From: Acidobacteriota bacterium
Lineage (GTDB): Bacteria; Acidobacteriota; Terriglobia; UBA7540
Reading direction: 5' to 3'
DNA length: 64,000 bases
Assembly (NCBI GenBank): GCA_004298155.1
Contig: SCRD01000006.1
Coordinates: 124,001-188,000 of the forward strand
The notes below the pieces were generated by a model. That model was not told the DNA's origin, ran no database searches, and saw only the letters and a program-made list of their open reading frames with translations. The translations under genes and the position numbers were made by a program. Shown in pieces: positions 1 through 64,000 of this stretch. Numbering within the stretch: the stretch's first letter is position 1; the number at the start of each line of letters is the position of its first letter.

Positions 1-575
1 CAGTGAAAGATTTAACGGATTTCCATTAGGCCGGGGCTGGCGCAGATCCTGATCTTTGGGGTCTGCGATCAGCGCAGCTGAGCGGGGACAAGCGAAAGGT
101 GAATTCTGAAGGATGAAGGATGAAATGGGAAGCGGGAAATGGGCAGCGACTGGCCGTGGCCAAGCTGGAGGTTCTATTTCCAGGAGGACGCTTCTCTAAT
201 GGCTATGGACCGGGTGGAATGAAAGCTGGCAAATGCCTCTCGCTTCGCGAGAACGCGAATCTGACAAAAAGCCGCAGAGTTACAGAACAACTCTGCGCTA
301 CCCACTCTAAAAGCCAGCCCTGCAAATGCCCTCACCCGGCCGCGCGCGCGTCCGCCCTCTCCCTTCGGATTGGGCCGGATGTTTGTTAGCGGGCCAAACG
401 CCTGCAAAACAATTCGCGGTTGCGAAGAGGATTGCGCGCAGGAGACCGGCCGGCGGGGGCCGGATTCGGACCCTCAGCTTCCGGAAGCGGAGGCTATCCC
501 CAGTAGAAACCTGAGCCACTTCCAGAGGATAACCCTGACCGCAGCGAAGGAATATTCCTGATTCTCCAGCCTTTT
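1..575. other. Intergenic region, no convincing gene
   Basis: I see no reading frame here with protein-like sequence or a ribosome binding site. The stretch holds low-information repeats: a GAAGGATGAAGGATGAAAT-like run near 107-127, a palindrome ending in GCTAC at 274-301, and a CCCTCACCC / CTCTCCC stretch near 331-364 that resembles one at 41885-41950. A degenerate tRNA-like segment on the minus strand near 440-525 does not fold into a complete cloverleaf. Confidence 0.5.
274..301. repeat. Short palindrome with GCTAC flank (half element)
   Basis: GCAGAGTT at 274-281 and AACTCTGC at 289-296 form an 8-bp perfect stem around a 7-nt loop, followed at once by GCTAC. The same architecture, with a different stem sequence but the same GCTAC or GTAGC edge, recurs at 3130-3217, 5193-5276, 41277-41332, 41379-41400 and 42013-42033. 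This copy is a single arm. Confidence 0.6.
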
Positions 576-1442
576 ATGGCCCTCCGTTTTACCTTGCCTT
601 TTATATGGCTCCGAGCTACGATGGGGCGGTTTTTCGCTCCTTTCATGATGCAGCCCAATGGAAACATTGACGCGTGGCTGGTGGCAGGATTTGGGCTGGG
701 CCTTTTCCTGTTTTTTCGAGGGCTGCGGGCTTTTCGCAAGGGCCTCATGGTGGCCGACACGCCGATTATTCCCATCCGCAGCGCTCCCATGGGCATCGTC
801 CAGGTGCATGGCCACGCGGGCGGCGGCACGCCGTTTCCAAGCCCGGTGAGCGGCACTCCCTGCTACGCGTTTCGGGTGGTGATTGAACGCTACGTCAACC
901 GGAAGGGCTGGCGGCACCATCGGACGGACCAGAACGGCAGCTGCTTTTATATTTCAGATGAATCGGGGCGCATTCACGTGGAACCGCGTGAAGCCGAGTT
1001 CGACGTGCCCGTCAATTGCCACCGCCAGATTGGGGACGGCGTGATTGGCTTCTCTCTGAAGGACCTTTTCCGGCCCGTGGAGCCGGACGCATCCGATGGT
1101 TCAGGCCTTTCCGTGAACGACAGAACCGAGGATGAACTGCTGGAATATTCAGGCGTGGATTACGGCTGTGCTGATCCTTTCCGCTTCACCGAATACTGCG
1201 TCAAGCCGGACCACGAGTATGACGTGCTGGGCACGTGCGTTGAAAACCCGCGCCCTGAAGACGAATATGACAGGAACCTGATCACGAAAGGGGATCACAA
1301 CACGACGTTCGTGATTTCATCAAAATCATTGGATGAGCTCAAACGCGGCATGGGCTGGCGCTCCACTCTTATGGTGGTTGGCGGGGCGGTCCTCGCCGTG
1401 TTTTGCGCCGCGTTTTTTATGACTGGCCATGGCATTTTATAA
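576..1442 (+). CDS. GIDE-domain membrane protein (MULAN-like)
   Basis: 288 residues. A hydrophobic segment lies at about residues 32-48 and a second at the C-terminus (about 264-286), with a soluble region between. That region follows the GIDE-domain pattern known from the mitochondrial E3 ligase MULAN and its bacterial relatives: PMGIVQVHG, then a CYAFRVVIE strand, then WRHHR. No RING finger is present. The gene sits 21 nt upstream of lemA, and GIDE and LemA genes are often paired in bacteria. The molecular role of the bacterial proteins is not established; a membrane or envelope function is inferred. The start is uncertain: none of the in-frame ATGs at 576, 621 and 645 has a clear ribosome binding site. 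Confidence 0.75.
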   Translation: MALRFTLPFIWLRATMGRFFAPFMMQPNGNIDAWLVAGFGLGLFLFFRGLRAFRKGLMVADTPIIPIRSAPMGIVQVHGHAGGGTPFPSPVSGTPCYAFRVVIERYVNRKGWRHHRTDQNGSCFYISDESGRIHVEPREAEFDVPVNCHRQIGDGVIGFSLKDLFRPVEPDASDGSGLSVNDRTEDELLEYSGVDYGCADPFRFTEYCVKPDHEYDVLGTCVENPRPEDEYDRNLITKGDHNTTFVISSKSLDELKRGMGWRSTLMVVGGAVLAVFCAAFFMTGHGIL

Positions 1443-1463
1443 TTCTCGTTCAGGAGGATGACA

Positions 1464-2033
1464 ATGGTTGGAGTGGCGATCCTGGTTTTGCTGGTTATTC
1501 TTCTGGTTGTCGTTGCCATAGTGGTGTACACGATCAGCATTTACAACAGCCTGGTGCGGCTGAAGAACGATATCGACAAGGCATGGGCAAACATCGATGT
1601 TCTGCTGAAGCAGCGGCACGACGAGCTGCCCAAGTTGATTGAAACCTGCAAGGGTTACATGCAGTACGAGCAGAAGACGTTCGAGCTGGTCACCGAGGCC
1701 CGCAGCGCCTATCAGAAAGCTACCACAGGTTCGGAAAAGGCCCAGGCCGACAACATGATGACCGGGGCCTTGAAATCCCTGTTTGCGGTGGCCGAAAATT
1801 ATCCGGAACTGAAGGCCAACAACGACTTTATGCAACTGCAGGGGCGTATCTCGGAGATCGAAGAGCGGATTGCCGACCGCCGCGAGTTCCTGAACGACAG
1901 CGTCAACACCTATAATATTCGCATCCAGCAGTTCCCGGACATGATCCTTGCCGGGTTCATGCACCTGCAGCCGCGGGAATTCTTCAAAGCTACGGAGGAA
2001 GACCGGCAGGACGTTCAGGTGAAATTCGCCTGA
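1464..2033 (+). CDS. lemA: LemA family protein
   Basis: 189 residues, the usual LemA size. One N-terminal transmembrane helix (about residues 2-25) is followed by a long helical domain with the family signature around YNSLVRLKNDIDKAWANID, QRHDELPKL and YMQYEQKT. The ATG at 1464 is chosen over the one at 1458 because AGGAGG (1452-1457) lies 6 nt before it, whereas the earlier ATG abuts the SD. It follows the GIDE gene as a likely two-gene operon. LemA proteins are membrane-anchored with the helical domain outside the cytoplasm; their biochemical function is unknown. Confidence 0.93.
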   Translation: MVGVAILVLLVILLVVVAIVVYTISIYNSLVRLKNDIDKAWANIDVLLKQRHDELPKLIETCKGYMQYEQKTFELVTEARSAYQKATTGSEKAQADNMMTGALKSLFAVAENYPELKANNDFMQLQGRISEIEERIADRREFLNDSVNTYNIRIQQFPDMILAGFMHLQPREFFKATEEDRQDVQVKFA

Positions 2034-2341
2034 GGCAGAATCAGCCTGGCAGCAGCGATTTGCGGTTCACAACTCTGGAACGGGCGCCGGTGTCGTGCGC
2101 CGTTTTCAGTAAGACCCGCAAAGGCGTGGGCCGAAAGTACTGGAACCATAAGATAATTCACCTTTTGTCCCGCACCATTCCGTAGATGACTGATACCAAA
2201 ACGTGACATTTATAAATAGGTGAAGTGACAAACATGAAATAGTTTTCCGGTACCAGCGATTGTCAGGATTTTTCGAAAAGCTACACTTATTGAATTAAAA
2301 GGGTTTAATGACGAGGGCGCCAGTTTTGCTTTCCGAGCCAA

Positions 2342-2358
2342 TTGGCAAGCTGGTTGCT
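2342..2358 (+). promoter_or_regulatory. Sigma-54 (RpoN) type -24/-12 promoter
   Basis: TTGGCAAG, 4 nt, TTGCT. The GG and GC doublets are separated by exactly 10 nt, matching the RpoN consensus TTGGCACG-N4-TTGCW at all positions but one. Transcription would start near 2369, about 22 nt before the ATG at 2391, leaving room for the purine-rich SD at 2374-2381. The rest of the 2034-2341 gap contains no gene I can support. No enhancer site for a sigma-54 activator was identified. Confidence 0.65.
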
Positions 2359-2390
2359 CTGGATCAAGGCCGAGGGAGGGGGGCCTGGCC

Positions 2391-2633
2391 ATGATGAATC
2401 AGGAGGACCTTCATAAATTACAGGAAGAACAGGAAGCGATGGACACCTGGCGGAAAGTCTCAAGGCACGTAGTTGCTGATCTGCTGGAGGGATGCTCCGT
2501 CTGCAACTCGCTGCGCGAAAAGAGCTTTCTATTGCGCTGCCCGTGGTGTGAGGATGTCTTTCTTTGCCCTGGAGATTGTATGCACGAGCACAACACGCAC
2601 CTGCACCCTACAGTCTCCTTCTGGTCACATTAG
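2391..2633 (+). CDS. Small Cys/His-rich zinc-binding protein
   Basis: 80 residues, family not recognised. An acidic, helical N-terminus (residues 1-32) precedes a dense metal site: C35-x2-C38, C50-x2-C53, C59, C63, H65, H67 and H70. This could hold two zinc ions in a cross-brace like a B-box or RING-type fold; that is inference from spacing only. A GGGAGGGGGG stretch supplies the SD, and the sigma-54 type promoter lies just upstream. The gene is monocistronic and converges on queD with an 18-nt gap. Being short, soluble and without a catalytic domain, it is more likely a regulator or adaptor than an enzyme. Confidence 0.75.
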   Translation: MMNQEDLHKLQEEQEAMDTWRKVSRHVVADLLEGCSVCNSLREKSFLLRCPWCEDVFLCPGDCMHEHNTHLHPTVSFWSH

Positions 2634-2651
2634 GGGAGTGACTCCGTTACT

Positions 2652-3056
2652 TCAGCTTCGCTCCCCATTTTCCACCCGGGAGCCTGACGGCGGCCGATAA
2701 CTCGCCGAAGTGCTGTCGGTTTCCCACACCGTAACGTTACTGACACTCAGTCCCTGGTCTTTGATTTTCCGCTGCAATTCGTTACCCAGGTAGCACGCCA
2801 GATTTTCGGCGGAGGGATTGGCTTCTGTGAAGGGTTCAACGTCGTTCAGGAAATGGTGGTCGAACCGCTCGACGAGTCCTTTGAGCGCCGCCCGCAGATC
2901 GGAAAAGTCCATCAGCAGGCCGATGGAATTCAGCTTCTCGCCCCCAACCGTGACCCGCACCTTGTAATTGTGCCCGTGGACATTCTCGCACTTTCCCTTG
3001 TAGCCTCGCAGCGCGTGGCCGGCGGCAAAGGAATATTCAACCGAAATCTCAAACAT
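2652..3056 (-). CDS. queD: 6-carboxy-5,6,7,8-tetrahydropterin synthase
   Basis: 134 residues, a typical QueD/PTPS-fold length. It converts dihydroneopterin triphosphate to 6-carboxytetrahydropterin in the queuosine/7-deazaguanine pathway. Zinc ligands are visible as H14 and the H27-x-H29 pair in ENVHGHNY, with catalytic C23 just before, a catalytic Asp-His at 66-67 in ERFDHHFL, and the conserved WET near the C-terminus. The rest of the preQ0 pathway is not in the window, but tgt, which uses its product, is at 55.1-56.3 kb. The last about 10 residues are poorly conserved in character. Confidence 0.93.
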   Translation of the reverse strand: MFEISVEYSFAAGHALRGYKGKCENVHGHNYKVRVTVGGEKLNSIGLLMDFSDLRAALKGLVERFDHHFLNDVEPFTEANPSAENLACYLGNELQRKIKDQGLSVSNVTVWETDSTSASYRPPSGSRVENGERS

Positions 3057-3129
3057 GGACCCTCTCGCTGTTTAACCCTTGGGGCTCGATGGTGGCATGG
3101 GCGTCTCGCCCATGAACACGGCCGAGCGA

Positions 3130-3217
3130 GTAGCGCGGACCTCCGCAGTTGAGGTCCGCGGCCCTTCGCGTCGCCGGGCCAGAAACCCGCAGACCGCAAA
3201 ACGGCGGTCTGCGCTAC
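3130..3217. repeat. Inverted pair of GTAGC/GCTAC palindromes
   Basis: GTAGC at 3130 is followed by a 9-bp stem (GCGGACCTC / GAGGTCCGC, 3135-3159). About 30 nt later a second, unrelated 9-bp stem (GCAGACCGC / GCGGTCTGC, 3189-3212) is followed by GCTAC (3213-3217). The whole is an outward-facing inverted pair resembling the REPIN arrangement of REP sequences. It lies in the short gap between queD and the downstream end of the helicase gene on the minus strand. Confidence 0.65.
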
Positions 3218-3232
3218 CGATACCGCACAGAG

Positions 3233-5176
3233 TTACAAACATTCTTGCATAAAATCGCTGACCTCTTCCAGCCGGCCGGCGCGGCGGTAAGGCGGAAGGC
3301 TGTCAAAAAAGATTTTTCCGTAGTGCATCTTCACGATGCGGTGGTCAAGAATGCCCAGCACGCCGCGATCGGTTTCACTGCGAATCAGCCGCCCGAACCC
3401 CTGCTTGAGGGCAATGACGGCCTCCGGAATCTGATACTCGACAAATGCGTTGCCGCCCTCCTCGTTGATCTGGCGGATCCGCGCCGCCACCACCGGGTCA
3501 GTAGGAACGGCGAAGGGGAGGCGGTCAACGATGACGGCGCTGAGCTGCTGGCCCTGCACGTCAACACCCTGCCAGAACGAGCTGGTGGCAAAAAGCACGG
3601 CGTGCGGAGTTGAGCGAAACTTCTCCAACAGCGCGTTTCGCGGGGCCGACCCCTGCATCATCATCGGATAGCGGAGCCGCCGGCGCACACGCTCGTAAAC
3701 GGCGCGCATCTGCTGGTAGGACGTAAACAGCACGAAAGCGCGGCCTTCGGTGGCCTTCAGCAGATTCACAATTTCACCAGCCGCGCGGGAAGCAAAATCC
3801 GTGCTGCGCGGGTCAGGAAGATGCAGCGGCGTGTAAAGGATCGCCTGCCGGGCGAAATCGAAATGCGATTCCAGGACCTTTTCGCGCGCCGTCTCCAGCC
3901 CCAGGCGGCGCTTGAGAAAATCAAAGGTCCCGCCCACGGCGAGAGTCGCGGAAGTGAGAATAACGGTCCGCACCTGCCCGAAAAGGCGTTCGCGCAGAAT
4001 GGGTGAAACGTCGATCGGCGACGCTTCAATAAAAACCCCACGGCCGCGCCTTTCCCACCAGTAAACCAGAGTGCGGTCACGGCTTTCCATCACCACTTCA
4101 AGCGCCTGGCGGATTTCCACTGCCCGCCGCGCCAGGTTGTTGATCTCTTCGGGACGGTCCTTGACCCCCAGCAGTTCGGTCTCAAGCCGGATCAGCGCGT
4201 TGACCAGAGCGGAGTGAGTGCCGCGATGAACTTCCAGGAAGCTCTCACGGTTGTCGAAATTAGTCCGGCCGTCGCCCGCCGGGAACAGTTCAAAGAAGAG
4301 CTCGCTGCGCCGCCGAAGCTCGCGGACGGCACTCAGCACCTCGCCACCTTCGAGGGCTTTCACCTTCAGGGTGGCCTCCGTGTCGCGCGCCAGCTCTTCC
4401 ATCTGATAGTTGGAAACCTTCAGGCCGAAATACTGCGTGGCAACATCCTCAATCTCGTGGGCCTCGTCAAACACCACGGCCGAGTAGTCCGGCAAAAGGC
4501 TGGCGTAATCGGACTGCTTGAGCGCCAGGTCGGCGAAGAAAAGGTGATGGTTTACGATGATGAGGTCTGACTCTGCGGCGCGCTGATGCATCCAGGTGAT
4601 AAAGCATCGCTCAAACTGCGGGCATTTCTGGCCCGTGCAGCTTTCACGCCGGGCGTCCACGCGGGACCAGAGTTCGCTCGAGTCTCGGAGCCCGTCCACT
4701 TCCGCACGGTCGCCGGTTTCTGTCTGGGACTCCCACTCGCGCAGACGGCTGTAAAGGTCCACCTCTTCCAGGCCGTTCAGTACCGGCTGCCTCTCGATGT
4801 CGTACAATTTCTGGCGGCAAAGGTAGTTCTGCCGGCCTTTCATTAAGGTGGCGCGCAATTTTGGAAACAGCTTCCGGATAAAGGGAATGTCTTTGTAGAA
4901 AAGCTGCTCCTGCAGGTTTTTGGTTCCGGTTGAAATAACGACCCGCTGCCCGCTGCGAATCAGCGGCACAAGATACGCCAGCGTCTTCCCTGTGCCCGTG
5001 CCGGCTTCAACCATCAGGTGCTGACCGTTTTCGATAGAGGATTCTACCGCCTCGGCCATTTCCAACTGGCCGGGCCGGTACTCAAAGCCGGGATGATGGC
5101 GCGCCAGCCAGCCTGAGGACCCGAAGATCCGTTCAAGTGGCGCTTTTTCCGCGGTTTCTCGGCTTTTAACAACCAT
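3233..5176 (-). CDS. dinG: DinG/XPD-family ATP-dependent DNA helicase
   Basis: About 647 residues. It is a superfamily 2 helicase of the DinG/XPD/YoaA type, expected to unwind DNA 5'-3' in repair. Walker A is EAGTGTGKT (about residues 57-65) and the Walker B box reads VVFDEAHEIED. Between them, Cys residues in NYLCRQK and SCTGQKCPQFERC match the four-Cys iron-sulphur domain. The C-terminal motor domain carries the TSATL, SFWQGVDV and QGFGRLIRSETD motifs (the last is motif VI). The ATG at 5176 is chosen; a TTG at 5188 is also in frame, and neither has a strong SD. A GTAGC/GCTAC repeat pair begins 17 nt upstream of this ATG. Confidence 0.9.
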   Translation of the reverse strand: MVVKSRETAEKAPLERIFGSSGWLARHHPGFEYRPGQLEMAEAVESSIENGQHLMVEAGTGTGKTLAYLVPLIRSGQRVVISTGTKNLQEQLFYKDIPFIRKLFPKLRATLMKGRQNYLCRQKLYDIERQPVLNGLEEVDLYSRLREWESQTETGDRAEVDGLRDSSELWSRVDARRESCTGQKCPQFERCFITWMHQRAAESDLIIVNHHLFFADLALKQSDYASLLPDYSAVVFDEAHEIEDVATQYFGLKVSNYQMEELARDTEATLKVKALEGGEVLSAVRELRRRSELFFELFPAGDGRTNFDNRESFLEVHRGTHSALVNALIRLETELLGVKDRPEEINNLARRAVEIRQALEVVMESRDRTLVYWWERRGRGVFIEASPIDVSPILRERLFGQVRTVILTSATLAVGGTFDFLKRRLGLETAREKVLESHFDFARQAILYTPLHLPDPRSTDFASRAAGEIVNLLKATEGRAFVLFTSYQQMRAVYERVRRRLRYPMMMQGSAPRNALLEKFRSTPHAVLFATSSFWQGVDVQGQQLSAVIVDRLPFAVPTDPVVAARIRQINEEGGNAFVEYQIPEAVIALKQGFGRLIRSETDRGVLGILDHRIVKMHYGKIFFDSLPPYRRAGRLEEVSDFMQECL

Positions 5177-5192
5177 AGCGACTGCCAAAAAA

Positions 5193-5276
5193 GTAGCGCC
5201 AACCTTCAGAGCTTGCCCTGAGCGAAGCGAAGGGTCGGCATGTTTGGTACCTTGCCGGGCTGAAGCCCGGCGCTAC
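5193..5276. repeat. GTAGC ... GCTAC repeat pair with one strong hairpin
   Basis: GTAGC at 5193-5197 opens the element, followed by a weak inner repeat (GCCAA / TTGCC). It closes with a perfect 7-bp hairpin (GCCGGGC, 4-nt loop, GCCCGGC, 5254-5271) and GCTAC at 5272-5276. The middle (5217-5233) contains CTGAGCGAAGCGAAGG, a second dispersed motif that returns in similar form near 26170 and 26860. The length (84 bp) is close to the 88-bp element at 3130-3217. Confidence 0.5.
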
Positions 5277-5425
5277 AAAGGCCAAACTGATCTCAGAGCT
5301 CTCACGCCAGTCTGGCAGGAATTTCGAACCTCCGTTAGACTGGAAATCCAAACTGGATGTTCATTGGCAAGAATAGCACAGATGCTTTCATGCCGAATGG
5401 CGCCACTGTCGCTATAGTGTGACCT

Positions 5426-6742
5426 ATGCCAAAGTTGCCGATCATCGTCATTCTCGGACGCCCCAACGTGGGCAAGTCCACGCTGTTCAACCGCATTGTC
5501 GGAAGCCGCCGCGCGCTGGTGGGCAATGAGCCGGGCATGACGCGCGACCGCATCGAAGGTACCGCCGAATGGCAGGGGGCGCACTTCACACTGGTGGACA
5601 CGGGCGGAATTATTCCGCAGGACCATGACCTTATTGCCACCGAAATCCTTCGGCACGCGCAGATGGCCATCGACCGCGCGGCGCACCTGGTTCTTGTGGT
5701 TGACGGGCGTGAAGGCGTATTGCCTCTTGACCAGGAGCTCTCGAACCTGCTGCGGAAAACCGGCAAGCCCTTTTCGGTGGCCGTGAACAAGATCGACCTT
5801 CCCATGCACGCTCCGCTGGCTGCGGAATTCGCCCGCCTGGGTGTCGAAAACACCTTCCCGGTTTCGGCTGAGCACGGCCTGGGAGTCGATCAGCTTCTCA
5901 ACCATGTCACGGCGGGGCTGGAGCCTCAGGCAGAGGTTCCAGACGCCCCGGAAACGCCCGTCAGGATCGCCATTATCGGCCGGCCCAACGTGGGCAAATC
6001 GACGCTGCTCAACCGCCTGGCAGGACAGGAGAGGTCCATCGTGACTCCTATCGCCGGCACCACCCGCGATGCCGTGGATGTAGAAGTCGAGCACGATGGC
6101 GCGCGATACGTGTTTATTGACACGGCGGGCATCCGCCGTAAAGGCAAGACGAAACTGCTGGCCGAAAAACTAAGTGTGATCCAGGCGCGCAAGCACCTGG
6201 AACAGGCTGACATTGCCCTGTTCATCGTTGATGCGGAGGAGGGCGTGGTCGCCCTCGATACCCATATTGCCGGCTACGCGCATGAGAGCCGCCGTTCTGT
6301 AGTCCTGGTGGTCAACAAATGGGACGCCATCCAGAAGGGGCCCACTATTACACGCGACTACACGCAGGAACTGCGCCAGCGTATGAAATTCCTGGATTAC
6401 GCTCCCATTGCGTTTATTTCGGCGTTGAAGGGCCAGCGGCTTCCGAGCCTGTGGGGGTTGATCGCTGACGTGGCTGCGGCCAGGAACCTCCGCATCCCCA
6501 CCTCACAAATGAACGCCTTCCTGAAAGGGCTTGAGCTCTGGCGGCTTCCCAGCGTGCACGGCCGCCCTTTGCGCATTTACTACCTGACCCAAGCCGCTGT
6601 TTCCCCGCCCACCTTCATAGCCTTCACCAATCGCACGGGCAAACTGCACTTTTCCGTCGAGCGGTTTCTGGAAAACCGCATCCGGGAGGAGTTCGGCTTC
6701 ACGGGCAGCCCGATCGTCATCAAATCACGCTTCCACAAGTAA
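5426..6742 (+). CDS. der: Ribosome biogenesis GTPase Der (EngA)
   Basis: 438 residues, full length. Two tandem GTPase domains each begin with the same P-loop, GRPNVGKS (about residues 10-17 and 184-191). The first has a DTGG G3 motif with NKID as G4; the second has DTAG with NKWD. A C-terminal KH-like domain follows (about 350-438). Der is essential for 50S subunit assembly and acts on the ribosome in the cytoplasm. It is transcribed divergently from the helicase gene. An inverted repeat, CCAGTCT / AGACTGG (5307-5343), lies in the shared upstream region. Confidence 0.97.
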   Translation: MPKLPIIVILGRPNVGKSTLFNRIVGSRRALVGNEPGMTRDRIEGTAEWQGAHFTLVDTGGIIPQDHDLIATEILRHAQMAIDRAAHLVLVVDGREGVLPLDQELSNLLRKTGKPFSVAVNKIDLPMHAPLAAEFARLGVENTFPVSAEHGLGVDQLLNHVTAGLEPQAEVPDAPETPVRIAIIGRPNVGKSTLLNRLAGQERSIVTPIAGTTRDAVDVEVEHDGARYVFIDTAGIRRKGKTKLLAEKLSVIQARKHLEQADIALFIVDAEEGVVALDTHIAGYAHESRRSVVLVVNKWDAIQKGPTITRDYTQELRQRMKFLDYAPIAFISALKGQRLPSLWGLIADVAAARNLRIPTSQMNAFLKGLELWRLPSVHGRPLRIYYLTQAAVSPPTFIAFTNRTGKLHFSVERFLENRIREEFGFTGSPIVIKSRFHK

Positions 6743-6837
6743 CCGCAGGCGGAATTTCAGATTTTGGGACAAGGGTTGAAAGTTGTTAATTTTCTGTAAA
6801 ATGGGGGTGTCTTGATTGGCCCCGGCAGCCACAGTAA

Positions 6838-6846
6838 TGCTATACT
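6838..6846 (+). promoter_or_regulatory. Extended -10 promoter (TGC-TATACT)
   Basis: TGCTATACT fits the TGn-TATAAT extended -10 pattern with one mismatch and has no good -35, as expected for that class. It lies 80 nt upstream of the ATG of the PIN-TRAM gene, in the only intergenic stretch before the PIN-TRAM/ispD/ispF run. Confidence 0.45.
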
Positions 6847-6925
6847 GACCGCAAACAGAGGATGATCGCTCCTTTTCGAGGTAAAATGCTTGAAATTTCA
6901 TCATACAGAAAGGAGCTCGGATTAC

Positions 6926-7951
6926 ATGTCATGGGAAATGGCGTCGATTCGAGTCATATTTATTATTTCCGTCGTTGCCGCCGGGTATCACCTGCGCCCT
7001 TTTCATTGGTCTTCATTGGTTTCTGCTCTGGTTGGCGCGGTGTTGGCATGTGCGTTCGTCGTTATCGAGATGCGCCTGAGGCAAGCCAGCCTGAAGCGCT
7101 TGATTGGCGCTGTGGTGGGCGGGACCCTGGGCGTGATGGGCGCGCTGGTCATCAGCCATCTGCTGAACCTGACTTCGCTCGAAAGAGCATCCATTTCGTA
7201 CGTCCAGGTCACTCTCCTGCTGTTGCTCGGCTACATCGGTATTGTGGTCGGGGCGCTAAAAGGCGATTTGCTGAACCTGGCGGCAATGGGGGGCCTGTTT
7301 GCCTCGGAGCGGCAGGCCAGGAAGAGCAGCAAGATCCTCGACACCAGCGTCATCATCGACGGCCGGATTGCCGACATCTGCGAAACCGGATTTATTGAGG
7401 GGCCGCTGATCCTTCCCCAGTTCGTCCTTCGCGAATTGCAGCTGGTGGCTGACTCCACAGACCCCATGAAACGCAACCGCGGCCGGCGGGGCCTGGACGT
7501 AATGCAGCGCATCCAGAAAATGACTTCCGTCCAGGTGCAGATTGTGGAAGAGGACTTCCCTCAGGTCCGCGAGGTGGACCTGAAGCTCATCGAACTGGCC
7601 AAAAAGTTCGAAGGGAAAATCCTGACCAACGACTTCAATCTGAACAAAGTCGCCCAGCTCCAGCACGTTCCGGTATTGAACATCAACGAACTGGCCAACG
7701 CCTTGAAGCCCGTCGTGCTACCCGGAGAAATCATGCGGGTGTTTATCCTCAAGGAGGGCAAGGAATATAACCAGGGAGTTGCCTACCTTGATGATGGAAC
7801 GATGGTGGTTGTGGACAACGCGAAGAAGATGATCTCCAAAACCATTGACATTTCCGTGACCAGCGTTCTGCAGACGACCGCTGGGAAAATGATTTTCGGG
7901 AAATACGAGAACAGTAAACAGCGAGCCGAGGTGGTCCAGTCTCAGGAGTAG
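6926..7951 (+). CDS. Membrane PIN-TRAM domain protein (YacL-like)
   Basis: 341 residues. The N-terminal third has about four membrane helices. A PIN nuclease domain follows from about residue 136 (KILDTSVIIDGRIADI, with metal-binding Asp 139; a later acidic cluster is at LTNDFNLNK). A C-terminal TRAM domain (about 265-335) is predicted to bind RNA. This is the layout of YacL-type proteins, which often precede ispD, as here. PIN domains are Mg-dependent RNases; the target is unknown. The ATG at 6926 is preferred because AGAAAGGAG (6907-6915) precedes it by 10 nt; an upstream TTG at 6890 lacks an SD. Confidence 0.88.
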   Translation: MSWEMASIRVIFIISVVAAGYHLRPFHWSSLVSALVGAVLACAFVVIEMRLRQASLKRLIGAVVGGTLGVMGALVISHLLNLTSLERASISYVQVTLLLLLGYIGIVVGALKGDLLNLAAMGGLFASERQARKSSKILDTSVIIDGRIADICETGFIEGPLILPQFVLRELQLVADSTDPMKRNRGRRGLDVMQRIQKMTSVQVQIVEEDFPQVREVDLKLIELAKKFEGKILTNDFNLNKVAQLQHVPVLNINELANALKPVVLPGEIMRVFILKEGKEYNQGVAYLDDGTMVVVDNAKKMISKTIDISVTSVLQTTAGKMIFGKYENSKQRAEVVQSQE

Positions 7952-8008
7952 GCAGGGCGATGAAGACGCCGGCAGGTTCGCTGGGCTGAACGGGGACGCA
8001 TTCCTGCA

Positions 8009-8725
8009 ATGAAAGTGTTAGCCATCATTCCCGCTGCGGGCGCGGGCGTCCGCATGGGCAGCGAAACGCCCAAACAGTTCCTTTCCATTGACGACGTGCC
8101 GATTGTGGTCCACACCTTGCGAAAATTCAACGACGCCGGCTCGATTGACGAAATCTACCTGGGCCTGCGGCCGGAAGACATGGAACGCGCTCACGTGGAA
8201 ATCCAGCGCGAGCAGTTTCAAAAGCCTGTCCGCCTGCTTCCCGGCGGCGCAACTCGCCAGCAGACCGTTTGGCTTGCCCTTCGGGAGGCCCCTCCAGGCA
8301 CCGAGATTGTCGTAGTCCATGACGCTGTGCGGCCTTTCGTAACGCCGGAGATGATCCATCTGTCAGTCGAGGCGGCGCGCAAAGCGGGCGCGGCGATTTT
8401 CGGCGTTCCCAGCGTAGATACGGTCAAGCAGGTGGAGCGTCAAACGATTCTGGGAACCATACCCCGCGAACGGATTGTGCTGGCGCAGACACCGCAGGCA
8501 TTCCGGTTCGACATCATCAAAGACGCCTGTGACCGGGCCGAAGCAGACACCTACGAGGGGACAGACGAGGCCAGCCTGGTGGAACGGCTGGGCGGCGCCG
8601 TCACTGTGCTGATGGGCTCGGATCGGAATATTAAAATCACCAAACCTTCGGACTTGCCGCTGGCGCGCCTCTTTTTCGCGCAGGAACACGAACAGGCAGA
8701 ACGCCGCGCGAAATCGCTCCTGTAA
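8009..8725 (+). CDS. ispD: 2-C-methyl-D-erythritol 4-phosphate cytidylyltransferase
   Basis: 238 residues, full length. It transfers CMP to MEP, the third step of the non-mevalonate isoprenoid pathway. The N-terminus carries the nucleotidyltransferase signature IIPAAGAGVRMGSETPKQF (about residues 5-23) with catalytic Arg and Lys; VVHDAVRPFV and the C-terminal EGTDEASLVE follow. It sits 57 nt after the PIN-TRAM gene and just before ispF, a common pairing that places consecutive or near-consecutive MEP steps together. Confidence 0.96.
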   Translation: MKVLAIIPAAGAGVRMGSETPKQFLSIDDVPIVVHTLRKFNDAGSIDEIYLGLRPEDMERAHVEIQREQFQKPVRLLPGGATRQQTVWLALREAPPGTEIVVVHDAVRPFVTPEMIHLSVEAARKAGAAIFGVPSVDTVKQVERQTILGTIPRERIVLAQTPQAFRFDIIKDACDRAEADTYEGTDEASLVERLGGAVTVLMGSDRNIKITKPSDLPLARLFFAQEHEQAERRAKSLL

Positions 8726-8783
8726 AAACAGGCCCCGGTAAAATGGACGCTTGACAACTGTGGCCCGGCGGCGGCCCCAAAGG

Positions 8784-9341
8784 ATGAGAGAAAAGATTGT
8801 GAAACCCGGATGCAGGCACCGAATCGGTTTTGGCAATGACATCCACCGGCTGGCCGCCGGCAGAGATCTTATTCTCGGCGGCGTCCACGTTCCCTTTGAG
8901 ATGGGCCCGGTGGGGCATTCCGATGGCGATGCCCTGGCCCACGCTGTCTGCGATGCGCTGCTGGGAGCGGCCGCGCTGGGCGACATCGGCCGGCACTTCC
9001 CTGACACATCACCCGAGTGGCACAATGCCCCGAGTTTGATGTTCCTGCGCCGCGCGCAGGAATTGCTTGACCAGGCCGGCTATCGGATTGTCAACGTTGA
9101 TTCCACCATCAGCCTGGAGCGCCCCAAACTTTCGCCGTTTATCCCCCAAATGAAAGAGAAGCTGGCCGAGGCCCTCGGGATCGAGGAACGCCAGATGAGC
9201 ATCAAGGCAAAGACCGGCGAAGGTGTTGACGCCGTGGGCAGGGGAGAAGCTATCCGCGCCGACGCTGTGGCCCTGATCGAGCCGCTGGCGGCAGCATTCC
9301 CTCCGCAGAAAAACAGGCGCAAACAGGCACGTTCCATATAG
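8784..9341 (+). CDS. ispF: 2-C-methyl-D-erythritol 2,4-cyclodiphosphate synthase
   Basis: 185 residues from this ATG, slightly longer than the usual 157-160 because of an N-terminal extension. It cyclises CDP-ME-2-phosphate in the MEP pathway. Metal ligands are visible in GFGNDIHRL (Asp-x-His) and GHSDGDALAHAVCDALLGA, and the family motif DIGRHFPDT is present, as is the C-terminal KAKTGEGVDAVGRGEAI. A TTG at 8751 and a GTG near 8800 are alternative starts; none has a clear SD, and conserved sequence begins only after the GTG. Confidence 0.93.
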   Translation: MREKIVKPGCRHRIGFGNDIHRLAAGRDLILGGVHVPFEMGPVGHSDGDALAHAVCDALLGAAALGDIGRHFPDTSPEWHNAPSLMFLRRAQELLDQAGYRIVNVDSTISLERPKLSPFIPQMKEKLAEALGIEERQMSIKAKTGEGVDAVGRGEAIRADAVALIEPLAAAFPPQKNRRKQARSI

Positions 9342-9472
9342 CACGGCTTGCGGGCCCATTTGCAGCGACGCAGCCCCAAAACCCCGGCAGCCGCCATCCT
9401 GACGAAAATCGCTTGAAATGCCTTAAATCCCGGCATAGCATAAGACCAAATTCCCTTTCTGAGGTGAAGACC

Positions 9473-9907
9473 ATGACGGTTTCAACCTTGATCGAATCAC
9501 GAGGGGAAGTTTTCTCGATTGCTGAAGCGACCACCGTTCATGCAGCAGCTCGCTACCTCCGGGAAAAGCAGGTTCGCGCCGTGGCGGTTTGCGACGGCCA
9601 TGAAAAAGTAGTCGGCGTGGTGTCACAGAGCGATATCTCTGACAAAGTTGCCGCTGAGAATAAATATCCTGAACAGGTCTGCGCATCCGAGATCATGAGC
9701 ACCCGCCTGGTTGCCGTCTCTCCGCAGGAGTCGATCGAAGAATGCTTCGAGTTGATGGAAAAGTACGGCATTTACCACCTGCTGGTGATTGCCGAGGGCG
9801 GCAGCTATCGAGGGATGATTTCGACCCAGGACTTGCTGAAGGTCATTGCGTTCCAAAACAAGGCCCTCGCCGATTGCCTGGAAGACTACATCGTGGGCAG
9901 GCGTTAG
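9473..9907 (+). CDS. CBS-domain pair protein
   Basis: 144 residues made of two CBS motifs (about residues 12-66 and 76-136) and nothing else. Such stand-alone pairs bind adenosine ligands (AMP, ATP, SAM) and act as energy or ligand sensors; the partner cannot be named. Recognisable strands are VRAVAVCDGHEKVVGVVSQSDI and the second-copy YHLLVIAEGGSYRGMISTQD (each CBS half ends in the usual G-hydrophobic-hydrophobic-S/T-x-x-D). The ATG at 9473 is chosen for the GAGGTGAAG SD at 9461-9469. It appears monocistronic. Confidence 0.88.
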   Translation: MTVSTLIESRGEVFSIAEATTVHAAARYLREKQVRAVAVCDGHEKVVGVVSQSDISDKVAAENKYPEQVCASEIMSTRLVAVSPQESIEECFELMEKYGIYHLLVIAEGGSYRGMISTQDLLKVIAFQNKALADCLEDYIVGRR

Positions 9908-10204
9908 CCTCAGGGAATGCCCGGCAGCAAGGGCTCGTCGGAAGACGCGCCTGCTGGAAGCAGGCGGTCGCGCATGTGTAGGCTGGCTGCATCCTTAACC
10001 GGGCTGCGCATCCGCCCTATCCTCTGAGCAATTCCGTTGTAAACCGTGCTTCATAACGCGCGTTTCAGGCCGCCCGCTCGAAAGCGCGAGGGAGGCCGCC
10101 GTTCGCCCGGGCTCGCCTGAGATTTGCGGTATGATGTAGGGTCTCTGGCCAGATTGGCCTTTCTTCAATTTTGCTTTTGGCAAATGACTCAGGGACACGA
10201 ACCT

Positions 10205-11857
10205 ATGCAAAGGGACCCGCATGCGCTGGCGGAAACGCAATTCGACCTGGTCATCATCGGGGGCGGCATCAACGGAGCGTCTACGGCGCGCGAGGCTGCG
10301 CTGCGCGGTATGAAAGTGGCACTGGTGGAGGCGCGAGATTTCGCGGCAGCCACCTCCAGCCGCTCATCAAAACTGATCCACGGCGGGCTGCGATACCTCG
10401 ACCAATTCGAATTCCGGCTGGTGCACGAGGCCCGGCGCGAACGGCGGCTGCTCCGCAAGCTGGCACCCCACCTGGCGTGGCCGGTGCCGTTTCTTTTTCC
10501 CATCTATCGCGGCGATCCCTATTCACCGCTGAAGGTCCGGCTGGGGCTGAGCATTTATGACCTGCTGGGAAATCTGGGAACGGCGGACCGCCACCAGACG
10601 CTGAGCAAAGAGGAGATGCTGCGGCGTGTTCCGCTGCTCGAGCCCGATGGCTTGCGCGAGGGCGCGCTCTACCACGACTCCCTGACGGACGACGCGCGGC
10701 TGACCATCGAAAACATAGTGGACGCCGCCGCCCATGGGGCCGCGGTCGCCAACTACACGGAAGTTCGCAGCTTCATGCTGGAAACCCATAAAGGGAATGG
10801 GAAACCGGCCATAACCAGGGCTGAACTGGAAGACCGCCGGACGGGCCAACGGATTGAAATCTCATCACGATTCTGGGTGAACGCCACGGGCCCCTGGGTA
10901 GACCAAGTTCGGGCGCTGCTGCCGGGCTATGATGGCTCAAAAACCGTCCGGCTCACCAAGGGCACGCACATTGTGATTCCGCCCGTTGCGGGTGACTTCG
11001 CCATGTTCGCGGCTATTCTGCCCGGCAAACGCATTTTTGTAATGATGCCATGGCACAACCATGCGCTGCTGGGAACTACGGATACCGACTACGACAGTGA
11101 TCCGGGCCAGGTGCGGCCGGACCTCCAGGACGTTGAATACCTGCTGCGCGCGGTGAATCGGGTGCTGCGCCAACCGCTCCAGACAAGTGATGTGGTCGGA
11201 GCGTATGCAGGGCTGCGAGCGCTGGCCATCCAGCCCGGCGCAAGCCCCTCGGAAAATACACGGGAGTATCGCTTTCATCAGGACCCCTGGGCCGTTAATC
11301 TGATCACGGTTTGCGGAGGCAAGCTGACCACGTCGCGCTCGCTGGGAGAAAAACTCGTCGACCAGGTGGTTACCAATATTCCCGGCAGCTCTCCGCCCGA
11401 GTGGACGGAGCATCCAACGCGCAATACCCCGCTCCCCGGCGGCCATACGGATGATTTCGAAAACTATTGCAGCGATGCAACGGAGAACGCTGTGCGGCTG
11501 TTCGATATACCGCGCGAAGCTGCGGGGCGCATCGTGAGAACTTACGGGACCCGCTGGCAGGAGGTGCTTGGGCCCATCCGGTCTGACCGCAAGTTGGCCG
11601 AAACGCTTCCCGGCACCAGCGACTGCCTTGGCGCAGAAGCCGCTTTTGCGGTCGAGCAGGAAATGGCCTGCCAGATTGATGACTTTCTCCTGCGCCGCTC
11701 GGGTTTGAACTGGTACGCCGCCGATGCGCTGCGGGAAGCGCTGCCGGCAGTGGCGGAGATTTTTGCCCAACGGCTGGGATGGGACCCGGCCCGGCGCGAG
11801 GCCGCCGTCGATAAATTCCGGAGGTCAAGGTATTTCAGCTTTGAAACCGTAAATTGA
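10205..11857 (+). CDS. glpD: Aerobic glycerol-3-phosphate dehydrogenase
   Basis: 550 residues. This FAD-dependent, membrane-associated enzyme oxidises glycerol 3-phosphate to DHAP and passes electrons to quinone. The FAD-binding motif is VIIGGGINGAS near the N-terminus. The GlpD/GlpO signature is SSRSSKLIHGGLRYLDQFE, followed later by TKGTHIV and GTTDTDYD. A C-terminal helical domain (about 390-540) is typical. The ATG at 10205 is supported by AGGGAC (10192-10197); an in-frame ATG at 10184 is possible. The 297-nt gap before it shows no gene. It lies 25 nt upstream of the acylphosphatase gene. Confidence 0.94.
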   Translation: MQRDPHALAETQFDLVIIGGGINGASTAREAALRGMKVALVEARDFAAATSSRSSKLIHGGLRYLDQFEFRLVHEARRERRLLRKLAPHLAWPVPFLFPIYRGDPYSPLKVRLGLSIYDLLGNLGTADRHQTLSKEEMLRRVPLLEPDGLREGALYHDSLTDDARLTIENIVDAAAHGAAVANYTEVRSFMLETHKGNGKPAITRAELEDRRTGQRIEISSRFWVNATGPWVDQVRALLPGYDGSKTVRLTKGTHIVIPPVAGDFAMFAAILPGKRIFVMMPWHNHALLGTTDTDYDSDPGQVRPDLQDVEYLLRAVNRVLRQPLQTSDVVGAYAGLRALAIQPGASPSENTREYRFHQDPWAVNLITVCGGKLTTSRSLGEKLVDQVVTNIPGSSPPEWTEHPTRNTPLPGGHTDDFENYCSDATENAVRLFDIPREAAGRIVRTYGTRWQEVLGPIRSDRKLAETLPGTSDCLGAEAAFAVEQEMACQIDDFLLRRSGLNWYAADALREALPAVAEIFAQRLGWDPARREAAVDKFRRSRYFSFETVN

Positions 11858-11882
11858 ACCTGTTGCGCACGTTGAGGCTCCT

Positions 11883-12167
11883 TTGAAGAAAACAGCCAGA
11901 AAATACGTGGTGATCGGGCGCGTACAGGGGGTGGGTTTCCGGTTCTTTGCCGAGAACTGGGCAAACCATCTGGGGCTGTCAGGGTATGTTAAGAATTGCG
12001 CGGACGGTTCCGTGGAAGCCTACGCAGTTGGCGAGACGGCAGCGCTCGAAGAATTCAGGGCCCGCCTGGCGGCAGGTCCGCCCAGCGCGCGTGTCGATCA
12101 GATCCAGGAAATTGAAGAGCAGGTGCAACGCAGCTACAGGCGTTTTGTCATTGAAAGCGACTGGTAG
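11883..12167 (+). CDS. acyP: Acylphosphatase
   Basis: 94 residues, the standard small alpha/beta sandwich. It hydrolyses acyl phosphates such as carbamoyl- or acetyl-phosphate. The catalytic Arg lies in GRVQGVGFRFF and the catalytic Asn in GYVKNCADGSVEA. Translation begins at TTG 11883, with GAGG at 11873-11876 as SD; there is no ATG before the conserved core. The gene lies between glpD and apt with short spacers, so co-transcription is likely. Confidence 0.93.
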   Translation: MKKTARKYVVIGRVQGVGFRFFAENWANHLGLSGYVKNCADGSVEAYAVGETAALEEFRARLAAGPPSARVDQIQEIEEQVQRSYRRFVIESDW

Positions 12168-12194
12168 CTGATCTATCGAAACAGGAGAGGTTGA

Positions 12195-12710
12195 GTGGAT
12201 AATTTCAAGGCGCTGATCCGAGAGGTCCCGGATTTTCCCAAACCGGGAATTCTGTTTTACGACATCACAACCCTGCTGAAGGACCCGGTGGGTCTGCACG
12301 CGGCTGTAGATTCATTGGCTGATCATTACGTGGGCCAGGTAATTGACCGCGTGGTGGGAATTGAGGCGAGGGGCTTTATCTTTGCTCCTATGGTGGCCTA
12401 TCGGCTGAATGCCGGGTTCGTTCCCGTGCGCAAGCCGAAAAAGCTTCCCGCTGAAACGGCGCGGGTGGAATACAGCCTGGAATATGGAAAGGACACCCTG
12501 GAAGTCCACCGTGACGCCATCGGCAAAGATCAGCGGGTGCTGATCATCGACGACCTGCTGGCCACCGGCGGCACCGCTGCGGCAGTCGCCCAGCTTGTGG
12601 AATCACTGGGTGGCATTGTAGCGGGCCTGGGGTTTTTAATTGAGCTCGAATTCTTGAAGGGAAAAGAGAAGCTCACAAAATACGATTTGCATTCGGTGTT
12701 GAAGTATTAG
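12195..12710 (+). CDS. apt: Adenine phosphoribosyltransferase
   Basis: 171 residues, full length. It salvages adenine with PRPP to AMP. The N-terminal [20 protein letters not shown] and the PRPP loop [14 protein letters not shown] are both intact. The start is GTG 12195 with a strong AGGAGAGG SD (12183-12190). The last gene of the glpD-acyP-apt run, it converges on the UGA-containing redox gene. The 52-nt spacer has an inverted repeat (ACAGA ... TCTGT around CGCG / CGCG) that may act as a terminator. Confidence 0.96.
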
Positions 12711-12762
12711 CAGCATATGCGCGCGCTGACAGAAAGGCCGCGCAACCGCGTCTGTTTGCCCG

Positions 12763-13428
12763 TCATGCCTTGACGCCCTCGTCCGGCGACTGCAAGGCCG
12801 CCATGATGGTATCAAGAAAATAGTTTTCCGGCATGGAGCCTTCCAGCGCCTGCCCTTCGTTGATCACCGTCTTGGGGACAGCGTAGACGCTGTATTTTGA
12901 GACCAGATCGGGAAACTCGGTGGCCTCGATGCAGTCGGCTGTGATGTTCTCGCTTTCCATTGCAAACTGGTGAGCCAGGCGCACCGCCCGGGGACAGTGC
13001 GGTCACGTGGGGGTGACAAAAACCTCCAGATGGACGGGCTGGCTCAAGTGAGAAAGTTTTTCCTTGCTCTCCGCGCCCAGGCCCGAGTCGCCTTTTGAAA
13101 CGTCGAGGATGGCGTCAAGCACGGTTGAGAATTCATACCCGGCGGGCATGCCGTAATACCGGATGCCATAATCCTTCCCATTGCGGATCACCGTGGCGGG
13201 CGCCTTGTTTACTCCATATTCGGCAACTTTCTCCTTATCAAGGATAAAGTCGTAGACTTCGAGCGACAGCTTGTCGGACAACGCGGCAAGCTCCTCGAGG
13301 ACCTGGCGAGTTTCCTTCCCGTACTCCAGGTTCAGCTCCTGTGTAAAGTGAATGATTTTGACGGGAGCCGTCATCGCATCCAGCCGACGTCGGATTTCAA
13401 CCGCGTCTTCGTCACCGAGGATCCCCAT
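12763..13428 (-). CDS. Two-domain thioredoxin-fold oxidoreductase, candidate selenoprotein (in-frame UGA)
   Basis: 222 codons if the UGA at 13005-13003 is read through (221 residues, Sec 142). Two glutaredoxin/thioredoxin folds in tandem resemble the protein disulfide oxidoreductase family. The UGA falls exactly at the first Cys of the C-terminal CxxC: EVFVTPT-UGA-PHCPRAVRLAH. Family-like sequence continues in the same frame for 79 codons (AMES, EATEFPDL, VPKTVINE). The N-terminal site reads ELNLEYGKET, with no Cys, so the UGA-P-H-C site would be the only active site. The start ATG 13428 has a GAGGG SD about 7 nt upstream. No SD precedes the first possible restart (GTG after the UGA), arguing against two separate proteins. 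Alternatives are a nonsense mutation or a sequencing error at one base. No sel genes are in the window. Confidence 0.7.
12969..13001 (-). promoter_or_regulatory. Hairpin(s) just downstream of the UGA, possible bacterial SECIS
   Basis: Two mutually exclusive stem-loops lie right after the UGA. One spans 13001-12980: a CGCAC / GTGCG stem extended by wobble pairs, with a small C-rich loop about 10 nt from the UGA. The other spans 12985-12969: a GGTG / CACC stem with a 9-nt loop beginning 22 nt after the UGA and a G in its second position. The second has the spacing expected of bacterial SECIS elements. GC-rich coding sequence forms such hairpins by chance, so this is only supportive. Confidence 0.35.
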
Positions 13429-13581
13429 AACTATCCCTCATCTGTTCACTCGCCGCCATTGTTGCATCCCATGGCCACGGGCTTATATTTAATCAAAGGC
13501 GGACGATATCTAGATTCCGCCGCACCTTGAACCAACAACTATAGGATGCCACGCAGAAACCGAAGGATTCGTGAAAGCTCC

Positions 13582-16002
13582 TCAATTCCTCAATTCGACG
13601 ATGGTTGCCCCACCGCCCCCTTCTCTCTGGGTGGCAGGGTAAAACTTTTCCACATGCGGATGCGAGGCGAACATTTCGTGCAGGTTCTTGCGCAGGATTC
13701 CTTTTCCGAACCCGTGGATAACACGCAGCCGGGCGCGGCCGGCCGTATAAGCGCGGTCCAGAAATTCATCCACCCGATCCAGCGCTTCCTCTGCAGTATT
13801 GCCGATCACGTTGATTTCCTCCGGCACATCTGCTGGAGCAGCGTCAACCTTCATACTCAGGCGTCCGCGCGGTGCTGCAGAGGCTTCTGGAGGCGCTGAT
13901 TTCCGCGCCACAATCTGCACCTCATCCCTGGCGATCCGCAGCCGCAGGTTCCCCACCTGCACCTGGATGTGGTCATCGTCCACAATTTCCGTTACCGTGC
14001 CCGGGGTGGAAAGGTTTGGCACGCGCACCTGGTCGCCAACCGCAACCGGCCCTTCAGTCATGCTCTGGCGTTCCGGCGCCGGCTCGGACAAAACGTTCAG
14101 CACCTCAGCGTTCCATTCCTCGCGCGCTTCCTGCTTCAGCGCCAGCGTTTTACGCTCGATGCCTTTGGGCAACCGCGGCTTTTCAACCCGGGCGCGCAGG
14201 TCTGCCAGCGCGTTGTCCCAGCGCTTTTCCATTGCCTTCAGCGTTTCTTCCAGGCGCACATCGAGTTCTTTCAGCTTCGCGCGGCGCTCCTGCTCGGCTT
14301 TGGTTTCCAGCTCGACGGCCCGGGCCAGCAATTGTTTCTCCTCAGCCAGCAGGTTCGCCATCTGCGACTCCAGAAGCGCTCGTTGCTCGTGCAGCGCCTC
14401 GATAAGTGCTGAAGCGTCGGCTTCCTCCGCGCCGATGAGTTCGCGGGCCCTGGCCAGGATATCTTCTGGCAAACCCAGACGCGCGGCGATGTCCACGGCG
14501 CTCGATTTTCCGGGCAAACCCACCAGCAGCCGGTAGGTGGGCTCGAGGGTTTCTTCGTCAAATTCCATCGCGGCGTTTTCGGCTTCTGCGGTTTCGCTGC
14601 CGTAGGCTTTCAACCGCCCGTGGTGCGTGGTCACGAAGGTCAGAGCGCGCGACTTCCTGAAGCGATCAAGAATCGCAATCGCCAACGCGGCGCCTTCGCC
14701 CGGCTCGGTGCTCGATCCCAGTTCATCCAGCAGGACCAGGTCGCGCGGACCTACAACCTCAACCATGTGGCGAATGCTGGTGATGTGCGCCGAAAAGGTG
14801 CTGAGGTTCGCCTGGATGGATTGCTGGTCGCCAATGTCCGCCAGCACGCGATGGAACAAAGGAAGTTGCGCATCACTGGCGGCAACCGGCAGTCCGGCCT
14901 GTGCCATCAGGACAGCGATTCCCACGGTCTTCAGCGCCACCGTCTTGCCGCCGGCATTAGGCCCGCTGATTACCATCATAGTCTTGGGTTCCCGCAGGCG
15001 AATCCCAAGGGGGACGGATTTGCGCCCGGATTTGCGGAGAGATTTTTCGAGCAGCGGGTGTCGTATCTCCGTGAGCACAATTCCCTTCTCGCCGCCCAGT
15101 TGAGGAATGCAGCAATCATAGGCTCGCGCAAAAGCAGCTTTCGCAAAAACCATATCCAGCTCCGCAAGGACGGAGGCCGCGGTCACCAGGTCTGCCAGGC
15201 GCTCCCGGAGTTTTTCCGTGTACTCGCCCAGAATCCGCTGAGTTTCGGCATACTCGCGGTCTTCAAGCTCAACCAGTTCATTGTTCAGCGGCACGGTCTC
15301 CATCGGTTCAAGAAAGACGGTCGCTCCTGAAGAACTTGCGCCATGAATCACGCCCGGCACATGCCGCTTTTCTTCCGTGCGGATGGGGAGCACAAGCCGG
15401 TCGTTGCGCAGGGTAATTACGGCCTCCTGCAGCGCTTTATCGCGGCTGAGCCGACGCATGAGGCTTTCCAGCGTTTTCTGGATTTCATGCCGCATGCGTT
15501 CAACGGCGCGGCGCAGGCGACCAAGCTCGGGACTGGCGGAGGAATCGATGGAGCCGTCTGGATGGATCTTACCTTCGAGAATCGAAAGCAGCGAACGGAA
15601 GTCCGGCAGCGCGCCTGCCAGATCCGAAAGATACGGGAAAGAACCGGCGGCGAAATTCCTGCGCAGTTCCTGGCCTTTGCGCATCACCGCCAGGACCGCC
15701 AGAATTTCCCGTGCCGTGCAGGAAGCGCCCTCCACGCGAAGGCGATCAAGAATTGTGGCAGGGTCCTCCAGCCCTCCGAGTGACGGCCGCGCACCTTCGC
15801 GGAGAAAATTCCTGGCCTCGCGCACGCGTTCAAGCGCGACACTGATACTATCCAGATCATCGCCGGGAGCAAGCGCCGCAACTGCGTTGTGGCTGATGGG
15901 ACCGGAAAGAAATTCGCGCAGGACGTCCTTGACCGCATCAAACTCGAGAACGCGGCAGGAATAGCGATCGGGTGTGGCAGAAGAAAAGCCGGGGTCGTTC
16001 AT
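13582..16002 (-). CDS. mutS2: Endonuclease MutS2
   Basis: About 806 residues, normal for MutS2. It lacks the MutS mismatch-recognition domain and has a core/lever region (about 1-320), the MutS ATPase (Walker A GPNAGGKTVALKT, then a Walker B region DLVLLDELGSSTEPGEGAALA), a long coiled coil (about 510-630) and a C-terminal Smr domain with HGFGKGILR. MutS2 suppresses recombination and, in some bacteria, splits collided ribosomes. The Smr LDLRG motif is replaced by NVIGNT. The ATG 16002 is preferred; a TTG at 16017 is possible. The 153-nt gap upstream of the neighbouring redox gene has no gene. Confidence 0.95.
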   Translation of the reverse strand: MNDPGFSSATPDRYSCRVLEFDAVKDVLREFLSGPISHNAVAALAPGDDLDSISVALERVREARNFLREGARPSLGGLEDPATILDRLRVEGASCTAREILAVLAVMRKGQELRRNFAAGSFPYLSDLAGALPDFRSLLSILEGKIHPDGSIDSSASPELGRLRRAVERMRHEIQKTLESLMRRLSRDKALQEAVITLRNDRLVLPIRTEEKRHVPGVIHGASSSGATVFLEPMETVPLNNELVELEDREYAETQRILGEYTEKLRERLADLVTAASVLAELDMVFAKAAFARAYDCCIPQLGGEKGIVLTEIRHPLLEKSLRKSGRKSVPLGIRLREPKTMMVISGPNAGGKTVALKTVGIAVLMAQAGLPVAASDAQLPLFHRVLADIGDQQSIQANLSTFSAHITSIRHMVEVVGPRDLVLLDELGSSTEPGEGAALAIAILDRFRKSRALTFVTTHHGRLKAYGSETAEAENAAMEFDEETLEPTYRLLVGLPGKSSAVDIAARLGLPEDILARARELIGAEEADASALIEALHEQRALLESQMANLLAEEKQLLARAVELETKAEQERRAKLKELDVRLEETLKAMEKRWDNALADLRARVEKPRLPKGIERKTLALKQEAREEWNAEVLNVLSEPAPERQSMTEGPVAVGDQVRVPNLSTPGTVTEIVDDDHIQVQVGNLRLRIARDEVQIVARKSAPPEASAAPRGRLSMKVDAAPADVPEEINVIGNTAEEALDRVDEFLDRAYTAGRARLRVIHGFGKGILRKNLHEMFASHPHVEKFYPATQREGGGGATIVELRN

Positions 16003-16041
16003 GCCAGGAGACTGCAAACAACACTTTTCACACAGGAGCCG

Positions 16042-16599
16042 TTAGACTTCTTTTATCACGCGCGCGACAGCCTCATCCACAGTATGGACCATCGTGACGA
16101 TTTCCAAGGCGGGCATTTTGATTTTGTTTGACTGCAGCGCCAGCTTTGTTTCCTGCCCCAGGCACTCGATCACAGGCCGCCAGTATGGAACCATCACCAG
16201 CAAAAGTTTGCGCCCGCCCACCGACCGGGAGAGGACAGATTTGTTCATCATTTCCCAGACCACCGCCAGTTCTGCCAGCGTCCCCGTTCCGCCGGGCAGC
16301 ACGACGTAAGAATCGCCCCGCTCAATCAGCGTCAACAGGCGCTCCATGAACGTCGCGGTGCGAACTTCTTCCGCGATCCAGCGGTTGGCCTTGGCTGTCC
16401 AGACGTCGCAGGTAACACCGATGGTGTGGCCTCCGGCATCTCTCGCTCCGCGGGCCGATGCTTCCATCAGGCCGGCGTATCCGCCGTTGCAAATGGCAAA
16501 GCCCGCCTCCGCCAGCCTCCGCCCCAATTGCTGCGCTTCCTGATAGATCTCCGTGCCTTCTCCGGGTATTGAGCTGCCAAAGATGGTGACCGTTTTCAT
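16042..16599 (-). CDS. LOG-family Rossmann-fold protein
   Basis: 185 residues. It belongs to the LOG/lysine decarboxylase-like family, whose characterised members are cytokinin riboside 5'-monophosphate phosphoribohydrolases or nucleotide 5'-monophosphate nucleosidases. The GxxP-like FGSSIP N-terminus, GGYAGLMEASARGA and the diagnostic LPGGTGTLAEL are present. The actual substrate cannot be told from sequence. It lies 39 nt upstream of mutS2 on the same strand. Confidence 0.87.
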   Translation of the reverse strand: MKTVTIFGSSIPGEGTEIYQEAQQLGRRLAEAGFAICNGGYAGLMEASARGARDAGGHTIGVTCDVWTAKANRWIAEEVRTATFMERLLTLIERGDSYVVLPGGTGTLAELAVVWEMMNKSVLSRSVGGRKLLLVMVPYWRPVIECLGQETKLALQSNKIKMPALEIVTMVHTVDEAVARVIKEV

Positions 16600-16665
16600 C
16601 GGAGTAAAATCCTGGTGCTCACCTGCACAAGAAGGCCGCGAATCACAGTGCAGAATTAACGCCCG

Positions 16666-18261
16666 CTATTGCCTGTACGCATACCAGCGGTAAATCTCAA
16701 AAGCGATATGGTCAATCACTTTGATTGCCTCCGCTTCGTCGAGGGGATGCTGGTTCCCGATAATCACAAAGGCCAGCCTGCGTCCTTCCGGCAAATTCAT
16801 ATAGCCGGAAAGTGCGTTGACGTTTTCAAGCGACCCGGTCTTGGCATGGATGCGGCCCTGCAACGATGTGCCGCGAAAGCGGTCCCGAAGAGTGCCGTCC
16901 ACTCCGGCCACCGGCAGCGCGTCATAAAACGTCTGGAACCATGGTTGGCGCGCATCAAACTGCAGCAGCTTCATCACTGCATCGGGCGTCACCAGCGTTT
17001 CGCGCGACAGGCCCGACCCATCGGCAAACTGGACCTCTTCAGGCGCAATCCCGGCCTTCTGCACAAATCCTTCGAGGATGTTCAAGCCGTCCTCGATGCT
17101 GCCTTTATTGTTCTGGACGCGCGACATGGTTCGCAACAACATTTCCGCGTGCAGGTTCTGGCTGACTTTCAACGTGACCTTTATATCCTGGCTCAACGGC
17201 AGAGAGTCGTGTTCAGCCACGAGGACACGTTGCTCCGGGCCTTGCGCTTCGGCCTGGGCGGCCGCTGCCGCCGGAGAGGCCTCGCGGACAATGACTTTGC
17301 CGTCCACCTTCACGCCGCGCTGCTCAAGCAACCTTCGGAACATCGCGCCAATAAAGGCAGGCGGGTCCTGGATGGAGATGCCTTCATCTACGCCGGTTGA
17401 ACCAGCGGGGATGTGCCCCCAGATGCCGAGTTCCATCGAGCCAGGAAATCGGTTGATCTCAACCGTGGCGGGAATCCCGGAAGCCGTGGTCGTAACATCG
17501 TTAACGATCGTGTAGTAGCCATCGCCGGGGCCCATCAGGATTTGCGCCTTCGGACCGGCAAATGCCGCCGGCCGGATTTCCAGTTTCAGAGAATTGTCAT
17601 TAAACGCCAGGGCTGTTATCGGCGCTCCGTAATCCCAGAACAGGTCGTCAACGGCCCATCCGGTCCCGTAGGGCTGGAAAACATAATAAGTGTCATCGGC
17701 ATAAATGTTGCCGGTGACTTCATGAACGCCCTTGGCCACAACCTGATCGGCAAGCTGTTCAAAGTCCAGGTCTGCGGGAAGACGCTCAGGCGAGTTGTAT
17801 TGATAAGGAACAACGCGGCTGCCGAGGTTCGCATCGCCCCTCCCCACCAGAGCAAGGTCAGGCACGCGACCTGCAGAATCAGGTGCGGCTGAGCTATCCA
17901 CGGTGGTCCGAAAGACGAAATTTGGCCCCAGCGTGCTGAGCGCCGCAGAAGTGGTGAACATCTTCATGTTGGACGCAGGCAGAAAAAGGTGTTGCGAGTT
18001 TCGCTGGTAAAGGACCTCGCCATCGGAGAGCCGTACAACTTCAATCCCCCAGAATCCCCGCTCGGCTGGCGAAGCCCGAAGGATGGACTCGATCCGGCTC
18101 GCGAGCGAACCGGGCCCGGCTGCGGCCTGAAGTGGCAGCGGAAGCGCCAGTGCGCAAATTATGATGAGTAAACAGACGGCAGAGGTGCGCGGGCGGTACA
18201 AACATTTGCTCTGCAAGATGGACGAAATTCGCATCGTGGGCCGGCGCGGCACGGGCGTCAT
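16666..18261 (-). CDS. dacB: D-alanyl-D-alanine carboxypeptidase / endopeptidase (PBP4 family)
   Basis: 531 residues. A signal peptide (hydrophobic about 27-46, cleavage after LQA) sends it to the periplasm, where class C PBPs trim or cut peptidoglycan crosslinks. The three serine-penicillin-recognising motifs are present: SNMK (S97, K100), the SxN-type DGSGLSR region, and HAKTGS near the C-terminus. The large insert between the first and second motifs is typical of PBP4. The start at 18261 lacks an SD and an ATG at 18234 is possible. It is followed by the LOG gene after 66 nt. Confidence 0.93.
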   Translation of the reverse strand: MTPVPRRPTMRISSILQSKCLYRPRTSAVCLLIIICALALPLPLQAAAGPGSLASRIESILRASPAERGFWGIEVVRLSDGEVLYQRNSQHLFLPASNMKMFTTSAALSTLGPNFVFRTTVDSSAAPDSAGRVPDLALVGRGDANLGSRVVPYQYNSPERLPADLDFEQLADQVVAKGVHEVTGNIYADDTYYVFQPYGTGWAVDDLFWDYGAPITALAFNDNSLKLEIRPAAFAGPKAQILMGPGDGYYTIVNDVTTTASGIPATVEINRFPGSMELGIWGHIPAGSTGVDEGISIQDPPAFIGAMFRRLLEQRGVKVDGKVIVREASPAAAAAQAEAQGPEQRVLVAEHDSLPLSQDIKVTLKVSQNLHAEMLLRTMSRVQNNKGSIEDGLNILEGFVQKAGIAPEEVQFADGSGLSRETLVTPDAVMKLLQFDARQPWFQTFYDALPVAGVDGTLRDRFRGTSLQGRIHAKTGSLENVNALSGYMNLPEGRRLAFVIIGNQHPLDEAEAIKVIDHIAFEIYRWYAYRQ

Positions 18262-18307
18262 CGGTGGCAGTCCACAAAAGATAAACTATGCTGGAAGAAA
18301 CGCAGAA

Positions 18308-19282
18308 TCAGCATGCCAGCCATCGAGCGACATCCTTGGCAAAGTAAGTGAGAATCATGTCGGCGCCGGCCCTGTGAATGGATAGCAGCGTCTCCAGAGC
18401 AATGCGTTTCCGGTCAATCCAGCCGGCGCGGGCGGCGGCCTCAATCAAGGAGAACTCTCCGCTCACCTGATAGGCGGCAAAGGGAACATCGAAGGCCTGG
18501 CGGGCCAGCGCAAGGACGTCCAGGTAAGCGAGCGCCGGTTTCACCATGATGATGTCCGCCCCCTCGTCGATGTCGAGCGCAATTTCGCGCATGGCTTCGC
18601 GCTGGTTGGCTGGGTCCATCTGGTAAGAACGCCGGTCGCCAAACTTCGGAGACGAATCTGCCGCTTCGCGAAAGGGCCCGTAAAATGCAGAAGCATACTT
18701 GGCCGAATAGGCCATGATGGGAATAGCGCTGAACCCGTGCGAGTCCAGTTCCTCCCGAATGCGGCCCACCCGTCCGTCCATCATGTCGGAAGGGGCCACC
18801 ATGTCCGCCCCGGCCTGCACCTGGGTCAGCGCGGTTCTGGCCAGCAACTCGAGCGTGGAGTCGTTTTCCACCTCACCATCCTTGACCAGGCCGCAATGGC
18901 CGTGGCTGGTGTATTCGTCAAGGCACGTATCACAGATCACCAGCAAATCCGGCACGCCCTTCTTGATGGCCCTGGCGGCGCGCTGCACAATCCCATCAGG
19001 ATCGTAGGCGCCTGAACCAACGTCATCCTTGCTCTCCGGAATTCCGAAAAGGATCACGGCGGGCACGCCGAGGTCGATGACTGACTTGCACTCTTCCACC
19101 AGCAGGTCGATGGACCAGCGGTAGTTCCCTGGCATGGAATGAATTTCTTCCTTAACATCTGAGCCCGGGCAGGCAAAAAGCGGATAGATCAGCGAGCGTG
19201 AAGAGAGCCGGGTCTCCGTTACGAGATCGCGAATGGGTTGTGTTCGGCGCAGCCGCCTCGGCCGATGAATTGGGAATGCCAT
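18308..19282 (-). CDS. hemB: Delta-aminolevulinic acid dehydratase (porphobilinogen synthase)
   Basis: 324 residues, full length. It condenses two 5-aminolevulinate molecules to porphobilinogen in haem, and here presumably cobalamin-related, tetrapyrrole synthesis. The Cys-rich [15 protein letters not shown] motif marks the zinc-dependent class. The Schiff-base lysines are in [16 protein letters not shown] and [10 protein letters not shown]. It lies between dacB and lptD on the minus strand with gaps of 46 and 105 nt. No other haem gene is adjacent. Confidence 0.97.
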
Positions 19283-19387
19283 TGTCCCCGCCCCTATTAT
19301 TCAAGTGTATCCAAACCGGACACTGCGGTCGTGGGATAGGTTTCTCTCCTCTACCGGACCGCTACCACGTATACCGGATTGATGGGT

Positions 19388-21730
19388 TTAATACAAGCGC
19401 TCGTTTTGCCGCAGGTTTCCGAACGTCCCGACATTCGCCAGTGAAATGGCCACGCGGAACTCATTTTCTCGCCGCAGTGGACCGAGTGAGAACCTTCGGT
19501 ATTCAACGTTCACGGCAAAGCAGGAGAAACGATAACCCGCCTGTCCAACCGTTTGATGGGCGACGCGCTCCACAAAGTTGTAATCCACACCGGCGGCACC
19601 ACTGAAACCATTATGGTCCATGTTCCCGTATGTCACCAGGGTTCGCAGCAGGTTGAACGATGGGATCTGGGAAAGGGGGGTTGTCGGCAGGACCGGCGTC
19701 AACTGTGCTGCCGTGCGGTTGATGAAAAAATCCGTCAGCGACACGCCAACCAGCCCCCTGTGCACGTTGGACGTGATTCCAGCATTTAACACGCCGCCTC
19801 CATTGGGGCTGAAGTCGGCACGCAATTCGGTGTCATAGCTCGACGAAGGCGCCAGCTTTAACACTGAGACCAGCGGCGAAAGGTTTCTTCCCTGCGCAAA
19901 AGCGAAACCCGTCAGGGCCGCGGTGGGCTGCCACACAATGTTTTTGCCCGGCTGAAGCGCGCCGTCAAACGTTGGATCAAAATAATAGATCTGCGAGAGG
20001 CGCAGGGAAACCAGCTCGTGCGCCTGGGGAATGGGCTGGCCGGGCGCCACGTCTTTGCGGACCAGGATCGAGTTGGTCAGCGCGTACTCAATCTCATTCG
20101 TTTCAGCCATGGTGTCCAGGGCGTCGAACCGCACCACGTCCATGATGTCCTGCGGATCGGTGGCGCGCACCAGACGATATTGAATATCGGGTTCAACCAC
20201 GTGTTTTACCAGATACCCGCCGATGGGGCGGGCAAAAACTTTTTCCAGAGACGGGGGCCGGAGGTCGAGCGTGAAATCCCCCATCAGGCGGTCTACGCCG
20301 CTCCTGTTCGGCTTCAGGCTGGCGCCATACCGCGTGAGCCACACGCCGCCGGACGGCGTCAGATGGAAATGCCAGAACGGTTTCATCCGCAGCGTCAGCT
20401 CGGGATGAAGATTGAAGCGATCGGAAAAATTAGGAGTCTCAAAATCGGGCTGCGTCCGGGACACCGCCCCAGCGGAAGTATCAAAAGAGAAAAACAGAGG
20501 AGTGTGGCCAACCTGGCGGTCCATGCCGGAAAAGGAAAAGCTGGGCGTGTGCCGGATGGTGATGGAGTTCGCTGCGCCGCCCACCGTCGAAAGAAAGTTC
20601 TGGTAGCGTGAAATATAGAAATTGGCGCTGTAGGCGTTAAAGTTCTTCGTCAGGAAACCCATCTGCCGGGCTTCGGAAGTGACGGCCTGCGTAAAGTTGT
20701 TGGCAAAGGCTTCCCGGAAAGCAAGCGAACTGGCATAATCCACGTTGACCACACCCCGAAAGCCTGCCCAAAAGTGGTCGGCATTTCCAATTGCCCGGAT
20801 GCTCTCCCCGGGCGCTGCCAGGGCTGGAGACCGTGTGGGTCCTCGATCGTTTACGCCAAATGCGCTGACATCAAAGCTGCTATCGGCGCTCGGACGCGCC
20901 CGGAATTCGCCGATGCCCCCTATGCCACGCTTGGCATAATCCACCGCACCCAGCGTCAGGTCCGCACTTCGATTCATGGCCCAATAAAAACCGTCGCCAA
21001 TAGTAAACCCTTTCTGCGAGGAGTTGCCGATGGTCGGCAGAAGGAAGCCGCTTTGCCGGGGCCGTGGTGAAATGGAATCCACCAGCACCGGAGCGTAAAG
21101 CACCGGCACGCGGAGAAAGTGAAACATATTGTTGCGGGCAATCACCTTGTCCCCGACCTTTACAGACGCGCTTCTGGTGCTGATGGACCATCCCGTGCTT
21201 TCGCACGGGCATGTGGTCACGCGGCCGTCCGTAATCTTGTAGGAGAGTTCGTTCAATCTCTCGACAATCCTGGCCTGCACATAAAAAGGGTTTTGCGTTT
21301 CAATGACGCCGCGGCGATGCTTCACGTGCGAACGTAAATAACCTTTGCCGTTCAGAAACCATCCCTTCTCGGTAGCGACATTATAGTGGAGTTCGACGGC
21401 TTCCAGGTGGGCCGTGGGGTCGTTGTAAGTCACGTGGCCTTTGGCAACCACTTCGCCGGTTGACTGATTGTAGGAGGCCAGGTCGGCAGTGAGCCGCATT
21501 TCTTTATAAGTCACGACAACGTTCCCGCGCAGGATAGAAACATCCCCATTTTTTTCCTGGGATATTGAACTGACGGTTACCGTTGAAGCATGGTCCATCA
21601 GGCCTGAAGGAATAGCAGGCAGCGACTGTCCAAATACCTCAAAAGAAAGGGGCAATGATAGTAAGACAAGGAATGCCAGCCACGTCCGGAAAACTCTTTG
21701 TCGGTTGGAAAAGTAATGAATAAGACCCAT
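19388..21730 (-). CDS. lptD: LPS-assembly protein LptD
   Basis: About 780 residues. It forms the outer-membrane beta-barrel through which lipopolysaccharide reaches the cell surface. A signal peptide (TWLAFLVLLSLPLSFEVFGQ) is followed by an N-terminal OstA/LptA-like domain (about 50-170; VSILRGNVVVTYKEMRLTAD) and a long barrel region rich in alternating and aromatic strands, ending in an aromatic C-terminal residue (NERLY). Its presence indicates an LPS-bearing diderm. The start ATG 21730 is chosen because it places the signal peptide near the N-terminus; longer frames overlap the divergent RDD gene. There is no obvious SD. Confidence 0.9.
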   Translation of the reverse strand: MGLIHYFSNRQRVFRTWLAFLVLLSLPLSFEVFGQSLPAIPSGLMDHASTVTVSSISQEKNGDVSILRGNVVVTYKEMRLTADLASYNQSTGEVVAKGHVTYNDPTAHLEAVELHYNVATEKGWFLNGKGYLRSHVKHRRGVIETQNPFYVQARIVERLNELSYKITDGRVTTCPCESTGWSISTRSASVKVGDKVIARNNMFHFLRVPVLYAPVLVDSISPRPRQSGFLLPTIGNSSQKGFTIGDGFYWAMNRSADLTLGAVDYAKRGIGGIGEFRARPSADSSFDVSAFGVNDRGPTRSPALAAPGESIRAIGNADHFWAGFRGVVNVDYASSLAFREAFANNFTQAVTSEARQMGFLTKNFNAYSANFYISRYQNFLSTVGGAANSITIRHTPSFSFSGMDRQVGHTPLFFSFDTSAGAVSRTQPDFETPNFSDRFNLHPELTLRMKPFWHFHLTPSGGVWLTRYGASLKPNRSGVDRLMGDFTLDLRPPSLEKVFARPIGGYLVKHVVEPDIQYRLVRATDPQDIMDVVRFDALDTMAETNEIEYALTNSILVRKDVAPGQPIPQAHELVSLRLSQIYYFDPTFDGALQPGKNIVWQPTAALTGFAFAQGRNLSPLVSVLKLAPSSSYDTELRADFSPNGGGVLNAGITSNVHRGLVGVSLTDFFINRTAAQLTPVLPTTPLSQIPSFNLLRTLVTYGNMDHNGFSGAAGVDYNFVERVAHQTVGQAGYRFSCFAVNVEYRRFSLGPLRRENEFRVAISLANVGTFGNLRQNERLY

Positions 21731-21793
21731 TGCATTTGTCAAAGCTGGTATTCTACCCGCAAAAGCTTTCTTGACGCGCATGAATTTGCTAAG

Positions 21794-22957
21794 ATGAACT
21801 GGGAACTTTGGTTGGATGCTCGAAAGGGGTTTCCAGTCGCAGTGAAATGTCCTAAGTGCGGGTTTATCAGCTTTCCCGGATATGAGCAGTGCAAGAAATG
21901 CGGGCATGAGTTCACTCAGGTGAACGGCCAGACTGAGGGAATTCCTCCGCTCTTCCACTCTCTCGGCAACGGCTCAGAGCCTCCGGCTGTGCCGGAAGCC
22001 GAATCTCCGTTGGACCAGACGGAACTGGGCGGAGAAGAAGCCGGAAGCCTGGACGTAGAGTTGCAACCGCAAGCCCCGCCTCCTGACCCGATCAAACCCG
22101 AACTGGAAACGCCGGTTCAGTCGCCTCCGCCAGGCCATGGGCCATCTCCCTGGCAGAGCGATCTTGCGGACCGCGTACAGGAATACCGTCAGCGACGTGC
22201 CCGACTTCAAAAGGAAGAGGAAAGCCGGAGCAGTGCGCTTAATCTGGATTTTGGGCCGGCCGGGCCAAAACCGGAAGAGGTCCGGCCTCACATTATCGAG
22301 TTTCCCGCCGGGGAGAGTTCGGCCAGCCGGCCAAAACCCAAAGTGGGGTCCGCGCCTCCCTCCTTTGGCATGCGCAGCTTTGAATCAGCTTTCATGGAGG
22401 AAGAGGAAGAAGTTGAGGTTCCCGTTCCCCGGCCAGCGCAACCGCCGCCAGCCGCGCGCCCCGAGACAGCTCCGCTGGAGATTGAACTCGGACCCGCCGT
22501 GGATTCCTGCTCGCCAACGGAAGAAGCCGAGCCCGCCGGTGTGGCCATCGCACAAATGAACATGCGATTTTTTGCCGGCTTGATTGACGCTCTCGTGCTG
22601 TTGTCAGGGGCGGGTTTATACGCGCTGATCTTCTGGCAAGTTGGCGGAAAATTCTCCTTAGGGCCGGTGCAGGCGGGCGTAATTGCCCTTGTCGCCGCGG
22701 CATTTATCTTCCTCTACTTCACAGGCTGCACGGCAATGGCTTCCGCCACGCCCGGTCTGATGTGGGCCGGGCTCGAGGTTATTACATTCGAAGGCAATCG
22801 ACCCAGGTTTTCCGACTGCCTCTGGCGGGGTTTTGGCTATCTGGTTTCAATCTCTGCTCTGATGCTGGGGTTTATCTGGGCCATGGTGGATGCCGAAGGG
22901 CTCACCTGGCATGATCGCATGTCCCGGACTTTCATCGTTCCGACGAACCGGCATTAA
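21794..22957 (+). CDS. RDD-family membrane protein with N-terminal zinc ribbon
   Basis: About 387 residues. The N-terminus has a zinc ribbon (CPKCGFISFPGYEQCKKCG), followed by a long acidic, proline-rich linker of low complexity (about 70-250). The C-terminus is an RDD domain with about three membrane helices (NMRFFAGLIDALVLL, then TPGLMWAGLEV and RGFGYLVS; the WHDRMSRT motif is near the end). Function is unknown; some RDD proteins are implicated in ion or solute transport. The start is uncertain: ATG 21794, or GTG 21842 right at the ribbon. It is transcribed divergently from lptD. Confidence 0.78.
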   Translation: MNWELWLDARKGFPVAVKCPKCGFISFPGYEQCKKCGHEFTQVNGQTEGIPPLFHSLGNGSEPPAVPEAESPLDQTELGGEEAGSLDVELQPQAPPPDPIKPELETPVQSPPPGHGPSPWQSDLADRVQEYRQRRARLQKEEESRSSALNLDFGPAGPKPEEVRPHIIEFPAGESSASRPKPKVGSAPPSFGMRSFESAFMEEEEEVEVPVPRPAQPPPAARPETAPLEIELGPAVDSCSPTEEAEPAGVAIAQMNMRFFAGLIDALVLLSGAGLYALIFWQVGGKFSLGPVQAGVIALVAAAFIFLYFTGCTAMASATPGLMWAGLEVITFEGNRPRFSDCLWRGFGYLVSISALMLGFIWAMVDAEGLTWHDRMSRTFIVPTNRH

Positions 22958-23021
22958 CGCATCAACCTTTTCCTTCCTCTGGCCATTGGCCTCAGCCGCG
23001 GAGCAATGCGCTGCCGCGCTG

Positions 23022-23960
23022 CTACCGCAGCAACAATCGGGAATAAACCTGCGGGTCAACGTTTCCCCCACTCACCACGCAGCAGATGGTCCGGCCTGCG
23101 AAAGTTTCAGGCTCGGCAAGCATTGCTCCGATTGCAAGGGCGCCGGTTGGTTCCACCTTCAAATTGGCCAGGCTGAAGAGCGTGCGCAGACCTTCTGTGA
23201 TTTTCTCCTCGGGGACCTCTACGATTTTCTGCAGGCCCGTCCTGAGAATCTCCCAATTGCGGTCGCCCAGGCAAAGCGTCCGCGCTCCATCGGCAATAGT
23301 TTGTGGCTCGCTTTCGTTGGAAACAATCTCGCCCTCCTGAAGTGACCGTGCCGCATCATTTGCCAGCAACGGCTCCGCCCCAATCACCGGAACGGGATCC
23401 TTCTCTTCTCGAAGGCCTACGACAACTCCCGACGCCAGCCCGCCACCGCCCACCGGAACAACGATGCTGTCAAAATCGTATTCCAGCGCGGCCAGTTCTC
23501 TTCCCAAGCTGCTGTTCCCTTCAATCACATAAGGATCGTCATAAGGACTCGCGACATAGGCATCCGGATGCTCCCTGGCCAGTTCACTAACACGGTCCCA
23601 ACGCGAGGTGACCGTTAGGTCAATCAATTCGACCTTGCCTCCGTATCCCCGAACGGCATTCACCTTCACCTGCGCGGAGGTTGATGGCATCACCACCACG
23701 CATGATTTGCCAAGCAACTGGCACGCATACGCCAGCGCCTGCCCAAAGTTCCCTGACGATGCGGTGAGAAAAAGTTCCGCCTCGCCTTGCATCACCACGT
23801 TGTACGCTGCGCGAAATTTGAAGCTGCCGGTATGCTGGAAGGCTTCGCTGGCCAGAATGACTCTTGCTCCCAGGGCCTTCGAAAGCCGCCTGGATTCAAT
23901 GATTGTTGTTCTGCAGATCTCCACCTCCAACGCCTCTCGCCGATTGTCCTTTGTCTTCAA
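23022..23960 (-). CDS. PLP-dependent threonine/serine dehydratase family enzyme
   Basis: 312 residues. A fold type II PLP enzyme, with the cofactor lysine in HTGSFKFRAA (about residue 48), the substrate loop TASSGNFGQALA and the phosphate-binding VPVGGGGLASG. There is no C-terminal ACT regulatory domain, so it is of the short catabolic/racemase-like class rather than biosynthetic IlvA. Threonine dehydratase, serine dehydratase and serine racemase are not separable by eye. It starts at TTG 23960, backed by a GGAGGAG SD about 6 nt upstream. Confidence 0.85.
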   Translation of the reverse strand: MKTKDNRREALEVEICRTTIIESRRLSKALGARVILASEAFQHTGSFKFRAAYNVVMQGEAELFLTASSGNFGQALAYACQLLGKSCVVVMPSTSAQVKVNAVRGYGGKVELIDLTVTSRWDRVSELAREHPDAYVASPYDDPYVIEGNSSLGRELAALEYDFDSIVVPVGGGGLASGVVVGLREEKDPVPVIGAEPLLANDAARSLQEGEIVSNESEPQTIADGARTLCLGDRNWEILRTGLQKIVEVPEEKITEGLRTLFSLANLKVEPTGALAIGAMLAEPETFAGRTICCVVSGGNVDPQVYSRLLLR

Positions 23961-24453
23961 GATCCGCTCCTCCCTGCCGGCGCAGACCGCCGTCCGAAAT
24001 CCAGACGGAGGCCCTGCCTGGTCTGCTTCACTCTCAGGATATCAAGTTTCACAGGCCAGGGCAGATGGGTATACAAATGCCGGTATGGGTCACCCATCAG
24101 CGCCTGCGGATACTTTGTGTTCACCGAGTGGCAGTCGCCCCGGGCCGGGCGGCCCGGCGGCCGGAGATAGTAAAAATCCGCAAGCTGCACGGCCAAAACA
24201 TCTTCGGCAAAACTGCTCTTGACAACCGGGCGCGCTCCATGTTGCCATAGGATCGCTTTAGTGAAAGCGCTTCCACAAAATAAAGCCCTCTGGGGCGAGG
24301 GCGCGGTGGCGCTGGCTCAGGTTAAACCTCATTTACCCTCGGAAACCCAGCCCTCCCGCTCGCGTTTGCATGAGGGCGCGGCATTCCGGCGAGAGGCCAT
24401 CGCAAATGCTGGAACGGCTGCCACAATCATCTGGCCGCCATAAGGTGAAACAC
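23961..24453. other. Intergenic region between dehydratase and GH51 genes
   Basis: Contains the presumed divergent promoters and a LacI-type operator at 24261-24276. An open frame on the minus strand (24196-23957, 79 codons from a TTG) overlaps the dehydratase start as TTGA and has an unbiased, protein-like composition. It matches nothing I recognise and has no SD, so I do not call it a gene. A GC-rich palindromic run lies near 24140-24165. Confidence 0.4.
24261..24276. promoter_or_regulatory. LacI/GalR-type operator palindrome
   Basis: GTGAAAGCGCTTCCAC is a near-perfect palindrome centred on CG, and its core TGAAAGCGCTTCCA fits the degenerate LacI-family (cre-like) pattern TGWAARCGYTWNCW. 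It lies about 178 nt before the arabinofuranosidase start, a sensible place for sugar-responsive repression. No LacI-family regulator is encoded in the window. Confidence 0.5.
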
Positions 24454-26082
24454 ATGAAACGCCGCGAATTTCTTTCTTCATCCCTGGCACTTGCCGCCGC
24501 GGGTGTGGCTCCGAGGTCCGCGCAGGCCGCAGGTGGATCGATCGAAATCCTGATGGACGAGCCGATAGGACGCATCGCTCCGGAATTTCACGGCCAGTTC
24601 ACCGAGCATCTGGGCGGTTGCATTTATGACGGTATCTGGGTGGGCGAGGATTCAAAGATTGCGAATGAAGGCGGCATCCGCAAGGCGCTGGTGGACCGCA
24701 TGCGGCAGATGGAGGTCCCCGTGGACCGCTGGCCGGGCGGCTGCTTTGCCGACAGTTACAACTGGCGCGACGGCATTGGTCCGCAGTCGGAGCGGCCCGT
24801 TCGCACGAATTTCTGGGCGAACACTGGCGAGCTTTGGAAAGCCCCGGACGGTCCACAGAAGTACGAACCCAATATCTTCGGAACTCCTGAGTTCATGCGC
24901 TTCTGTCAGTTGACAGGCGCCAAACCGTATCTCGCGGCCAACGTCCGCAGCCTGACCCCCTTCGATTTTTACGAGTGGGTGGAATATTGCAATTCTCCGG
25001 CCGGCAGCACCACGCTCGCTAAACAGCGCGCCGTTGACGGCAGCAGAGACCCTTACAACGTTGTTTATTGGGGCGTTGGAAATGAGTCGTGGGGCTGCGG
25101 CGGGAATTTCACGCCCGGGGAATACGCAACGGAGTTCCGGCGCTTCACAACCTGGGTGGCCAACTTCGGCATGAGGCTCCGGCTGATTGGTTCGGGCCCC
25201 GGCGCGGCGATGGATGATCCTCGCGTGGACTGGAGCCGCGGCTTTTTAGAGGGTCTGGCTGCAAAGGATAGAAACCTCTTCAGGCGGGTGCATGGCCTTT
25301 CCCTGCACTACTATTGCTGGACCACTGGCAATGGCAGTTCTATAGAATTCGATGTGCCCGGCTGGTACCAGATGCTGTGGCAGGCCGACGTGATGGATTC
25401 AATCCTTCCCAAGCACTGGCTGGCTATGGGGGAAATTGACACCGAGCACCACGTAAAGCTGGTGGTGGATGAATGGGGCGCCTGGCACCGTGGCCCGTCC
25501 ATCGACCCGCGCTACCTGTTCAGCTATCCTCCCTCGATGCGGGATGCGCTGGTCACCGGCATCACGCTCGACATTTTCAATCGCCACGCGGAAAAACTCT
25601 CCATGTGCAACGCGGCGCAACTGATCAATAACATTCATACTTCATTCCTGGCCCTGGAGGACAAATTTACCGTCACTCCTGTCTTCTGGGTCTTCGATAT
25701 GTATAAGGCGCACCGTGGCGGCCACTCGCTGCGCATCATGTGCGGCGCTCCTTCTATCTCCTATGCCTATGAAGGAAAGAATAAAACACTTTGGGGGCTG
25801 GGCGGGTCGGCCTCGCTCCATCAGGAGCAGAAGAAGCTGGTGGTGACGGTTGTGAATCCGCACGCGAGCGAAGAGAGGACAACGGAAATCGTTCTTCGCG
25901 GGGCTTCAGCGCGGTCCGGCCAGGCCACGGTGCTGGCAAATGAGGATATTCACGCCTACAACAGCTTCGAACATCCGGACGCCGTACATCCAACGGAGGA
26001 GCCTGCAAATGTGTCAGGCCCGCGCTTCACATGGACATTCAAGCCGGCATCGGTCACCAAGCTCGAACTTGACCTTGCCTGA
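24454..26082 (+). CDS. Secreted alpha-L-arabinofuranosidase (GH51)
   Basis: 542 residues. It releases arabinose from arabinan or arabinoxylan side chains. The N-terminal MKRREFLSSSLALAAAG is a Tat-like signal peptide with cleavage near AQA. The (beta/alpha)8 domain carries the GH51 acid/base Glu (E211 in GVGNESWG) and nucleophile Glu (E340 in VVDEWGAWH). A C-terminal beta-sandwich (about 400-542) completes the family layout. The ATG 24454 follows an AAGGTG SD by 6 nt. It stands alone with a LacI-type operator upstream, suggesting inducible plant-polymer use. Substrate preference is not readable. Confidence 0.9.
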   Translation: MKRREFLSSSLALAAAGVAPRSAQAAGGSIEILMDEPIGRIAPEFHGQFTEHLGGCIYDGIWVGEDSKIANEGGIRKALVDRMRQMEVPVDRWPGGCFADSYNWRDGIGPQSERPVRTNFWANTGELWKAPDGPQKYEPNIFGTPEFMRFCQLTGAKPYLAANVRSLTPFDFYEWVEYCNSPAGSTTLAKQRAVDGSRDPYNVVYWGVGNESWGCGGNFTPGEYATEFRRFTTWVANFGMRLRLIGSGPGAAMDDPRVDWSRGFLEGLAAKDRNLFRRVHGLSLHYYCWTTGNGSSIEFDVPGWYQMLWQADVMDSILPKHWLAMGEIDTEHHVKLVVDEWGAWHRGPSIDPRYLFSYPPSMRDALVTGITLDIFNRHAEKLSMCNAAQLINNIHTSFLALEDKFTVTPVFWVFDMYKAHRGGHSLRIMCGAPSISYAYEGKNKTLWGLGGSASLHQEQKKLVVTVVNPHASEERTTEIVLRGASARSGQATVLANEDIHAYNSFEHPDAVHPTEEPANVSGPRFTWTFKPASVTKLELDLA

Positions 26083-26135
26083 GGTGCACCAGAAAAGTGA
26101 GCTATCAGACCGCGAGGCTGGGCCTCTTTTTTACA

Positions 26136-26213
26136 TGTCATCCTGACCCCGTTCGTCTCATGTCATTCTGAGCGGAGTAAGAATCTGCTGTTCCGGCTCA
26201 GGGTAAACTCCGT
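26136..26213. repeat. Dispersed TGTCAT-CTGA repeats
   Basis: Two imperfect copies of ATGTCAT(C/T)CTGA sit about 25 nt apart, the second running into GCGGAGTAAGAATCTGCTG. The motif is related to the inverted repeat at 26853-26935 and to CTGAGCGAAGCGAAGG at 5217-5233. These look like remnants of one dispersed intergenic repeat family. Confidence 0.45.
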
Positions 26214-26270
26214 GAAGGACCTGCTTCTATTCTCGAATAGGGAGCCTTAAACTGAAATTGGAGGAACCCT

Positions 26271-26420
26271 ATGAGCAAGGCCCGGTTCATCAATCAAAAA
26301 CTCGGCAAGCGAACGGACCGGAAGGCCCAGTTGCTCAAGGCGCGCTTGAAAACGCAACGGCCGTCGGTACGTGCTGGCCGAACCGTCAAACCCGCCGACC
26401 CCAGGGATCCTTCGCGGTAA
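26271..26420 (+). CDS. Small basic protein, unknown
   Basis: 49 residues (MSKARFINQKLGKRTDRK at the start), strongly basic with about 15 Lys/Arg and no acidic patch, no Cys and no membrane segment. The evidence for a gene is a near-ideal GGAGGAAC SD 3-4 nt before the ATG and its position just upstream of the ribosomal L21 promoter. The composition suggests nucleic-acid or ribosome binding; that is inference. I do not recognise the family, and chance cannot be excluded at this length. Confidence 0.5.
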   Translation: MSKARFINQKLGKRTDRKAQLLKARLKTQRPSVRAGRTVKPADPRDPSR

Positions 26421-26448
26421 GCGCACTATCATAGAGCGGTGCAACTCG

Positions 26449-26478
26449 TTGACAGCACAATCGAATCAACGCTAGAAT
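26449..26478 (+). promoter_or_regulatory. Sigma-70 promoter of rplU operon
   Basis: TTGACA, an 18-nt spacer, then TAGAAT. The -35 is perfect and the -10 matches 5 of 6. Transcription would begin near 26485, giving a leader of about 32 nt before the rplU ATG. Confidence 0.75.
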
Positions 26479-26516
26479 AGCTTGTTTTTCTGTCAACAAC
26501 TTTGAGGTGATTGTAC

Positions 26517-26828
26517 ATGTATGCGATTATTCGGACCGGCGGCAAGCAATACAAGGTTTCGCCGGGAGACGTGGTGCGGGTCGAGAGGCTACCGGGCGAA
26601 CCGGGCGCCGGCGTGGAATTCAACCACGTTTTTGCCGTGCGCAAGAAGGAATTGGTGGTGGGCGCGCCACTGGTAGAAAACGCCAAGGTAACGGCGACCA
26701 TCCTGGCCAACGACCGTGCGCGCAAGGTCCGCGTCCTGAAATACAAGCGGAAGAAGCAGTATCGCCGGACGATTGGCCACCGCCAGAATTACAGTGAAGT
26801 CCGGATCAACGAAATCGTTACCGCATAA
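26517..26828 (+). CDS. rplU: 50S ribosomal protein L21
   Basis: 103 residues, the standard length. It begins MYAIIRTGGKQYKV and ends with the basic KYKRKKQYRRTIGHRQ 23S rRNA-binding segment, both diagnostic. The ATG 26517 has GAGGTGA (26504-26510) at 6-nt spacing; a TTG two codons upstream is not needed. It is the first gene of the rplU-rpmA-obg ribosome-assembly run. Confidence 0.98.
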   Translation: MYAIIRTGGKQYKVSPGDVVRVERLPGEPGAGVEFNHVFAVRKKELVVGAPLVENAKVTATILANDRARKVRVLKYKRKKQYRRTIGHRQNYSEVRINEIVTA

Positions 26829-26852
26829 CCGGATACTGGTAGAACCGAAATG

Positions 26853-26935
26853 TCATGCTGATCGAAGCGAAGCATCCCTGCAGTTCTTAAGAAGATAAAT
26901 GCAGGGATCGTTCGCTGCGCTGATGATGGCAAGCA
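26853..26935. repeat. Imperfect inverted repeat between rplU and rpmA
   Basis: TGCTGATCGAAGCGAAGCAT followed by CCCTGCAG in the left arm is answered by ATGCAGGGATCGTTCGCTGC and GCTGATGATGG in the right arm, with an A/T-rich centre. It could fold into a long hairpin in the rplU-rpmA transcript and belongs to the same family as the repeats at 5217-5233 and 26136-26213. Confidence 0.55.
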
Positions 26936-26958
26936 TAGGTCCATACGAGGGATTTTGA

Positions 26959-27222
26959 ATGGCACATAAAAAAGGGTTGGGCAGTTCGAGAAACGGCCGG
27001 GATTCCAACGCGCAGAGGCTTGGCGTCAAGCGTTTTGACGGGCAGATGGTAACGGGAGGATCGATCCTGGTCCGCCAGCGCGGCACCCGGTTGAAGCCCG
27101 GCGACAACGTAGGAGTCGGCAAGGACGATACGCTGTTTGCGAAGGTCTCCGGCATTGTCAAGTTTGAAGACAAGGGCCGCGCGGGCCGTTACGTCAGCAT
27201 TCTGATCCCGTCAGCAAATTGA
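26959..27222 (+). CDS. rpmA: 50S ribosomal protein L27
   Basis: 87 residues. It starts [20 protein letters not shown], the conserved N-terminal tail that reaches the peptidyl transferase centre; there is no Firmicutes-type cleaved extension. [14 protein letters not shown] and [11 protein letters not shown] follow. It is separated from rplU by the inverted repeat and precedes obg. Confidence 0.98.
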
Positions 27223-27252
27223 ATCCTGCGCGCGGAGAGCGGACCCCGCAAA

Positions 27253-27266
27253 GGGGCTTCCGCCCC
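27253..27266 (+). terminator. Possible hairpin terminator after rpmA
   Basis: GGGGC, a TTCC loop, GCCCC, followed by GCGTTTCCTGTTTC. The stem is perfect but short and the T tract is broken, so it may only attenuate read-through into obg. Confidence 0.35.
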
Positions 27267-27368
27267 GCGTTTCCTGTTTCAGGCACCAACAAGCGACTCT
27301 GAATTTCCTGCTCGCCTGACGGCCTGGCGCGGGGTATCCTTGTCCCTGCACCCTCTAAAGGTTTCCTG

Positions 27369-28406
27369 ATGTTTGTTGACGAAGCCAGAATTCACGTTGC
27401 GGCCGGAGGTGGCGGAAATGGCTGTATGGCTTTCCGCAGGGAAAAGTACGTCCCACGTGGCGGCCCCAGCGGCGGCGACGGCGGCAACGGCGGCAGCGTC
27501 TACCTGGAATCCACTGCGCATCTCAACACCCTGCTGAAATTCCGCTTCAACAAAGAGTTCCGGGCGCGGCGCGCGGGGCATGGCGAGGGTTCCAACTGCC
27601 ACGGCAAGGACAGCGAAGATCTGGTAGTCCAGGTCCCCGTAGGGACCGTTGTTTATGACGACGCCACGGGAGACAAGCTGTTCGATTTTGATTCCGAAGG
27701 AATGCGTTTTCTGGTGGCGAAAGGCGGACGCGGCGGGCGCGGCAATGCCCGCTTTGCCACCTCCACCAACCAGGCTCCCCGGCGGGCTGACCCTGGAACT
27801 CCCGGCGAGGAGCGCGACTTGCGGCTGGAATTGAAGCTTCTGGCCGACGTCGGTCTGGTGGGCTTCCCCAACGTTGGCAAGTCCACGCTGATTTCACGCC
27901 TCAGCGCCGCCCGGCCACGCATTGCCGATTATCCTTTTACGACGCTCGAGCCCTCGCTGGGCGTGGTGGCGGTGAATGAGGAAGACTCCTTCGTGATGGC
28001 GGACATTCCCGGACTGATTGCCGGCGCGCATGAAGGCAAGGGCCTGGGCGACCGCTTCCTCAAGCACGTGGAGCGCACCCGCCTGCTGCTCCATTTGGTT
28101 GACGTGGCGGAAATTTCTGGCCGCGACCCAGTCGAGGACTATCATGTCATTATCAAAGAACTGGAAAGCTTCAGCCCGGTAGTTGCCAGAAAGCCAATGC
28201 TGATGGTAGCTTCTCGTGTTGACGCCGCGGGTGACAGCAATCGCCTGTTCGCGCTCAGGGAATTTTGCCGTGGACAGAAATACCCGCTTTATGAGATTTC
28301 CTCTGTGACCGGCGAGGGACTCGAAGAGTTGAGGCGTGCGGCGTGGGACAGGCTTCAGGAAATTCCCCGGCCCAGCCTTCCCGAGAACGCTGCCTCTGAG
28401 GCGTGA
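27369..28406 (+). CDS. obg: GTPase Obg (CgtA)
   Basis: 345 residues. An N-terminal glycine-rich Obg fold (about 1-158) precedes the GTPase domain with P-loop [11 protein letters not shown] (about 165-175), switch YPFTTLEP and the [17 protein letters not shown]3 region. The G4 motif is VASRVD, where NKxD is usual, a noteworthy change from the family. Obg couples 50S assembly to nucleotide state and stress. There is no C-terminal OCT domain. The rplU-rpmA-obg order is widely conserved. AAAGG lies 7 nt before the ATG. Confidence 0.96.
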
Positions 28407-28462
28407 GATCCGCGATTTTAACTTGAGAATTCGCCCCGACGGCAGGCAGGACTGACGACCGC

Positions 28463-29134
28463 GTGAAAATTGCGATTTTTGGTGGGACCTTCGACCCGAT
28501 CCACTCTGGCCACATGCAAGCGGCAAAAGCGGCCATCCAGCGGTTCCATCTGAACAAGGTGTTGTTTGTCCCAACCGGATGCCCGCCCCACAAAACTTCC
28601 AATGGCCTCACCGATTATCATCACCGTTTTGCCATGGTGGCGCTGGCCTGCGCGGAGGACCCCCGGTTTGTTCCTTCCACGCTGGAATCACCGGATTTGC
28701 ACCCTGGTCCGCACTATTCGATTGACACCGTGCGGCGCGTCAAGCACATGCTGAGGCCCGGAGACAGGCTTTACTTCCTGATCGGCCTTGACGCCTTGCT
28801 CGACCTGCACCACTGGAAGCAGTTCAGGCATCTGCTGGACCTCACAGACTTTATCGTTGTATCACGGCCCGGATTCGAAATTGGCGAAGTTGAAAGGGCA
28901 CTGCCAGGCCCGATGCTCGGCAGGATACGCCGAAAAAATTCTCACCAGATTCGCTTGCGGCGCACCACCGTATATATTCTGCCGCACGTCGAAGTTCCCG
29001 TGGCCTCAACCGACCTGCGCCGGGCCATCCAGCAACATCATGACATTACGGGCCTGGTGCCTCCCCCGGTTGAACAATATATACTAAAAGAAGGGCTGTA
29101 TCGGTCAGCTACCCAGATCCATGGAGGAAAATGA
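28463..29134 (+). CDS. nadD: Nicotinate-nucleotide adenylyltransferase
   Basis: 223 residues. It adenylates nicotinate mononucleotide in NAD synthesis. The nucleotidyltransferase motif GGTFDPIHSGHM lies at the N-terminus and SSTDLRR-like ASTDLRRAI near the C-terminus, with the substrate loop VPTGCPPHK. It starts at GTG 28463. The stop overlaps the rsfS start (ATGA), so the two are translationally coupled. Confidence 0.95.
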   Translation: MKIAIFGGTFDPIHSGHMQAAKAAIQRFHLNKVLFVPTGCPPHKTSNGLTDYHHRFAMVALACAEDPRFVPSTLESPDLHPGPHYSIDTVRRVKHMLRPGDRLYFLIGLDALLDLHHWKQFRHLLDLTDFIVVSRPGFEIGEVERALPGPMLGRIRRKNSHQIRLRRTTVYILPHVEVPVASTDLRRAIQQHHDITGLVPPPVEQYILKEGLYRSATQIHGGK

Positions 29135-29475
29135 CGGCGAATTTGCGTGAGGCTATCCGCGCTGCTCAGGACCGGAAGGCGGTGAATCTGACCGTGCTGG
29201 ACGTTGGCAAAACCTGTTCTTTTGCAGACTATTTTGTGATTTGCAGCGGCACTTCAACCCGCCACACCCGCGCAATTTCCGATGCGATCCAGGAACAGCT
29301 GAAAAAGAAGTGGGACCTGGTTCCCGCGCACCTGGAAGGCTACACGCAGTCAGAATGGATTCTGATGGACTACTTTGATTTTGTCGTGCACATATTTTCA
29401 GAGCGGGCCCGCGAGTTTTATGATCTTGAAAGGCTCTGGAAATCAGCCCCGCGGCTCCCTGTGCCCAGGAGCTGA
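29131..29475 (+). CDS. rsfS: Ribosomal silencing factor RsfS
   Basis: 114 residues. It binds L14 and blocks subunit joining when nutrients are scarce. The family core is SFADYFVICSGTSTRH, then EGYTQSEWILMDYFDFVVHIF and ARE-FYDLERLW. Its start overlaps the end of nadD, the usual neighbour, and rlmH follows, as in many bacteria. Confidence 0.96.
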   Translation: MTANLREAIRAAQDRKAVNLTVLDVGKTCSFADYFVICSGTSTRHTRAISDAIQEQLKKKWDLVPAHLEGYTQSEWILMDYFDFVVHIFSERAREFYDLERLWKSAPRLPVPRS

Positions 29476-29550
29476 AGATCGAGACCGGACTGCTTCGCTA
29501 AGGCAGCAACGGACGGGACATCTGCTAACATGAATTGATGGGCAAGCGAC

Positions 29551-30015
29551 ATGCGCATTCGAATTTTGTGGGAGGGCAAAACGAAAGATTCGCACCTGCG
29601 CGCGCTGGTGGCCGACTATTCAAATCGCATTGCCAGATTCACAGACATCGTGATTGAAGAGCTGCCCGAAGCCAGAAAGTCCCGGAGCGGAAGCGCGAAA
29701 AAGGCATCGCCCGTCGAAACACGCATGCTCGAGAAAATGGCCCGGTGCACGCGGGTTTTTCTGGATCCGGAGGGGGCCGAGTGGACTTCAAAAGAATTCG
29801 CCTTGTGGCTGGGTGGCCAGGGAGTGCACGGAACGCGCGAAATAGCGTTTGTGGTGGGTGCGGCGGACGGACTTTCCCCGGTGTTCCGGCGGCACGCCCA
29901 CGTCCTGCTCTCGCTTTCCCGCATGACGCTGACGCACGACTGGGCGCGGGCCATGCTGCTCGAGCAGCTTTACCGCGGATTTACGATCCTGCGGGGCTTT
30001 CCTTACGCCCGCTGA
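29551..30015 (+). CDS. rlmH: 23S rRNA (pseudouridine-1915-N3) methyltransferase
   Basis: 154 residues. A SPOUT-class methyltransferase that modifies pseudouridine 1915 in helix 69 of 23S rRNA, using SAM. The C-terminal knot sequence LLEQLYRGFTILRGFPYAR-like is diagnostic, and FVVGAADGLSP supplies the SAM-binding glycines. The ATG 29551 has no strong SD. It continues the ribosome-maturation cluster with rsfS. Confidence 0.96.
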   Translation: MRIRILWEGKTKDSHLRALVADYSNRIARFTDIVIEELPEARKSRSGSAKKASPVETRMLEKMARCTRVFLDPEGAEWTSKEFALWLGGQGVHGTREIAFVVGAADGLSPVFRRHAHVLLSLSRMTLTHDWARAMLLEQLYRGFTILRGFPYAR

Positions 30016-30097
30016 AAAGAATTCATGTTTGCGGCGGGCTTATCTCGACACATGGCTGCACAAAGCCGGCGCTGCTCCACCACCAGGAAAGGATTAC

Positions 30098-30640
30098 GTG
30101 TTGCCTGAAGCCAGAAAGGGACTCATTATCGTTTTCACCGGACCCGGCAAGGGCAAGACCACTGCTGCCCTGGGTACGGCTTTTCGCGCCATCGGCCAGG
30201 GACTGAAGGTATTGATGGTACAATTCATCAAAGGCTCCTGGCATTACGGAGAGCTGGATACCTGCCGGATGCTGGGAGAAGATAAGATCAAAATTCTGCC
30301 CATGGGACGAGGGTTCGTCAAAGTCGGCGTGGAAAAGCCGGACCCGGAAGATGTCCGCATGGTGGAAGAAGCGTGGCAGTTTGCAACCCAGGCCATCACC
30401 GGGGAGGAATATGACCTGGTGGTCCTGGATGAAGTGAATTACGCGATCAGTTACAAGATGCTCGACCCGGCAAAAGTTGTGGACGCCCTGAAGCGGAAGC
30501 CTGAGATGGTCCACGTGATTCTCACCGGACGTAACGCGCACGCTTCCATCGTTGAGTGCGCGGACCTGGTGACGGAAATGCGCGAAGTTAAGCACCCGTA
30601 TCAGAAAGGCATCCTGGCCCAGCGCGGCATCGAATACTGA
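30098..30640 (+). CDS. cobO: Corrinoid adenosyltransferase (CobO/BtuR type)
   Basis: 180 residues. It transfers the 5'-deoxyadenosyl group from ATP to cob(I)alamin/cobyrinate. The P-loop is FTGPGKGKTTAALG, with FIKGSWHYGE, DEVNYAI and a C-terminal HPYQKGILAQRGIEY matching the family. Translation is placed at GTG 30098 (or TTG 30101) because AGGAAAGG lies at 30085-30092; a longer frame from TTG 30029 has no SD and lacks family similarity. No other cobalamin gene or B12 riboswitch is seen nearby, so it may serve salvage of imported corrinoid. Confidence 0.9.
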   Translation: MLPEARKGLIIVFTGPGKGKTTAALGTAFRAIGQGLKVLMVQFIKGSWHYGELDTCRMLGEDKIKILPMGRGFVKVGVEKPDPEDVRMVEEAWQFATQAITGEEYDLVVLDEVNYAISYKMLDPAKVVDALKRKPEMVHVILTGRNAHASIVECADLVTEMREVKHPYQKGILAQRGIEY

Positions 30641-30695
30641 ACTGCGCGCACTGCCCGGCAAGCAACGGGGAGCAGCGCAAGAAATTGGACAATTC

Positions 30696-31565
30696 ATGAC
30701 CTGGTTTCGAAAAGAGAAAAAGCCACTTGAAACCGCTCCGCAGGAAAAGCGCGCCCAGACGGAGGGCTTGTGGACCAAGTGTGAGTCTTGCAAGCGCATC
30801 CTCTGGAAAAAAGACATCGAACAAAACCTGGAGTGCTGTCCCAAGTGCAATTTCCATTTCAAGATGACATCTGAGGCCCGCCTAGCCATGCTGTTTGATG
30901 AAGGCAAATACACCGAGCACGATGCGGGGCTGTTCTCTCCCGACCCGCTCCAATTTGTGGACAGAAAGACCTATCGCGACCGCCTGAAGGCCGCTGAAGT
31001 TGTGACGGGCGCCAAGGACGCCGTCCGCGTGGGCGAGGGCAACATGGACAGCAGGCCGCTGGTTGCCTGCGCTATGGAGTTCCGCTTTATCGGCGGAAGC
31101 ATGGGCGCTGTAGTGGGAGAAAAGATCACGCGGGCCATCGACCGTTGCATCGAGAAGAAGCTGCCGCTGGTAATCGTGTCCTGCTCCGGCGGGGCGCGCA
31201 TGATGGAAGGCACCATCAGCCTGATGCAACTGGCGAAGATCAGCGCCGCGCTTGCCCGCTTTGATGAAGTGCAAAAGCCTTATATTTCCGTGCTGACCAA
31301 TCCCACCACCGGCGGCACCACAGCCAGCTTTGCCATGCTCGGCGACCTGAATATAGCCGAACCCGGCGCGCTGATCGGGTTTGCAGGCCCCCGCGTGATC
31401 GAGCAGACCATTCGCCAGAAGCTGCCCGATGGCTTCCAGACGGCGGAATTTCTGCTCGAGCACGGAATGCTCGATGCCATCGTCCCACGGACCGAGTTAA
31501 AGGCCTATCTCTCAAAGACGCTCGATTTTATGGGAGCATGGAACTCCTCGACACCCCGCACATGA
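30696..31565 (+). CDS. accD: Acetyl-CoA carboxylase carboxyltransferase subunit beta
   Basis: 289 residues. It transfers the carboxyl group from biotin to acetyl-CoA for fatty acid synthesis. The N-terminal zinc ribbon is CESC-x(n)-CCPKC (about residues 29-51), followed by the crotonase-like carboxyltransferase core with SCSGGARMMEG and the TNPTTGGTTASFAMLGD signature. The partner accA is not in the window. The stop overlaps the folC start as ATGA (31562-31565), a frequent accD-folC coupling. Confidence 0.97.
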   Translation: MTWFRKEKKPLETAPQEKRAQTEGLWTKCESCKRILWKKDIEQNLECCPKCNFHFKMTSEARLAMLFDEGKYTEHDAGLFSPDPLQFVDRKTYRDRLKAAEVVTGAKDAVRVGEGNMDSRPLVACAMEFRFIGGSMGAVVGEKITRAIDRCIEKKLPLVIVSCSGGARMMEGTISLMQLAKISAALARFDEVQKPYISVLTNPTTGGTTASFAMLGDLNIAEPGALIGFAGPRVIEQTIRQKLPDGFQTAEFLLEHGMLDAIVPRTELKAYLSKTLDFMGAWNSSTPRT

Positions 31566-32947
31566 TCGAATCGATTTCACGCCAGGCCGCCATCCCATTT
31601 GACGAATGCCTCAGGGTCCTCTGGGGCTGTGGGCACGAACTGCACGGCAGGAAGTTCGATCTCGATGCCATCCGCGCGATCCTCGCAGCCCTGGACAATC
31701 CGGAACGCCGGTATCCCACCGCCATCGTGGCGGGAACCAATGGCAAAGGGTCCACTTCCGCCATGCTGGCGGCCATCCTGGAACGGGCCGGCTGCCGCAC
31801 CGGGCTTTATACGTCGCCGCATCTCATTCGCGTCAATGAGCGAATTCGCGTCAGCGGCCAGGAGATTTCAGACGACGAATTTTCGGCTGCCTTCACCACG
31901 GTCCACCAGGCCGTGGAAAAACTGATTAAGGCCGGCGTATTGCCTTATCGCCCCAGCTTCTTTGAATACCTGACGGCCGTGGCTTTCGAGCATTTTGCGC
32001 ACGCTTCGATCGATTTTGCCGTTCTGGAAGTTGGAATGGGCGGCCGCCTTGACGCCACCAACGTCACGGAAGCATCGGTCGCCGTCATCACCAACGTCGA
32101 TCTTGACCATCAGGAATTCCTGGGAAACACGCTCACCGCCATCGCGGCGGAGAAGGCGGGAGTCATCAAGCCGGGAAGGCCCGTGGTCTCCGGGTGCGAG
32201 CATCCTGAAGCGCGCGAAGTCATCCGGCAGAAATGCCAGGAAGCTGGTGTTGAACTGATCGAAACCAGAGGTCTGGACGCCGCTCACAATCTTTCTCATC
32301 TCGATGGCCGCTACAGCTTCAACCTGCAACTGGATGCGCTCCAACTCTCGGGGATCTCGCTTCAGATGCCGGGAGAGTTCCAGGTGAAAAATGCCGTCAC
32401 GGCCGCGGCAGCCGCATGGCAACTGGCCCGTGCAGGCTTCCCGATCACACCGGAGTCCATTCGCAGGGGCTTGCGCAGCGCTGCCTGGCCCGGCAGGCTG
32501 GAAGTTATCCGGCAGCGCCCGCCCATCCTGTTGGATGGCGCTCACAATCCTGCCGCGGCGCGCGAAGTTGCCCAATTCGTTCGCCGGCATTACGAGGGGC
32601 GAACACTCCGCCTGGTCTATGCCAGCATGCGCGATAAAGCCATCGGCGAAATCAGCAATATACTTTTCCCGCTGGCCCAGGCGGTTTATCTCACTCGGCC
32701 CGGGCTTGACCGCGCAGCCCTGCCGGAAGCAATCCGCGAGTCCGCTGCGGCCAGGCCGGGGCAAACCATCATCGAGCCTGACCCTGTACGCGCACTCGAG
32801 CTGGCTGTCTGTTCTTCCTCGCCCGAAGACGTCGTACTGGTGGCCGGATCGCTGTTCCTGGTGGGCGCCGTTAAGAGGGCGATTTTTGAAGGGCGGCTCG
32901 TCCCGGAAAAGCTGGCGCCACAGGAACTTCTCTCGGAGCGCCGCTGA
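31562..32947 (+). CDS. folC: Folylpolyglutamate / dihydrofolate synthase
   Basis: 461 residues. A Mur-ligase-family enzyme that adds glutamate to (dihydro)folate or dihydropteroate. The ATP loop is AGTNGKGSTSAM (about residues 60-71), followed by VLEVGMGGRLDATN and the C-terminal LDGAHNPAAAREV. The start at 31562 gives an ATGA overlap with accD; an in-frame ATG at 31538 would overlap accD by 28 nt. It is followed after 7 nt by the acyltransferase. Confidence 0.94.
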   Translation: MIESISRQAAIPFDECLRVLWGCGHELHGRKFDLDAIRAILAALDNPERRYPTAIVAGTNGKGSTSAMLAAILERAGCRTGLYTSPHLIRVNERIRVSGQEISDDEFSAAFTTVHQAVEKLIKAGVLPYRPSFFEYLTAVAFEHFAHASIDFAVLEVGMGGRLDATNVTEASVAVITNVDLDHQEFLGNTLTAIAAEKAGVIKPGRPVVSGCEHPEAREVIRQKCQEAGVELIETRGLDAAHNLSHLDGRYSFNLQLDALQLSGISLQMPGEFQVKNAVTAAAAAWQLARAGFPITPESIRRGLRSAAWPGRLEVIRQRPPILLDGAHNPAAAREVAQFVRRHYEGRTLRLVYASMRDKAIGEISNILFPLAQAVYLTRPGLDRAALPEAIRESAAARPGQTIIEPDPVRALELAVCSSSPEDVVLVAGSLFLVGAVKRAIFEGRLVPEKLAPQELLSERR

Positions 32948-32954
32948 TCTCATC

Positions 32955-33737
32955 ATGAATTCCACTTCACCGACGCCTGTTCAGCAGCCATCGAGCGGGG
33001 CGCGAATGTGGAATTTGCTCAGCTATGCGCGCTCCTTGTTTTTCACAGACCTCCTGATTTACCTCTATACGGCAATTTGCGGAACTTTTTCCATATGCGG
33101 CTCCTTCTTTGACGCCCATGGCCGCTGGCAGCATGGATGCGCCCGGACGTGGTCATGGCTGATTCTCAAAACCAGCAGGGTTCGTCTCACCGTCGAAGGC
33201 CTCGAAAACGTTGATCTTCCGCAAACGGTCATCTTCTGCTCCAACCACCCGAGCGCCATGGACATTCCCATCCTGTTCGCCAGCCTGCCGGTGCAGTTCC
33301 GCTTTCTGGCCAAGCGAGGGCTGTTTCATGTTCCGTTTCTCGGCTGGCACTTGCGCCGCTCCGGGCACATTCCGGTTGACCGTGGCCGCCCGCGCGAAGC
33401 ATTGAAGGGATTTGACCAGGCCGCCAAACGGATCAAGGAAGGCCGTCCCGTGGTCGTGTTCCCGGAAGGCAGCCGCAGCCGCACCAGCGAAATGCTCCCC
33501 TTCAAAAGCGGAACGTTCTATCTGGCCATCCTTTCCGGGGTCCCCGTGGTACCCATCACGCTGATCGGCTCGCGGGAAGTCCTGGAACCGGACTCGCTTC
33601 ACATTCGGCCCGGACACGTGCGGGTGGTGATTCACAAGGCGATTTCAACGGCCGGCCTTACCGTCAATGATGTGGGCGATCTTTCGAAACGCGTGCGGGA
33701 GGTGATTTTTTCGGGACTGGAGGCCGGGAAAGATTGA
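32955..33737 (+). CDS. plsC: 1-acyl-sn-glycerol-3-phosphate acyltransferase (PlsC family)
   Basis: 260 residues. It acylates lysophosphatidate to phosphatidate at the membrane. A hydrophobic N-terminal region (about 25-50) is followed by the HX4D motif NHPSAMD, the acyl-acceptor motif VFPEGSRSR and a VPVVPITLIGS strand. It is the last gene of the rplU-to-plsC run. A 142-nt gap separates it from the SDR gene. A longer open frame upstream overlaps folC and has no family similarity. Confidence 0.92.
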   Translation: MNSTSPTPVQQPSSGARMWNLLSYARSLFFTDLLIYLYTAICGTFSICGSFFDAHGRWQHGCARTWSWLILKTSRVRLTVEGLENVDLPQTVIFCSNHPSAMDIPILFASLPVQFRFLAKRGLFHVPFLGWHLRRSGHIPVDRGRPREALKGFDQAAKRIKEGRPVVVFPEGSRSRTSEMLPFKSGTFYLAILSGVPVVPITLIGSREVLEPDSLHIRPGHVRVVIHKAISTAGLTVNDVGDLSKRVREVIFSGLEAGKD

Positions 33738-33879
33738 CCACACAGGACAAACGAACCTATCCCGCCCAGAGGGCACGGAGTTTTCAGGCGGCCTCGCATT
33801 GATGCTGTCCGTGATGCAGAGTGTGCAAAGAATCCGCTGTTAAAATGACCATTGATGAGGCGCATGAGACATTCGGTAA

Positions 33880-34647
33880 ATGAACATCAGCCTTGAAAAT
33901 CAGGTCGCGGTAATTACAGGAGGCTCCCGTGGCATCGGCGCGGCCACCGTCAAATTGTTTGCCGAGGCCGGCTGCAACGTGGTGCTCAGTTATCTGCGCG
34001 CAAGTAAAGCCGCGCGCGATGTCGTGAAGGCGTGCAGCAGGATGCCCGGCTCCGCGACCGCCGTTCGCGCCGACGTCTCACAATTGGCAGATGCCCGAAT
34101 TCTGATCGACGTGGCAATTCGCCACTTCGCGCGGCTGGACATCCTGGTGGCGAACGCGGGCATTTGGAATGCTATGCCGCAGCGGATCGACAAAATAACC
34201 GAGCGCGAGTGGGACAAAATGGTGGCTGTCAATCTGAAGGGTGTTTATTCAGCCATCCGCTGTGCCGTGCCGCGGATGATTGCGCAAAACAGAGGACGCA
34301 TCATTGCGGTGTCTTCCACCGCCGGGCAGCGCGGCGAAGCCTTCCACACCCATTACGCGGCGGCCAAGGGAGGCGTGATCAGTCTGGTGAAAAGCCTTTC
34401 CACTGAACTCGCTCCACATAACATTCTGGTGAACGGCGTAGCTCCCGGTTGGGTTATGACGGACATGGCAAAACCGGTCCTGCGCAAACCGTCGGAAAAG
34501 CGCAAGGCAACACGCCTCATTCCGCTACGCCGTTTCGCCCGGCCGGAGGAAGTCGCCATGCCTATTTTGTTTCTGGCCTCAGACATGTCAACCTATTTGA
34601 CTGGAGAAATCATCAATATTAATGGAGGGAGTGTCCTCTGTGGGTAG
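33880..34647 (+). CDS. Short-chain dehydrogenase/reductase (FabG-like)
   Basis: 255 residues. A classical SDR: the NAD(P)-binding TGGSRGIG, ANAG, and the catalytic Ser-Tyr-Lys (Ser in AVSSTAG, with HYAAAKGG) are all present, and the C-terminal TGEIININGGSVLCG matches the 3-oxoacyl-ACP reductase style. FabG activity is likely but not provable, as no ACP gene is adjacent. Its end overlaps the start of the next gene. Confidence 0.85.
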   Translation: MNISLENQVAVITGGSRGIGAATVKLFAEAGCNVVLSYLRASKAARDVVKACSRMPGSATAVRADVSQLADARILIDVAIRHFARLDILVANAGIWNAMPQRIDKITEREWDKMVAVNLKGVYSAIRCAVPRMIAQNRGRIIAVSSTAGQRGEAFHTHYAAAKGGVISLVKSLSTELAPHNILVNGVAPGWVMTDMAKPVLRKPSEKRKATRLIPLRRFARPEEVAMPILFLASDMSTYLTGEIININGGSVLCG

Positions 34648-35443
34648 TAAACGGAAAGATGTGCTCGAAGGCATCATCTGCGCGGCCTTCGTCTGTGTGC
34701 TGGCCCTTTCAACGCCAGCCGGACCAATGGACGCTCAGCAGGCGCCGGCAACTGCGTTGCCTTCACGCATCAGCCCGAAGGCCCAGCAACTGCTCGACAA
34801 GGCCATCCAGGCGCTGGGAGGCTCTGCCTTCCTGAACTATAAGAACATTTCAAGCTCCGGGCGCGTGTTTGGCTTTTCCAACGGCGAGATGGCCGGCGTC
34901 CAACCTTACCAGAGCCTCTATGAGCCGCCTGACAAGCGCCGCTTCACTTACGGCAAGAGCAAGCCAGTTACTCTGATTAACAACGGCGACGAAGCCTGGG
35001 AATTGGACCAGTATGGCCTCACCCATCAGCTTCCCGAGCAGGTCCGCAATTGGAAAGTTGCCAACCGTTACAGCCTGGATAATCTTCTTCGTTTGATTAT
35101 CAAAGAGAGCGGCGTGCTGGTCCTTGATCATGGGGTCGACTTTGTCGTCAACCAGCCTGCTTACGTTATCGACATCACTGACGCCCAGGACGTCCAGCTC
35201 CGGCTCTATCTCCGCAAAGATAATTACCTTCCCCTGCGCCTCACCTACCGCGTTGCGAACTCCAGCACGCAGGACTGGGATGAATACGTTGACGACTACA
35301 GCGATTACCAGCGTTTCGACGGCATCATGACTCCCATGAATATCAGCCGTAGCCTGAACGATGAGAGGATCGGCGCGGTCTACAGGAACAAGGCCAGCTA
35401 CAACGTAACCATCCCCGCAAACTCTTTCCAGCCATCCAAGTGA
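34640..35443 (+). CDS. Exported LolA-like protein, unknown
   Basis: 267 residues from GTG 34640, which has GGAGGGA 9 nt upstream and overlaps the SDR stop; an ATG at 34622 is also in frame. A signal peptide (GIICAAFVCVLALST, cleavage around MDAQQ) precedes a beta-rich domain resembling the LolA/outer-membrane lipoprotein-sorting fold (repeated tyrosine-rich strands such as LRLYLRKDNYLPLRLTY). Lipid or lipoprotein handling in the periplasm is inferred only from fold-level resemblance. It lies just upstream of hslV. Confidence 0.65.
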   Translation: MGSKRKDVLEGIICAAFVCVLALSTPAGPMDAQQAPATALPSRISPKAQQLLDKAIQALGGSAFLNYKNISSSGRVFGFSNGEMAGVQPYQSLYEPPDKRRFTYGKSKPVTLINNGDEAWELDQYGLTHQLPEQVRNWKVANRYSLDNLLRLIIKESGVLVLDHGVDFVVNQPAYVIDITDAQDVQLRLYLRKDNYLPLRLTYRVANSSTQDWDEYVDDYSDYQRFDGIMTPMNISRSLNDERIGAVYRNKASYNVTIPANSFQPSK

Positions 35444-35457
35444 GAATCAGGCCCTTC

Positions 35458-35466
35458 TGCTATAAT
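35458..35466 (+). promoter_or_regulatory. Extended -10 promoter before hslVU
   Basis: TGCTATAAT is a perfect extended -10 sequence without a -35. It overlaps the first in-frame ATG of hslV (35465). If used, transcription would start near 35473 and translation would have to begin at TTG 35483, which has GGAGG at 35474-35478. Confidence 0.45.
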
Positions 35467-36025
35467 GACGGGCGGAGGATATTTGGCACGCGAACGGGTA
35501 ATCAGATCCACAACCATACTTTGCGTTCGTCGCAACGGCAGCCTGGTGATGGGCGGCGACGGCCAGGTCACGATGGGCGAAAGCGTGATCAAACACAAGG
35601 CCAAAAAGATCCGCCGCCTTTTTAACGATAAGGTGCTGGCCGGGTTTGCCGGCAGCACGGCCGACGCGCTTTCCCTGTTCTCGCGCTTTGAGCAGAAGCT
35701 CGAAGAGTTCCACGGCAATCTCAGCCGGGCCGTCGTAGAGCTGGCCAAGGAGTGGAGAACGGACCGCGCCCTGCGCCACCTGGAAGCCCTGCTGGTGGTC
35801 GCGGACAAGAAGGCCACCTATCTGGTAAGCGGCAACGGCGACGTGATTGAGCCGGACGACGGCATCGTAGCGATCGGCTCCGGCGGGCCTTATGCTGTCT
35901 CCGCGGCCCGCGCCCTCTCCAAACACACCAAGATGACAGCCCGCGAAATCGTAGAAGAAGCGATGCAAATCGCGGGGGAGATCTGCATTTTTACCAACGA
36001 GCAAACCACGATCGAGGAGCTATAG
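35465..36025 (+). CDS. hslV: ATP-dependent protease subunit HslV (ClpQ)
   Basis: 186 residues. The proteasome-beta-like peptidase of the HslUV complex. The catalytic N-terminal threonine of the mature enzyme is in [12 protein letters not shown], so a propeptide of 15 residues (from ATG 35465) or 9 (from TTG 35483) would be removed. [20 protein letters not shown] and [14 protein letters not shown] are family motifs. The TTG is the better initiation site: it has an SD and lies downstream of the extended -10. It is co-transcribed with hslU. Confidence 0.96.
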
Positions 36026-36051
36026 CGCTCCCGCAATCTGAGGAAACTGGG

Positions 36052-37452
36052 ATGGTTTTCTATTTGCCTGAAAATATCGAAACGTCCACCATGCTGGATG
36101 AGCTGACGCCGCGCCAGATTGTTGCCGAACTCGACAAGCACGTGGTCGGCCAGAAGGACGCCAAGCGCGCCGTGGCCATTGCCCTGCGCAACCGGATGCG
36201 GCGACAGAAGCTTTCCGCTGAGTTGGCGGAAGAAATCCTGCCCAAGAATATCATCATGATCGGGCCCACGGGCGTGGGCAAAACGGAAATCGCACGCCGG
36301 CTGGCACGCCTGGCCAATTCACCCTTTATCAAGGTCGAAGCCTCGCGTTTTACGGAAGTGGGTTACGTAGGCCGCGATGTGGAATCCATGGTCCGCGACC
36401 TGGTCGAAATTTCCATCGATATGGTTCGCGAGGAAAAGACCGATGAAGTGGCGGAAAAAGCCGAAACGAACGCCGAGGAGCGTCTGCTGGATCTGCTGCT
36501 GCCGCCACCCGCGCCGCCCCACGCCGACAAAACGCAGCCTGACGACGGTTACCGCACGGCGCTGGAACAGTTCAAGCGCACCCGTGAAAAGCTGCGGGCA
36601 CAGCTCCGCGAGGGAAAGCTGGACGAACGCCAGGTGGAACTCGAAACGCGCGAGCGCAGCTTCCCCGCGTTTGAAATCGTATCCTCGCAGGGCATCGAGG
36701 AGATGGACATCAACATCAAAGACATGCTTCCCGGCCTTTTCGGCCAACGCAGCAAGAAGCGCCGCATGCCCGTCTCGGAAGCCATGGATTACCTGATCCA
36801 GGAAGAAGAGGGCAAACTGGTCGACATGGATCAGGTGACGCGCACCGCCGTCGAGCGCGCTGAGCAATCCGGCATTATTTTTCTGGATGAAATTGACAAG
36901 ATCGCCGGGCGTGAGCGCGGCTCCGGCCCCGACGTCAGCCGCGAAGGCGTGCAGCGCGACATTTTGCCCATCGTCGAAGGCACCACCGTCAACACGCGTT
37001 ACGGCATGGTGCGCACGGACCACGTTCTGTTTATCGCCGCCGGCGCTTTCCACGTCAGCAAGCCATCCGATCTGATTCCTGAACTTCAGGGCCGGTTTCC
37101 CATTCGGGTCGAGCTGCAGTCGCTGAACGTGGACGACTTTGTCCGCATCCTGAAGGAACCCAAAAGCGCCCTGGTGAAGCAGTACGTAGCGCTGCTTGAA
37201 ACCGAGGGCGTCAAACTCTCCTTCACTGACGACGCGCTTGACGAAATCGCCAATTTCGCCGCCAAAGTAAATGACCAGACGGAAAACATCGGCGCTCGCC
37301 GCCTGCACACCATCATGGAAAGGCTCCTGGACGAAATCTCATTCGAGGGTCCTGACCTGAAAAAGAAGACCATGCGAATCGACGGCGCTTACGTCAAAAA
37401 ACAGCTCGCCGAAATTGTGAAAGACCAGGACCTCAGCCGCTACATTCTGTGA
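36052..37452 (+). CDS. hslU: ATP-dependent protease ATPase subunit HslU (ClpY)
   Basis: 466 residues. The AAA+ unfoldase that feeds HslV. Walker A is [15 protein letters not shown] (about residues 66-80), Walker B is [10 protein letters not shown], sensor and arginine-finger region follow, and the family-specific I-domain (about 110-240) is present. The C-terminal peptide ending DLSRYIL is what activates HslV in its relatives. An ATG at 36094 is an alternative start. Confidence 0.97.
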
Positions 37453-37532
37453 ACTCTCAATTGCGAACGCCCGATCCGGGCGGCAGCCCCGCCCAAACTG
37501 TAATCTGCGCAACTCGGCGGCTTCCGCCGCAA

Positions 37533-38624
37533 ATGCGGCCCAGGCTTCTGCTGGCGGCCTTGCTTGCTGCGCTGGGCGCGCTTTATGGGGCTTGCGGCGT
37601 CCAGGCGCCGCCAGAACCTCCGCGGGTTGAGGTTCCGCAACAGACCAAAGATCTTGCTGTGGCCCAGATTGGCCCGACGCTCCACCTCACTTTCACCATA
37701 CCCACGCTTGCTACTGACGGCGAGCTTCTCAGCAAGCCGGTCCAGATCGAGATTTTCCGCAACGTTTCGCCCTCAGGGCAACAGCCCGTGCAGCCCGACG
37801 CGGGCGGTAAGCCCTGGATGTCACTTCCGCCTCAGCAGCTTTCGACTTACGCACATGGCGGCAGTGTCGATTACCCGCTCCAGCTTTCTCCCAAAGAGTT
37901 CCGGCAGTACGTTGGCTCAACTTTCTCCTTTTCGGTGATTGGGCTGACGCATGGGTTTCGTGGGCACCCGCACCGGAGCGCACCTTCGAACATCGCGCAG
38001 GCAACTCTGCTTGACGCTGCAACGCCGGTGGTTAACCTGGCCGTAAAACCAACCCAGGACGCGCTGATGCTCACCTGGGACAAGCCGGGCGAGACGCTCA
38101 CCGCCGTTCCACCCTCGCACATTTCAGCTTATCGGGTCTATCAGAGCGCCACGGGCAAGCCGGGTTCGTTCAAGCTGCTGGGCGAAGCCCAATCAAATCA
38201 ATTCGCGGACAGGAGTTTCCAGTTCGGCCAGGAATACCATTTTCGCGTCAGCGCGGTTACCACGGTCGGCAAGGATTCGGCGGAAAGCGAGCTTTCCGCT
38301 CCGGTCAGCATCACGCCGCGCGATGTTTTCCCGCCGCCAGTGCCCACAGGGCTCACGGCGGTGAATACTGCCGGCGCGGTGGACTTGTTGTGGAATGCGA
38401 GTTCGGGCAACGATCTCGCCGGCTACAACATCTACCGCAACGACGGCGGCGGGCCATTTGAACGCATCAACAAGGGCCTGACTCCAACGCCGATTTTCCA
38501 TGACAGCACGGTCTCGCCCGGCCACATCTACGAATATGCCGTGACGGCCGTCGATCTTGCAGGGAACGAAAGCGATAAATCACAGCCGGCGAGCGTCACC
38601 ACGCCTTCCTCAGGCTCGCAGTAA
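37533..38624 (+). CDS. Fibronectin type III lipoprotein
   Basis: About 363 residues. The signal peptide MRPRLLLAALLAALGALYGAC ends in a lipobox-like YGAC, followed by a Pro-rich linker and two to three Fn3-type beta-sandwich repeats (the last two at about 155-260 and 265-355, each with the WDKPG / YRVY and WNAS / YNIYR strands). It is probably an outer-membrane or periplasmic lipoprotein; function unknown. A GTG at 37449 overlapping the hslU stop would add 28 residues before the signal and is less likely. It appears to be co-transcribed with hslUV. Confidence 0.75.
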   Translation: MRPRLLLAALLAALGALYGACGVQAPPEPPRVEVPQQTKDLAVAQIGPTLHLTFTIPTLATDGELLSKPVQIEIFRNVSPSGQQPVQPDAGGKPWMSLPPQQLSTYAHGGSVDYPLQLSPKEFRQYVGSTFSFSVIGLTHGFRGHPHRSAPSNIAQATLLDAATPVVNLAVKPTQDALMLTWDKPGETLTAVPPSHISAYRVYQSATGKPGSFKLLGEAQSNQFADRSFQFGQEYHFRVSAVTTVGKDSAESELSAPVSITPRDVFPPPVPTGLTAVNTAGAVDLLWNASSGNDLAGYNIYRNDGGGPFERINKGLTPTPIFHDSTVSPGHIYEYAVTAVDLAGNESDKSQPASVTTPSSGSQ

Positions 38625-38654
38625 CGTCCCCGGTGCGCGCCGCTGAACGCAAAA

Positions 38655-38663
38655 TGGTATAAT
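38655..38663 (+). promoter_or_regulatory. Extended -10 promoter
   Basis: TGGTATAAT, perfect TATAAT with TGn, no recognisable -35. It lies 78 nt before the ATG at 38742. Confidence 0.5.
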
Positions 38664-38741
38664 TCCGCCGGAAATGGGGGCGGCAGGCGCTCCCGGAAAC
38701 TTTTTGGATCGTAATTTTTCGCTGGGCGTGAGGGGCCAGCG

Positions 38742-39227
38742 ATGAAAGAGGTCAAATCGGCAGTGAAGATCTGGTCGCCACTTGAGATTGAACTGGCCGC
38801 AGGCGTGGTGGTGGTTCTCATCGTTTGCGCCGCCTTCGCCTACTTTATGGTGCGCAGGAAGAAGAGTCCCGCTGAGGTCGAACGGGTCCGCCGGTTGTCG
38901 CTGGGCCGCACGGGCCGCATCACCGCCGCTGAAATTACAGGCCTGAATGAGCCGGAAGGTGAACACACGGCACTCGAACTGGTGTATCGCTACGATATCG
39001 CGGGCGTCACCTACGAAGTGGCGCAGGACGTTTCCACATTGCCCGCAGTCGCCGCGGCAGCCCGGCGCCTCATCGGCAAGGGAATCAGCGTCAAGTATGA
39101 GATGAAGCATCCCAGCAACTCCATCGTGGCTTGTGAAACATGGTCAGGAATCAGCGGCATCTCCACTGGCGGGCCGGAGCAACCTCGCTCGCTTTCGCCA
39201 GTTTCCGGGAAGACGAAGGACCTCTGA
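38742..39227 (+). CDS. Single-pass membrane protein with DUF3592-like domain
   Basis: 161 residues. One transmembrane helix (about 13-36), a basic stop-transfer RRKKS, then a soluble beta-rich domain ([35 protein letters not shown]) that resembles DUF3592-type proteins. No catalytic residues stand out. It lies about 100 nt before the carboxyltransferase gene and may share its transcript. Confidence 0.6.
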
Positions 39228-39327
39228 GGAATGGCTCGCGAGGCGCTTCTTTGGCCTCACTTCTTCTTGGGGCGAATTCCGGCTTCCGCAGAGTGCGGTT
39301 ACAAACAGGGATTCAGAGGGTTATCAT

Positions 39328-40872
39328 TTGACACCTGATGACAAACTCGAAGAACTTCGTCGGCGGCACGCGCTCGCTGAAGGCGGCGAACAGCGCCGCG
39401 CCAAACAGCATGCGGTAGGCAAGCTTTCCGCCCGGGAGCGGATCGAGCTTCTGTTTGACGAACGCACATTCGAAGAGGTCGGCGAATTCGTCGAACACAA
39501 TTGCCGTGACTTCGGAATGGACGCCCAGCGCATTCCGGGCGATGGCGTCGTCACCGGCTACGGACTCATCAACAATCGCCTGACCTACGCCTTTGCCCAG
39601 GATTTCACCGTCTTTGGCGGCTCGCTCAGTGAAGCCAACGCCGCCAAAATCTGCAAGATCATGGACCTGGCGCTGAAGGTCGGCGCTCCGCTCATCGGCC
39701 TCAATGATTCCGGCGGCGCGCGCATCCAGGAAGGCGTGGCCTCGCTCGCCGGCTATGCCGACATCTTTCTTCGCAACACTCTGGCTTCGGGCGTGGTGCC
39801 GCAAATTTCCGCCGTTATGGGACCCTGCGCGGGCGGCGCTGTCTATTCCCCCGCCATCACCGATTTCGTCCTGATGGTCGAAAATTCCAGCTACATGTTC
39901 GTCACCGGCCCGGACGTCATCCGAACGGTTATGCACGAGGATGTCACCAAGGAAGACCTGGGCGGGTCGCGCGCCCACAGCTCTACCAGCGGCGTATCCC
40001 ATTTTGTCGCGCGCGATGATGCCGAGTGCCTTGCGCTGGTGCGCGAACTCCTCTCCTTCATGCCGCAGAACAACCGCGAGGATCCGCCTTTTGTCGAATC
40101 AACCGACCCGGTCGACCGCCGGGACCCTGAACTCGACACCCTGGTTCCCGTGGAGTCTGACCGCCCTTACGATATCAAGGAGATCGTCCACCGCGTCGTA
40201 GATGATGGATACTTCCTGGAAGTTCACGAACGATTTGCCCGCAACCTGGTGGTGGGCTTTGCGCGCCTGGGCGGCCATAGCGTAGGCATTGTGGCCAACC
40301 AGCCAGCCGTGCTCGCCGGATGCCTCGACATTGACGCCTCTGTCAAGGGCGCCCGTTTCGTGCGCTTCTGCGACGCCTTCAACATTCCGTTGATCACATT
40401 CGAAGACGTTCCGGGATTCCTGCCCGGCACCCAGCAGGAATTCGGCGGCATCATCCGCCACGGCGCCAAGCTCCTGTTTGCCTTTGCCGAGGCCACCGTG
40501 CCCAAGCTCACCGTGATCACCCGCAAGGCTTACGGCGGGGCCTACTGCGTGATGTCGTCAAAGCACATCCGCACGGACGTGAACCTCGCCTATCCCGCCG
40601 CCGAGATTGCCGTCATGGGGCCGGAAGGCGCGGTCAACATTGTCAACCGTCGTGAACTGCAGCGCGCCAAAGACCCGGAAAAGGTCCGCAAGGAAAAAGC
40701 TGAAGAGTACCGCAACCGCTTCGCCAATCCGTACATCGCCGCCGAACGCGGATACGTGGACGCCGTCATCGCTCCACGCGACACGCGCCCGCGATTGATT
40801 CACGCCCTGCGCATGCTCGAAAACAAGCGCGACACTCTGCCTCCCAAAAAGCACGGCAACATCCCGCTCTGA
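39328..40872 (+). CDS. Acyl-CoA carboxylase carboxyltransferase subunit (PccB/MmdA type)
   Basis: 514 residues. It carries both carboxyltransferase domains in one chain, as in propionyl-CoA carboxylase beta and methylmalonyl-CoA decarboxylase alpha subunits. Family motifs are [31 protein letters not shown] and [11 protein letters not shown], with [15 protein letters not shown] in the second domain. It begins at TTG 39328 with AGAGGG at 39314-39320; no ATG lies between the SD and the conserved core. The biotin carboxylase and carrier genes lie 1.2 kb downstream on the same strand, so a propionyl-/acyl-CoA carboxylase is likely; the substrate is inferred. Confidence 0.93.
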
Positions 40873-40890
40873 CATCGTTGCACCGCGGTT

Positions 40891-40923
40891 CCCTCAGGCA
40901 GAATGCGTAATGCCACCTGAGGG
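40891..40923 (+). terminator. Inverted repeat after carboxyltransferase gene
   Basis: CCCTCAGG, 17 nt, CCTGAGGG: a perfect 8-bp stem starting 19 nt after the stop codon. There is no T tract, so it is either a rho-assisted end or an mRNA-stabilising hairpin. Confidence 0.4.
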
Positions 40924-41001
40924 TCGGCGCAACAACAGCAACCGATCACGGAGAAAACATCCCACCCAAAGGTCCGTGCGTCACGACAGTTCTGAAGCCC
41001 C

Positions 41002-41044
41002 CGGCAGGGGCGGCAGAATTTAGCCCATGGCGCAAGACATGGGA
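41002..41044. repeat. 43-bp direct repeat, copy 1
   Basis: CGGCAGGGGCGGCAGAATTT continues into AGCCCATGGCGCAAG, ending ACATGGGA. Copy 2 at 41828-41869 differs by one missing G and one A-to-C change. The core GCCCATGGCGCAAGMCATGGG is itself partly palindromic (CCCATGG / CCATGGG). Confidence 0.7.
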
Positions 41045-41276
41045 AGACGCACCGGGGCGACCCCGCCGCGACGCTCCTCCGCAGCGCTTTTCCACAGTGT
41101 CACTTTTGAACAAACGGCCTGAAATTTCTTAATGTAACACTTCGTTTTCCAGCCTTAATCTGCTGATCCTGCTACAGCCAAAAATTTATCGTCCCATTTG
41201 TCCCAAACGTCCCAAACGTCTCATTCCGGCCTGCTATGCTTGATGCGGCAGGCTTCCCGGGCCGGAACAGGCGTCT

Positions 41277-41332
41277 GTAGCGGCCGCTTTACGCCGCCAA
41301 TCCCGGATGTGGCGCGCTTAGCGCGCCGCTAC
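41277..41332. repeat. Inverted pair of GTAGC/GCTAC palindromes (short form)
   Basis: GTAGC plus a stem with one mismatch (GGCCGC / GCCGCC, loop TTTAC) at 41277-41298, then 12 nt, then a perfect 7-bp stem (GGCGCGC / GCGCGCC) and GCTAC ending at 41332. The same outward-facing arrangement is seen at 3130-3217. Confidence 0.65.
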
Positions 41333-41378
41333 TCGTGGTGCGGCAGTGCCATGTGATCGAATGTCGCGGCCTGCGTCT

Positions 41379-41400
41379 GTAGCGGCGGCTTTACGCCGCC
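41379..41400. repeat. GTAGC palindrome, half element
   Basis: GTAGC, GGCGGC, loop TTTAC, GCCGCC. It differs from the left arm at 41277 by one base that restores perfect pairing, and the 8-nt GCGTCTGT before it is identical at both places. Confidence 0.65.
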
Positions 41401-41539
41401 ATCGCCTGCTGAAGCATCCGAAGTGCCGGTGGGATGGACCCGTCACCACGGTTAGCCTAAGGAAGACAAAGTGGAAAAGATAAGCGGCCATCTCACGCCC
41501 AGGCAATGGAACATGACGTGCGTGGGACAAAAAACACGA

Positions 41540-41706
41540 TTTTTGAAAAACGAACCGGAGAGGTTGTTGAAAACAAAGGGTCGGCACCAAAAAACGAACC
41601 GGAACGAACCGGAAAACGAAGCGGAGAAGTTGTTGAAAATACGTACCTGTGGAAAAAACGAACTGGAAACGAACCGGTAAACAGCGTGGGCTATGTTGTT
41701 GAAAAT
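41540..41706. repeat. A-rich tandem array of about 65-bp units
   Basis: About three imperfect units, each made of AAAAACGAACCGGA-like blocks followed by GTTGTTGAAAA. GTTGTTGAAAA recurs at about 41564, 41629 and 41696 (65-67 bp steps), and CGAACCGGA or close variants occur at least five times. In one forward frame it would spell repeated KNEPE/LLK-like peptide (41471-41680), but there is no SD or conserved domain, so I treat it as a DNA repeat. Confidence 0.65.
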
Positions 41707-41827
41707 ATGAGAGGGCAGAAATCACCGCTCAGTGTCCTCCGTGGCCTCTGTGTAGATGCTTTTTAAGACACAGAGTTCACGGAGAGGGAACGCCATGCGG
41801 TGTGCGGGCTGAATCAAACGTCAGCCA

Positions 41828-41869
41828 CGGCAGGGCGGCAGAATTTAGCCCATGGCGCAAGCCATGGGA
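41828..41869. repeat. 43-bp direct repeat, copy 2
   Basis: Near-identical to 41002-41044 and in the same orientation, 826 bp apart. The two copies bracket the palindromes and the A-rich tandem array. Confidence 0.7.
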
Positions 41870-42012
41870 GAATGGCCCACCCAATATCCTCCCACCCTCG
41901 CCTGCCTGCGGGAGAGAGGGGGGCCCCGCCTCGCCGGGGTGGGTGAGGGCGCCATAGAGGGTGAGCGCGTGTATAATCAGGATTTCAGACGATGTACTAA
42001 ATGCCCTGGATG

Positions 42013-42033
42013 GCGGTCGCGGACCGCTGCTAC
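42013..42033. repeat. Palindrome with GCTAC flank, half element
   Basis: GCGGTC, 3 nt, GACCGC, T, GCTAC. It ends 13 nt before the biotin carboxylase GTG start, so it would lie in the leader of that mRNA and could influence initiation. Confidence 0.55.
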
Positions 42034-42046
42034 AGCGGGATAACTC

Positions 42047-43564
42047 GTGTTCAAAAAAATACTGATAGCCAATCGGGGTGAGATTGCGGTGCGAGTAATG
42101 CGCGCCTGCCGCGAGATAGGCATTCGCAGCGTGGCCGTCTATTCGGAAGTTGACCGCAAGGCGCTGCATGTGCGCTATGCGGATGAAGCGCACCCGATCG
42201 GCCCCGCGCCGGCAATTGAGAGCTATCTCCGCATTGACCGCATCATCGATGCCGCCCAGCATTCGGGCGCTGAAGCCATTCATCCCGGCTACGGTTTTCT
42301 CGCCGAGAACCCCGATTTTGCCCGGGCCTGCCGTGACGCCGCAATTGCCTTTATCGGCCCGACGCCCGAAGCCATGGAACTGATGGGTTCCAAGACGGCT
42401 GCCCGGCTCCTGGCTTCCGGGGCAGGCCTGCCCGTGATTCCAGGCACTGTCGCCAACCTCGAAAGCTTTGAAGAAGTGGTCCGCGCGGCTCGCGAGATCG
42501 GCTTCCCGGTAATGCTGAAGGCTTCGGCAGGCGGCGGCGGCAAGGGGCTGCGCATGGTGGCAGCGGAGCCGGAGCTTGAGTCCGCCTGGCGCAACGCCCG
42601 TTCGGAGGCCCAGAACGCCTTCAACGACCCCTCGGTTTACCTCGAAAAGTGGATCGACCGTCCCCGCCACGTGGAGATCCAGCTATTGGGTGACGCCTAC
42701 GGCAGCCTGATATACCTCGGCGAGCGCGAATGCTCGCTGCAGCGCCGCCACCAGAAAGTGCTGGAAGAGTGCCCTTCGCCCCTGCTCGACGAAACGTTGC
42801 GCCGTCGCATGGGCGAAACCGCCGTGCGCATCGGCAAGCTGGCCGGGTACACCAACGCCGGCACGGCAGAGTTTCTCGTCGATAAGGACCGCAATTTTTA
42901 TTTTCTCGAAATGAACGCGCGGTTGCAGGTGGAGCACCCGGTCACCGAACTGGTTGTGGGCATCGACCTGGTAAAGGAACAATTCCGCATCGCCGCGGGC
43001 GAGCGGCTCGAGTGGCGGCAGGAAGACGTTCACCTGCGCGGCGTGGCAATCGAAGCCCGCATCTACGCGGAGGATCCAGCGCGTGGCTTCTTCCCTTCTC
43101 CCGGGCTGATCACGCGGCTTGCCATCCCCTCGGGGCCCGGCATCCGCAGCGACAGCGGCGTCTACGAGGGCTGGCGGGTTCCGCTCGATTACGATCCGCT
43201 GCTGGCCAAGCTTGTAGTGTGGGGAACCGACCGCCGGCAGGCGGTGGCCCGCATGCGGCGGGCGCTGACCGAATATGAAGTGGCCGGCCCCCAGACCAAC
43301 CTGCAATTCTTCCGGCAGCTCCTGGCACACCCGGAGTTTGTGGAGGGGCAGCTTGATACGGGCTTTATCGACCGGATGCTGGCTGAAGGAACGCTCAAGG
43401 TTCACCCGCCGCCGGAACTGGGGCGCGTGGCGATTCTTGCGGCGGCGCTTGAAATGCGCAGAAGGCAGAATCTGCTGCGCGGAAAAGCCCTGCCAGGCGG
43501 CCGCGCGTCGGGCTGGAAAGCCGCAGGCCGCGCCGGAGAATTAAATCACTGGCCTCGCCGGTGA
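42047..43564 (+). CDS. accC: Biotin carboxylase (acyl-CoA carboxylase alpha-type)
   Basis: 505 residues. It carboxylates biotin with ATP and bicarbonate. The ATP-grasp glycine loop KASAGGGGKGLRMV, the EKWIDRPRHVEIQLLGD and ERECSLQRRHQKVLEE segments and the FLEMNARLQVEHPVTE active-site block are all intact. Closest in style to the BC part of acyl/propionyl-CoA carboxylase alpha chains, but ending before the BT and BCCP parts, with a basic 50-residue tail. It starts at GTG 42047. The biotin carrier gene follows after 21 nt. Confidence 0.93.
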   Translation: MFKKILIANRGEIAVRVMRACREIGIRSVAVYSEVDRKALHVRYADEAHPIGPAPAIESYLRIDRIIDAAQHSGAEAIHPGYGFLAENPDFARACRDAAIAFIGPTPEAMELMGSKTAARLLASGAGLPVIPGTVANLESFEEVVRAAREIGFPVMLKASAGGGGKGLRMVAAEPELESAWRNARSEAQNAFNDPSVYLEKWIDRPRHVEIQLLGDAYGSLIYLGERECSLQRRHQKVLEECPSPLLDETLRRRMGETAVRIGKLAGYTNAGTAEFLVDKDRNFYFLEMNARLQVEHPVTELVVGIDLVKEQFRIAAGERLEWRQEDVHLRGVAIEARIYAEDPARGFFPSPGLITRLAIPSGPGIRSDSGVYEGWRVPLDYDPLLAKLVVWGTDRRQAVARMRRALTEYEVAGPQTNLQFFRQLLAHPEFVEGQLDTGFIDRMLAEGTLKVHPPPELGRVAILAAALEMRRRQNLLRGKALPGGRASGWKAAGRAGELNHWPRR

Positions 43565-43585
43565 GATTGGCTGAATAGTGATCTT

Positions 43586-44131
43586 ATGAACTTTGAAATC
43601 GAATTGCGCGAAGACTCACGCACCAGCGGGCACAGGCTCACGGTGGAGGGCCCGGCCAACGGCATTGCGGGCCGCGAAAGCCCGCACTTCCTGGTGGACG
43701 GGAAAGCGCTTGAGGCCGACTGGGCCGAAATCCGGCCCGGCCACTATTCGATTCTACTTGATGGGCAATCCTATGAAGCGCGCGTCCAGCCTGCCTCTGA
43801 CAGCCGCCCGGGCCAGCCGGAAACCTGGGTTGTGACGATCGCCGAATTCGAATTCCATGTGGCGGTCCGCGATCCGCGCGCGCGGCGATTTGCAGGCCAA
43901 TCCCTTGCACACGACGGCCCGCTCGACGTGCTGGCGCCGATGCCCGGAAAAATCGTCCGCGTTCTTGTGGCCCGCAATGAGGAGGTCGCGCAGGACCAGG
44001 GGCTGGTGGTGATCGAAGCCATGAAGATGCAGAACGAGCTCAAGGCGCCACGGCCCGGCCGCATTTCCGAGGTGCATGTGAGGGAAGGCGCCGGAGTCGA
44101 GACCGGAGCAAAGCTGCTACGCCTGGAATAG
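43586..44131 (+). CDS. Biotin carboxyl carrier protein (biotinyl domain)
   Basis: 181 residues. The C-terminal biotinyl/lipoyl domain (about 110-181) holds the biotinylation motif VIEAMKMQNEL, with the modified Lys in AMKM. The N-terminal 100 residues (beta-rich) look like the linker/BT-type region seen between BC and BCCP in fused alpha chains. With the preceding biotin carboxylase it forms a split alpha subunit for the carboxyltransferase at 39.3-40.9 kb. Confidence 0.9.
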   Translation: MNFEIELREDSRTSGHRLTVEGPANGIAGRESPHFLVDGKALEADWAEIRPGHYSILLDGQSYEARVQPASDSRPGQPETWVVTIAEFEFHVAVRDPRARRFAGQSLAHDGPLDVLAPMPGKIVRVLVARNEEVAQDQGLVVIEAMKMQNELKAPRPGRISEVHVREGAGVETGAKLLRLE

Positions 44132-44151
44132 CGATAGCCTCGCCATGGAGC

Positions 44152-45249
44152 CTACTGGGCTCGCTTCACGATCTGCTCCGCCAGAAGATTTTTTACCTTG
44201 GCGCTGTCCCGGAGGGTTTCGATGTAGGCGGCCTTGAGCAATTGCTCCTTTTCATTCTGCAGCGTCTTGCGGATCTGGCTCTGCACCTTGGGGTCCGTCA
44301 AGGGATGCTGCCCGGGCTGTTCAATGCCCAGAAGCTTGATGATGTGGTAACCGCTTGGGGTGTTCATGATTCCGGAAATCTGTCCGGGCTTAAGCCCTTT
44401 GACAACACGGCCGAGAGCCGGGTTGGCCGCCAGCGATGACTCCGGGACAAAGCCCATGTCGCCGCCGCTCATGGCGGTGTTCGGATCTTCGGAGTAATTC
44501 TGGGCAACGGCGGCAAAATCCTGCCCCGCCCGAAGCTGCGCGTAAAGCGCCTGAATTTTTCGCTGCGCCATCTCGGGCGTCTTGGCGTCGTCGTTTTTCA
44601 GGTTGTGCACCTCGTTGCTGGAACCCGGAGTGACCTGAATCTGGGCCAGGTGATATTCGGTTTCCGGGATGTCGAAGGAGGTCTTGTTCTTCTGATAAAA
44701 AGCCGAGATATCCGCATCGCTTACCGAAACCCGGGCGCTGACGTCCCGGTTGATCAGCTTGTTCACGGTGAGGGTGGTTCGAACTTCATCGCGGAGGTCA
44801 TCTTCAGAAATGCCGCGCTCTTTCAGCTTCTGCTCAAACTGCTCCTGGGAGTAGGGGCTCTTCAACTGGCCCATCTTGGTGTCGATCTCGGACTCGGACA
44901 CCGTGATGCCGGATTGAGCGGCGTGCGCCATCAGGATCCGGTTATTGATGAGCTCATTCAGAATATTGAGCTTATAGCTGAGCGCCTCTTCCGAGTCACC
45001 GGTCTCACCCGCGGATCCGGCGCGGCTCTTGTAAATCTTCTCTACCTGGGAGCTGAATATGGGGTGCCCGTCAACTCGTGCCCAGATGTCTCCGGAAGCC
45101 GCGGGCTTGGGCTTGCACGCGGGCATCAACAGCATTGCTGCTGCAGCTCCCAGCAGGCAGGCCGCGGTCGGGTGAAACCGGCGGCATGTGGCGGTCAACT
45201 GTCTATCGAAGCCGGACCATATCCCGCGAACGCCCCGCCTCCCTGTCAT
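44152..45249 (-). CDS. SurA-like peptidyl-prolyl isomerase, lipoprotein
   Basis: About 365 residues from ATG 45249. The N-terminal hydrophobic segment ends in LLMPAC, a plausible lipobox, so it is probably a periplasmic lipoprotein. A SurA N-terminal chaperone domain (about 55-190; NELINNRILMAHAAQSGITVSE) is followed by a parvulin rotamase domain (about 200-300; YSEDPNTAMSGGDMGFVP and PSGYHIIKLL). Such foldases help beta-barrel proteins such as LptD. Longer starts at 45300 and 45318 would run to within 18-36 nt of the divergent rpmB start, so the shorter form is preferred. Confidence 0.85.
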   Translation of the reverse strand: MTGRRGVRGIWSGFDRQLTATCRRFHPTAACLLGAAAAMLLMPACKPKPAASGDIWARVDGHPIFSSQVEKIYKSRAGSAGETGDSEEALSYKLNILNELINNRILMAHAAQSGITVSESEIDTKMGQLKSPYSQEQFEQKLKERGISEDDLRDEVRTTLTVNKLINRDVSARVSVSDADISAFYQKNKTSFDIPETEYHLAQIQVTPGSSNEVHNLKNDDAKTPEMAQRKIQALYAQLRAGQDFAAVAQNYSEDPNTAMSGGDMGFVPESSLAANPALGRVVKGLKPGQISGIMNTPSGYHIIKLLGIEQPGQHPLTDPKVQSQIRKTLQNEKEQLLKAAYIETLRDSAKVKNLLAEQIVKRAQ

Positions 45250-45335
45250 GAGGAAGCGGTAGGCAAGGCGGCGTATATCTGATAAAATCAAGGCTTGCAT
45301 ATTTGAGGTATTGTCCATTTCTTAAGGAGTTTTTG

Positions 45336-45527
45336 ATGGCGCGTCAATGTGAAATTTGCGGCAAAAGTCCTTCTTTCGGAAATAATGTGAGCCACGCTCA
45401 CAATGTCACTCGCCGGAGATGGAACCCCAACCTTCAGCGTGTCCACGCCATCGTGAACGGCGTCCGTAAAACCATGCGCGTGTGCACGGCATGCATCCGC
45501 GCCGGCAGAGTGAGCAAGGCCGCCTGA
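45336..45527 (+). CDS. rpmB: 50S ribosomal protein L28
   Basis: 63 residues. [23 protein letters not shown] is the standard N-terminus, with zinc-ribbon Cys pairs CEIC and CTAC (the C+ form that binds zinc). AAGGAG at 45324-45329 lies 6 nt before the ATG. It is transcribed alone, divergent from the foldase gene and convergent with rel. The 161-nt gap downstream holds no gene. Confidence 0.97.
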
Positions 45528-45688
45528 CGGCCGCGCCTGGTCCCGGGCCGATTGTACCGATCAGTCTGGGGCGCTCCTGCTCTCCAACGAACGCGCGGCT
45601 GTGCGCACCGGGTATCTCACAACAGATTAGCCATCCGATGGGTGACCGTCAAACTCTCCCCCGGAGACGTTCCCTGCGCGCGGCGGCC

Positions 45689-47836
45689 TCATGTCTTTTG
45701 GACACGCTCGACCCGGTAAACGCCCTCGATTTTCCGAAGCGATGACACTATCTTTTCCAGGTGCTCCTTGTCAACGATGTCAACGGTGACGTCGATAGAG
45801 GCCTGGTTGTCACCGGTCCGGGCCTCGATATCCTGGATGTTCGAGCGGTCACTGCTAATGACCGCGGTGATATCCGCCAGCATCCCCTGGCGGTCCGTCG
45901 TGAGCAGGGTCAGCCTGACTGGGTAGAAGGTATATTTCGGCCCTGTCCACTCGACATCGATACGCCGCTCGGCGTCGTACATGAGGTTCTGGACGTTGGG
46001 ACAGGCCTTCGAGTGAACAGAAATACCCTTGCCCCGCGTGATATAGCCCACGATCTGTTCGCCACGAATTGGATTGCAGCACTTTGCCCGGTACACCAGC
46101 AAGTCGCCCTGGCCATGGACCTGGATAGCAGCGTCAGAGCGGAGGCCAAGAACCCGCTTGAAAGCGCTGCCCAGCCGCGACGGCTGGCCGGACTCCAGGC
46201 CGACTTCCGGGCTGAGTTTCGAAAGGACCTGGCGGGCCGAGTATTTGCCGAAGCCAATGCCCGCAAGCAGATCGTCAACCAGGCTGCAGCCGTATTCCTT
46301 GCCGACGCGTGCATAGTCTTCGTCGGTAATTTTCTTCATTACGATGCTGTGTTTTCGGGCCTCTTTCTCAAGCAGCTTTCTGCCAATCTCGAGCGCCTGC
46401 TTGCGCTGTTCGATGTTGATCCAGTGCTTGATTTTGTTTCGCGCTCTCGAAGTCTTGACGTGAGCCAGCCAGTCGCGGCTGGGGTTGTGTGCAGACTGGG
46501 CGACGATCTCAACAATGTCACCGTTCAGCAGCTTGGTTTTCAGCGGAACGATCCGGCCGTTAACTTTGGCGCCCACGCAATGATTGCCAATCTCTGTGTG
46601 GATGGCATAGGCAAAGTCGATTGGCGTGGCTTCGCGCGGCAGCACAATCACTTTGCCCTTGGGAGTAAACGTGTAGACTTCCTGCGGATAGAGATCAATC
46701 TTGAGGGTGGAGAGGAAGTCGCTGGAATCCCTCATCTCCTTCTGCCATTCCACCAGGTGGCGCAGCCAGGCAAAGCGCTCGGCGTCCTGGACAGTGGTCC
46801 CGTGTCCGTCTTTGTACTTCCAGTGCGCCGCGATGCCTTCTTCAGCCACGCGGTGCATTTCTTCCGTTCGGATCTGAACTTCAAACGGCTGACCGTGCGG
46901 GCCGATCACTGAAGTGTGAAGCGACTGATAAAGATTGGAACGGGGGATGGCGATGAAATCTTTGATTCTCCCCGGGACCGGCCGCCAGGTATTGTGGATT
47001 ACGCCCAGAGCAGCATAACAATTTTTTACGTCGTCGGTTATGATGCGGATGGCGAGGAGGTCATATACCTGCTCGATGGCAATGTTCTGTCTCTTAAGTT
47101 TCTGCCAGATGCTATAGAGCCGCTTGATGCGGCCCTCGATCCTGACGGGGATCGCGTTCTCTTTCATCTTGGCCTCAACCAGCTGCTGGACTTCGGCAAG
47201 GAAATGCTCGTTGACTTTTCTCCGGCTCTCCACTGCCTTCTTTACTTCCAGGTAAGCCTCTGGCTCAAGATAACGGAACGCAAGGTCTTCCAATTCTCCC
47301 CGGATTTTTCCCATGCCCAGGCGATGAGCAATGGGTGCATAAATTTCAAGCGTCTCGTGGGCAATTCGACGGCGCTTCTCAACCGGCAGGTGCTCCAGGG
47401 TCCGCATATTATGCAGGCGGTCTGCCAGCTTTACCAGGACGACGCGGACGTCGTCCACCATAGCGAGCAGCATCTTCCGGAAGTTTTCCGCCTGCTGGTC
47501 CTCAGGGCTCAGGAAATGGATGCGGCTGATTTTGGTGACGCCTTCCACGATGTGGGCCACTTCTGGCCCGAACTGCGCCTGCAGTCCATCGAGGCTGGTT
47601 TCCGTATCTTCGATCACGTCATGCAGCATGCCGGCCGCCAGGCATACGGTGTCGAGGCGCAATTCCGCAAGAATATTTGTTACTTCCACCGGGTGGGATA
47701 TGTAAGGCTCTCCCGACAGGCGTTTCTGGCCTTCGTGCTTCTCCAGGCATAAGCGGTATGCATTGCGCAGCACGGCCAGGTCGTCACCTGGACGGTAAGA
47801 TTCGACCTTCCTGAGAACGGTCTCGAATTGCGTCAT
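45689..47836 (-). CDS. rel: Bifunctional (p)ppGpp synthetase/hydrolase
   Basis: 715 residues, full-length long Rel. In order: an HD hydrolase domain (LHDVIEDTE; about 20-190), the synthetase domain (GRIKDFIAIPRSNLYQSLHT, with the RxKD form found in bifunctional enzymes), TGS (VYTFTPKGKVIVLPREATPID), the zinc-finger/conserved-Cys region (CCNPIRGEQIVGYITRG) and a C-terminal ACT domain. It controls the stringent response to amino acid and other starvation. The ATG 47836 fits the family N-terminus; a longer frame to 47932 has unrelated sequence. Confidence 0.96.
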   Translation of the reverse strand: MTQFETVLRKVESYRPGDDLAVLRNAYRLCLEKHEGQKRLSGEPYISHPVEVTNILAELRLDTVCLAAGMLHDVIEDTETSLDGLQAQFGPEVAHIVEGVTKISRIHFLSPEDQQAENFRKMLLAMVDDVRVVLVKLADRLHNMRTLEHLPVEKRRRIAHETLEIYAPIAHRLGMGKIRGELEDLAFRYLEPEAYLEVKKAVESRRKVNEHFLAEVQQLVEAKMKENAIPVRIEGRIKRLYSIWQKLKRQNIAIEQVYDLLAIRIITDDVKNCYAALGVIHNTWRPVPGRIKDFIAIPRSNLYQSLHTSVIGPHGQPFEVQIRTEEMHRVAEEGIAAHWKYKDGHGTTVQDAERFAWLRHLVEWQKEMRDSSDFLSTLKIDLYPQEVYTFTPKGKVIVLPREATPIDFAYAIHTEIGNHCVGAKVNGRIVPLKTKLLNGDIVEIVAQSAHNPSRDWLAHVKTSRARNKIKHWINIEQRKQALEIGRKLLEKEARKHSIVMKKITDEDYARVGKEYGCSLVDDLLAGIGFGKYSARQVLSKLSPEVGLESGQPSRLGSAFKRVLGLRSDAAIQVHGQGDLLVYRAKCCNPIRGEQIVGYITRGKGISVHSKACPNVQNLMYDAERRIDVEWTGPKYTFYPVRLTLLTTDRQGMLADITAVISSDRSNIQDIEARTGDNQASIDVTVDIVDKEHLEKIVSSLRKIEGVYRVERVQKT

Positions 47837-48030
47837 AAACACCCATACTATTCTAGGCCAGCGCAGTTCAGGTGCACAAGCGGCCTCATACCCTCGCCGC
47901 ATGCTGGCATTCTTCTTAAAGGAAGGCAGCACGGATTGTTGTTCGACAAATGGCTACCTCAGGTGGCCGCTACAGGCCTGGGCGCGCTCATTGAAGGAGT
48001 GCGCCAGCAATCGATAGCAGCGACCCAAAA

Positions 48031-48068
48031 CAAAAAGCCCTCCGCCTCCTGTAGATGAAGCGAAGGGC
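48031..48068 (-). terminator. Rho-independent terminator of the tgt-secDF-tonB-TPR run
   Basis: On the minus strand, GCCCTTCGC and GCGGAGGGC form a 9-bp stem with one mismatch, followed at once by TTTTTGTTTT. It lies 32-69 nt beyond the stop of the TPR lipoprotein gene and closes the nine-gene minus-strand run. Confidence 0.8.
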
Positions 48069-48099
48069 CCTGTGTAGACTCCCTGGCAACGCTGCTAAG

Positions 48100-48909
48100 T
48101 TACGATCCCTGCGATGAAGGCGTGGCGGGTTCAGACTTCCGGAGGTCCATGGCCTTTTGCTGCCAGTCATTAGCTGTCTTCAGGTCGGATTCACGGTCGT
48201 CACCCGCCTTATCAAGGTCCGCTTTCTGCCGGTAAAGGAGGCCCAGGTAAGCCATGCTGTTCATGTCGTTTGGCTTCATATCCAGAGCTTTCTTAAGGGC
48301 GTCGATTCCCTCATCGACCAGCTTGCTGTTCTGCTCCTCCAGCTGCGCCCGATATTTTTCCGGCAACGGTTTCAGGTTGCCATGCGCATCCGGCATCAGG
48401 AGGTTCAAGTCCTTGCGGATCTTACCGTCAGCCTGGAAAGCCTGCGCCCAATCGATGACGCCAATCCAGTAATAAGGCTCGGGGTTGTTTGGCTCGAACT
48501 GCATCCTTTGCCGCTGGAAGTCTTTAGCCTTATCGAAGTTTTTCATGTTGTAATAGATCTGTCCGATGCTGGCCAGCGCTGTGGTATTTTTTTCATCCAG
48601 CTTCAGCACGTCTTCGAAAGCCGCGATTGCCTGCTCCCCAATCTTGATGTTTTCCGCCGTATCCCCCCCCGGAATATACATCTGCGCATAGGCAGTAGCC
48701 AGGTATAACCGCGCGTTGACCAGGGACGGATCAAGCTGCACCGAGCTCTTAAAATGTTCAATTGCTTCCTGGAACTTCCCGTTGCGATACGATTGCACAC
48801 CCTTATTGAGCTGGTCCCGGGCTTTCAACTTCGTGAACGCAGTGCAGCCACTACCCAGGACTGCCAGCAACAACACCGCACACAACGGTGCCAGCTTGTA
48901 ACGACGCAT
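48100..48909 (-). CDS. TPR-repeat lipoprotein
   Basis: 269 residues. The signal peptide ends in a good lipobox, VLGSGC (Cys 22). Four or so tetratricopeptide repeats follow (for example YRNGKFQEAIEHFKSSVQLDP and IGQIYYNMKNFDKAKDFQRQR), so it is a protein-interaction scaffold at the inner or outer membrane. It is the last gene of the tonB-exbB-exbD run, 42 nt after the second exbD, and is followed by a clear terminator. Confidence 0.88.
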   Translation of the reverse strand: MRRYKLAPLCAVLLLAVLGSGCTAFTKLKARDQLNKGVQSYRNGKFQEAIEHFKSSVQLDPSLVNARLYLATAYAQMYIPGGDTAENIKIGEQAIAAFEDVLKLDEKNTTALASIGQIYYNMKNFDKAKDFQRQRMQFEPNNPEPYYWIGVIDWAQAFQADGKIRKDLNLLMPDAHGNLKPLPEKYRAQLEEQNSKLVDEGIDALKKALDMKPNDMNSMAYLGLLYRQKADLDKAGDDRESDLKTANDWQQKAMDLRKSEPATPSSQGS

Positions 48910-48951
48910 CTCTGATCCTCCCTAGATCAATATTTGCAGGGACCCGAAACC

Positions 48952-49386
48952 TTACTGCTGGGACTCGATCGACTTCGTAATCAGACCGATCTTGTCGGCG
49001 CCAGATCCCTTGGAAATGTCTATTACTTCAGCCACGTCCTGGAATGGCAGCTTCGGATCGCCCTTAATGAACATAATGTGGTCATTGCGATTTTTGAAGA
49101 TATCCACCAGATGCTGCCCCAGATCACCAATCGTTACGGGCGTCTGGTTGATGCTGATGGCCCGTTGTGCATCGATTGACACCACAATCGTTCGCTGGAT
49201 TACGTTCGGGTCCTGCTTCTGATTCTTGTCCGGTTTGGGAACCAGCGCGTCCAATCCTTTGGGTGTCAAGGGCGTGATGATCATAAAGATGATCAGCAGC
49301 ACCAGCAGCACGTCAATCAGAGGCGTCACATTGAGATTCATCATTGTGCCGCCCCGGTTGCCACCAACAGCTATTGCCATATTCAT
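48952..49386 (-). CDS. exbD: ExbD/TolR-family biopolymer transport protein (second copy)
   Basis: 144 residues. One N-terminal membrane helix containing the essential Asp (NVTPLIDVLLVLLIIFMI) and a periplasmic domain. With ExbB it forms the proton-driven motor that energises TonB or Tol-Pal. It is a divergent paralogue of the exbD immediately upstream, perhaps giving a heteromeric motor. Confidence 0.92.
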   Translation of the reverse strand: MNMAIAVGGNRGGTMMNLNVTPLIDVLLVLLIIFMIITPLTPKGLDALVPKPDKNQKQDPNVIQRTIVVSIDAQRAISINQTPVTIGDLGQHLVDIFKNRNDHIMFIKGDPKLPFQDVAEVIDISKGSGADKIGLITKSIESQQ

Positions 49387-49434
49387 ACCCTCCTTCTTCA
49401 GCCGGCCTCGAGCGAGTGGTCCGTGATTAAGGCT

Positions 49435-49883
<449 letters not shown>

Positions 49884-49884
<1 letters not shown>

Positions 49885-50609
49885 TATTTCTTCCCTCCGG
49901 TGCTCTTAATGAAGTAATCCACCAGTTCGGAAGAGGAGTTGTCCATTTCCACGTCAAAGCCTTCAATCTTGTTCGTGAAATAGTTGTACAGCCACACGGC
50001 AGGGATGGCAACGAACAGACCGATAGCGGTGGTCACAAGAGCTTCCGCGATTCCACCAGCGACCGCGCCGAGGCCGGTTGATTTGCTGCTGGAAATCCCC
50101 TGGAACGCGTGAATAATTCCCAGCACGGTGCCGAACAGTCCGACAAAGGGCGCCGTTGATCCAATCGTGGCCAGACTGGAGATTCCCCGCTTGAGTTCAG
50201 CATGGACGATTGCCGAGGCCCGATCGAGGGCGCGCTTGGAAGCTTCGATCATTTCACCCGGGATCTCTGCTGAGACCTGGTGCGCATGGAACTCCTGGAG
50301 ACCGGCTGTAACGACTTTGGCCAGGTGGCTTCTTTTGTTCTGCTCAGCGATAGAAATCGCCTCATCCACCCTGCCGTCTTTCAAAGCGCCGGCAACTGCG
50401 GGAGCAAAGATGCGGGACTGCTTCCGGGCCGCCTGGAAGGCGATCCAGCGGTCAATGGCAACGCCGATCGACCACGCCGACATAAAGAACAGCACGATCA
50501 CTACCGACCGGGCTGACCACCCCATTGACTTCCACATGTCCAGGGGGTTGAATGAGGTGGTTGCTTCCTGAAACAACAACATCGTAACCAAAAGGTTTGT
50601 TCCTAACAT
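49884..50609 (-). CDS. exbB: ExbB/TolQ/MotA-family proton channel protein
   Basis: 241 residues. Three membrane helices: about 29-47, 132-158 and 176-202 (GSTAPFVGLFGTVLGIIHAFQGIS and VTTAIGLFVAIPAVWLYNYF are the conserved proton-channel segments). The stator of the TonB or Tol energising complex, with the two ExbD proteins downstream. The cytoplasmic loop lies between helices 1 and 2. Confidence 0.94.
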
Positions 50610-50649
50610 ACTTGTCTAGTTCCTCCTCAAGGATTTTAATAACAGCCGA

Positions 50650-51672
50650 CTACCCCGCCAGGGTGAAGTTTACGTCAATTTCGGTAACCACTTCCACAGG
50701 TTCACCGTTCAACAGCGTCGGCTGGTAGCGCCATTGTTTTACCGCATCCAGAGCGGCTTTGACGAGTAACGGATGGCCGCTCAAAACCTTCAAGTCCTGA
50801 ATCGTTCCGTCCTTTGCAATAATTGCCTCAAGCCTGACTGTTCCCTGGATCCGAGCCATCTTGGCGAGAGGCGGATAATCCGGCGTCGGCTTGAAAATCA
50901 GTTTGGCGGCTTCAACCTGGCCGCCCACTCTGATCCGCTGAGGCGTTGTGGGCTTCGGCGGCGGTGGCGGCGGGGGACCGCCGGTCACCCCTCCGATGAT
51001 GCCTCCAAGGACCCCACCCATTTCGCCGCCCGGTACGCCACCCGTGACGCCGCCAACGACTCCGGTTGACTGCACAACCGGCTGGTCCTTGATTTTGGCA
51101 ATCGTCTTCGGGATAACGGTCGGCGCCTTCATCAGGTCCTGCATGCTCACCCTATGAATGACAACCGGGGGAGCTTTGGCAGGCGGAGGCGGCGGGGGAG
51201 GCGGTGGTGGTGGCGCTACCAGGAAAGTCATCAACTGGGCTTTCGGCAGTGCATCCGTGTAAATCAAGGGGATGATTACCGTGATCCCGATAATGATGAT
51301 CTCAAAAATGTATGCAATGGGCAGCGTCGCCCTTTTCCAGTCATCTGTTTTTGCGGCGGAATAACAGAGGTAGAACAAAAACCCCACCAGGTTGAGCACG
51401 GCCACTATGATCAGCCAGGGCCAGGTATTCAATTTGAGGTGCCTCGAATCCGAGTAGACGTAACAGAGAATCAACCCGTAAAAGAAAAAGATCACCCCAA
51501 GAATCGTTGATTGGGTGATCAACACCTTAAAATCGGGCGTTTCAATCAAAGGTAAGCCAAAATACCCAATCAGGAACCCCGCGATCCCGACCGCAAGCGC
51601 GACCAGCCAGTGCACGCCTTTTAACACAGGCTCGCGGGTTGGCGAGGAATCCAGCAGCGTGTCACCAAGCAT
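50650..51672 (-). CDS. tonB: TonB-like energy transducer with a polytopic N-terminus
   Basis: About 340 residues. The C-terminal TonB domain (about 255-340; YPPLAKMARIQGTVRLEAII, QWRYQPTLLNGEPV) contacts outer-membrane receptors. It is preceded by two Pro-rich runs and a Gly-rich linker (GGVTGGVPGGEMGG). Unlike single-helix TonB, the N-terminus has about four hydrophobic helices (18-41, 52-73, 82-105, 115-138). Both proline runs (11 and 7 prolines) flank the Gly-rich part. The start ATG 51672 has a GAGGGGG SD; a GTG at 51681 is also in frame. It lies between secF and exbB. Confidence 0.85.
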   Translation of the reverse strand: MLGDTLLDSSPTREPVLKGVHWLVALAVGIAGFLIGYFGLPLIETPDFKVLITQSTILGVIFFFYGLILCYVYSDSRHLKLNTWPWLIIVAVLNLVGFLFYLCYSAAKTDDWKRATLPIAYIFEIIIIGITVIIPLIYTDALPKAQLMTFLVAPPPPPPPPPPPAKAPPVVIHRVSMQDLMKAPTVIPKTIAKIKDQPVVQSTGVVGGVTGGVPGGEMGGVLGGIIGGVTGGPPPPPPPKPTTPQRIRVGGQVEAAKLIFKPTPDYPPLAKMARIQGTVRLEAIIAKDGTIQDLKVLSGHPLLVKAALDAVKQWRYQPTLLNGEPVEVVTEIDVNFTLAG

Positions 51673-51743
51673 GATACCCACCCCCTCTCATCGCCGAAGT
51701 CCCGTCCGCATCAGCCTCCAGGACTTTCGACTGGAGAAATTTA

Positions 51744-52973
51744 TTACCGTTTGGCAGCAGCAACTTCCCGCTCATAAACTTTACGCTTTTCCTTTACCCG
51801 TCCACTGCCCGCCCTGGTTTGCCAGAACACCAGGATAGGACTTGCTATCGCAATGGAAGAATATGTTCCAATCACAACCCCCACCACCATCGCGAAGGAA
51901 AACCCATGGATGACATCTCCCCCGAACAGGTAGAGCGCAAGGACCGCAAGAAACGTAAGCCCTGAGGTCAGGATAGTCCGGCTCAGGGTCTGATTAATGC
52001 TCCGGTTTACCAGATCGACAAAGTTCTCGCGTTTGCTCGAAGGCAGGTTCTCTCGTATGCGGTCGAATACAACGATGGTATCGTTCATCGAATAGCCCAC
52101 AAGCGTCAGCAGGGCCGCAATGACATCCAGCGTAATCTCTTTGTTAAATAGCGAAAACAAACCGATCGTGATTAGAACATCGTGAAAGACGGCGATTACC
52201 GCCGACACGCCATAAATTAACTCAAAACGGAACCAAATGTAAACCAACATTGCAGCGAGCCCCGCCAGGGTCACATAAACGGCTTCGCGCCGCAGGTCCG
52301 AACCAACCTTGGGCCCCACAATCTGCGTGTTGCGAATGGTAAATCCCGACAGGTAGAAATCCTTTTCCAGCGCCCCGAGGACCGCCGGGGTCACGCCCGA
52401 AACTGCGCTCAACTGCTGGAAGTTCGCAATCAACCCGCCCTGCGGCGGCGTGTCACGAAACTTGACCATTGCTTGAGCAAGGTTCTGGTAGGTGCTGGTT
52501 GCGATTTCTATTCCCCTGGAAGCCAGACCCAGCGGATCCGCCACCAGCATGTGGTCTTCCAGGGTCTTCGCGCTTGCGTTGTTAAAATCCGCTTTGCCCG
52601 CTGACGCCCCTCCGTACAATTCCGTAAGAGCTTTTACAATGGCATTCTTTCCGGTATCCAGGGCCTCGCCACCGGTCGCACCCCTTTCAAGCGGCAACTC
52701 GATCATCGCCGAATGCTCTGAAGCAAGCCCAAGACTCTGGATTGATGCACCGTGCCAATTGTCACTGGCAAGCTGCCTGCGAATAGCGCCGACATCAGGT
52801 TCCTTGGAAAATTTCACCATGACCTGCGTGCCGCTGCGAAACTCGATCCCGTAAACAAGCCCGCGGTGCACGGCGATCGAGATCAATCCCGCAACCAGCA
52901 GAGCCATCGAAACACTGATGAAGTACCACTTCCTGCCCAGCCAGTCGATATTAGGTTCGTGAAAGAATTCCAT
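51744..52973 (-). CDS. secF: Protein translocase subunit SecF
   Basis: 409 residues, against about 320 for E. coli SecF. Six membrane helices with the SecD/SecF signature (GYSMNDTIVVFDRIREN, and YGIEFRSGTQ early). It uses the proton motive force to pull exported proteins out of SecYEG. The extra length is mostly in the first periplasmic region (about 95-200), including a stretch NNASAKTLEDHMLVADP that I do not recognise. It lies 64 nt after secD. Confidence 0.95.
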   Translation of the reverse strand: MEFFHEPNIDWLGRKWYFISVSMALLVAGLISIAVHRGLVYGIEFRSGTQVMVKFSKEPDVGAIRRQLASDNWHGASIQSLGLASEHSAMIELPLERGATGGEALDTGKNAIVKALTELYGGASAGKADFNNASAKTLEDHMLVADPLGLASRGIEIATSTYQNLAQAMVKFRDTPPQGGLIANFQQLSAVSGVTPAVLGALEKDFYLSGFTIRNTQIVGPKVGSDLRREAVYVTLAGLAAMLVYIWFRFELIYGVSAVIAVFHDVLITIGLFSLFNKEITLDVIAALLTLVGYSMNDTIVVFDRIRENLPSSKRENFVDLVNRSINQTLSRTILTSGLTFLAVLALYLFGGDVIHGFSFAMVVGVVIGTYSSIAIASPILVFWQTRAGSGRVKEKRKVYEREVAAAKR

Positions 52974-53036
52974 TTTTACCCTGATCCAGCGCCTGTAGTC
53001 ATAGACACCGGAAGCATACCTTATGTTCCCAAAAAG

Positions 53037-54647
53037 TTAGACGCTAAGCGCTTCACCCTTTTGCCGTCTGGTCAACACATAATCAAAAATTGTTCTAGAA
53101 ACATACACCGAAGTGAAGAGGTTTGCAATCAATCCGATGGTCAGCGTGACGGCAAACCCCCTGATAGGCCCTGTGCCGAAAGCAAAGAGGATTGCAGCCG
53201 CAGCCACGGTCGTCACGTGAGTGTCAATGATGGTCCGGAATGCATGTTCAAACCCGGCGGCCACTGCAGCCCCGGCAGCCTTGCCATGCCGCAGTTCCTC
53301 ACGGATACGCTCAAAGATGAGAACGTTGGAATCGACGCCCATACCAACAGTCAGGATGACGCCTGCGATGCCCGGCAAGGTCAGGACGGCGCCAAAGTAA
53401 GCAAGTGCTGCCATGAGGATTACCAGGTTCAAAACCAGTGCCACGTCTGCATTGATTCCCGCTCCGCGGTAATACACCAGCATAAAAATGATCACCGCAA
53501 GGAACCCCACGACGCAGGCGACGATGCCGGCGCGGATGGAGTCTGCACCCAGCGAAGGGCCAACCGTGTTCTCATTCAAATAGGTAATTGAGGCGGGAAG
53601 CGCCCCGGAACGGAGCATCAAGGCCAGGTCTGAAGTTTGCTGGGGCGTAAAGGATCCTGTGATCTCACCTGAATCAGTGATCTGACTCTGGATGACCGGC
53701 GCGGAAACAACACGGTTGTCGAGGACTATCGCAAGCTGTTTGCCGATATTCTTGCTCGTAACCTCTCCGAAGCGCACGGCCCCATCCCGCGATAAGGTGA
53801 AGTTTACGCTGGGCTGACCGTTCCGCCCGCTTGCGGGCTGAGCTCCCGTCAGGTCGCGCCCGGTGACGGCGGCCACCTGGTTGAGAAGATAAAACACCTG
53901 TCCGCCCGTTGTCGCGCTGCTGGAGGAATCCGGGCTGCCTGGAATAAGTTCCGTTCCCGGCGGCAACACGCCCCCGAAAGATGACAGAGCGGTCTCCCGG
54001 GCCGAATACGGACCTCCCCGAACAATCTTCAGCTCCAGCATCGCAGTGGCTTGAATGATATTCCTGACGCGCGTGGCGTCACTGACGCCGGGAAGCTGGA
54101 TGACCAGCTCAAAATCACCCTGCCCATAGTCGGCCACCTCGGGTCCGACGAGGCCCAGGGCGTCTACCCTGCGCCTTATGGTTTCTCTGGCCTGGTCGAG
54201 CGCCTGGTTGCGAATCGTGTTGACCTCGCTTACCTTCATGTTGACCATGCGCGCGGTCAACTGGCCGGGAACACGCTGCAAGGTCCAGGACGAAAATTGC
54301 TGCGCGACCAGCGCGTCCAGATCGCCCGATTTCTCATCCGGAACGCCGTTGATCAGAATGGAAGAAATGCCCTTCCGCTCGATCGAGCCGTAGGAAATGC
54401 TCCGGGTAGCCATCTCGTCACGCAACCGTTCCAGCGCCTGGTCGGTCGTCACCTGCACGGCATCGTCCACATGGACCTGCAGGACCATGTGAGTCCCGCC
54501 CTTTAAATCGAGCCCCAGTTGAATTCGGCTGGCAAGATTGGCTTTGAGTTGCGTGACGTTTTTGGGAAACCCTGTAAGCCCCAGGACACATGCAATGACG
54601 ACTGCAAGAATAAAAAAAGTGCGGTTGCGAATCCGATTATGGTCCAT
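53037..54647 (-). CDS. secD: Protein translocase subunit SecD
   Basis: 536 residues. The N-terminal helix is followed by QLGLDLKGGTHMVLQV, a large periplasmic domain with the P1 head and QTSDLALMLRSGALPA, and five C-terminal helices including VDSNVLIFERIREEL. The proton-driven partner of SecF. It lies 42 nt after yajC and 64 nt before secF, a typical yajC-secD-secF operon. Confidence 0.96.
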   Translation of the reverse strand: MDHNRIRNRTFFILAVVIACVLGLTGFPKNVTQLKANLASRIQLGLDLKGGTHMVLQVHVDDAVQVTTDQALERLRDEMATRSISYGSIERKGISSILINGVPDEKSGDLDALVAQQFSSWTLQRVPGQLTARMVNMKVSEVNTIRNQALDQARETIRRRVDALGLVGPEVADYGQGDFELVIQLPGVSDATRVRNIIQATAMLELKIVRGGPYSARETALSSFGGVLPPGTELIPGSPDSSSSATTGGQVFYLLNQVAAVTGRDLTGAQPASGRNGQPSVNFTLSRDGAVRFGEVTSKNIGKQLAIVLDNRVVSAPVIQSQITDSGEITGSFTPQQTSDLALMLRSGALPASITYLNENTVGPSLGADSIRAGIVACVVGFLAVIIFMLVYYRGAGINADVALVLNLVILMAALAYFGAVLTLPGIAGVILTVGMGVDSNVLIFERIREELRHGKAAGAAVAAGFEHAFRTIIDTHVTTVAAAAILFAFGTGPIRGFAVTLTIGLIANLFTSVYVSRTIFDYVLTRRQKGEALSV

Positions 54648-54688
54648 TGATTAAATCCCTCGTCCCCCAGAAGGCCGCCGAAGAAAGG

Positions 54689-55045
54689 TCACTTCTTTGC
54701 CTTGGAAGCCTTCTCCTGCGCAGGCTGGCCGTCCCCCTCGGAGTGCACGCCGGTGATGGCGCTCCGGGCGATATCAACCTTCACCTGGCTGGCGATCTGA
54801 ACCTGCACAATATCGTCTCGAAAGCCGGTAATCAAGCCATAAATTCCGCCTGAGGTCATAATGCGGTCACCGGTCTTCAGATTGGAGAGCATCTGCTGCG
54901 TCTTGCGGCGGTTGCGTTGCTGAGGAAGAATAACCAGGAGGTACCAGATCACAAAGAGGGGGCCAAACAACAATAGAAACTGTCCCAGCGCCCCGCCGGG
55001 GTCCGCCGCCAGAACAATCCGTTCAATTAGCACACACTCGAACAA
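54689..55045 (-). CDS. yajC: Preprotein translocase subunit YajC
   Basis: 118 residues. One membrane helix (about 21-43, FLLLFGPLFVIWYLLVILPQQ) followed by a small KOW-like beta domain with TGDRIMTSGGIYGLITG, and a charged tail. YajC binds SecDF. It lies between tgt and secD. The 96-nt gap upstream to tgt shows no gene. Confidence 0.93.
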   Translation of the reverse strand: MFECVLIERIVLAADPGGALGQFLLLFGPLFVIWYLLVILPQQRNRRKTQQMLSNLKTGDRIMTSGGIYGLITGFRDDIVQVQIASQVKVDIARSAITGVHSEGDGQPAQEKASKAKK

Positions 55046-55140
55046 AATCGAGCCATCAAAGTTGAGATTAAGGATGAAAGATCTCGCGCTCTGTCGAGAG
55101 ATCAGCAGGGTTTGCCAGTAACGCTCGCTTCTACTTTACG

Positions 55141-56316
55141 CTATACCGAACGGGGCCCTTGCACAGAGTCCACAGGGACCCCTGCAAGGAATTTCCCAAA
55201 CCCTCCAAACCGTATAGCTTGCCTAACTCTCTTCATCGTGTCAAGGTAAAACCACAAATTATGATAAGTAGCCAGCACCGGGGCCGAAATCTCTCCCACC
55301 GCAAACAGGTGGCGGATGTAGGCGCGGGAATACCGCTGGCAGACCAGGCAGCCGCACGCTGCATCCAGCGGGCCCAGGTCTTGCGCGCAGCGCGCGCTCT
55401 TGATGACCAGCTTTCCCTCTGAAGTAAACACGGTCCCGTTGCGGGCGTTCCGGGTGGGCATGACGCAATCGAACATGTCGATGCCCAATGCCACGCACTT
55501 CACCAGGTCCTCAGGCGTGCCCACGCCCATCAGGTAGCGAGGCTGGTCCTCCGGAAGCAATCCGGCCACCTGGGCGGTTACTCCATACAACTCGTCTTTG
55601 GGTTCGCCCACCGAAAGTCCTCCGATGGCATACCCGTCAAACCCGATCTCGCCGATTTCCAAAACGCTTTCCCGGCGCAGGCTTTGGTCCGTCCCGCCCT
55701 GCACAATTCCAAACAGGCTAGGCCCCAGCTCCGCCTTCCCGGTATCTTCAAAAGCAGGCAGCCGAGATTTGCCCACGTTCGCAGCAAAAAACTGCTTTGA
55801 GCGTTCCGCCCAGCGGTCCGTCAACCGTACCGACCGCTTTAGTGTTTCGTGGCTGGCAGGATAATCCACGCACTCATCGAGCGGCATAATAATGTCAGCT
55901 CCCAGCGAAAGCTGGAATTCCACCACGCTCTCGGGCGAAAAAAAATAGGGTGTTCCGTCCAGGTGTGAGCGGAACCACACGCCATCTTCGGTTACCTTGC
56001 CCAGGCCTTTCAGGCTCATCACCTGGAAGCCGCCACTGTCGGTCAGGATGGGATGCGGCCAGCTCATAAACCGATGCAGGCCGCCAAGCTCGCGCACCTT
56101 TTCGTGGCCGGGACGCATGCACAGATGATAGGTGTTGGCCAGGATGATCTGTGCGCCGACTTCTTCCAACCGTTCCTGGGTCATGGCCTTCACGGCCCCC
56201 GCGGTCCCGACGGGCATGAAGACCGGCGTTTCGACGTCGCCATGAGGCGTATGCAGGATTCCTGCCCTGGCCCTGCTGTTCTCATCCTTCGCCACAACAC
56301 TAAACTTCAATCCCAT
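55141..56316 (-). CDS. tgt: tRNA-guanine transglycosylase
   Basis: 391 residues. It exchanges guanine 34 for preQ1 in tRNAs with GUN anticodons, the step that starts queuosine formation in tRNA. Catalytic Asp residues lie in LTDSGGFQVMSL and in IDMFDCVMPTRNARNG; the C-terminal zinc site is CGCLVC with a downstream His. The ATG 56316 starts the conserved core; a longer frame to 56433 adds a non-family N-terminus. Gene order tgt-yajC-secD-secF is widespread. The pathway gene queD is at 2.7-3.1 kb. Confidence 0.96.
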   Translation of the reverse strand: MGLKFSVVAKDENSRARAGILHTPHGDVETPVFMPVGTAGAVKAMTQERLEEVGAQIILANTYHLCMRPGHEKVRELGGLHRFMSWPHPILTDSGGFQVMSLKGLGKVTEDGVWFRSHLDGTPYFFSPESVVEFQLSLGADIIMPLDECVDYPASHETLKRSVRLTDRWAERSKQFFAANVGKSRLPAFEDTGKAELGPSLFGIVQGGTDQSLRRESVLEIGEIGFDGYAIGGLSVGEPKDELYGVTAQVAGLLPEDQPRYLMGVGTPEDLVKCVALGIDMFDCVMPTRNARNGTVFTSEGKLVIKSARCAQDLGPLDAACGCLVCQRYSRAYIRHLFAVGEISAPVLATYHNLWFYLDTMKRVRQAIRFGGFGKFLAGVPVDSVQGPRSV

Positions 56317-56579
56317 ATCGTGTCTGTCTGTGCCTGACCGGCGGGGCGCAAATCCGGCGTGCATCATTATTAGAGTTTTTGCTTCCAAGTGGGCCGAATA
56401 ATAATTGTTAGCACAAGGCGGCAGGACGGGCAACGTTGGCCTGGAGTTGGTAGCTACTCAGTTTCACATCTGGCGCGGGATTCCCTGCCCGTATGGCGGT
56501 CAATAGAAACGGCCAGGAAGGCTGTGCCGCAAAATTAGAACGAAACTCAGTCATCACTCGGGGGCGCCCTTCACTGACT

Positions 56580-57335
56580 TCACGAGGAGATCAAAGCAAA
56601 TCCAACTTTGGCAGCCGTCAACAACACCCACGCTCCCAGAAAGATCAAAAAGATCGTGCTGGTCTTCACCTTTTTCTGTACAACCCTGGAAAGGCCGATG
56701 GCTAGCAGGACCATAAACCAGAAGACAACAAAGTCCAGCGAAGTCGCCAGCGCAAAAACGACGTGCGAAGTCGTCAACGGGTTCATGAAAAATCCCGGAT
56801 TGGTAGGCGCCGGACTCCGCGGATTGAAGGTATCGGCGTCGCCGAGTAACATAACTGCGATGGCCATCAATGCGCCCAGAATGCTCGGCAGGTTGGCGTA
56901 GCAAGCCACCGAAAACACATCCTTGAACCTGGCGTGACGGCCGAAAAACCCGTTCAAAACCAGCAGTCCGAAGCCAGCGGCAATCAGCAGGAAAACAGGG
57001 ACGCCCACGAGCGCGCCGGCCGGCATCGCGATGCGCATGATTGCGGCAGGCCTTTCAGCCATCTGGCTCAACTGGGCCGCGTCCATGGATGCCGCCCGCC
57101 CGCTGCTCTGGAGACTTTGCAGGACAATCTGGGTTGCGCCGATCTTCAGTAGCATGGTTTCCACTACGGCAAATGATGCAAGGATCACCACAGCAAGCGG
57201 CGCAATCCAGTCCGGCTTGCGCGCGATGTCTTCAAACGTCTCCCCAGGTTCAATGAAGACGCCGATAAAGCGGGAGGGAAACGATTTGGCAGGGGTGCTA
57301 TCGAGGGCCCCGGACGAGGAAGTAATATCGGCCAT
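56580..57335 (-). CDS. YIP1-family integral membrane protein
   Basis: 251 residues with about five hydrophobic helices (about 44-66, 105-130, 143-165, 195-215 and 225-245). The PDWIAPLAVVIL and SVACYANLPSILGALMAI segments fit the bacterial Yip1 domain. Function is unknown in bacteria. The start ATG 57335 precedes a hydrophilic Ser-rich tail. It lies in a gap of its own between rpoD and tgt. Confidence 0.78.
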   Translation of the reverse strand: MADITSSSGALDSTPAKSFPSRFIGVFIEPGETFEDIARKPDWIAPLAVVILASFAVVETMLLKIGATQIVLQSLQSSGRAASMDAAQLSQMAERPAAIMRIAMPAGALVGVPVFLLIAAGFGLLVLNGFFGRHARFKDVFSVACYANLPSILGALMAIAVMLLGDADTFNPRSPAPTNPGFFMNPLTTSHVVFALATSLDFVVFWFMVLLAIGLSRVVQKKVKTSTIFLIFLGAWVLLTAAKVGFALISS

Positions 57336-57408
57336 AAAGTCCTCCGCAGGAATTTGAAATTAGTGGCCCTGGTCTTTTGCCCGTAATTTGATCAGCTGTT
57401 CAAGCCCG

Positions 57409-57438
57409 AAAAAGGAAAGCCCGCGCCGGATTGCCGGC
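57409..57438 (-). terminator. Possible terminator of dnaG-rpoD
   Basis: On the minus strand, GCCGG-CAAT-CCGGC is followed by GCGGGCTTTCCTTTTT. The stem is perfect but only 5 bp and the T tract is separated from it by 6 nt. It lies about 45 nt past the rpoD stop. Confidence 0.4.
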
Positions 57439-57484
57439 ACGGAAAACTCTGTGACGAAGCCAGCTGCTGGGCCTGGGCCGTGGA

Positions 57485-59176
57485 TCATTCGTGGAGGGCG
57501 GCGTCCAGGAACGCGCGCAGCTTGCGGCTGCGCGAAGGATGTCGCAGCTTGCGGAGCGCCTTGGCCTCAATCTGCCGGATACGCTCGCGGGTAACGGCAA
57601 AGCTCTGGCCCACCTCTTCGAGCGTGTGCTCGCTGCCATCGTCCAGCCCGAAGCGCATCTTGATCACTTTTTCTTCGCGCGGCGTCAGGGTCTTCAGCAC
57701 GGATTCGGTCTGTTCCTTCAGATTGATGTTGATCACCGCCTCGGCGGGCGAAATGACTCCGCGGTCCTCTATAAAGTCTCCCAGGTGGGAATCCTCTTCT
57801 TCGCCGATCGGCGTTTCAAGCGAGATTGGCTCCTGGGCTATCTTCAGCACCTTCCGGACCTTCATCACTGGGATGTCCATCCGCTTGGCGATCTCTTCCG
57901 AGGTAGGCTCACGCCCATACTCCTGCACAAGCTGGCGCGACGTCCGAATCAGCTTGTTGATGGTTTCAATCATGTGCACGGGGATGCGGATAGTGCGGGC
58001 CTGGTCAGCGATGGCGCGGGTGATAGCCTGGCGGATCCACCATGTGGCGTAAGTCGAAAACTTGTATCCCCGGCGGTACTCAAACTTGTCTACGGCCTTC
58101 ATCAGGCCGATATTGCCTTCCTGGATCAAGTCGAGGAACTGCAGGCCGCGGTTGGTATATTTCTTGGCAATCGACACCACCAACCGCAGGTTGGCCTCAA
58201 TCAGCTCGCGCTTGGCAAGCTCAGCTTCCTGCTCACCGGTCAGGATGCTCTGAAAAGTCCGGCGCAATTCCGCCGCGGAGGCCTGGCTATCCTTTTCGAT
58301 TTCATCCAGCCGCGCCTTCACCTGGCGAAGTTCCTTCTTCAGTTCCTTGCCGTTGCCGCTTCGAGATGCGTCCAGGCGCTTTTCCAGGCGCAAGGCCTCG
58401 CGCTCGATGGGCCGGATCTCGTCCGCAGACACGCGGATGCATTCGATCAGGCGTTTGCGCTCGGCGTGCGTGAATTCAATCGACCGGAACAGCTTGGAAA
58501 TCATGATCCGGTGGCGGTAAACAGCCAGGTTGTAGCGGCGATAGTCCTTGCCCCGGCGACTGCGCGGGAAGGTGTCCCTTTTTGCCTTCAACTGAATCAG
58601 CCGTTTGTTCAGCCGCTCCATCTCATCGATAGTGCAAACCAGGTCTCTGGCCCGCTCGATGACACGGTCTTCGGTCAGTTCCTCATCGTCGAAGACCACA
58701 ATTTCCTTGATGGAGCGATGTTCCTTCTTCAGGTCTTCGCGGAGCCCGAACATTTCCAGGATAACAATGGGAGAGCGCGACAGCGCCTTGAACACCTTCA
58801 GTTGTCCGCGCTCGATCCGCTTGGCAATCTCAACCTCGCCTTCGCGCGTCAGCAGCGGGACCGTCCCCATCTCGCGCAAGTACATGCGGACAGGGTCGTT
58901 AGTCTTGTCCAGGGCCCCCGGCGTCAGGTCCAGTTCCACGTCTTCGGCGGACTCTTCATCAACCTTTTCGGTGAGAACGTCCTCCGGTTTCGCTTTGGGA
59001 GAGTCCAGAACCTCGATGCCTGCATGGTCAAACATAGATAGCAGGTCATCAAGATCTTCGGCGGTGTGCACATCTGAGGGGAGAAGGTCGTTCACCTCGT
59101 CGTAAAGCAGGTAGCCCTTTTCTTTACCGAGTGTAATCAGCTTGCCAACCTGATCATACTTGTCGTCAAATGCCAA
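57485..59176 (-). CDS. rpoD: RNA polymerase primary sigma factor RpoD
   Basis: 563 residues. Region 1.1 (about 1-70), 1.2 ([12 protein letters not shown]), the non-conserved insert, and regions 2-4 with [33 protein letters not shown] (region 2), LIRTSRQL (region 3) and [15 protein letters not shown] (region 4.2 and tail). It directs transcription of housekeeping genes. The start is TTG 59176, with GGAGG 8 nt upstream; there is no suitable ATG nearby. It follows dnaG, the classic macromolecular-synthesis arrangement. Confidence 0.97.
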
Positions 59177-59343
59177 AGCTTCGGCCTCCGTTTAGAAGCA
59201 ACTTCGGGTTTGAACCAGTTGTTTTTTTGAACGGTAAACCTGCCACCAACCAGAAACCCTCTCAGCTTCTTTCAACCCTGTATTGCCGCGGAAAACCGAA
59301 CTTCCGGCAGGCAATCCCAACGCCAATTAGATGTAATACTATA

Positions 59344-61125
59344 CTATTTCGTTGAAGTTTTGTTCCCGATTTCTAAGTTTTCCATAATCCTTGCTAATTC
59401 CTTCATCAAACGTACCTTACTCTCATTTAGCGCGGCCAGACGCGTCCAGTCCTGCTCCCGTCCAGCAGCATCGATGACGGGATTCAGAGCGCTCAATTCG
59501 CGCTCAATTTTTTTCCGCCGCAACGCGTCGCAAAATTTGATTGCATCCTCGCGGCCGGGAACTTCGTCCGAGGCCAGCAGGCATTCGTGGAGGAGGTGCT
59601 GATTTTCCGCGCTCAGACCTTCCCCGAAAGCGTGGACGTCAACCGATTCGCCGGCGCCGCGCACCTCGTGCAGTTTAGCGAAAATGCCCTCGCTGACCAG
59701 CCCGCCCAGGACTCCGTCAGACAACAACGCGGGGAGAAGTTCGTCCATTACGTCCTGGTCCTCCAGAAAAGCCCGAAGCAGTTTTCTTTCCGCAGCTGAA
59801 GCCTTGAACTCGCGAGGCCTGCTCGCCACGTCCGTCCTTCGCTCCACCGCGGCCCGCCTCAGTTCTTCGCGCAGCAGACGGTCGTCCAGAAGCGCCCGCG
59901 CCGCCAGCCGGTCCGTCATCTCTCTGCGCAGGATCGGATTGGGCATCCGGGAAAGATAGGGCAGCACGGCGTTGGCCACCGCAAGCTTCCCCTGAGGAGT
60001 GTTCAGTCCATGACCAGCAATAGCGCGGTCCGTTACATAATCGATATAGCCCGGCGCCGTCGCCAGCAGGCGCCGATATTCGGCCTCACCCTGCTTCCGG
60101 ACAAACGAGTCCGGATCAAGTCCGCCTGGCAGCGCCAGCACCTTCACCTCAAACCCCGCCTCCAGCAGTGCGTTGAGCGATCTCTCCGTGGCCGCAACCC
60201 CTGCAGAGTCAGGATCGTAATTCACGACCACGCGGCGCGAATAGCGCGCCAGCAGGCGGATCTGGGCTTCTGTAAAACTGGTGCCGCAGCTGGCAATCAC
60301 GTTTTCAATTCCGCAGGAGTCCACAGCGATGCAATCCATATAGCCTTCCACCAGGATCGCGTAATCCTGTTTGCGGATCGTCTTGCCGCCGCTGTCCAGA
60401 TGGTAAAGGACCCGGCTCTTCGTATAGATCGGCGTTTCCGGGGAATTCAAGTACTTGGGCTGCTCATCTCCGAGGGCCCGACCTCCGAAAGCGATCACCT
60501 TGCCGCTTTCATTTGCAATGGGGAAAATGATCCTGCCCCGAAAGCGGTCAAAGCGCCGCTCGCCGCCGGCGTCGCGCAGGACAAGCCCCGTTTTTTCCAT
60601 TACCTCGCCGTCGAACCCGGAAGCGCTCAGATACCGTGTGAGTGCGCGCCCGTCACGCGGGGCGTAACCTAAAAGAAAGCGTCCAACCACCTCGTCCTTG
60701 AGTCCGCGGTCCAGCAGATAGGCCCGTGCCGCACGCCCTTCGCCTGTGCCGGTCAATTGCGCCGCGTAAAACTTTGCAGCAGCCTCATGGATTTTGTAGA
60801 GGGCCGTTCGCTCGCGCGACCGGGAATCATCGCCTCCGTGACGGGACTGCGCGAGCGTGATACCCACTTTATCGGCCAAGCGCTCCAGGGCTTCGGGGAA
60901 CGTCAGGTTTTCAACCAGCATGACGAACTTGAAGACATCGCCGCCTACCCCGCAGCCGAAACAGTGGAAGATCTGCTTGGCGGGATGCACCGCAAAGGAG
61001 GGAGTCTTCTCCTGGTGAAAGGGGCACAAGCCCATCATGTTCGCGCCGGCCTTCCGAAGCTGAACGTAATCACCTATGATTTTGACTATATCGGCAGCTT
61101 CGCGAACATCTTCAACCTGGCTCAT
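59344..61125 (-). CDS. dnaG: DNA primase DnaG
   Basis: 593 residues. The N-terminal zinc-binding domain (CPFHQEKTPSF ... HCFGCGVGGD), then the TOPRIM catalytic core (ILVEGYMDCIA, NYDPDSAG, GGLDPDSF), then a helicase-interacting C-terminal domain (about 420-593). It makes RNA primers at replication forks. The N-terminus is some residues shorter than many DnaG proteins but includes the full zinc domain. Rpod lies 167 nt downstream. Confidence 0.97.
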   Translation of the reverse strand: MSQVEDVREAADIVKIIGDYVQLRKAGANMMGLCPFHQEKTPSFAVHPAKQIFHCFGCGVGGDVFKFVMLVENLTFPEALERLADKVGITLAQSRHGGDDSRSRERTALYKIHEAAAKFYAAQLTGTGEGRAARAYLLDRGLKDEVVGRFLLGYAPRDGRALTRYLSASGFDGEVMEKTGLVLRDAGGERRFDRFRGRIIFPIANESGKVIAFGGRALGDEQPKYLNSPETPIYTKSRVLYHLDSGGKTIRKQDYAILVEGYMDCIAVDSCGIENVIASCGTSFTEAQIRLLARYSRRVVVNYDPDSAGVAATERSLNALLEAGFEVKVLALPGGLDPDSFVRKQGEAEYRRLLATAPGYIDYVTDRAIAGHGLNTPQGKLAVANAVLPYLSRMPNPILRREMTDRLAARALLDDRLLREELRRAAVERRTDVASRPREFKASAAERKLLRAFLEDQDVMDELLPALLSDGVLGGLVSEGIFAKLHEVRGAGESVDVHAFGEGLSAENQHLLHECLLASDEVPGREDAIKFCDALRRKKIERELSALNPVIDAAGREQDWTRLAALNESKVRLMKELARIMENLEIGNKTSTK

Positions 61126-61239
61126 GGTCTTCCAGCAATCGTCAATGGCGCCTTGTATTCAGTCTGGCTGATGAGCATGGCGGTGAATCCTGGATCTGGC
61201 ACAATCCTCAAGGCAACGGACTGTCGAAAAGCGTCCCCC

Positions 61240-61878
61240 CTACGGAACCACCAGCAGCCCCGGAGAAGATTTCTGGAGTTCGTCGGATTTGAACTGGCTG
61301 CGAAGAAGGTCAAGGTAAGCGCGGCTCCTGGGGCGGCCGTTGGTGTGCGTGGCCCCCAGTTGTGCAAGAAAAATAAGAGCGTCCCGGATCTCACTGTCGC
61401 GGACTGTTACTATCCCTGCGCTTTGGTCTCGCGTCTGGCGATAATTTTCGATGGCCGCCTTCAAGGCATCGTATAGTCCGCGTTGGACCGCGTAGTCCGG
61501 CGGCTTCTCATAATATATGCCGCTCGAAAGGGTCTGGTAGCCCTCGGCAAGCGACTGGAGTCCGGCAATCGCATCGGAATCGGTAACTGCCGGGTTGTCT
61601 CTCGCATTCAGGCAGATGGCGTAGCCGAGCGCCAGAATCAGCGGCTCGTGTCGGGCCACAAAAGATGAAGGGATCCTGGTGCTGGAAAAGGGAACGCTGG
61701 CCCAGTCAATCTCGCGACGGCCGAGGTCGTGCTTCCGGCTCTCCAGAAGGTAAGGGCAGTCAGAAGGACAATCAATCGTCACTTCACGCTCGGTGCCGCA
61801 GCAGACGGTACAGATGCTCTCCGCCTTCGCCGGGCAGTAGCGCTTTGCTTTTCTCTTTCCACAGATGGGGCAAGCCAA
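61240..61878 (-). CDS. Cys-rich zinc-ribbon protein, unknown
   Basis: 212 residues, family not recognised. The first 45 residues hold eight Cys (C3, C6, C15, C23, C26, C27, C37, C41; CPICGKRKAK, CTVCCGTER, CPSDCPYL), likely binding two zinc ions. The remainder is helical with no clear catalytic motif. Translation begins at TTG 61878, with AGGGA at 8-nt spacing; no ATG is available. It lies 114 nt upstream of dnaG and could share its promoter, hinting at a replication or transcription link. No function is assigned. Confidence 0.65.
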   Translation of the reverse strand: MACPICGKRKAKRYCPAKAESICTVCCGTEREVTIDCPSDCPYLLESRKHDLGRREIDWASVPFSSTRIPSSFVARHEPLILALGYAICLNARDNPAVTDSDAIAGLQSLAEGYQTLSSGIYYEKPPDYAVQRGLYDALKAAIENYRQTRDQSAGIVTVRDSEIRDALIFLAQLGATHTNGRPRSRAYLDLLRSQFKSDELQKSSPGLLVVP

Positions 61879-62032
61879 GCGATGGTCCCTGTGCGCGAAT
61901 TACCGTCCTCTGGGGCGGCTTCACATCATTCTATGCAAATCGAATCGCTGTGGCAAATTCGAGGCGAGGTCCTAAACCAGGGCGGGACACCCAAGAGATC
62001 TTTCACGCCGCCCTGGCCTTGAAGGTCTCCCA

Positions 62033-62416
62033 TCAGCGGACGATAATCTGCGGGTCCACCGATCCCTCTCCCACTATCACGGAGTACTTGTATTTTCCGT
62101 GAGGCCCGGTCGGAACGCCGGACTTCGAGTTAGCTTTGTTAAAAATGCGGCCTTTAAATGGCTTGCGGGTCTTCTGTGTAAACACCACCGTAAAATCACA
62201 ACCATTGCTGCAGGTCCACTCCACCTCCTGATTCCTGGAGATGCTCACTGGGTCAGGGCTGATGGAAGGCGGGCCGGCCGGGTCTGCGTTCGGGGTAATC
62301 GTGATGGTGATGGTTTCGGGTTCGGCCTGCTGCGCTCCCATCGGGCGAACCATATACAGCACTGCCACAGCTGACAGGACGACTACGACGCCGCCGATCA
62401 TTTTCAACTTTTTCAT
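62033..62416 (-). CDS. Small secreted protein, cupredoxin-like
   Basis: 127 residues. A hydrophobic signal/anchor (about 5-25, with cleavage near GAQQA) precedes a beta-strand-rich domain. A CSNGC pair (disulfide or metal site) lies near residue 72 and an SxxPTGPHGKYKYSV end resembles the C-terminal strand of blue-copper-type folds, but the copper His/Cys/Met set is incomplete. The ATG follows a strong AGGAGGGG SD. Function unknown; the fold call is tentative. Confidence 0.55.
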   Translation of the reverse strand: MKKLKMIGGVVVVLSAVAVLYMVRPMGAQQAEPETITITITPNADPAGPPSISPDPVSISRNQEVEWTCSNGCDFTVVFTQKTRKPFKGRIFNKANSKSGVPTGPHGKYKYSVIVGEGSVDPQIIVR

Positions 62417-63370
62417 CGAATTCCCCTCCTGAAGAAATATGGAAGTTTTTCCCCTCTGCTGACGAGCATTTGCTCTTTATCTTTTGTCGCAACAGTTAGG
62501 AGTTTCTATCAGTTTGTACCGCCTGGCATGTTCCACAAGCATAAAAAGCCGCGCTCGTACCACGCTTATGAGGCTGCCCCACACTGTAACCCGTCCGACA
62601 GCAGCAGGTCTAAACTTCCTGATCTTTTTTGTGAACCTTAATGTTTCCTATATTGCTCCGGCAATTACGTGTTGTCAATCTCAATCGGCGGCGGAAACCC
62701 AAGGCCGCGATCGCCAGGCACTAAAGTTCCTCGCTTTACCCCCGCCCACCCGAAGCCACCTGAAGTTTGGGATTTAAGCAGCCTACAAAAATGCAAACGC
62801 CATGAACGCAACTGGAAGCTAAAGCGGTCCGTGGTGGCCTACCTGCTCGGAAGAATTGAGAGTTCGGGCCACGTGGGCGGTTGCACGATCTCTGGCAGGA
62901 TGAATTCCGGCGCGAGGTCTTTGCAGACAGCTTCATCGCCCATCCATTTGAAGCCTGGCGGGGTCGCCATCCGGCGTTCTCTACAAATCGGATATCGGAC
63001 CCGGCGTCGTCGATCGCTCAAACCTTCCGGGCGCGCGGCACCTGCAGATGCGGAGCAATGATTCCGGTGAACCATCGCGGGTCCGGCCTCCAAAGTGAGA
63101 AATGGAACCTGGCGACTGAACAACGAGCCGGAGACGAAGCCAGAGGCCACTCCGCCACGTCCAAACCTATGGTTGTCCTGCGTTTACGCCCGCCACACCT
63201 GCAACGAAGAAATCCTGGAATACAGATGCCCACCCATTGTTCTGTTGCATTTTGGTCTTTGACCCATCTACAGTGAAAAGTTATATCCTTAGTGAGTTAC
63301 CTCTCTTCTTGATCAAATAGTCTGCAGTTGCCAGATGTCGGAATCATGAAATGGAGCAATAATAATTTAA
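62417..63370. other. Intergenic region of about 950 bp, possible degenerate gene
   Basis: No frame has an SD or recognisable domain. One plus-frame stretch (62881-62960) reads LHDLWQDEFRREVFADSFIA and continues to FEAWRGRHPAFS with protein-like composition but no start or family match; it may be a gene remnant or chance. The 3' part contains the sigma-70 promoter at 63259-63287 for the thiO-like gene. No TPP riboswitch sequence was found. Confidence 0.4.
63259..63287 (+). promoter_or_regulatory. Sigma-70 promoter of thiO-like gene
   Basis: TTGACC, exactly 17 nt, TATATC. Both hexamers match 5 of 6 or better in the key positions, and the start of transcription would fall about 77 nt before the ATG at 63371. 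Confidence 0.6.
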
Positions 63371-64000
63371 ATGGCACACACACTCGATTCAACAAAGAGA
63401 GCCGACATTGTTATAGTCGGCGGTGGAATTATAGGGAGCGCAATTGCGCTTCGTCTGGCGAGGTCTGGAGCGAGCGTGGCTGTCATCGACCGAGGCCAGC
63501 CATGCTCTGAAGCCAGCGGCGCCGCCGCGGGTATGATTGCCCCCCAGGGTGAAGTGATCGAGCCTGAGCCTTTCTCAAAGCTCTGCACAGACAGTCGCGA
63601 TCTTTATCCGGAGTTCGTTGCGGAGGTGGAAGAACTCAGCCAGGAACACGTCGGTTATCGGCGTGATGGCACGCTTCTTGTGGCTATTGAAGAGAATGAG
63701 TGCGAAGAGTTGGAGCATGTCTACAGGAAACAAATCGCGCTTGGCCTGCCGCTTGAGCGTTTGTCAAATGACCACGTCCTGGAGCGTTTCTCAGGCCTGT
63801 CGTCGCAAATTGAACTGGCTCTTTTTGTTAAAGGCGACCACTGGGTGAACAACGAACGCCTGACCCACGCCTTGATCAGGGCCGGCGAAAATTCTGGTGT
63901 GACCTTTCATTGGAACTGCACAGTGACAGGATTCAAAGCACAGGGTGATCAAGTTGAGAGCGTCCGTGTACTGCCGCAAGGGAGCGCGGCTGAAGACATT
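63371..64000 (+). CDS. thiO: FAD-dependent glycine oxidase ThiO-like (5' part)
   Basis: First 210 residues; the gene runs off the window. The Rossmann FAD motif is IVIVGGGIIGSAIALRLAR (residues 14-32), followed by the ThiO-like EASGAAAGMIAPQGE. A D-amino-acid-oxidase-type substrate domain begins after about residue 60. ThiO oxidises glycine to the imine used for thiazole formation in thiamine synthesis; other DAAO-family oxidases cannot be excluded from half a protein. The ATG 63371 follows an AATTTAA stretch without a clear SD. Confidence 0.82.
   Translation, partial: MAHTLDSTKRADIVIVGGGIIGSAIALRLARSGASVAVIDRGQPCSEASGAAAGMIAPQGEVIEPEPFSKLCTDSRDLYPEFVAEVEELSQEHVGYRRDGTLLVAIEENECEELEHVYRKQIALGLPLERLSNDHVLERFSGLSSQIELALFVKGDHWVNNERLTHALIRAGENSGVTFHWNCTVTGFKAQGDQVESVRVLPQGSAAEDI

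Follow-up and report, generated by a model that had tools for sequence, protein, structure and literature searches.

A predicted TIGR02187 selenoprotein with a single UxxC active site in Acidobacteriota

The window analyzed here, a stretch of 64,000 nucleotides of an Acidobacteriota genome (contig SCRD01000006.1, positions 124,001 to 188,000), contains on its minus strand a gene (13428..12763) that we predict, with a probability of about 95%, to encode a selenoprotein of the TIGR02187 family. This assignment agrees with the original prediction of a UxxC redox selenoprotein read by SelB, and draws on the alignment of the UGA with Cys, the conservation of the UGA, the sel genes of the same genome, a SECIS-like hairpin, and purifying selection. 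The features of the gene are as follows.

12763..13428, minus strand: predicted TIGR02187 selenoprotein coding sequence, 221 aa, Sec at residue 142, stop TGA at 12765-12763 (from the frame, the family profile, and relatives)
13003..13005, minus strand: UGA, putative Sec codon, opening the UPHC active site of the C-terminal fold (aligned with the Cys of CPYC in Cys homologs and in Pyrococcus PDO)
12994..12996, minus strand: codon (TGT) of the resolving Cys145 of the UPHC motif (from the sequence; invariant in the alignment)
12975..12991, minus strand: candidate bacterial SECIS hairpin, CCGGGCG-GUG-CGCCUGG, with GU at 12984-12983 (from folding, bSECIS rules, and covariation)
13318..13338, minus strand: ELNLEYG codons in place of the N-terminal CxxC, active site lost (from the alignment; AlphaFold places it in the loop that precedes helix 37-48)
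13435..13439, minus strand: possible ribosome-binding site, GAGGG, ahead of the ATG at 13428 (sequence only)

Reading frame, family, and fold

Starting from the ATG at 13428, the frame runs for 221 residues without a frameshift and is interrupted solely by the TGA at 13005-13003, which corresponds to residue 142 in the context VTPT-U-PHCPRAV; retranslation reproduced exactly the coordinates of the original prediction, with one TGA, no shift, and a normal stop at 12763. When the UGA is read as a residue, the product matches NCBIfam TIGR02187 (PDO_seleno_TRX) over residues 6-210, with 271.5 bits against a cut-off of 185, whereas the ordinary list of open reading frames ended the gene at 13003, after 141 aa. 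Pfam places Thioredoxin_3 at residues 133-208 and DUF7088 across the N-terminal fold. Among solved structures, the top matches are those of Pyrococcus protein disulfide oxidoreductase (PDO), 1j08 (E 1e-52) and 1a8l (E 1e-50), with homology over 212 residues, so that the PDO-like character initially recognized on both flanks of the UGA extends over the whole length, and Cys homologs carry Cys in the UGA column, which places the codon, as proposed, at the first Cys of the C-terminal CxxC. The AlphaFold model consists of two thioredoxin folds (mean pLDDT 93, pTM 0.90), with U142 in the loop leading into helix 145-158, the usual place of the attacking residue.

Full-length homology across two thioredoxin folds is shared with the PDOs of P. 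furiosus (1A8L), P. horikoshii (1J08), and A. aeolicus (2AYT). Each of the two folds of PDO has a CxxC (PMC7465337), whereas the Acidobacteriota protein has none in the N-terminal fold and UxxC in the C-terminal one. In one review, PDOs are called exclusive to thermophiles (PMC7465337), in contrast to several of the relatives considered here, which are metagenome-assembled genomes (MAGs) whose names point to soil, bog, or sediment samples.

The original prediction knew of no description of Sec in this two-domain architecture, but UxxC forms of TIGR02187 have been catalogued since 2006, and the Acidobacteriota gene is therefore a well-supported addition to a known family. The catalogues (PMC1794560, PMC9312934, PMC13188914), which also use the name "Grx-like domain protein," include a 2006 survey, in which a "homolog of AhpF, amino-terminal domain" was represented by two genes, from Carboxydothermus and Symbiobacterium, and Acidobacteria were assigned 4 selenoproteins of 3 families, as well as reviews from 2022 and 2026, in which the UxxC form of TIGR02187 appears among the predicted selenoprotein families (example ABB15282.1), graded in the latter as "predicted with high confidence." Compared by HMM and UxxC only, the window protein belongs to the same curated family and has the same motif as the 2006 examples, but comes from Acidobacteriota and has lost the N-terminal CxxC. 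A literature search, with most subscription journals outside its coverage, found neither a paper on the Acidobacteriota form nor a description of N-terminal CxxC loss in this clade. As far as could be looked, the spread in Acidobacteriota, the SECIS-like hairpin with its covariation, and the architecture with one active site are new.

Conservation of the UGA and selection downstream

A whole-genome search of the GTDB family and order of the window yielded 31 genomes with an ortholog spanning the UGA site, at 60-86% protein identity. TGA occupies the codon of residue 142 in 28 of these orthologs and TGC in the other 3, so that both further UGA-containing homologs and Cys homologs aligning through the UGA, the check proposed initially, were found. 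TGA is also present at this codon in eight more distant genomes within the class and in second copies in two genomes (L083 and L084). The relatives named in a public genome set are Acidobacteriota MAGs, some of them labelled subdivision or group 13. The TIGR02187 family is held by 72 of the 396 Acidobacteriota genomes drawn, 30 of them with an internal TGA. Thus, a selenoprotein reported from two genomes in 2006 is widespread in this phylum, where a standard open reading frame stops at residue 141. Two phylum searches, centered on G486 and G484, gave an identical genome pool and were counted as one sample.

The early end of the gene in the mechanical list of open reading frames, at 13003, would fit a truncated N-terminal domain of 141 aa followed by a decaying remnant, whether a pseudogene or a sequencing error. 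The same UGA is found in 28 genomes of many genera, however, the frame remains open downstream, and Cys145 of the motif is invariant across the alignment. Purifying selection persists past the UGA: for the pair L009/L010, dN is 0.097 and dS 0.649 (dN/dS about 0.15), and dN/dS stays low in other pairs too. Truncation is accordingly highly improbable, and pseudogene or sequencing error is rejected on conservation and selection; in place of the stops elsewhere or pseudogene decay that the original prediction had feared, the relatives have the UGA at the same codon and dN/dS below 1.

SECIS-like hairpin and Sec machinery

A SECIS had been assumed near the UGA, and a candidate was found in the hairpin CCGGGCGGUGCGCCUGG (12991-12975), which has a 7-bp stem, a GUG loop, and an energy of -10.5 kcal/mol, with 18 nt separating the UGA from the apical loop. 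These values fall within the bSECIS rules of PMC13188914, namely, a loop of 3-9 nt, a stem of 4-16 bp, G in the first two loop bases, a distance of 16-37 nt from the UGA, and MFE <= -7.5. At this hairpin, no more than 12 of the 28 UGA genes comply with all strict rules, the energy threshold being the usual point of failure, and the many relatives that miss -7.5 would go undetected under those rules. The 28 genes have a mean hairpin energy of -7.1 kcal/mol, whereas 500 permutations of synonymous codons gave -3.8 (sd 0.48) and never fell below -5.2. At four-fold codons, the third base is more conserved within the 13 codons following the UGA (0.70) than outside them (0.53), with p 0.02 on seven codons.

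The bases flanking the invariant loop GU are the wobble positions of Ala and Val codons, and in the 28 UGA genes they form C-G (22), G-C (3), G-U (2), or G-G (1). This covariation is significant by Fisher test when relatedness is ignored (p 6e-5), and the pair has the top mutual information among all column pairs. In a pair count over 18 chosen sequences, the covariation score is 0.217 against 0.138 in shuffled data (0/500), falling to 0.09 or less when the partner is shifted by one to three columns. The window itself is the G-G exception, in which the next pair outward, G-C, closes the GUG triloop. The E. coli-type hairpin spans nucleotides 15-31 from the U of the UGA, with GU at 23-24 (PMC8659212); the window hairpin occupies the same interval, but its GU is at 22-23 and, unlike that of E. 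coli fdhF, it is without the bulged U17.

The three TGC orthologs (L023, L033, and L035) have an intact frame throughout and are nested within the Sec clade. The hairpin is kept in L033 and broken in L023 and L035, as expected after a Sec-to-Cys change, although three cases are few. L023, with its degraded hairpin, groups closely with the Sec genes L025 and L034, and looks like a recent Sec-to-Cys change.

All four sel genes, which the original prediction had proposed to look for, are located in the same genome: selB (C1:328303; 368 bits vs a cut-off of 242 in a profile search), selA (C17:347388; 585 bits), selD (C17:121050), and a tRNA-Sec with anticodon TCA (UCA; C6:40381). Among the family and order genomes with the UGA gene, 24 of 28 have SelB above the cut-off; the other four (G006, G017, G026, and G038) gave partial matches, lower ones, or none at all, with genome completeness at 75% for G026 and 72% for G038. 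SelB is above the cut-off in 82 of the 101 genomes searched and hence common in the class, so that its presence alone is weakly informative, a matter of consistency rather than proof.

Reading of the UGA as Trp or another residue, through a code change or leaky read-through, would be compatible at the protein level with the continuing frame. Such a reading is nonetheless most unlikely, given that the UGA aligns with Cys, that the sel gene set is complete with a tRNA-Sec(UCA), that a SECIS-like hairpin is present, and that the terminal stop of the gene is itself TGA. We infer from the conserved sequence, structure, and gene content that SelB, Sec-tRNA(UCA), and the hairpin would decode the UGA as Sec.

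The selD gene of the same genome (L044:1276-2448, minus strand; G000:C17) also has an in-frame UGA near the N terminus (KAAG-U-AAKLSP), and its product is predicted to be a selenoprotein itself.

Single-site architecture and predicted function

The N-terminal CxxC, on which the original prediction was silent, is absent from all family and order orthologs in the alignment and kept in members from other families and phyla (ECETC, MCDTC, and DCPYC). On a tree of 154 rows, several of which are long branches of unsure placement, the N-site state switches 9 times or more and the Sec/Cys state 19 times or more; N-site loss is recurrent, having occurred about nine times. The Sec-rich clades without the N-site are that of the window, the GGSES and DPES groups, which have Sec only or mostly in the sample, and a distant group (L075, L201, L204, and L205); the N-site is also lost in the single Cys genes L132, L163, and L203. 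It is conceivable, if rather doubtful, that the N-site becomes dispensable once Sec occupies the C-terminal site and that seleno-PDOs have repeatedly become single-site, reductase-only proteins, with the clade of the window as one such lineage. A tie between N-site loss and Sec is unsupported by an independent-pairs test on the starred branches of the tree (0.2 pairs the same way, 0.1 opposite, 7.7 with no difference; p = 1), which is low in power because most N-site losses fall inside Sec clades. In the single-site form, nature provides a test of the purpose of the second active site of PDO and of whether Sec can offset its loss.

Other copies differ in this respect. In two genomes of the same GTDB family (G013 and G030), second TIGR02187 copies (L083 and L084) combine a kept N-terminal CxxC (ECDTC/ECQTC) with a C-terminal UGA. 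Up to two further TIGR02187-like copies per genome (L213-L219), aligned over the C-terminal half and with UGA in the C-terminal motif, occur in G495, G542, G581, and G670.

In S. solfataricus PDO, mutagenesis showed that the C-terminal site is fundamental for thiol transferase activity, whereas the isomerase needs both sites (PMC7465337), and electrons pass from NADPH through thioredoxin reductase and PDO to peroxiredoxins (PMC7465337, PMC7278568). With the N-terminal CxxC gone, thiol-reductase activity and little or no isomerase activity are predicted for the window protein, in which, of the two tandem thioredoxin folds, only the C-terminal one would be redox-active, with Sec142-Pro-His-Cys145 as its center. 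The Sec142 selenolate would attack the substrate disulfide, Cys145 would resolve the mixed selenosulfide, and, by analogy with archaeal PDO, thioredoxin reductase and NADPH would restore the enzyme, Sec serving as the more nucleophilic attacking residue in a TrxB-fed reductase. A gene for thioredoxin reductase TrxB is present in the same genome (C17:337585). We consider it reasonably probable that the protein acts as a general thiol reductase fed by NADPH and TrxB.

Of the two thioredoxin folds in the N-terminal domain of AhpF, one is active and the other inactive. The window protein resembles it in having one dead and one live fold, and AhpF profiles match it at 9e-21 and 2e-28, although it is free-standing, has no flavin reductase fusion, and would contain Sec. 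It is therefore possible, if somewhat improbable, that Sec is inserted but that the protein is dedicated to donating electrons to a single partner, in the manner of the AhpF domain and AhpC, or belongs to another pathway; no conserved neighbor points to such a partner. The genes flanking the selenoprotein gene are as follows.

13582..16017, minus strand: upstream gene, which we take to be MutS2-like, kept in the closest relatives
12195..12710, plus strand: downstream convergent gene, presumably adenine phosphoribosyltransferase-like (apt-like), kept in 10 of the 18 loci compared

Neither of these is a redox gene. Neighbors are only partly conserved around the loci compared, where a conserved redox neighbor was sought and none was found, and a redox operon was thus rejected. 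Because of this, we infer the partner and substrate of the general thiol reductase, candidate substrates being peroxiredoxins and other cytosolic disulfides. A promoter and terminator scan of the locus was empty, and the only Rfam match returned, to the CPEB3 ribozyme, was below threshold and is attributed to chance. Elsewhere, the gene L167:1489-3159 (minus strand) apparently encodes a flavoprotein resembling thioredoxin reductase (232 bits to TIGR01292) joined to a response-regulator receiver domain, and the overlapping gene that follows apparently codes for a histidine kinase that includes a cyclic-nucleotide-binding domain.
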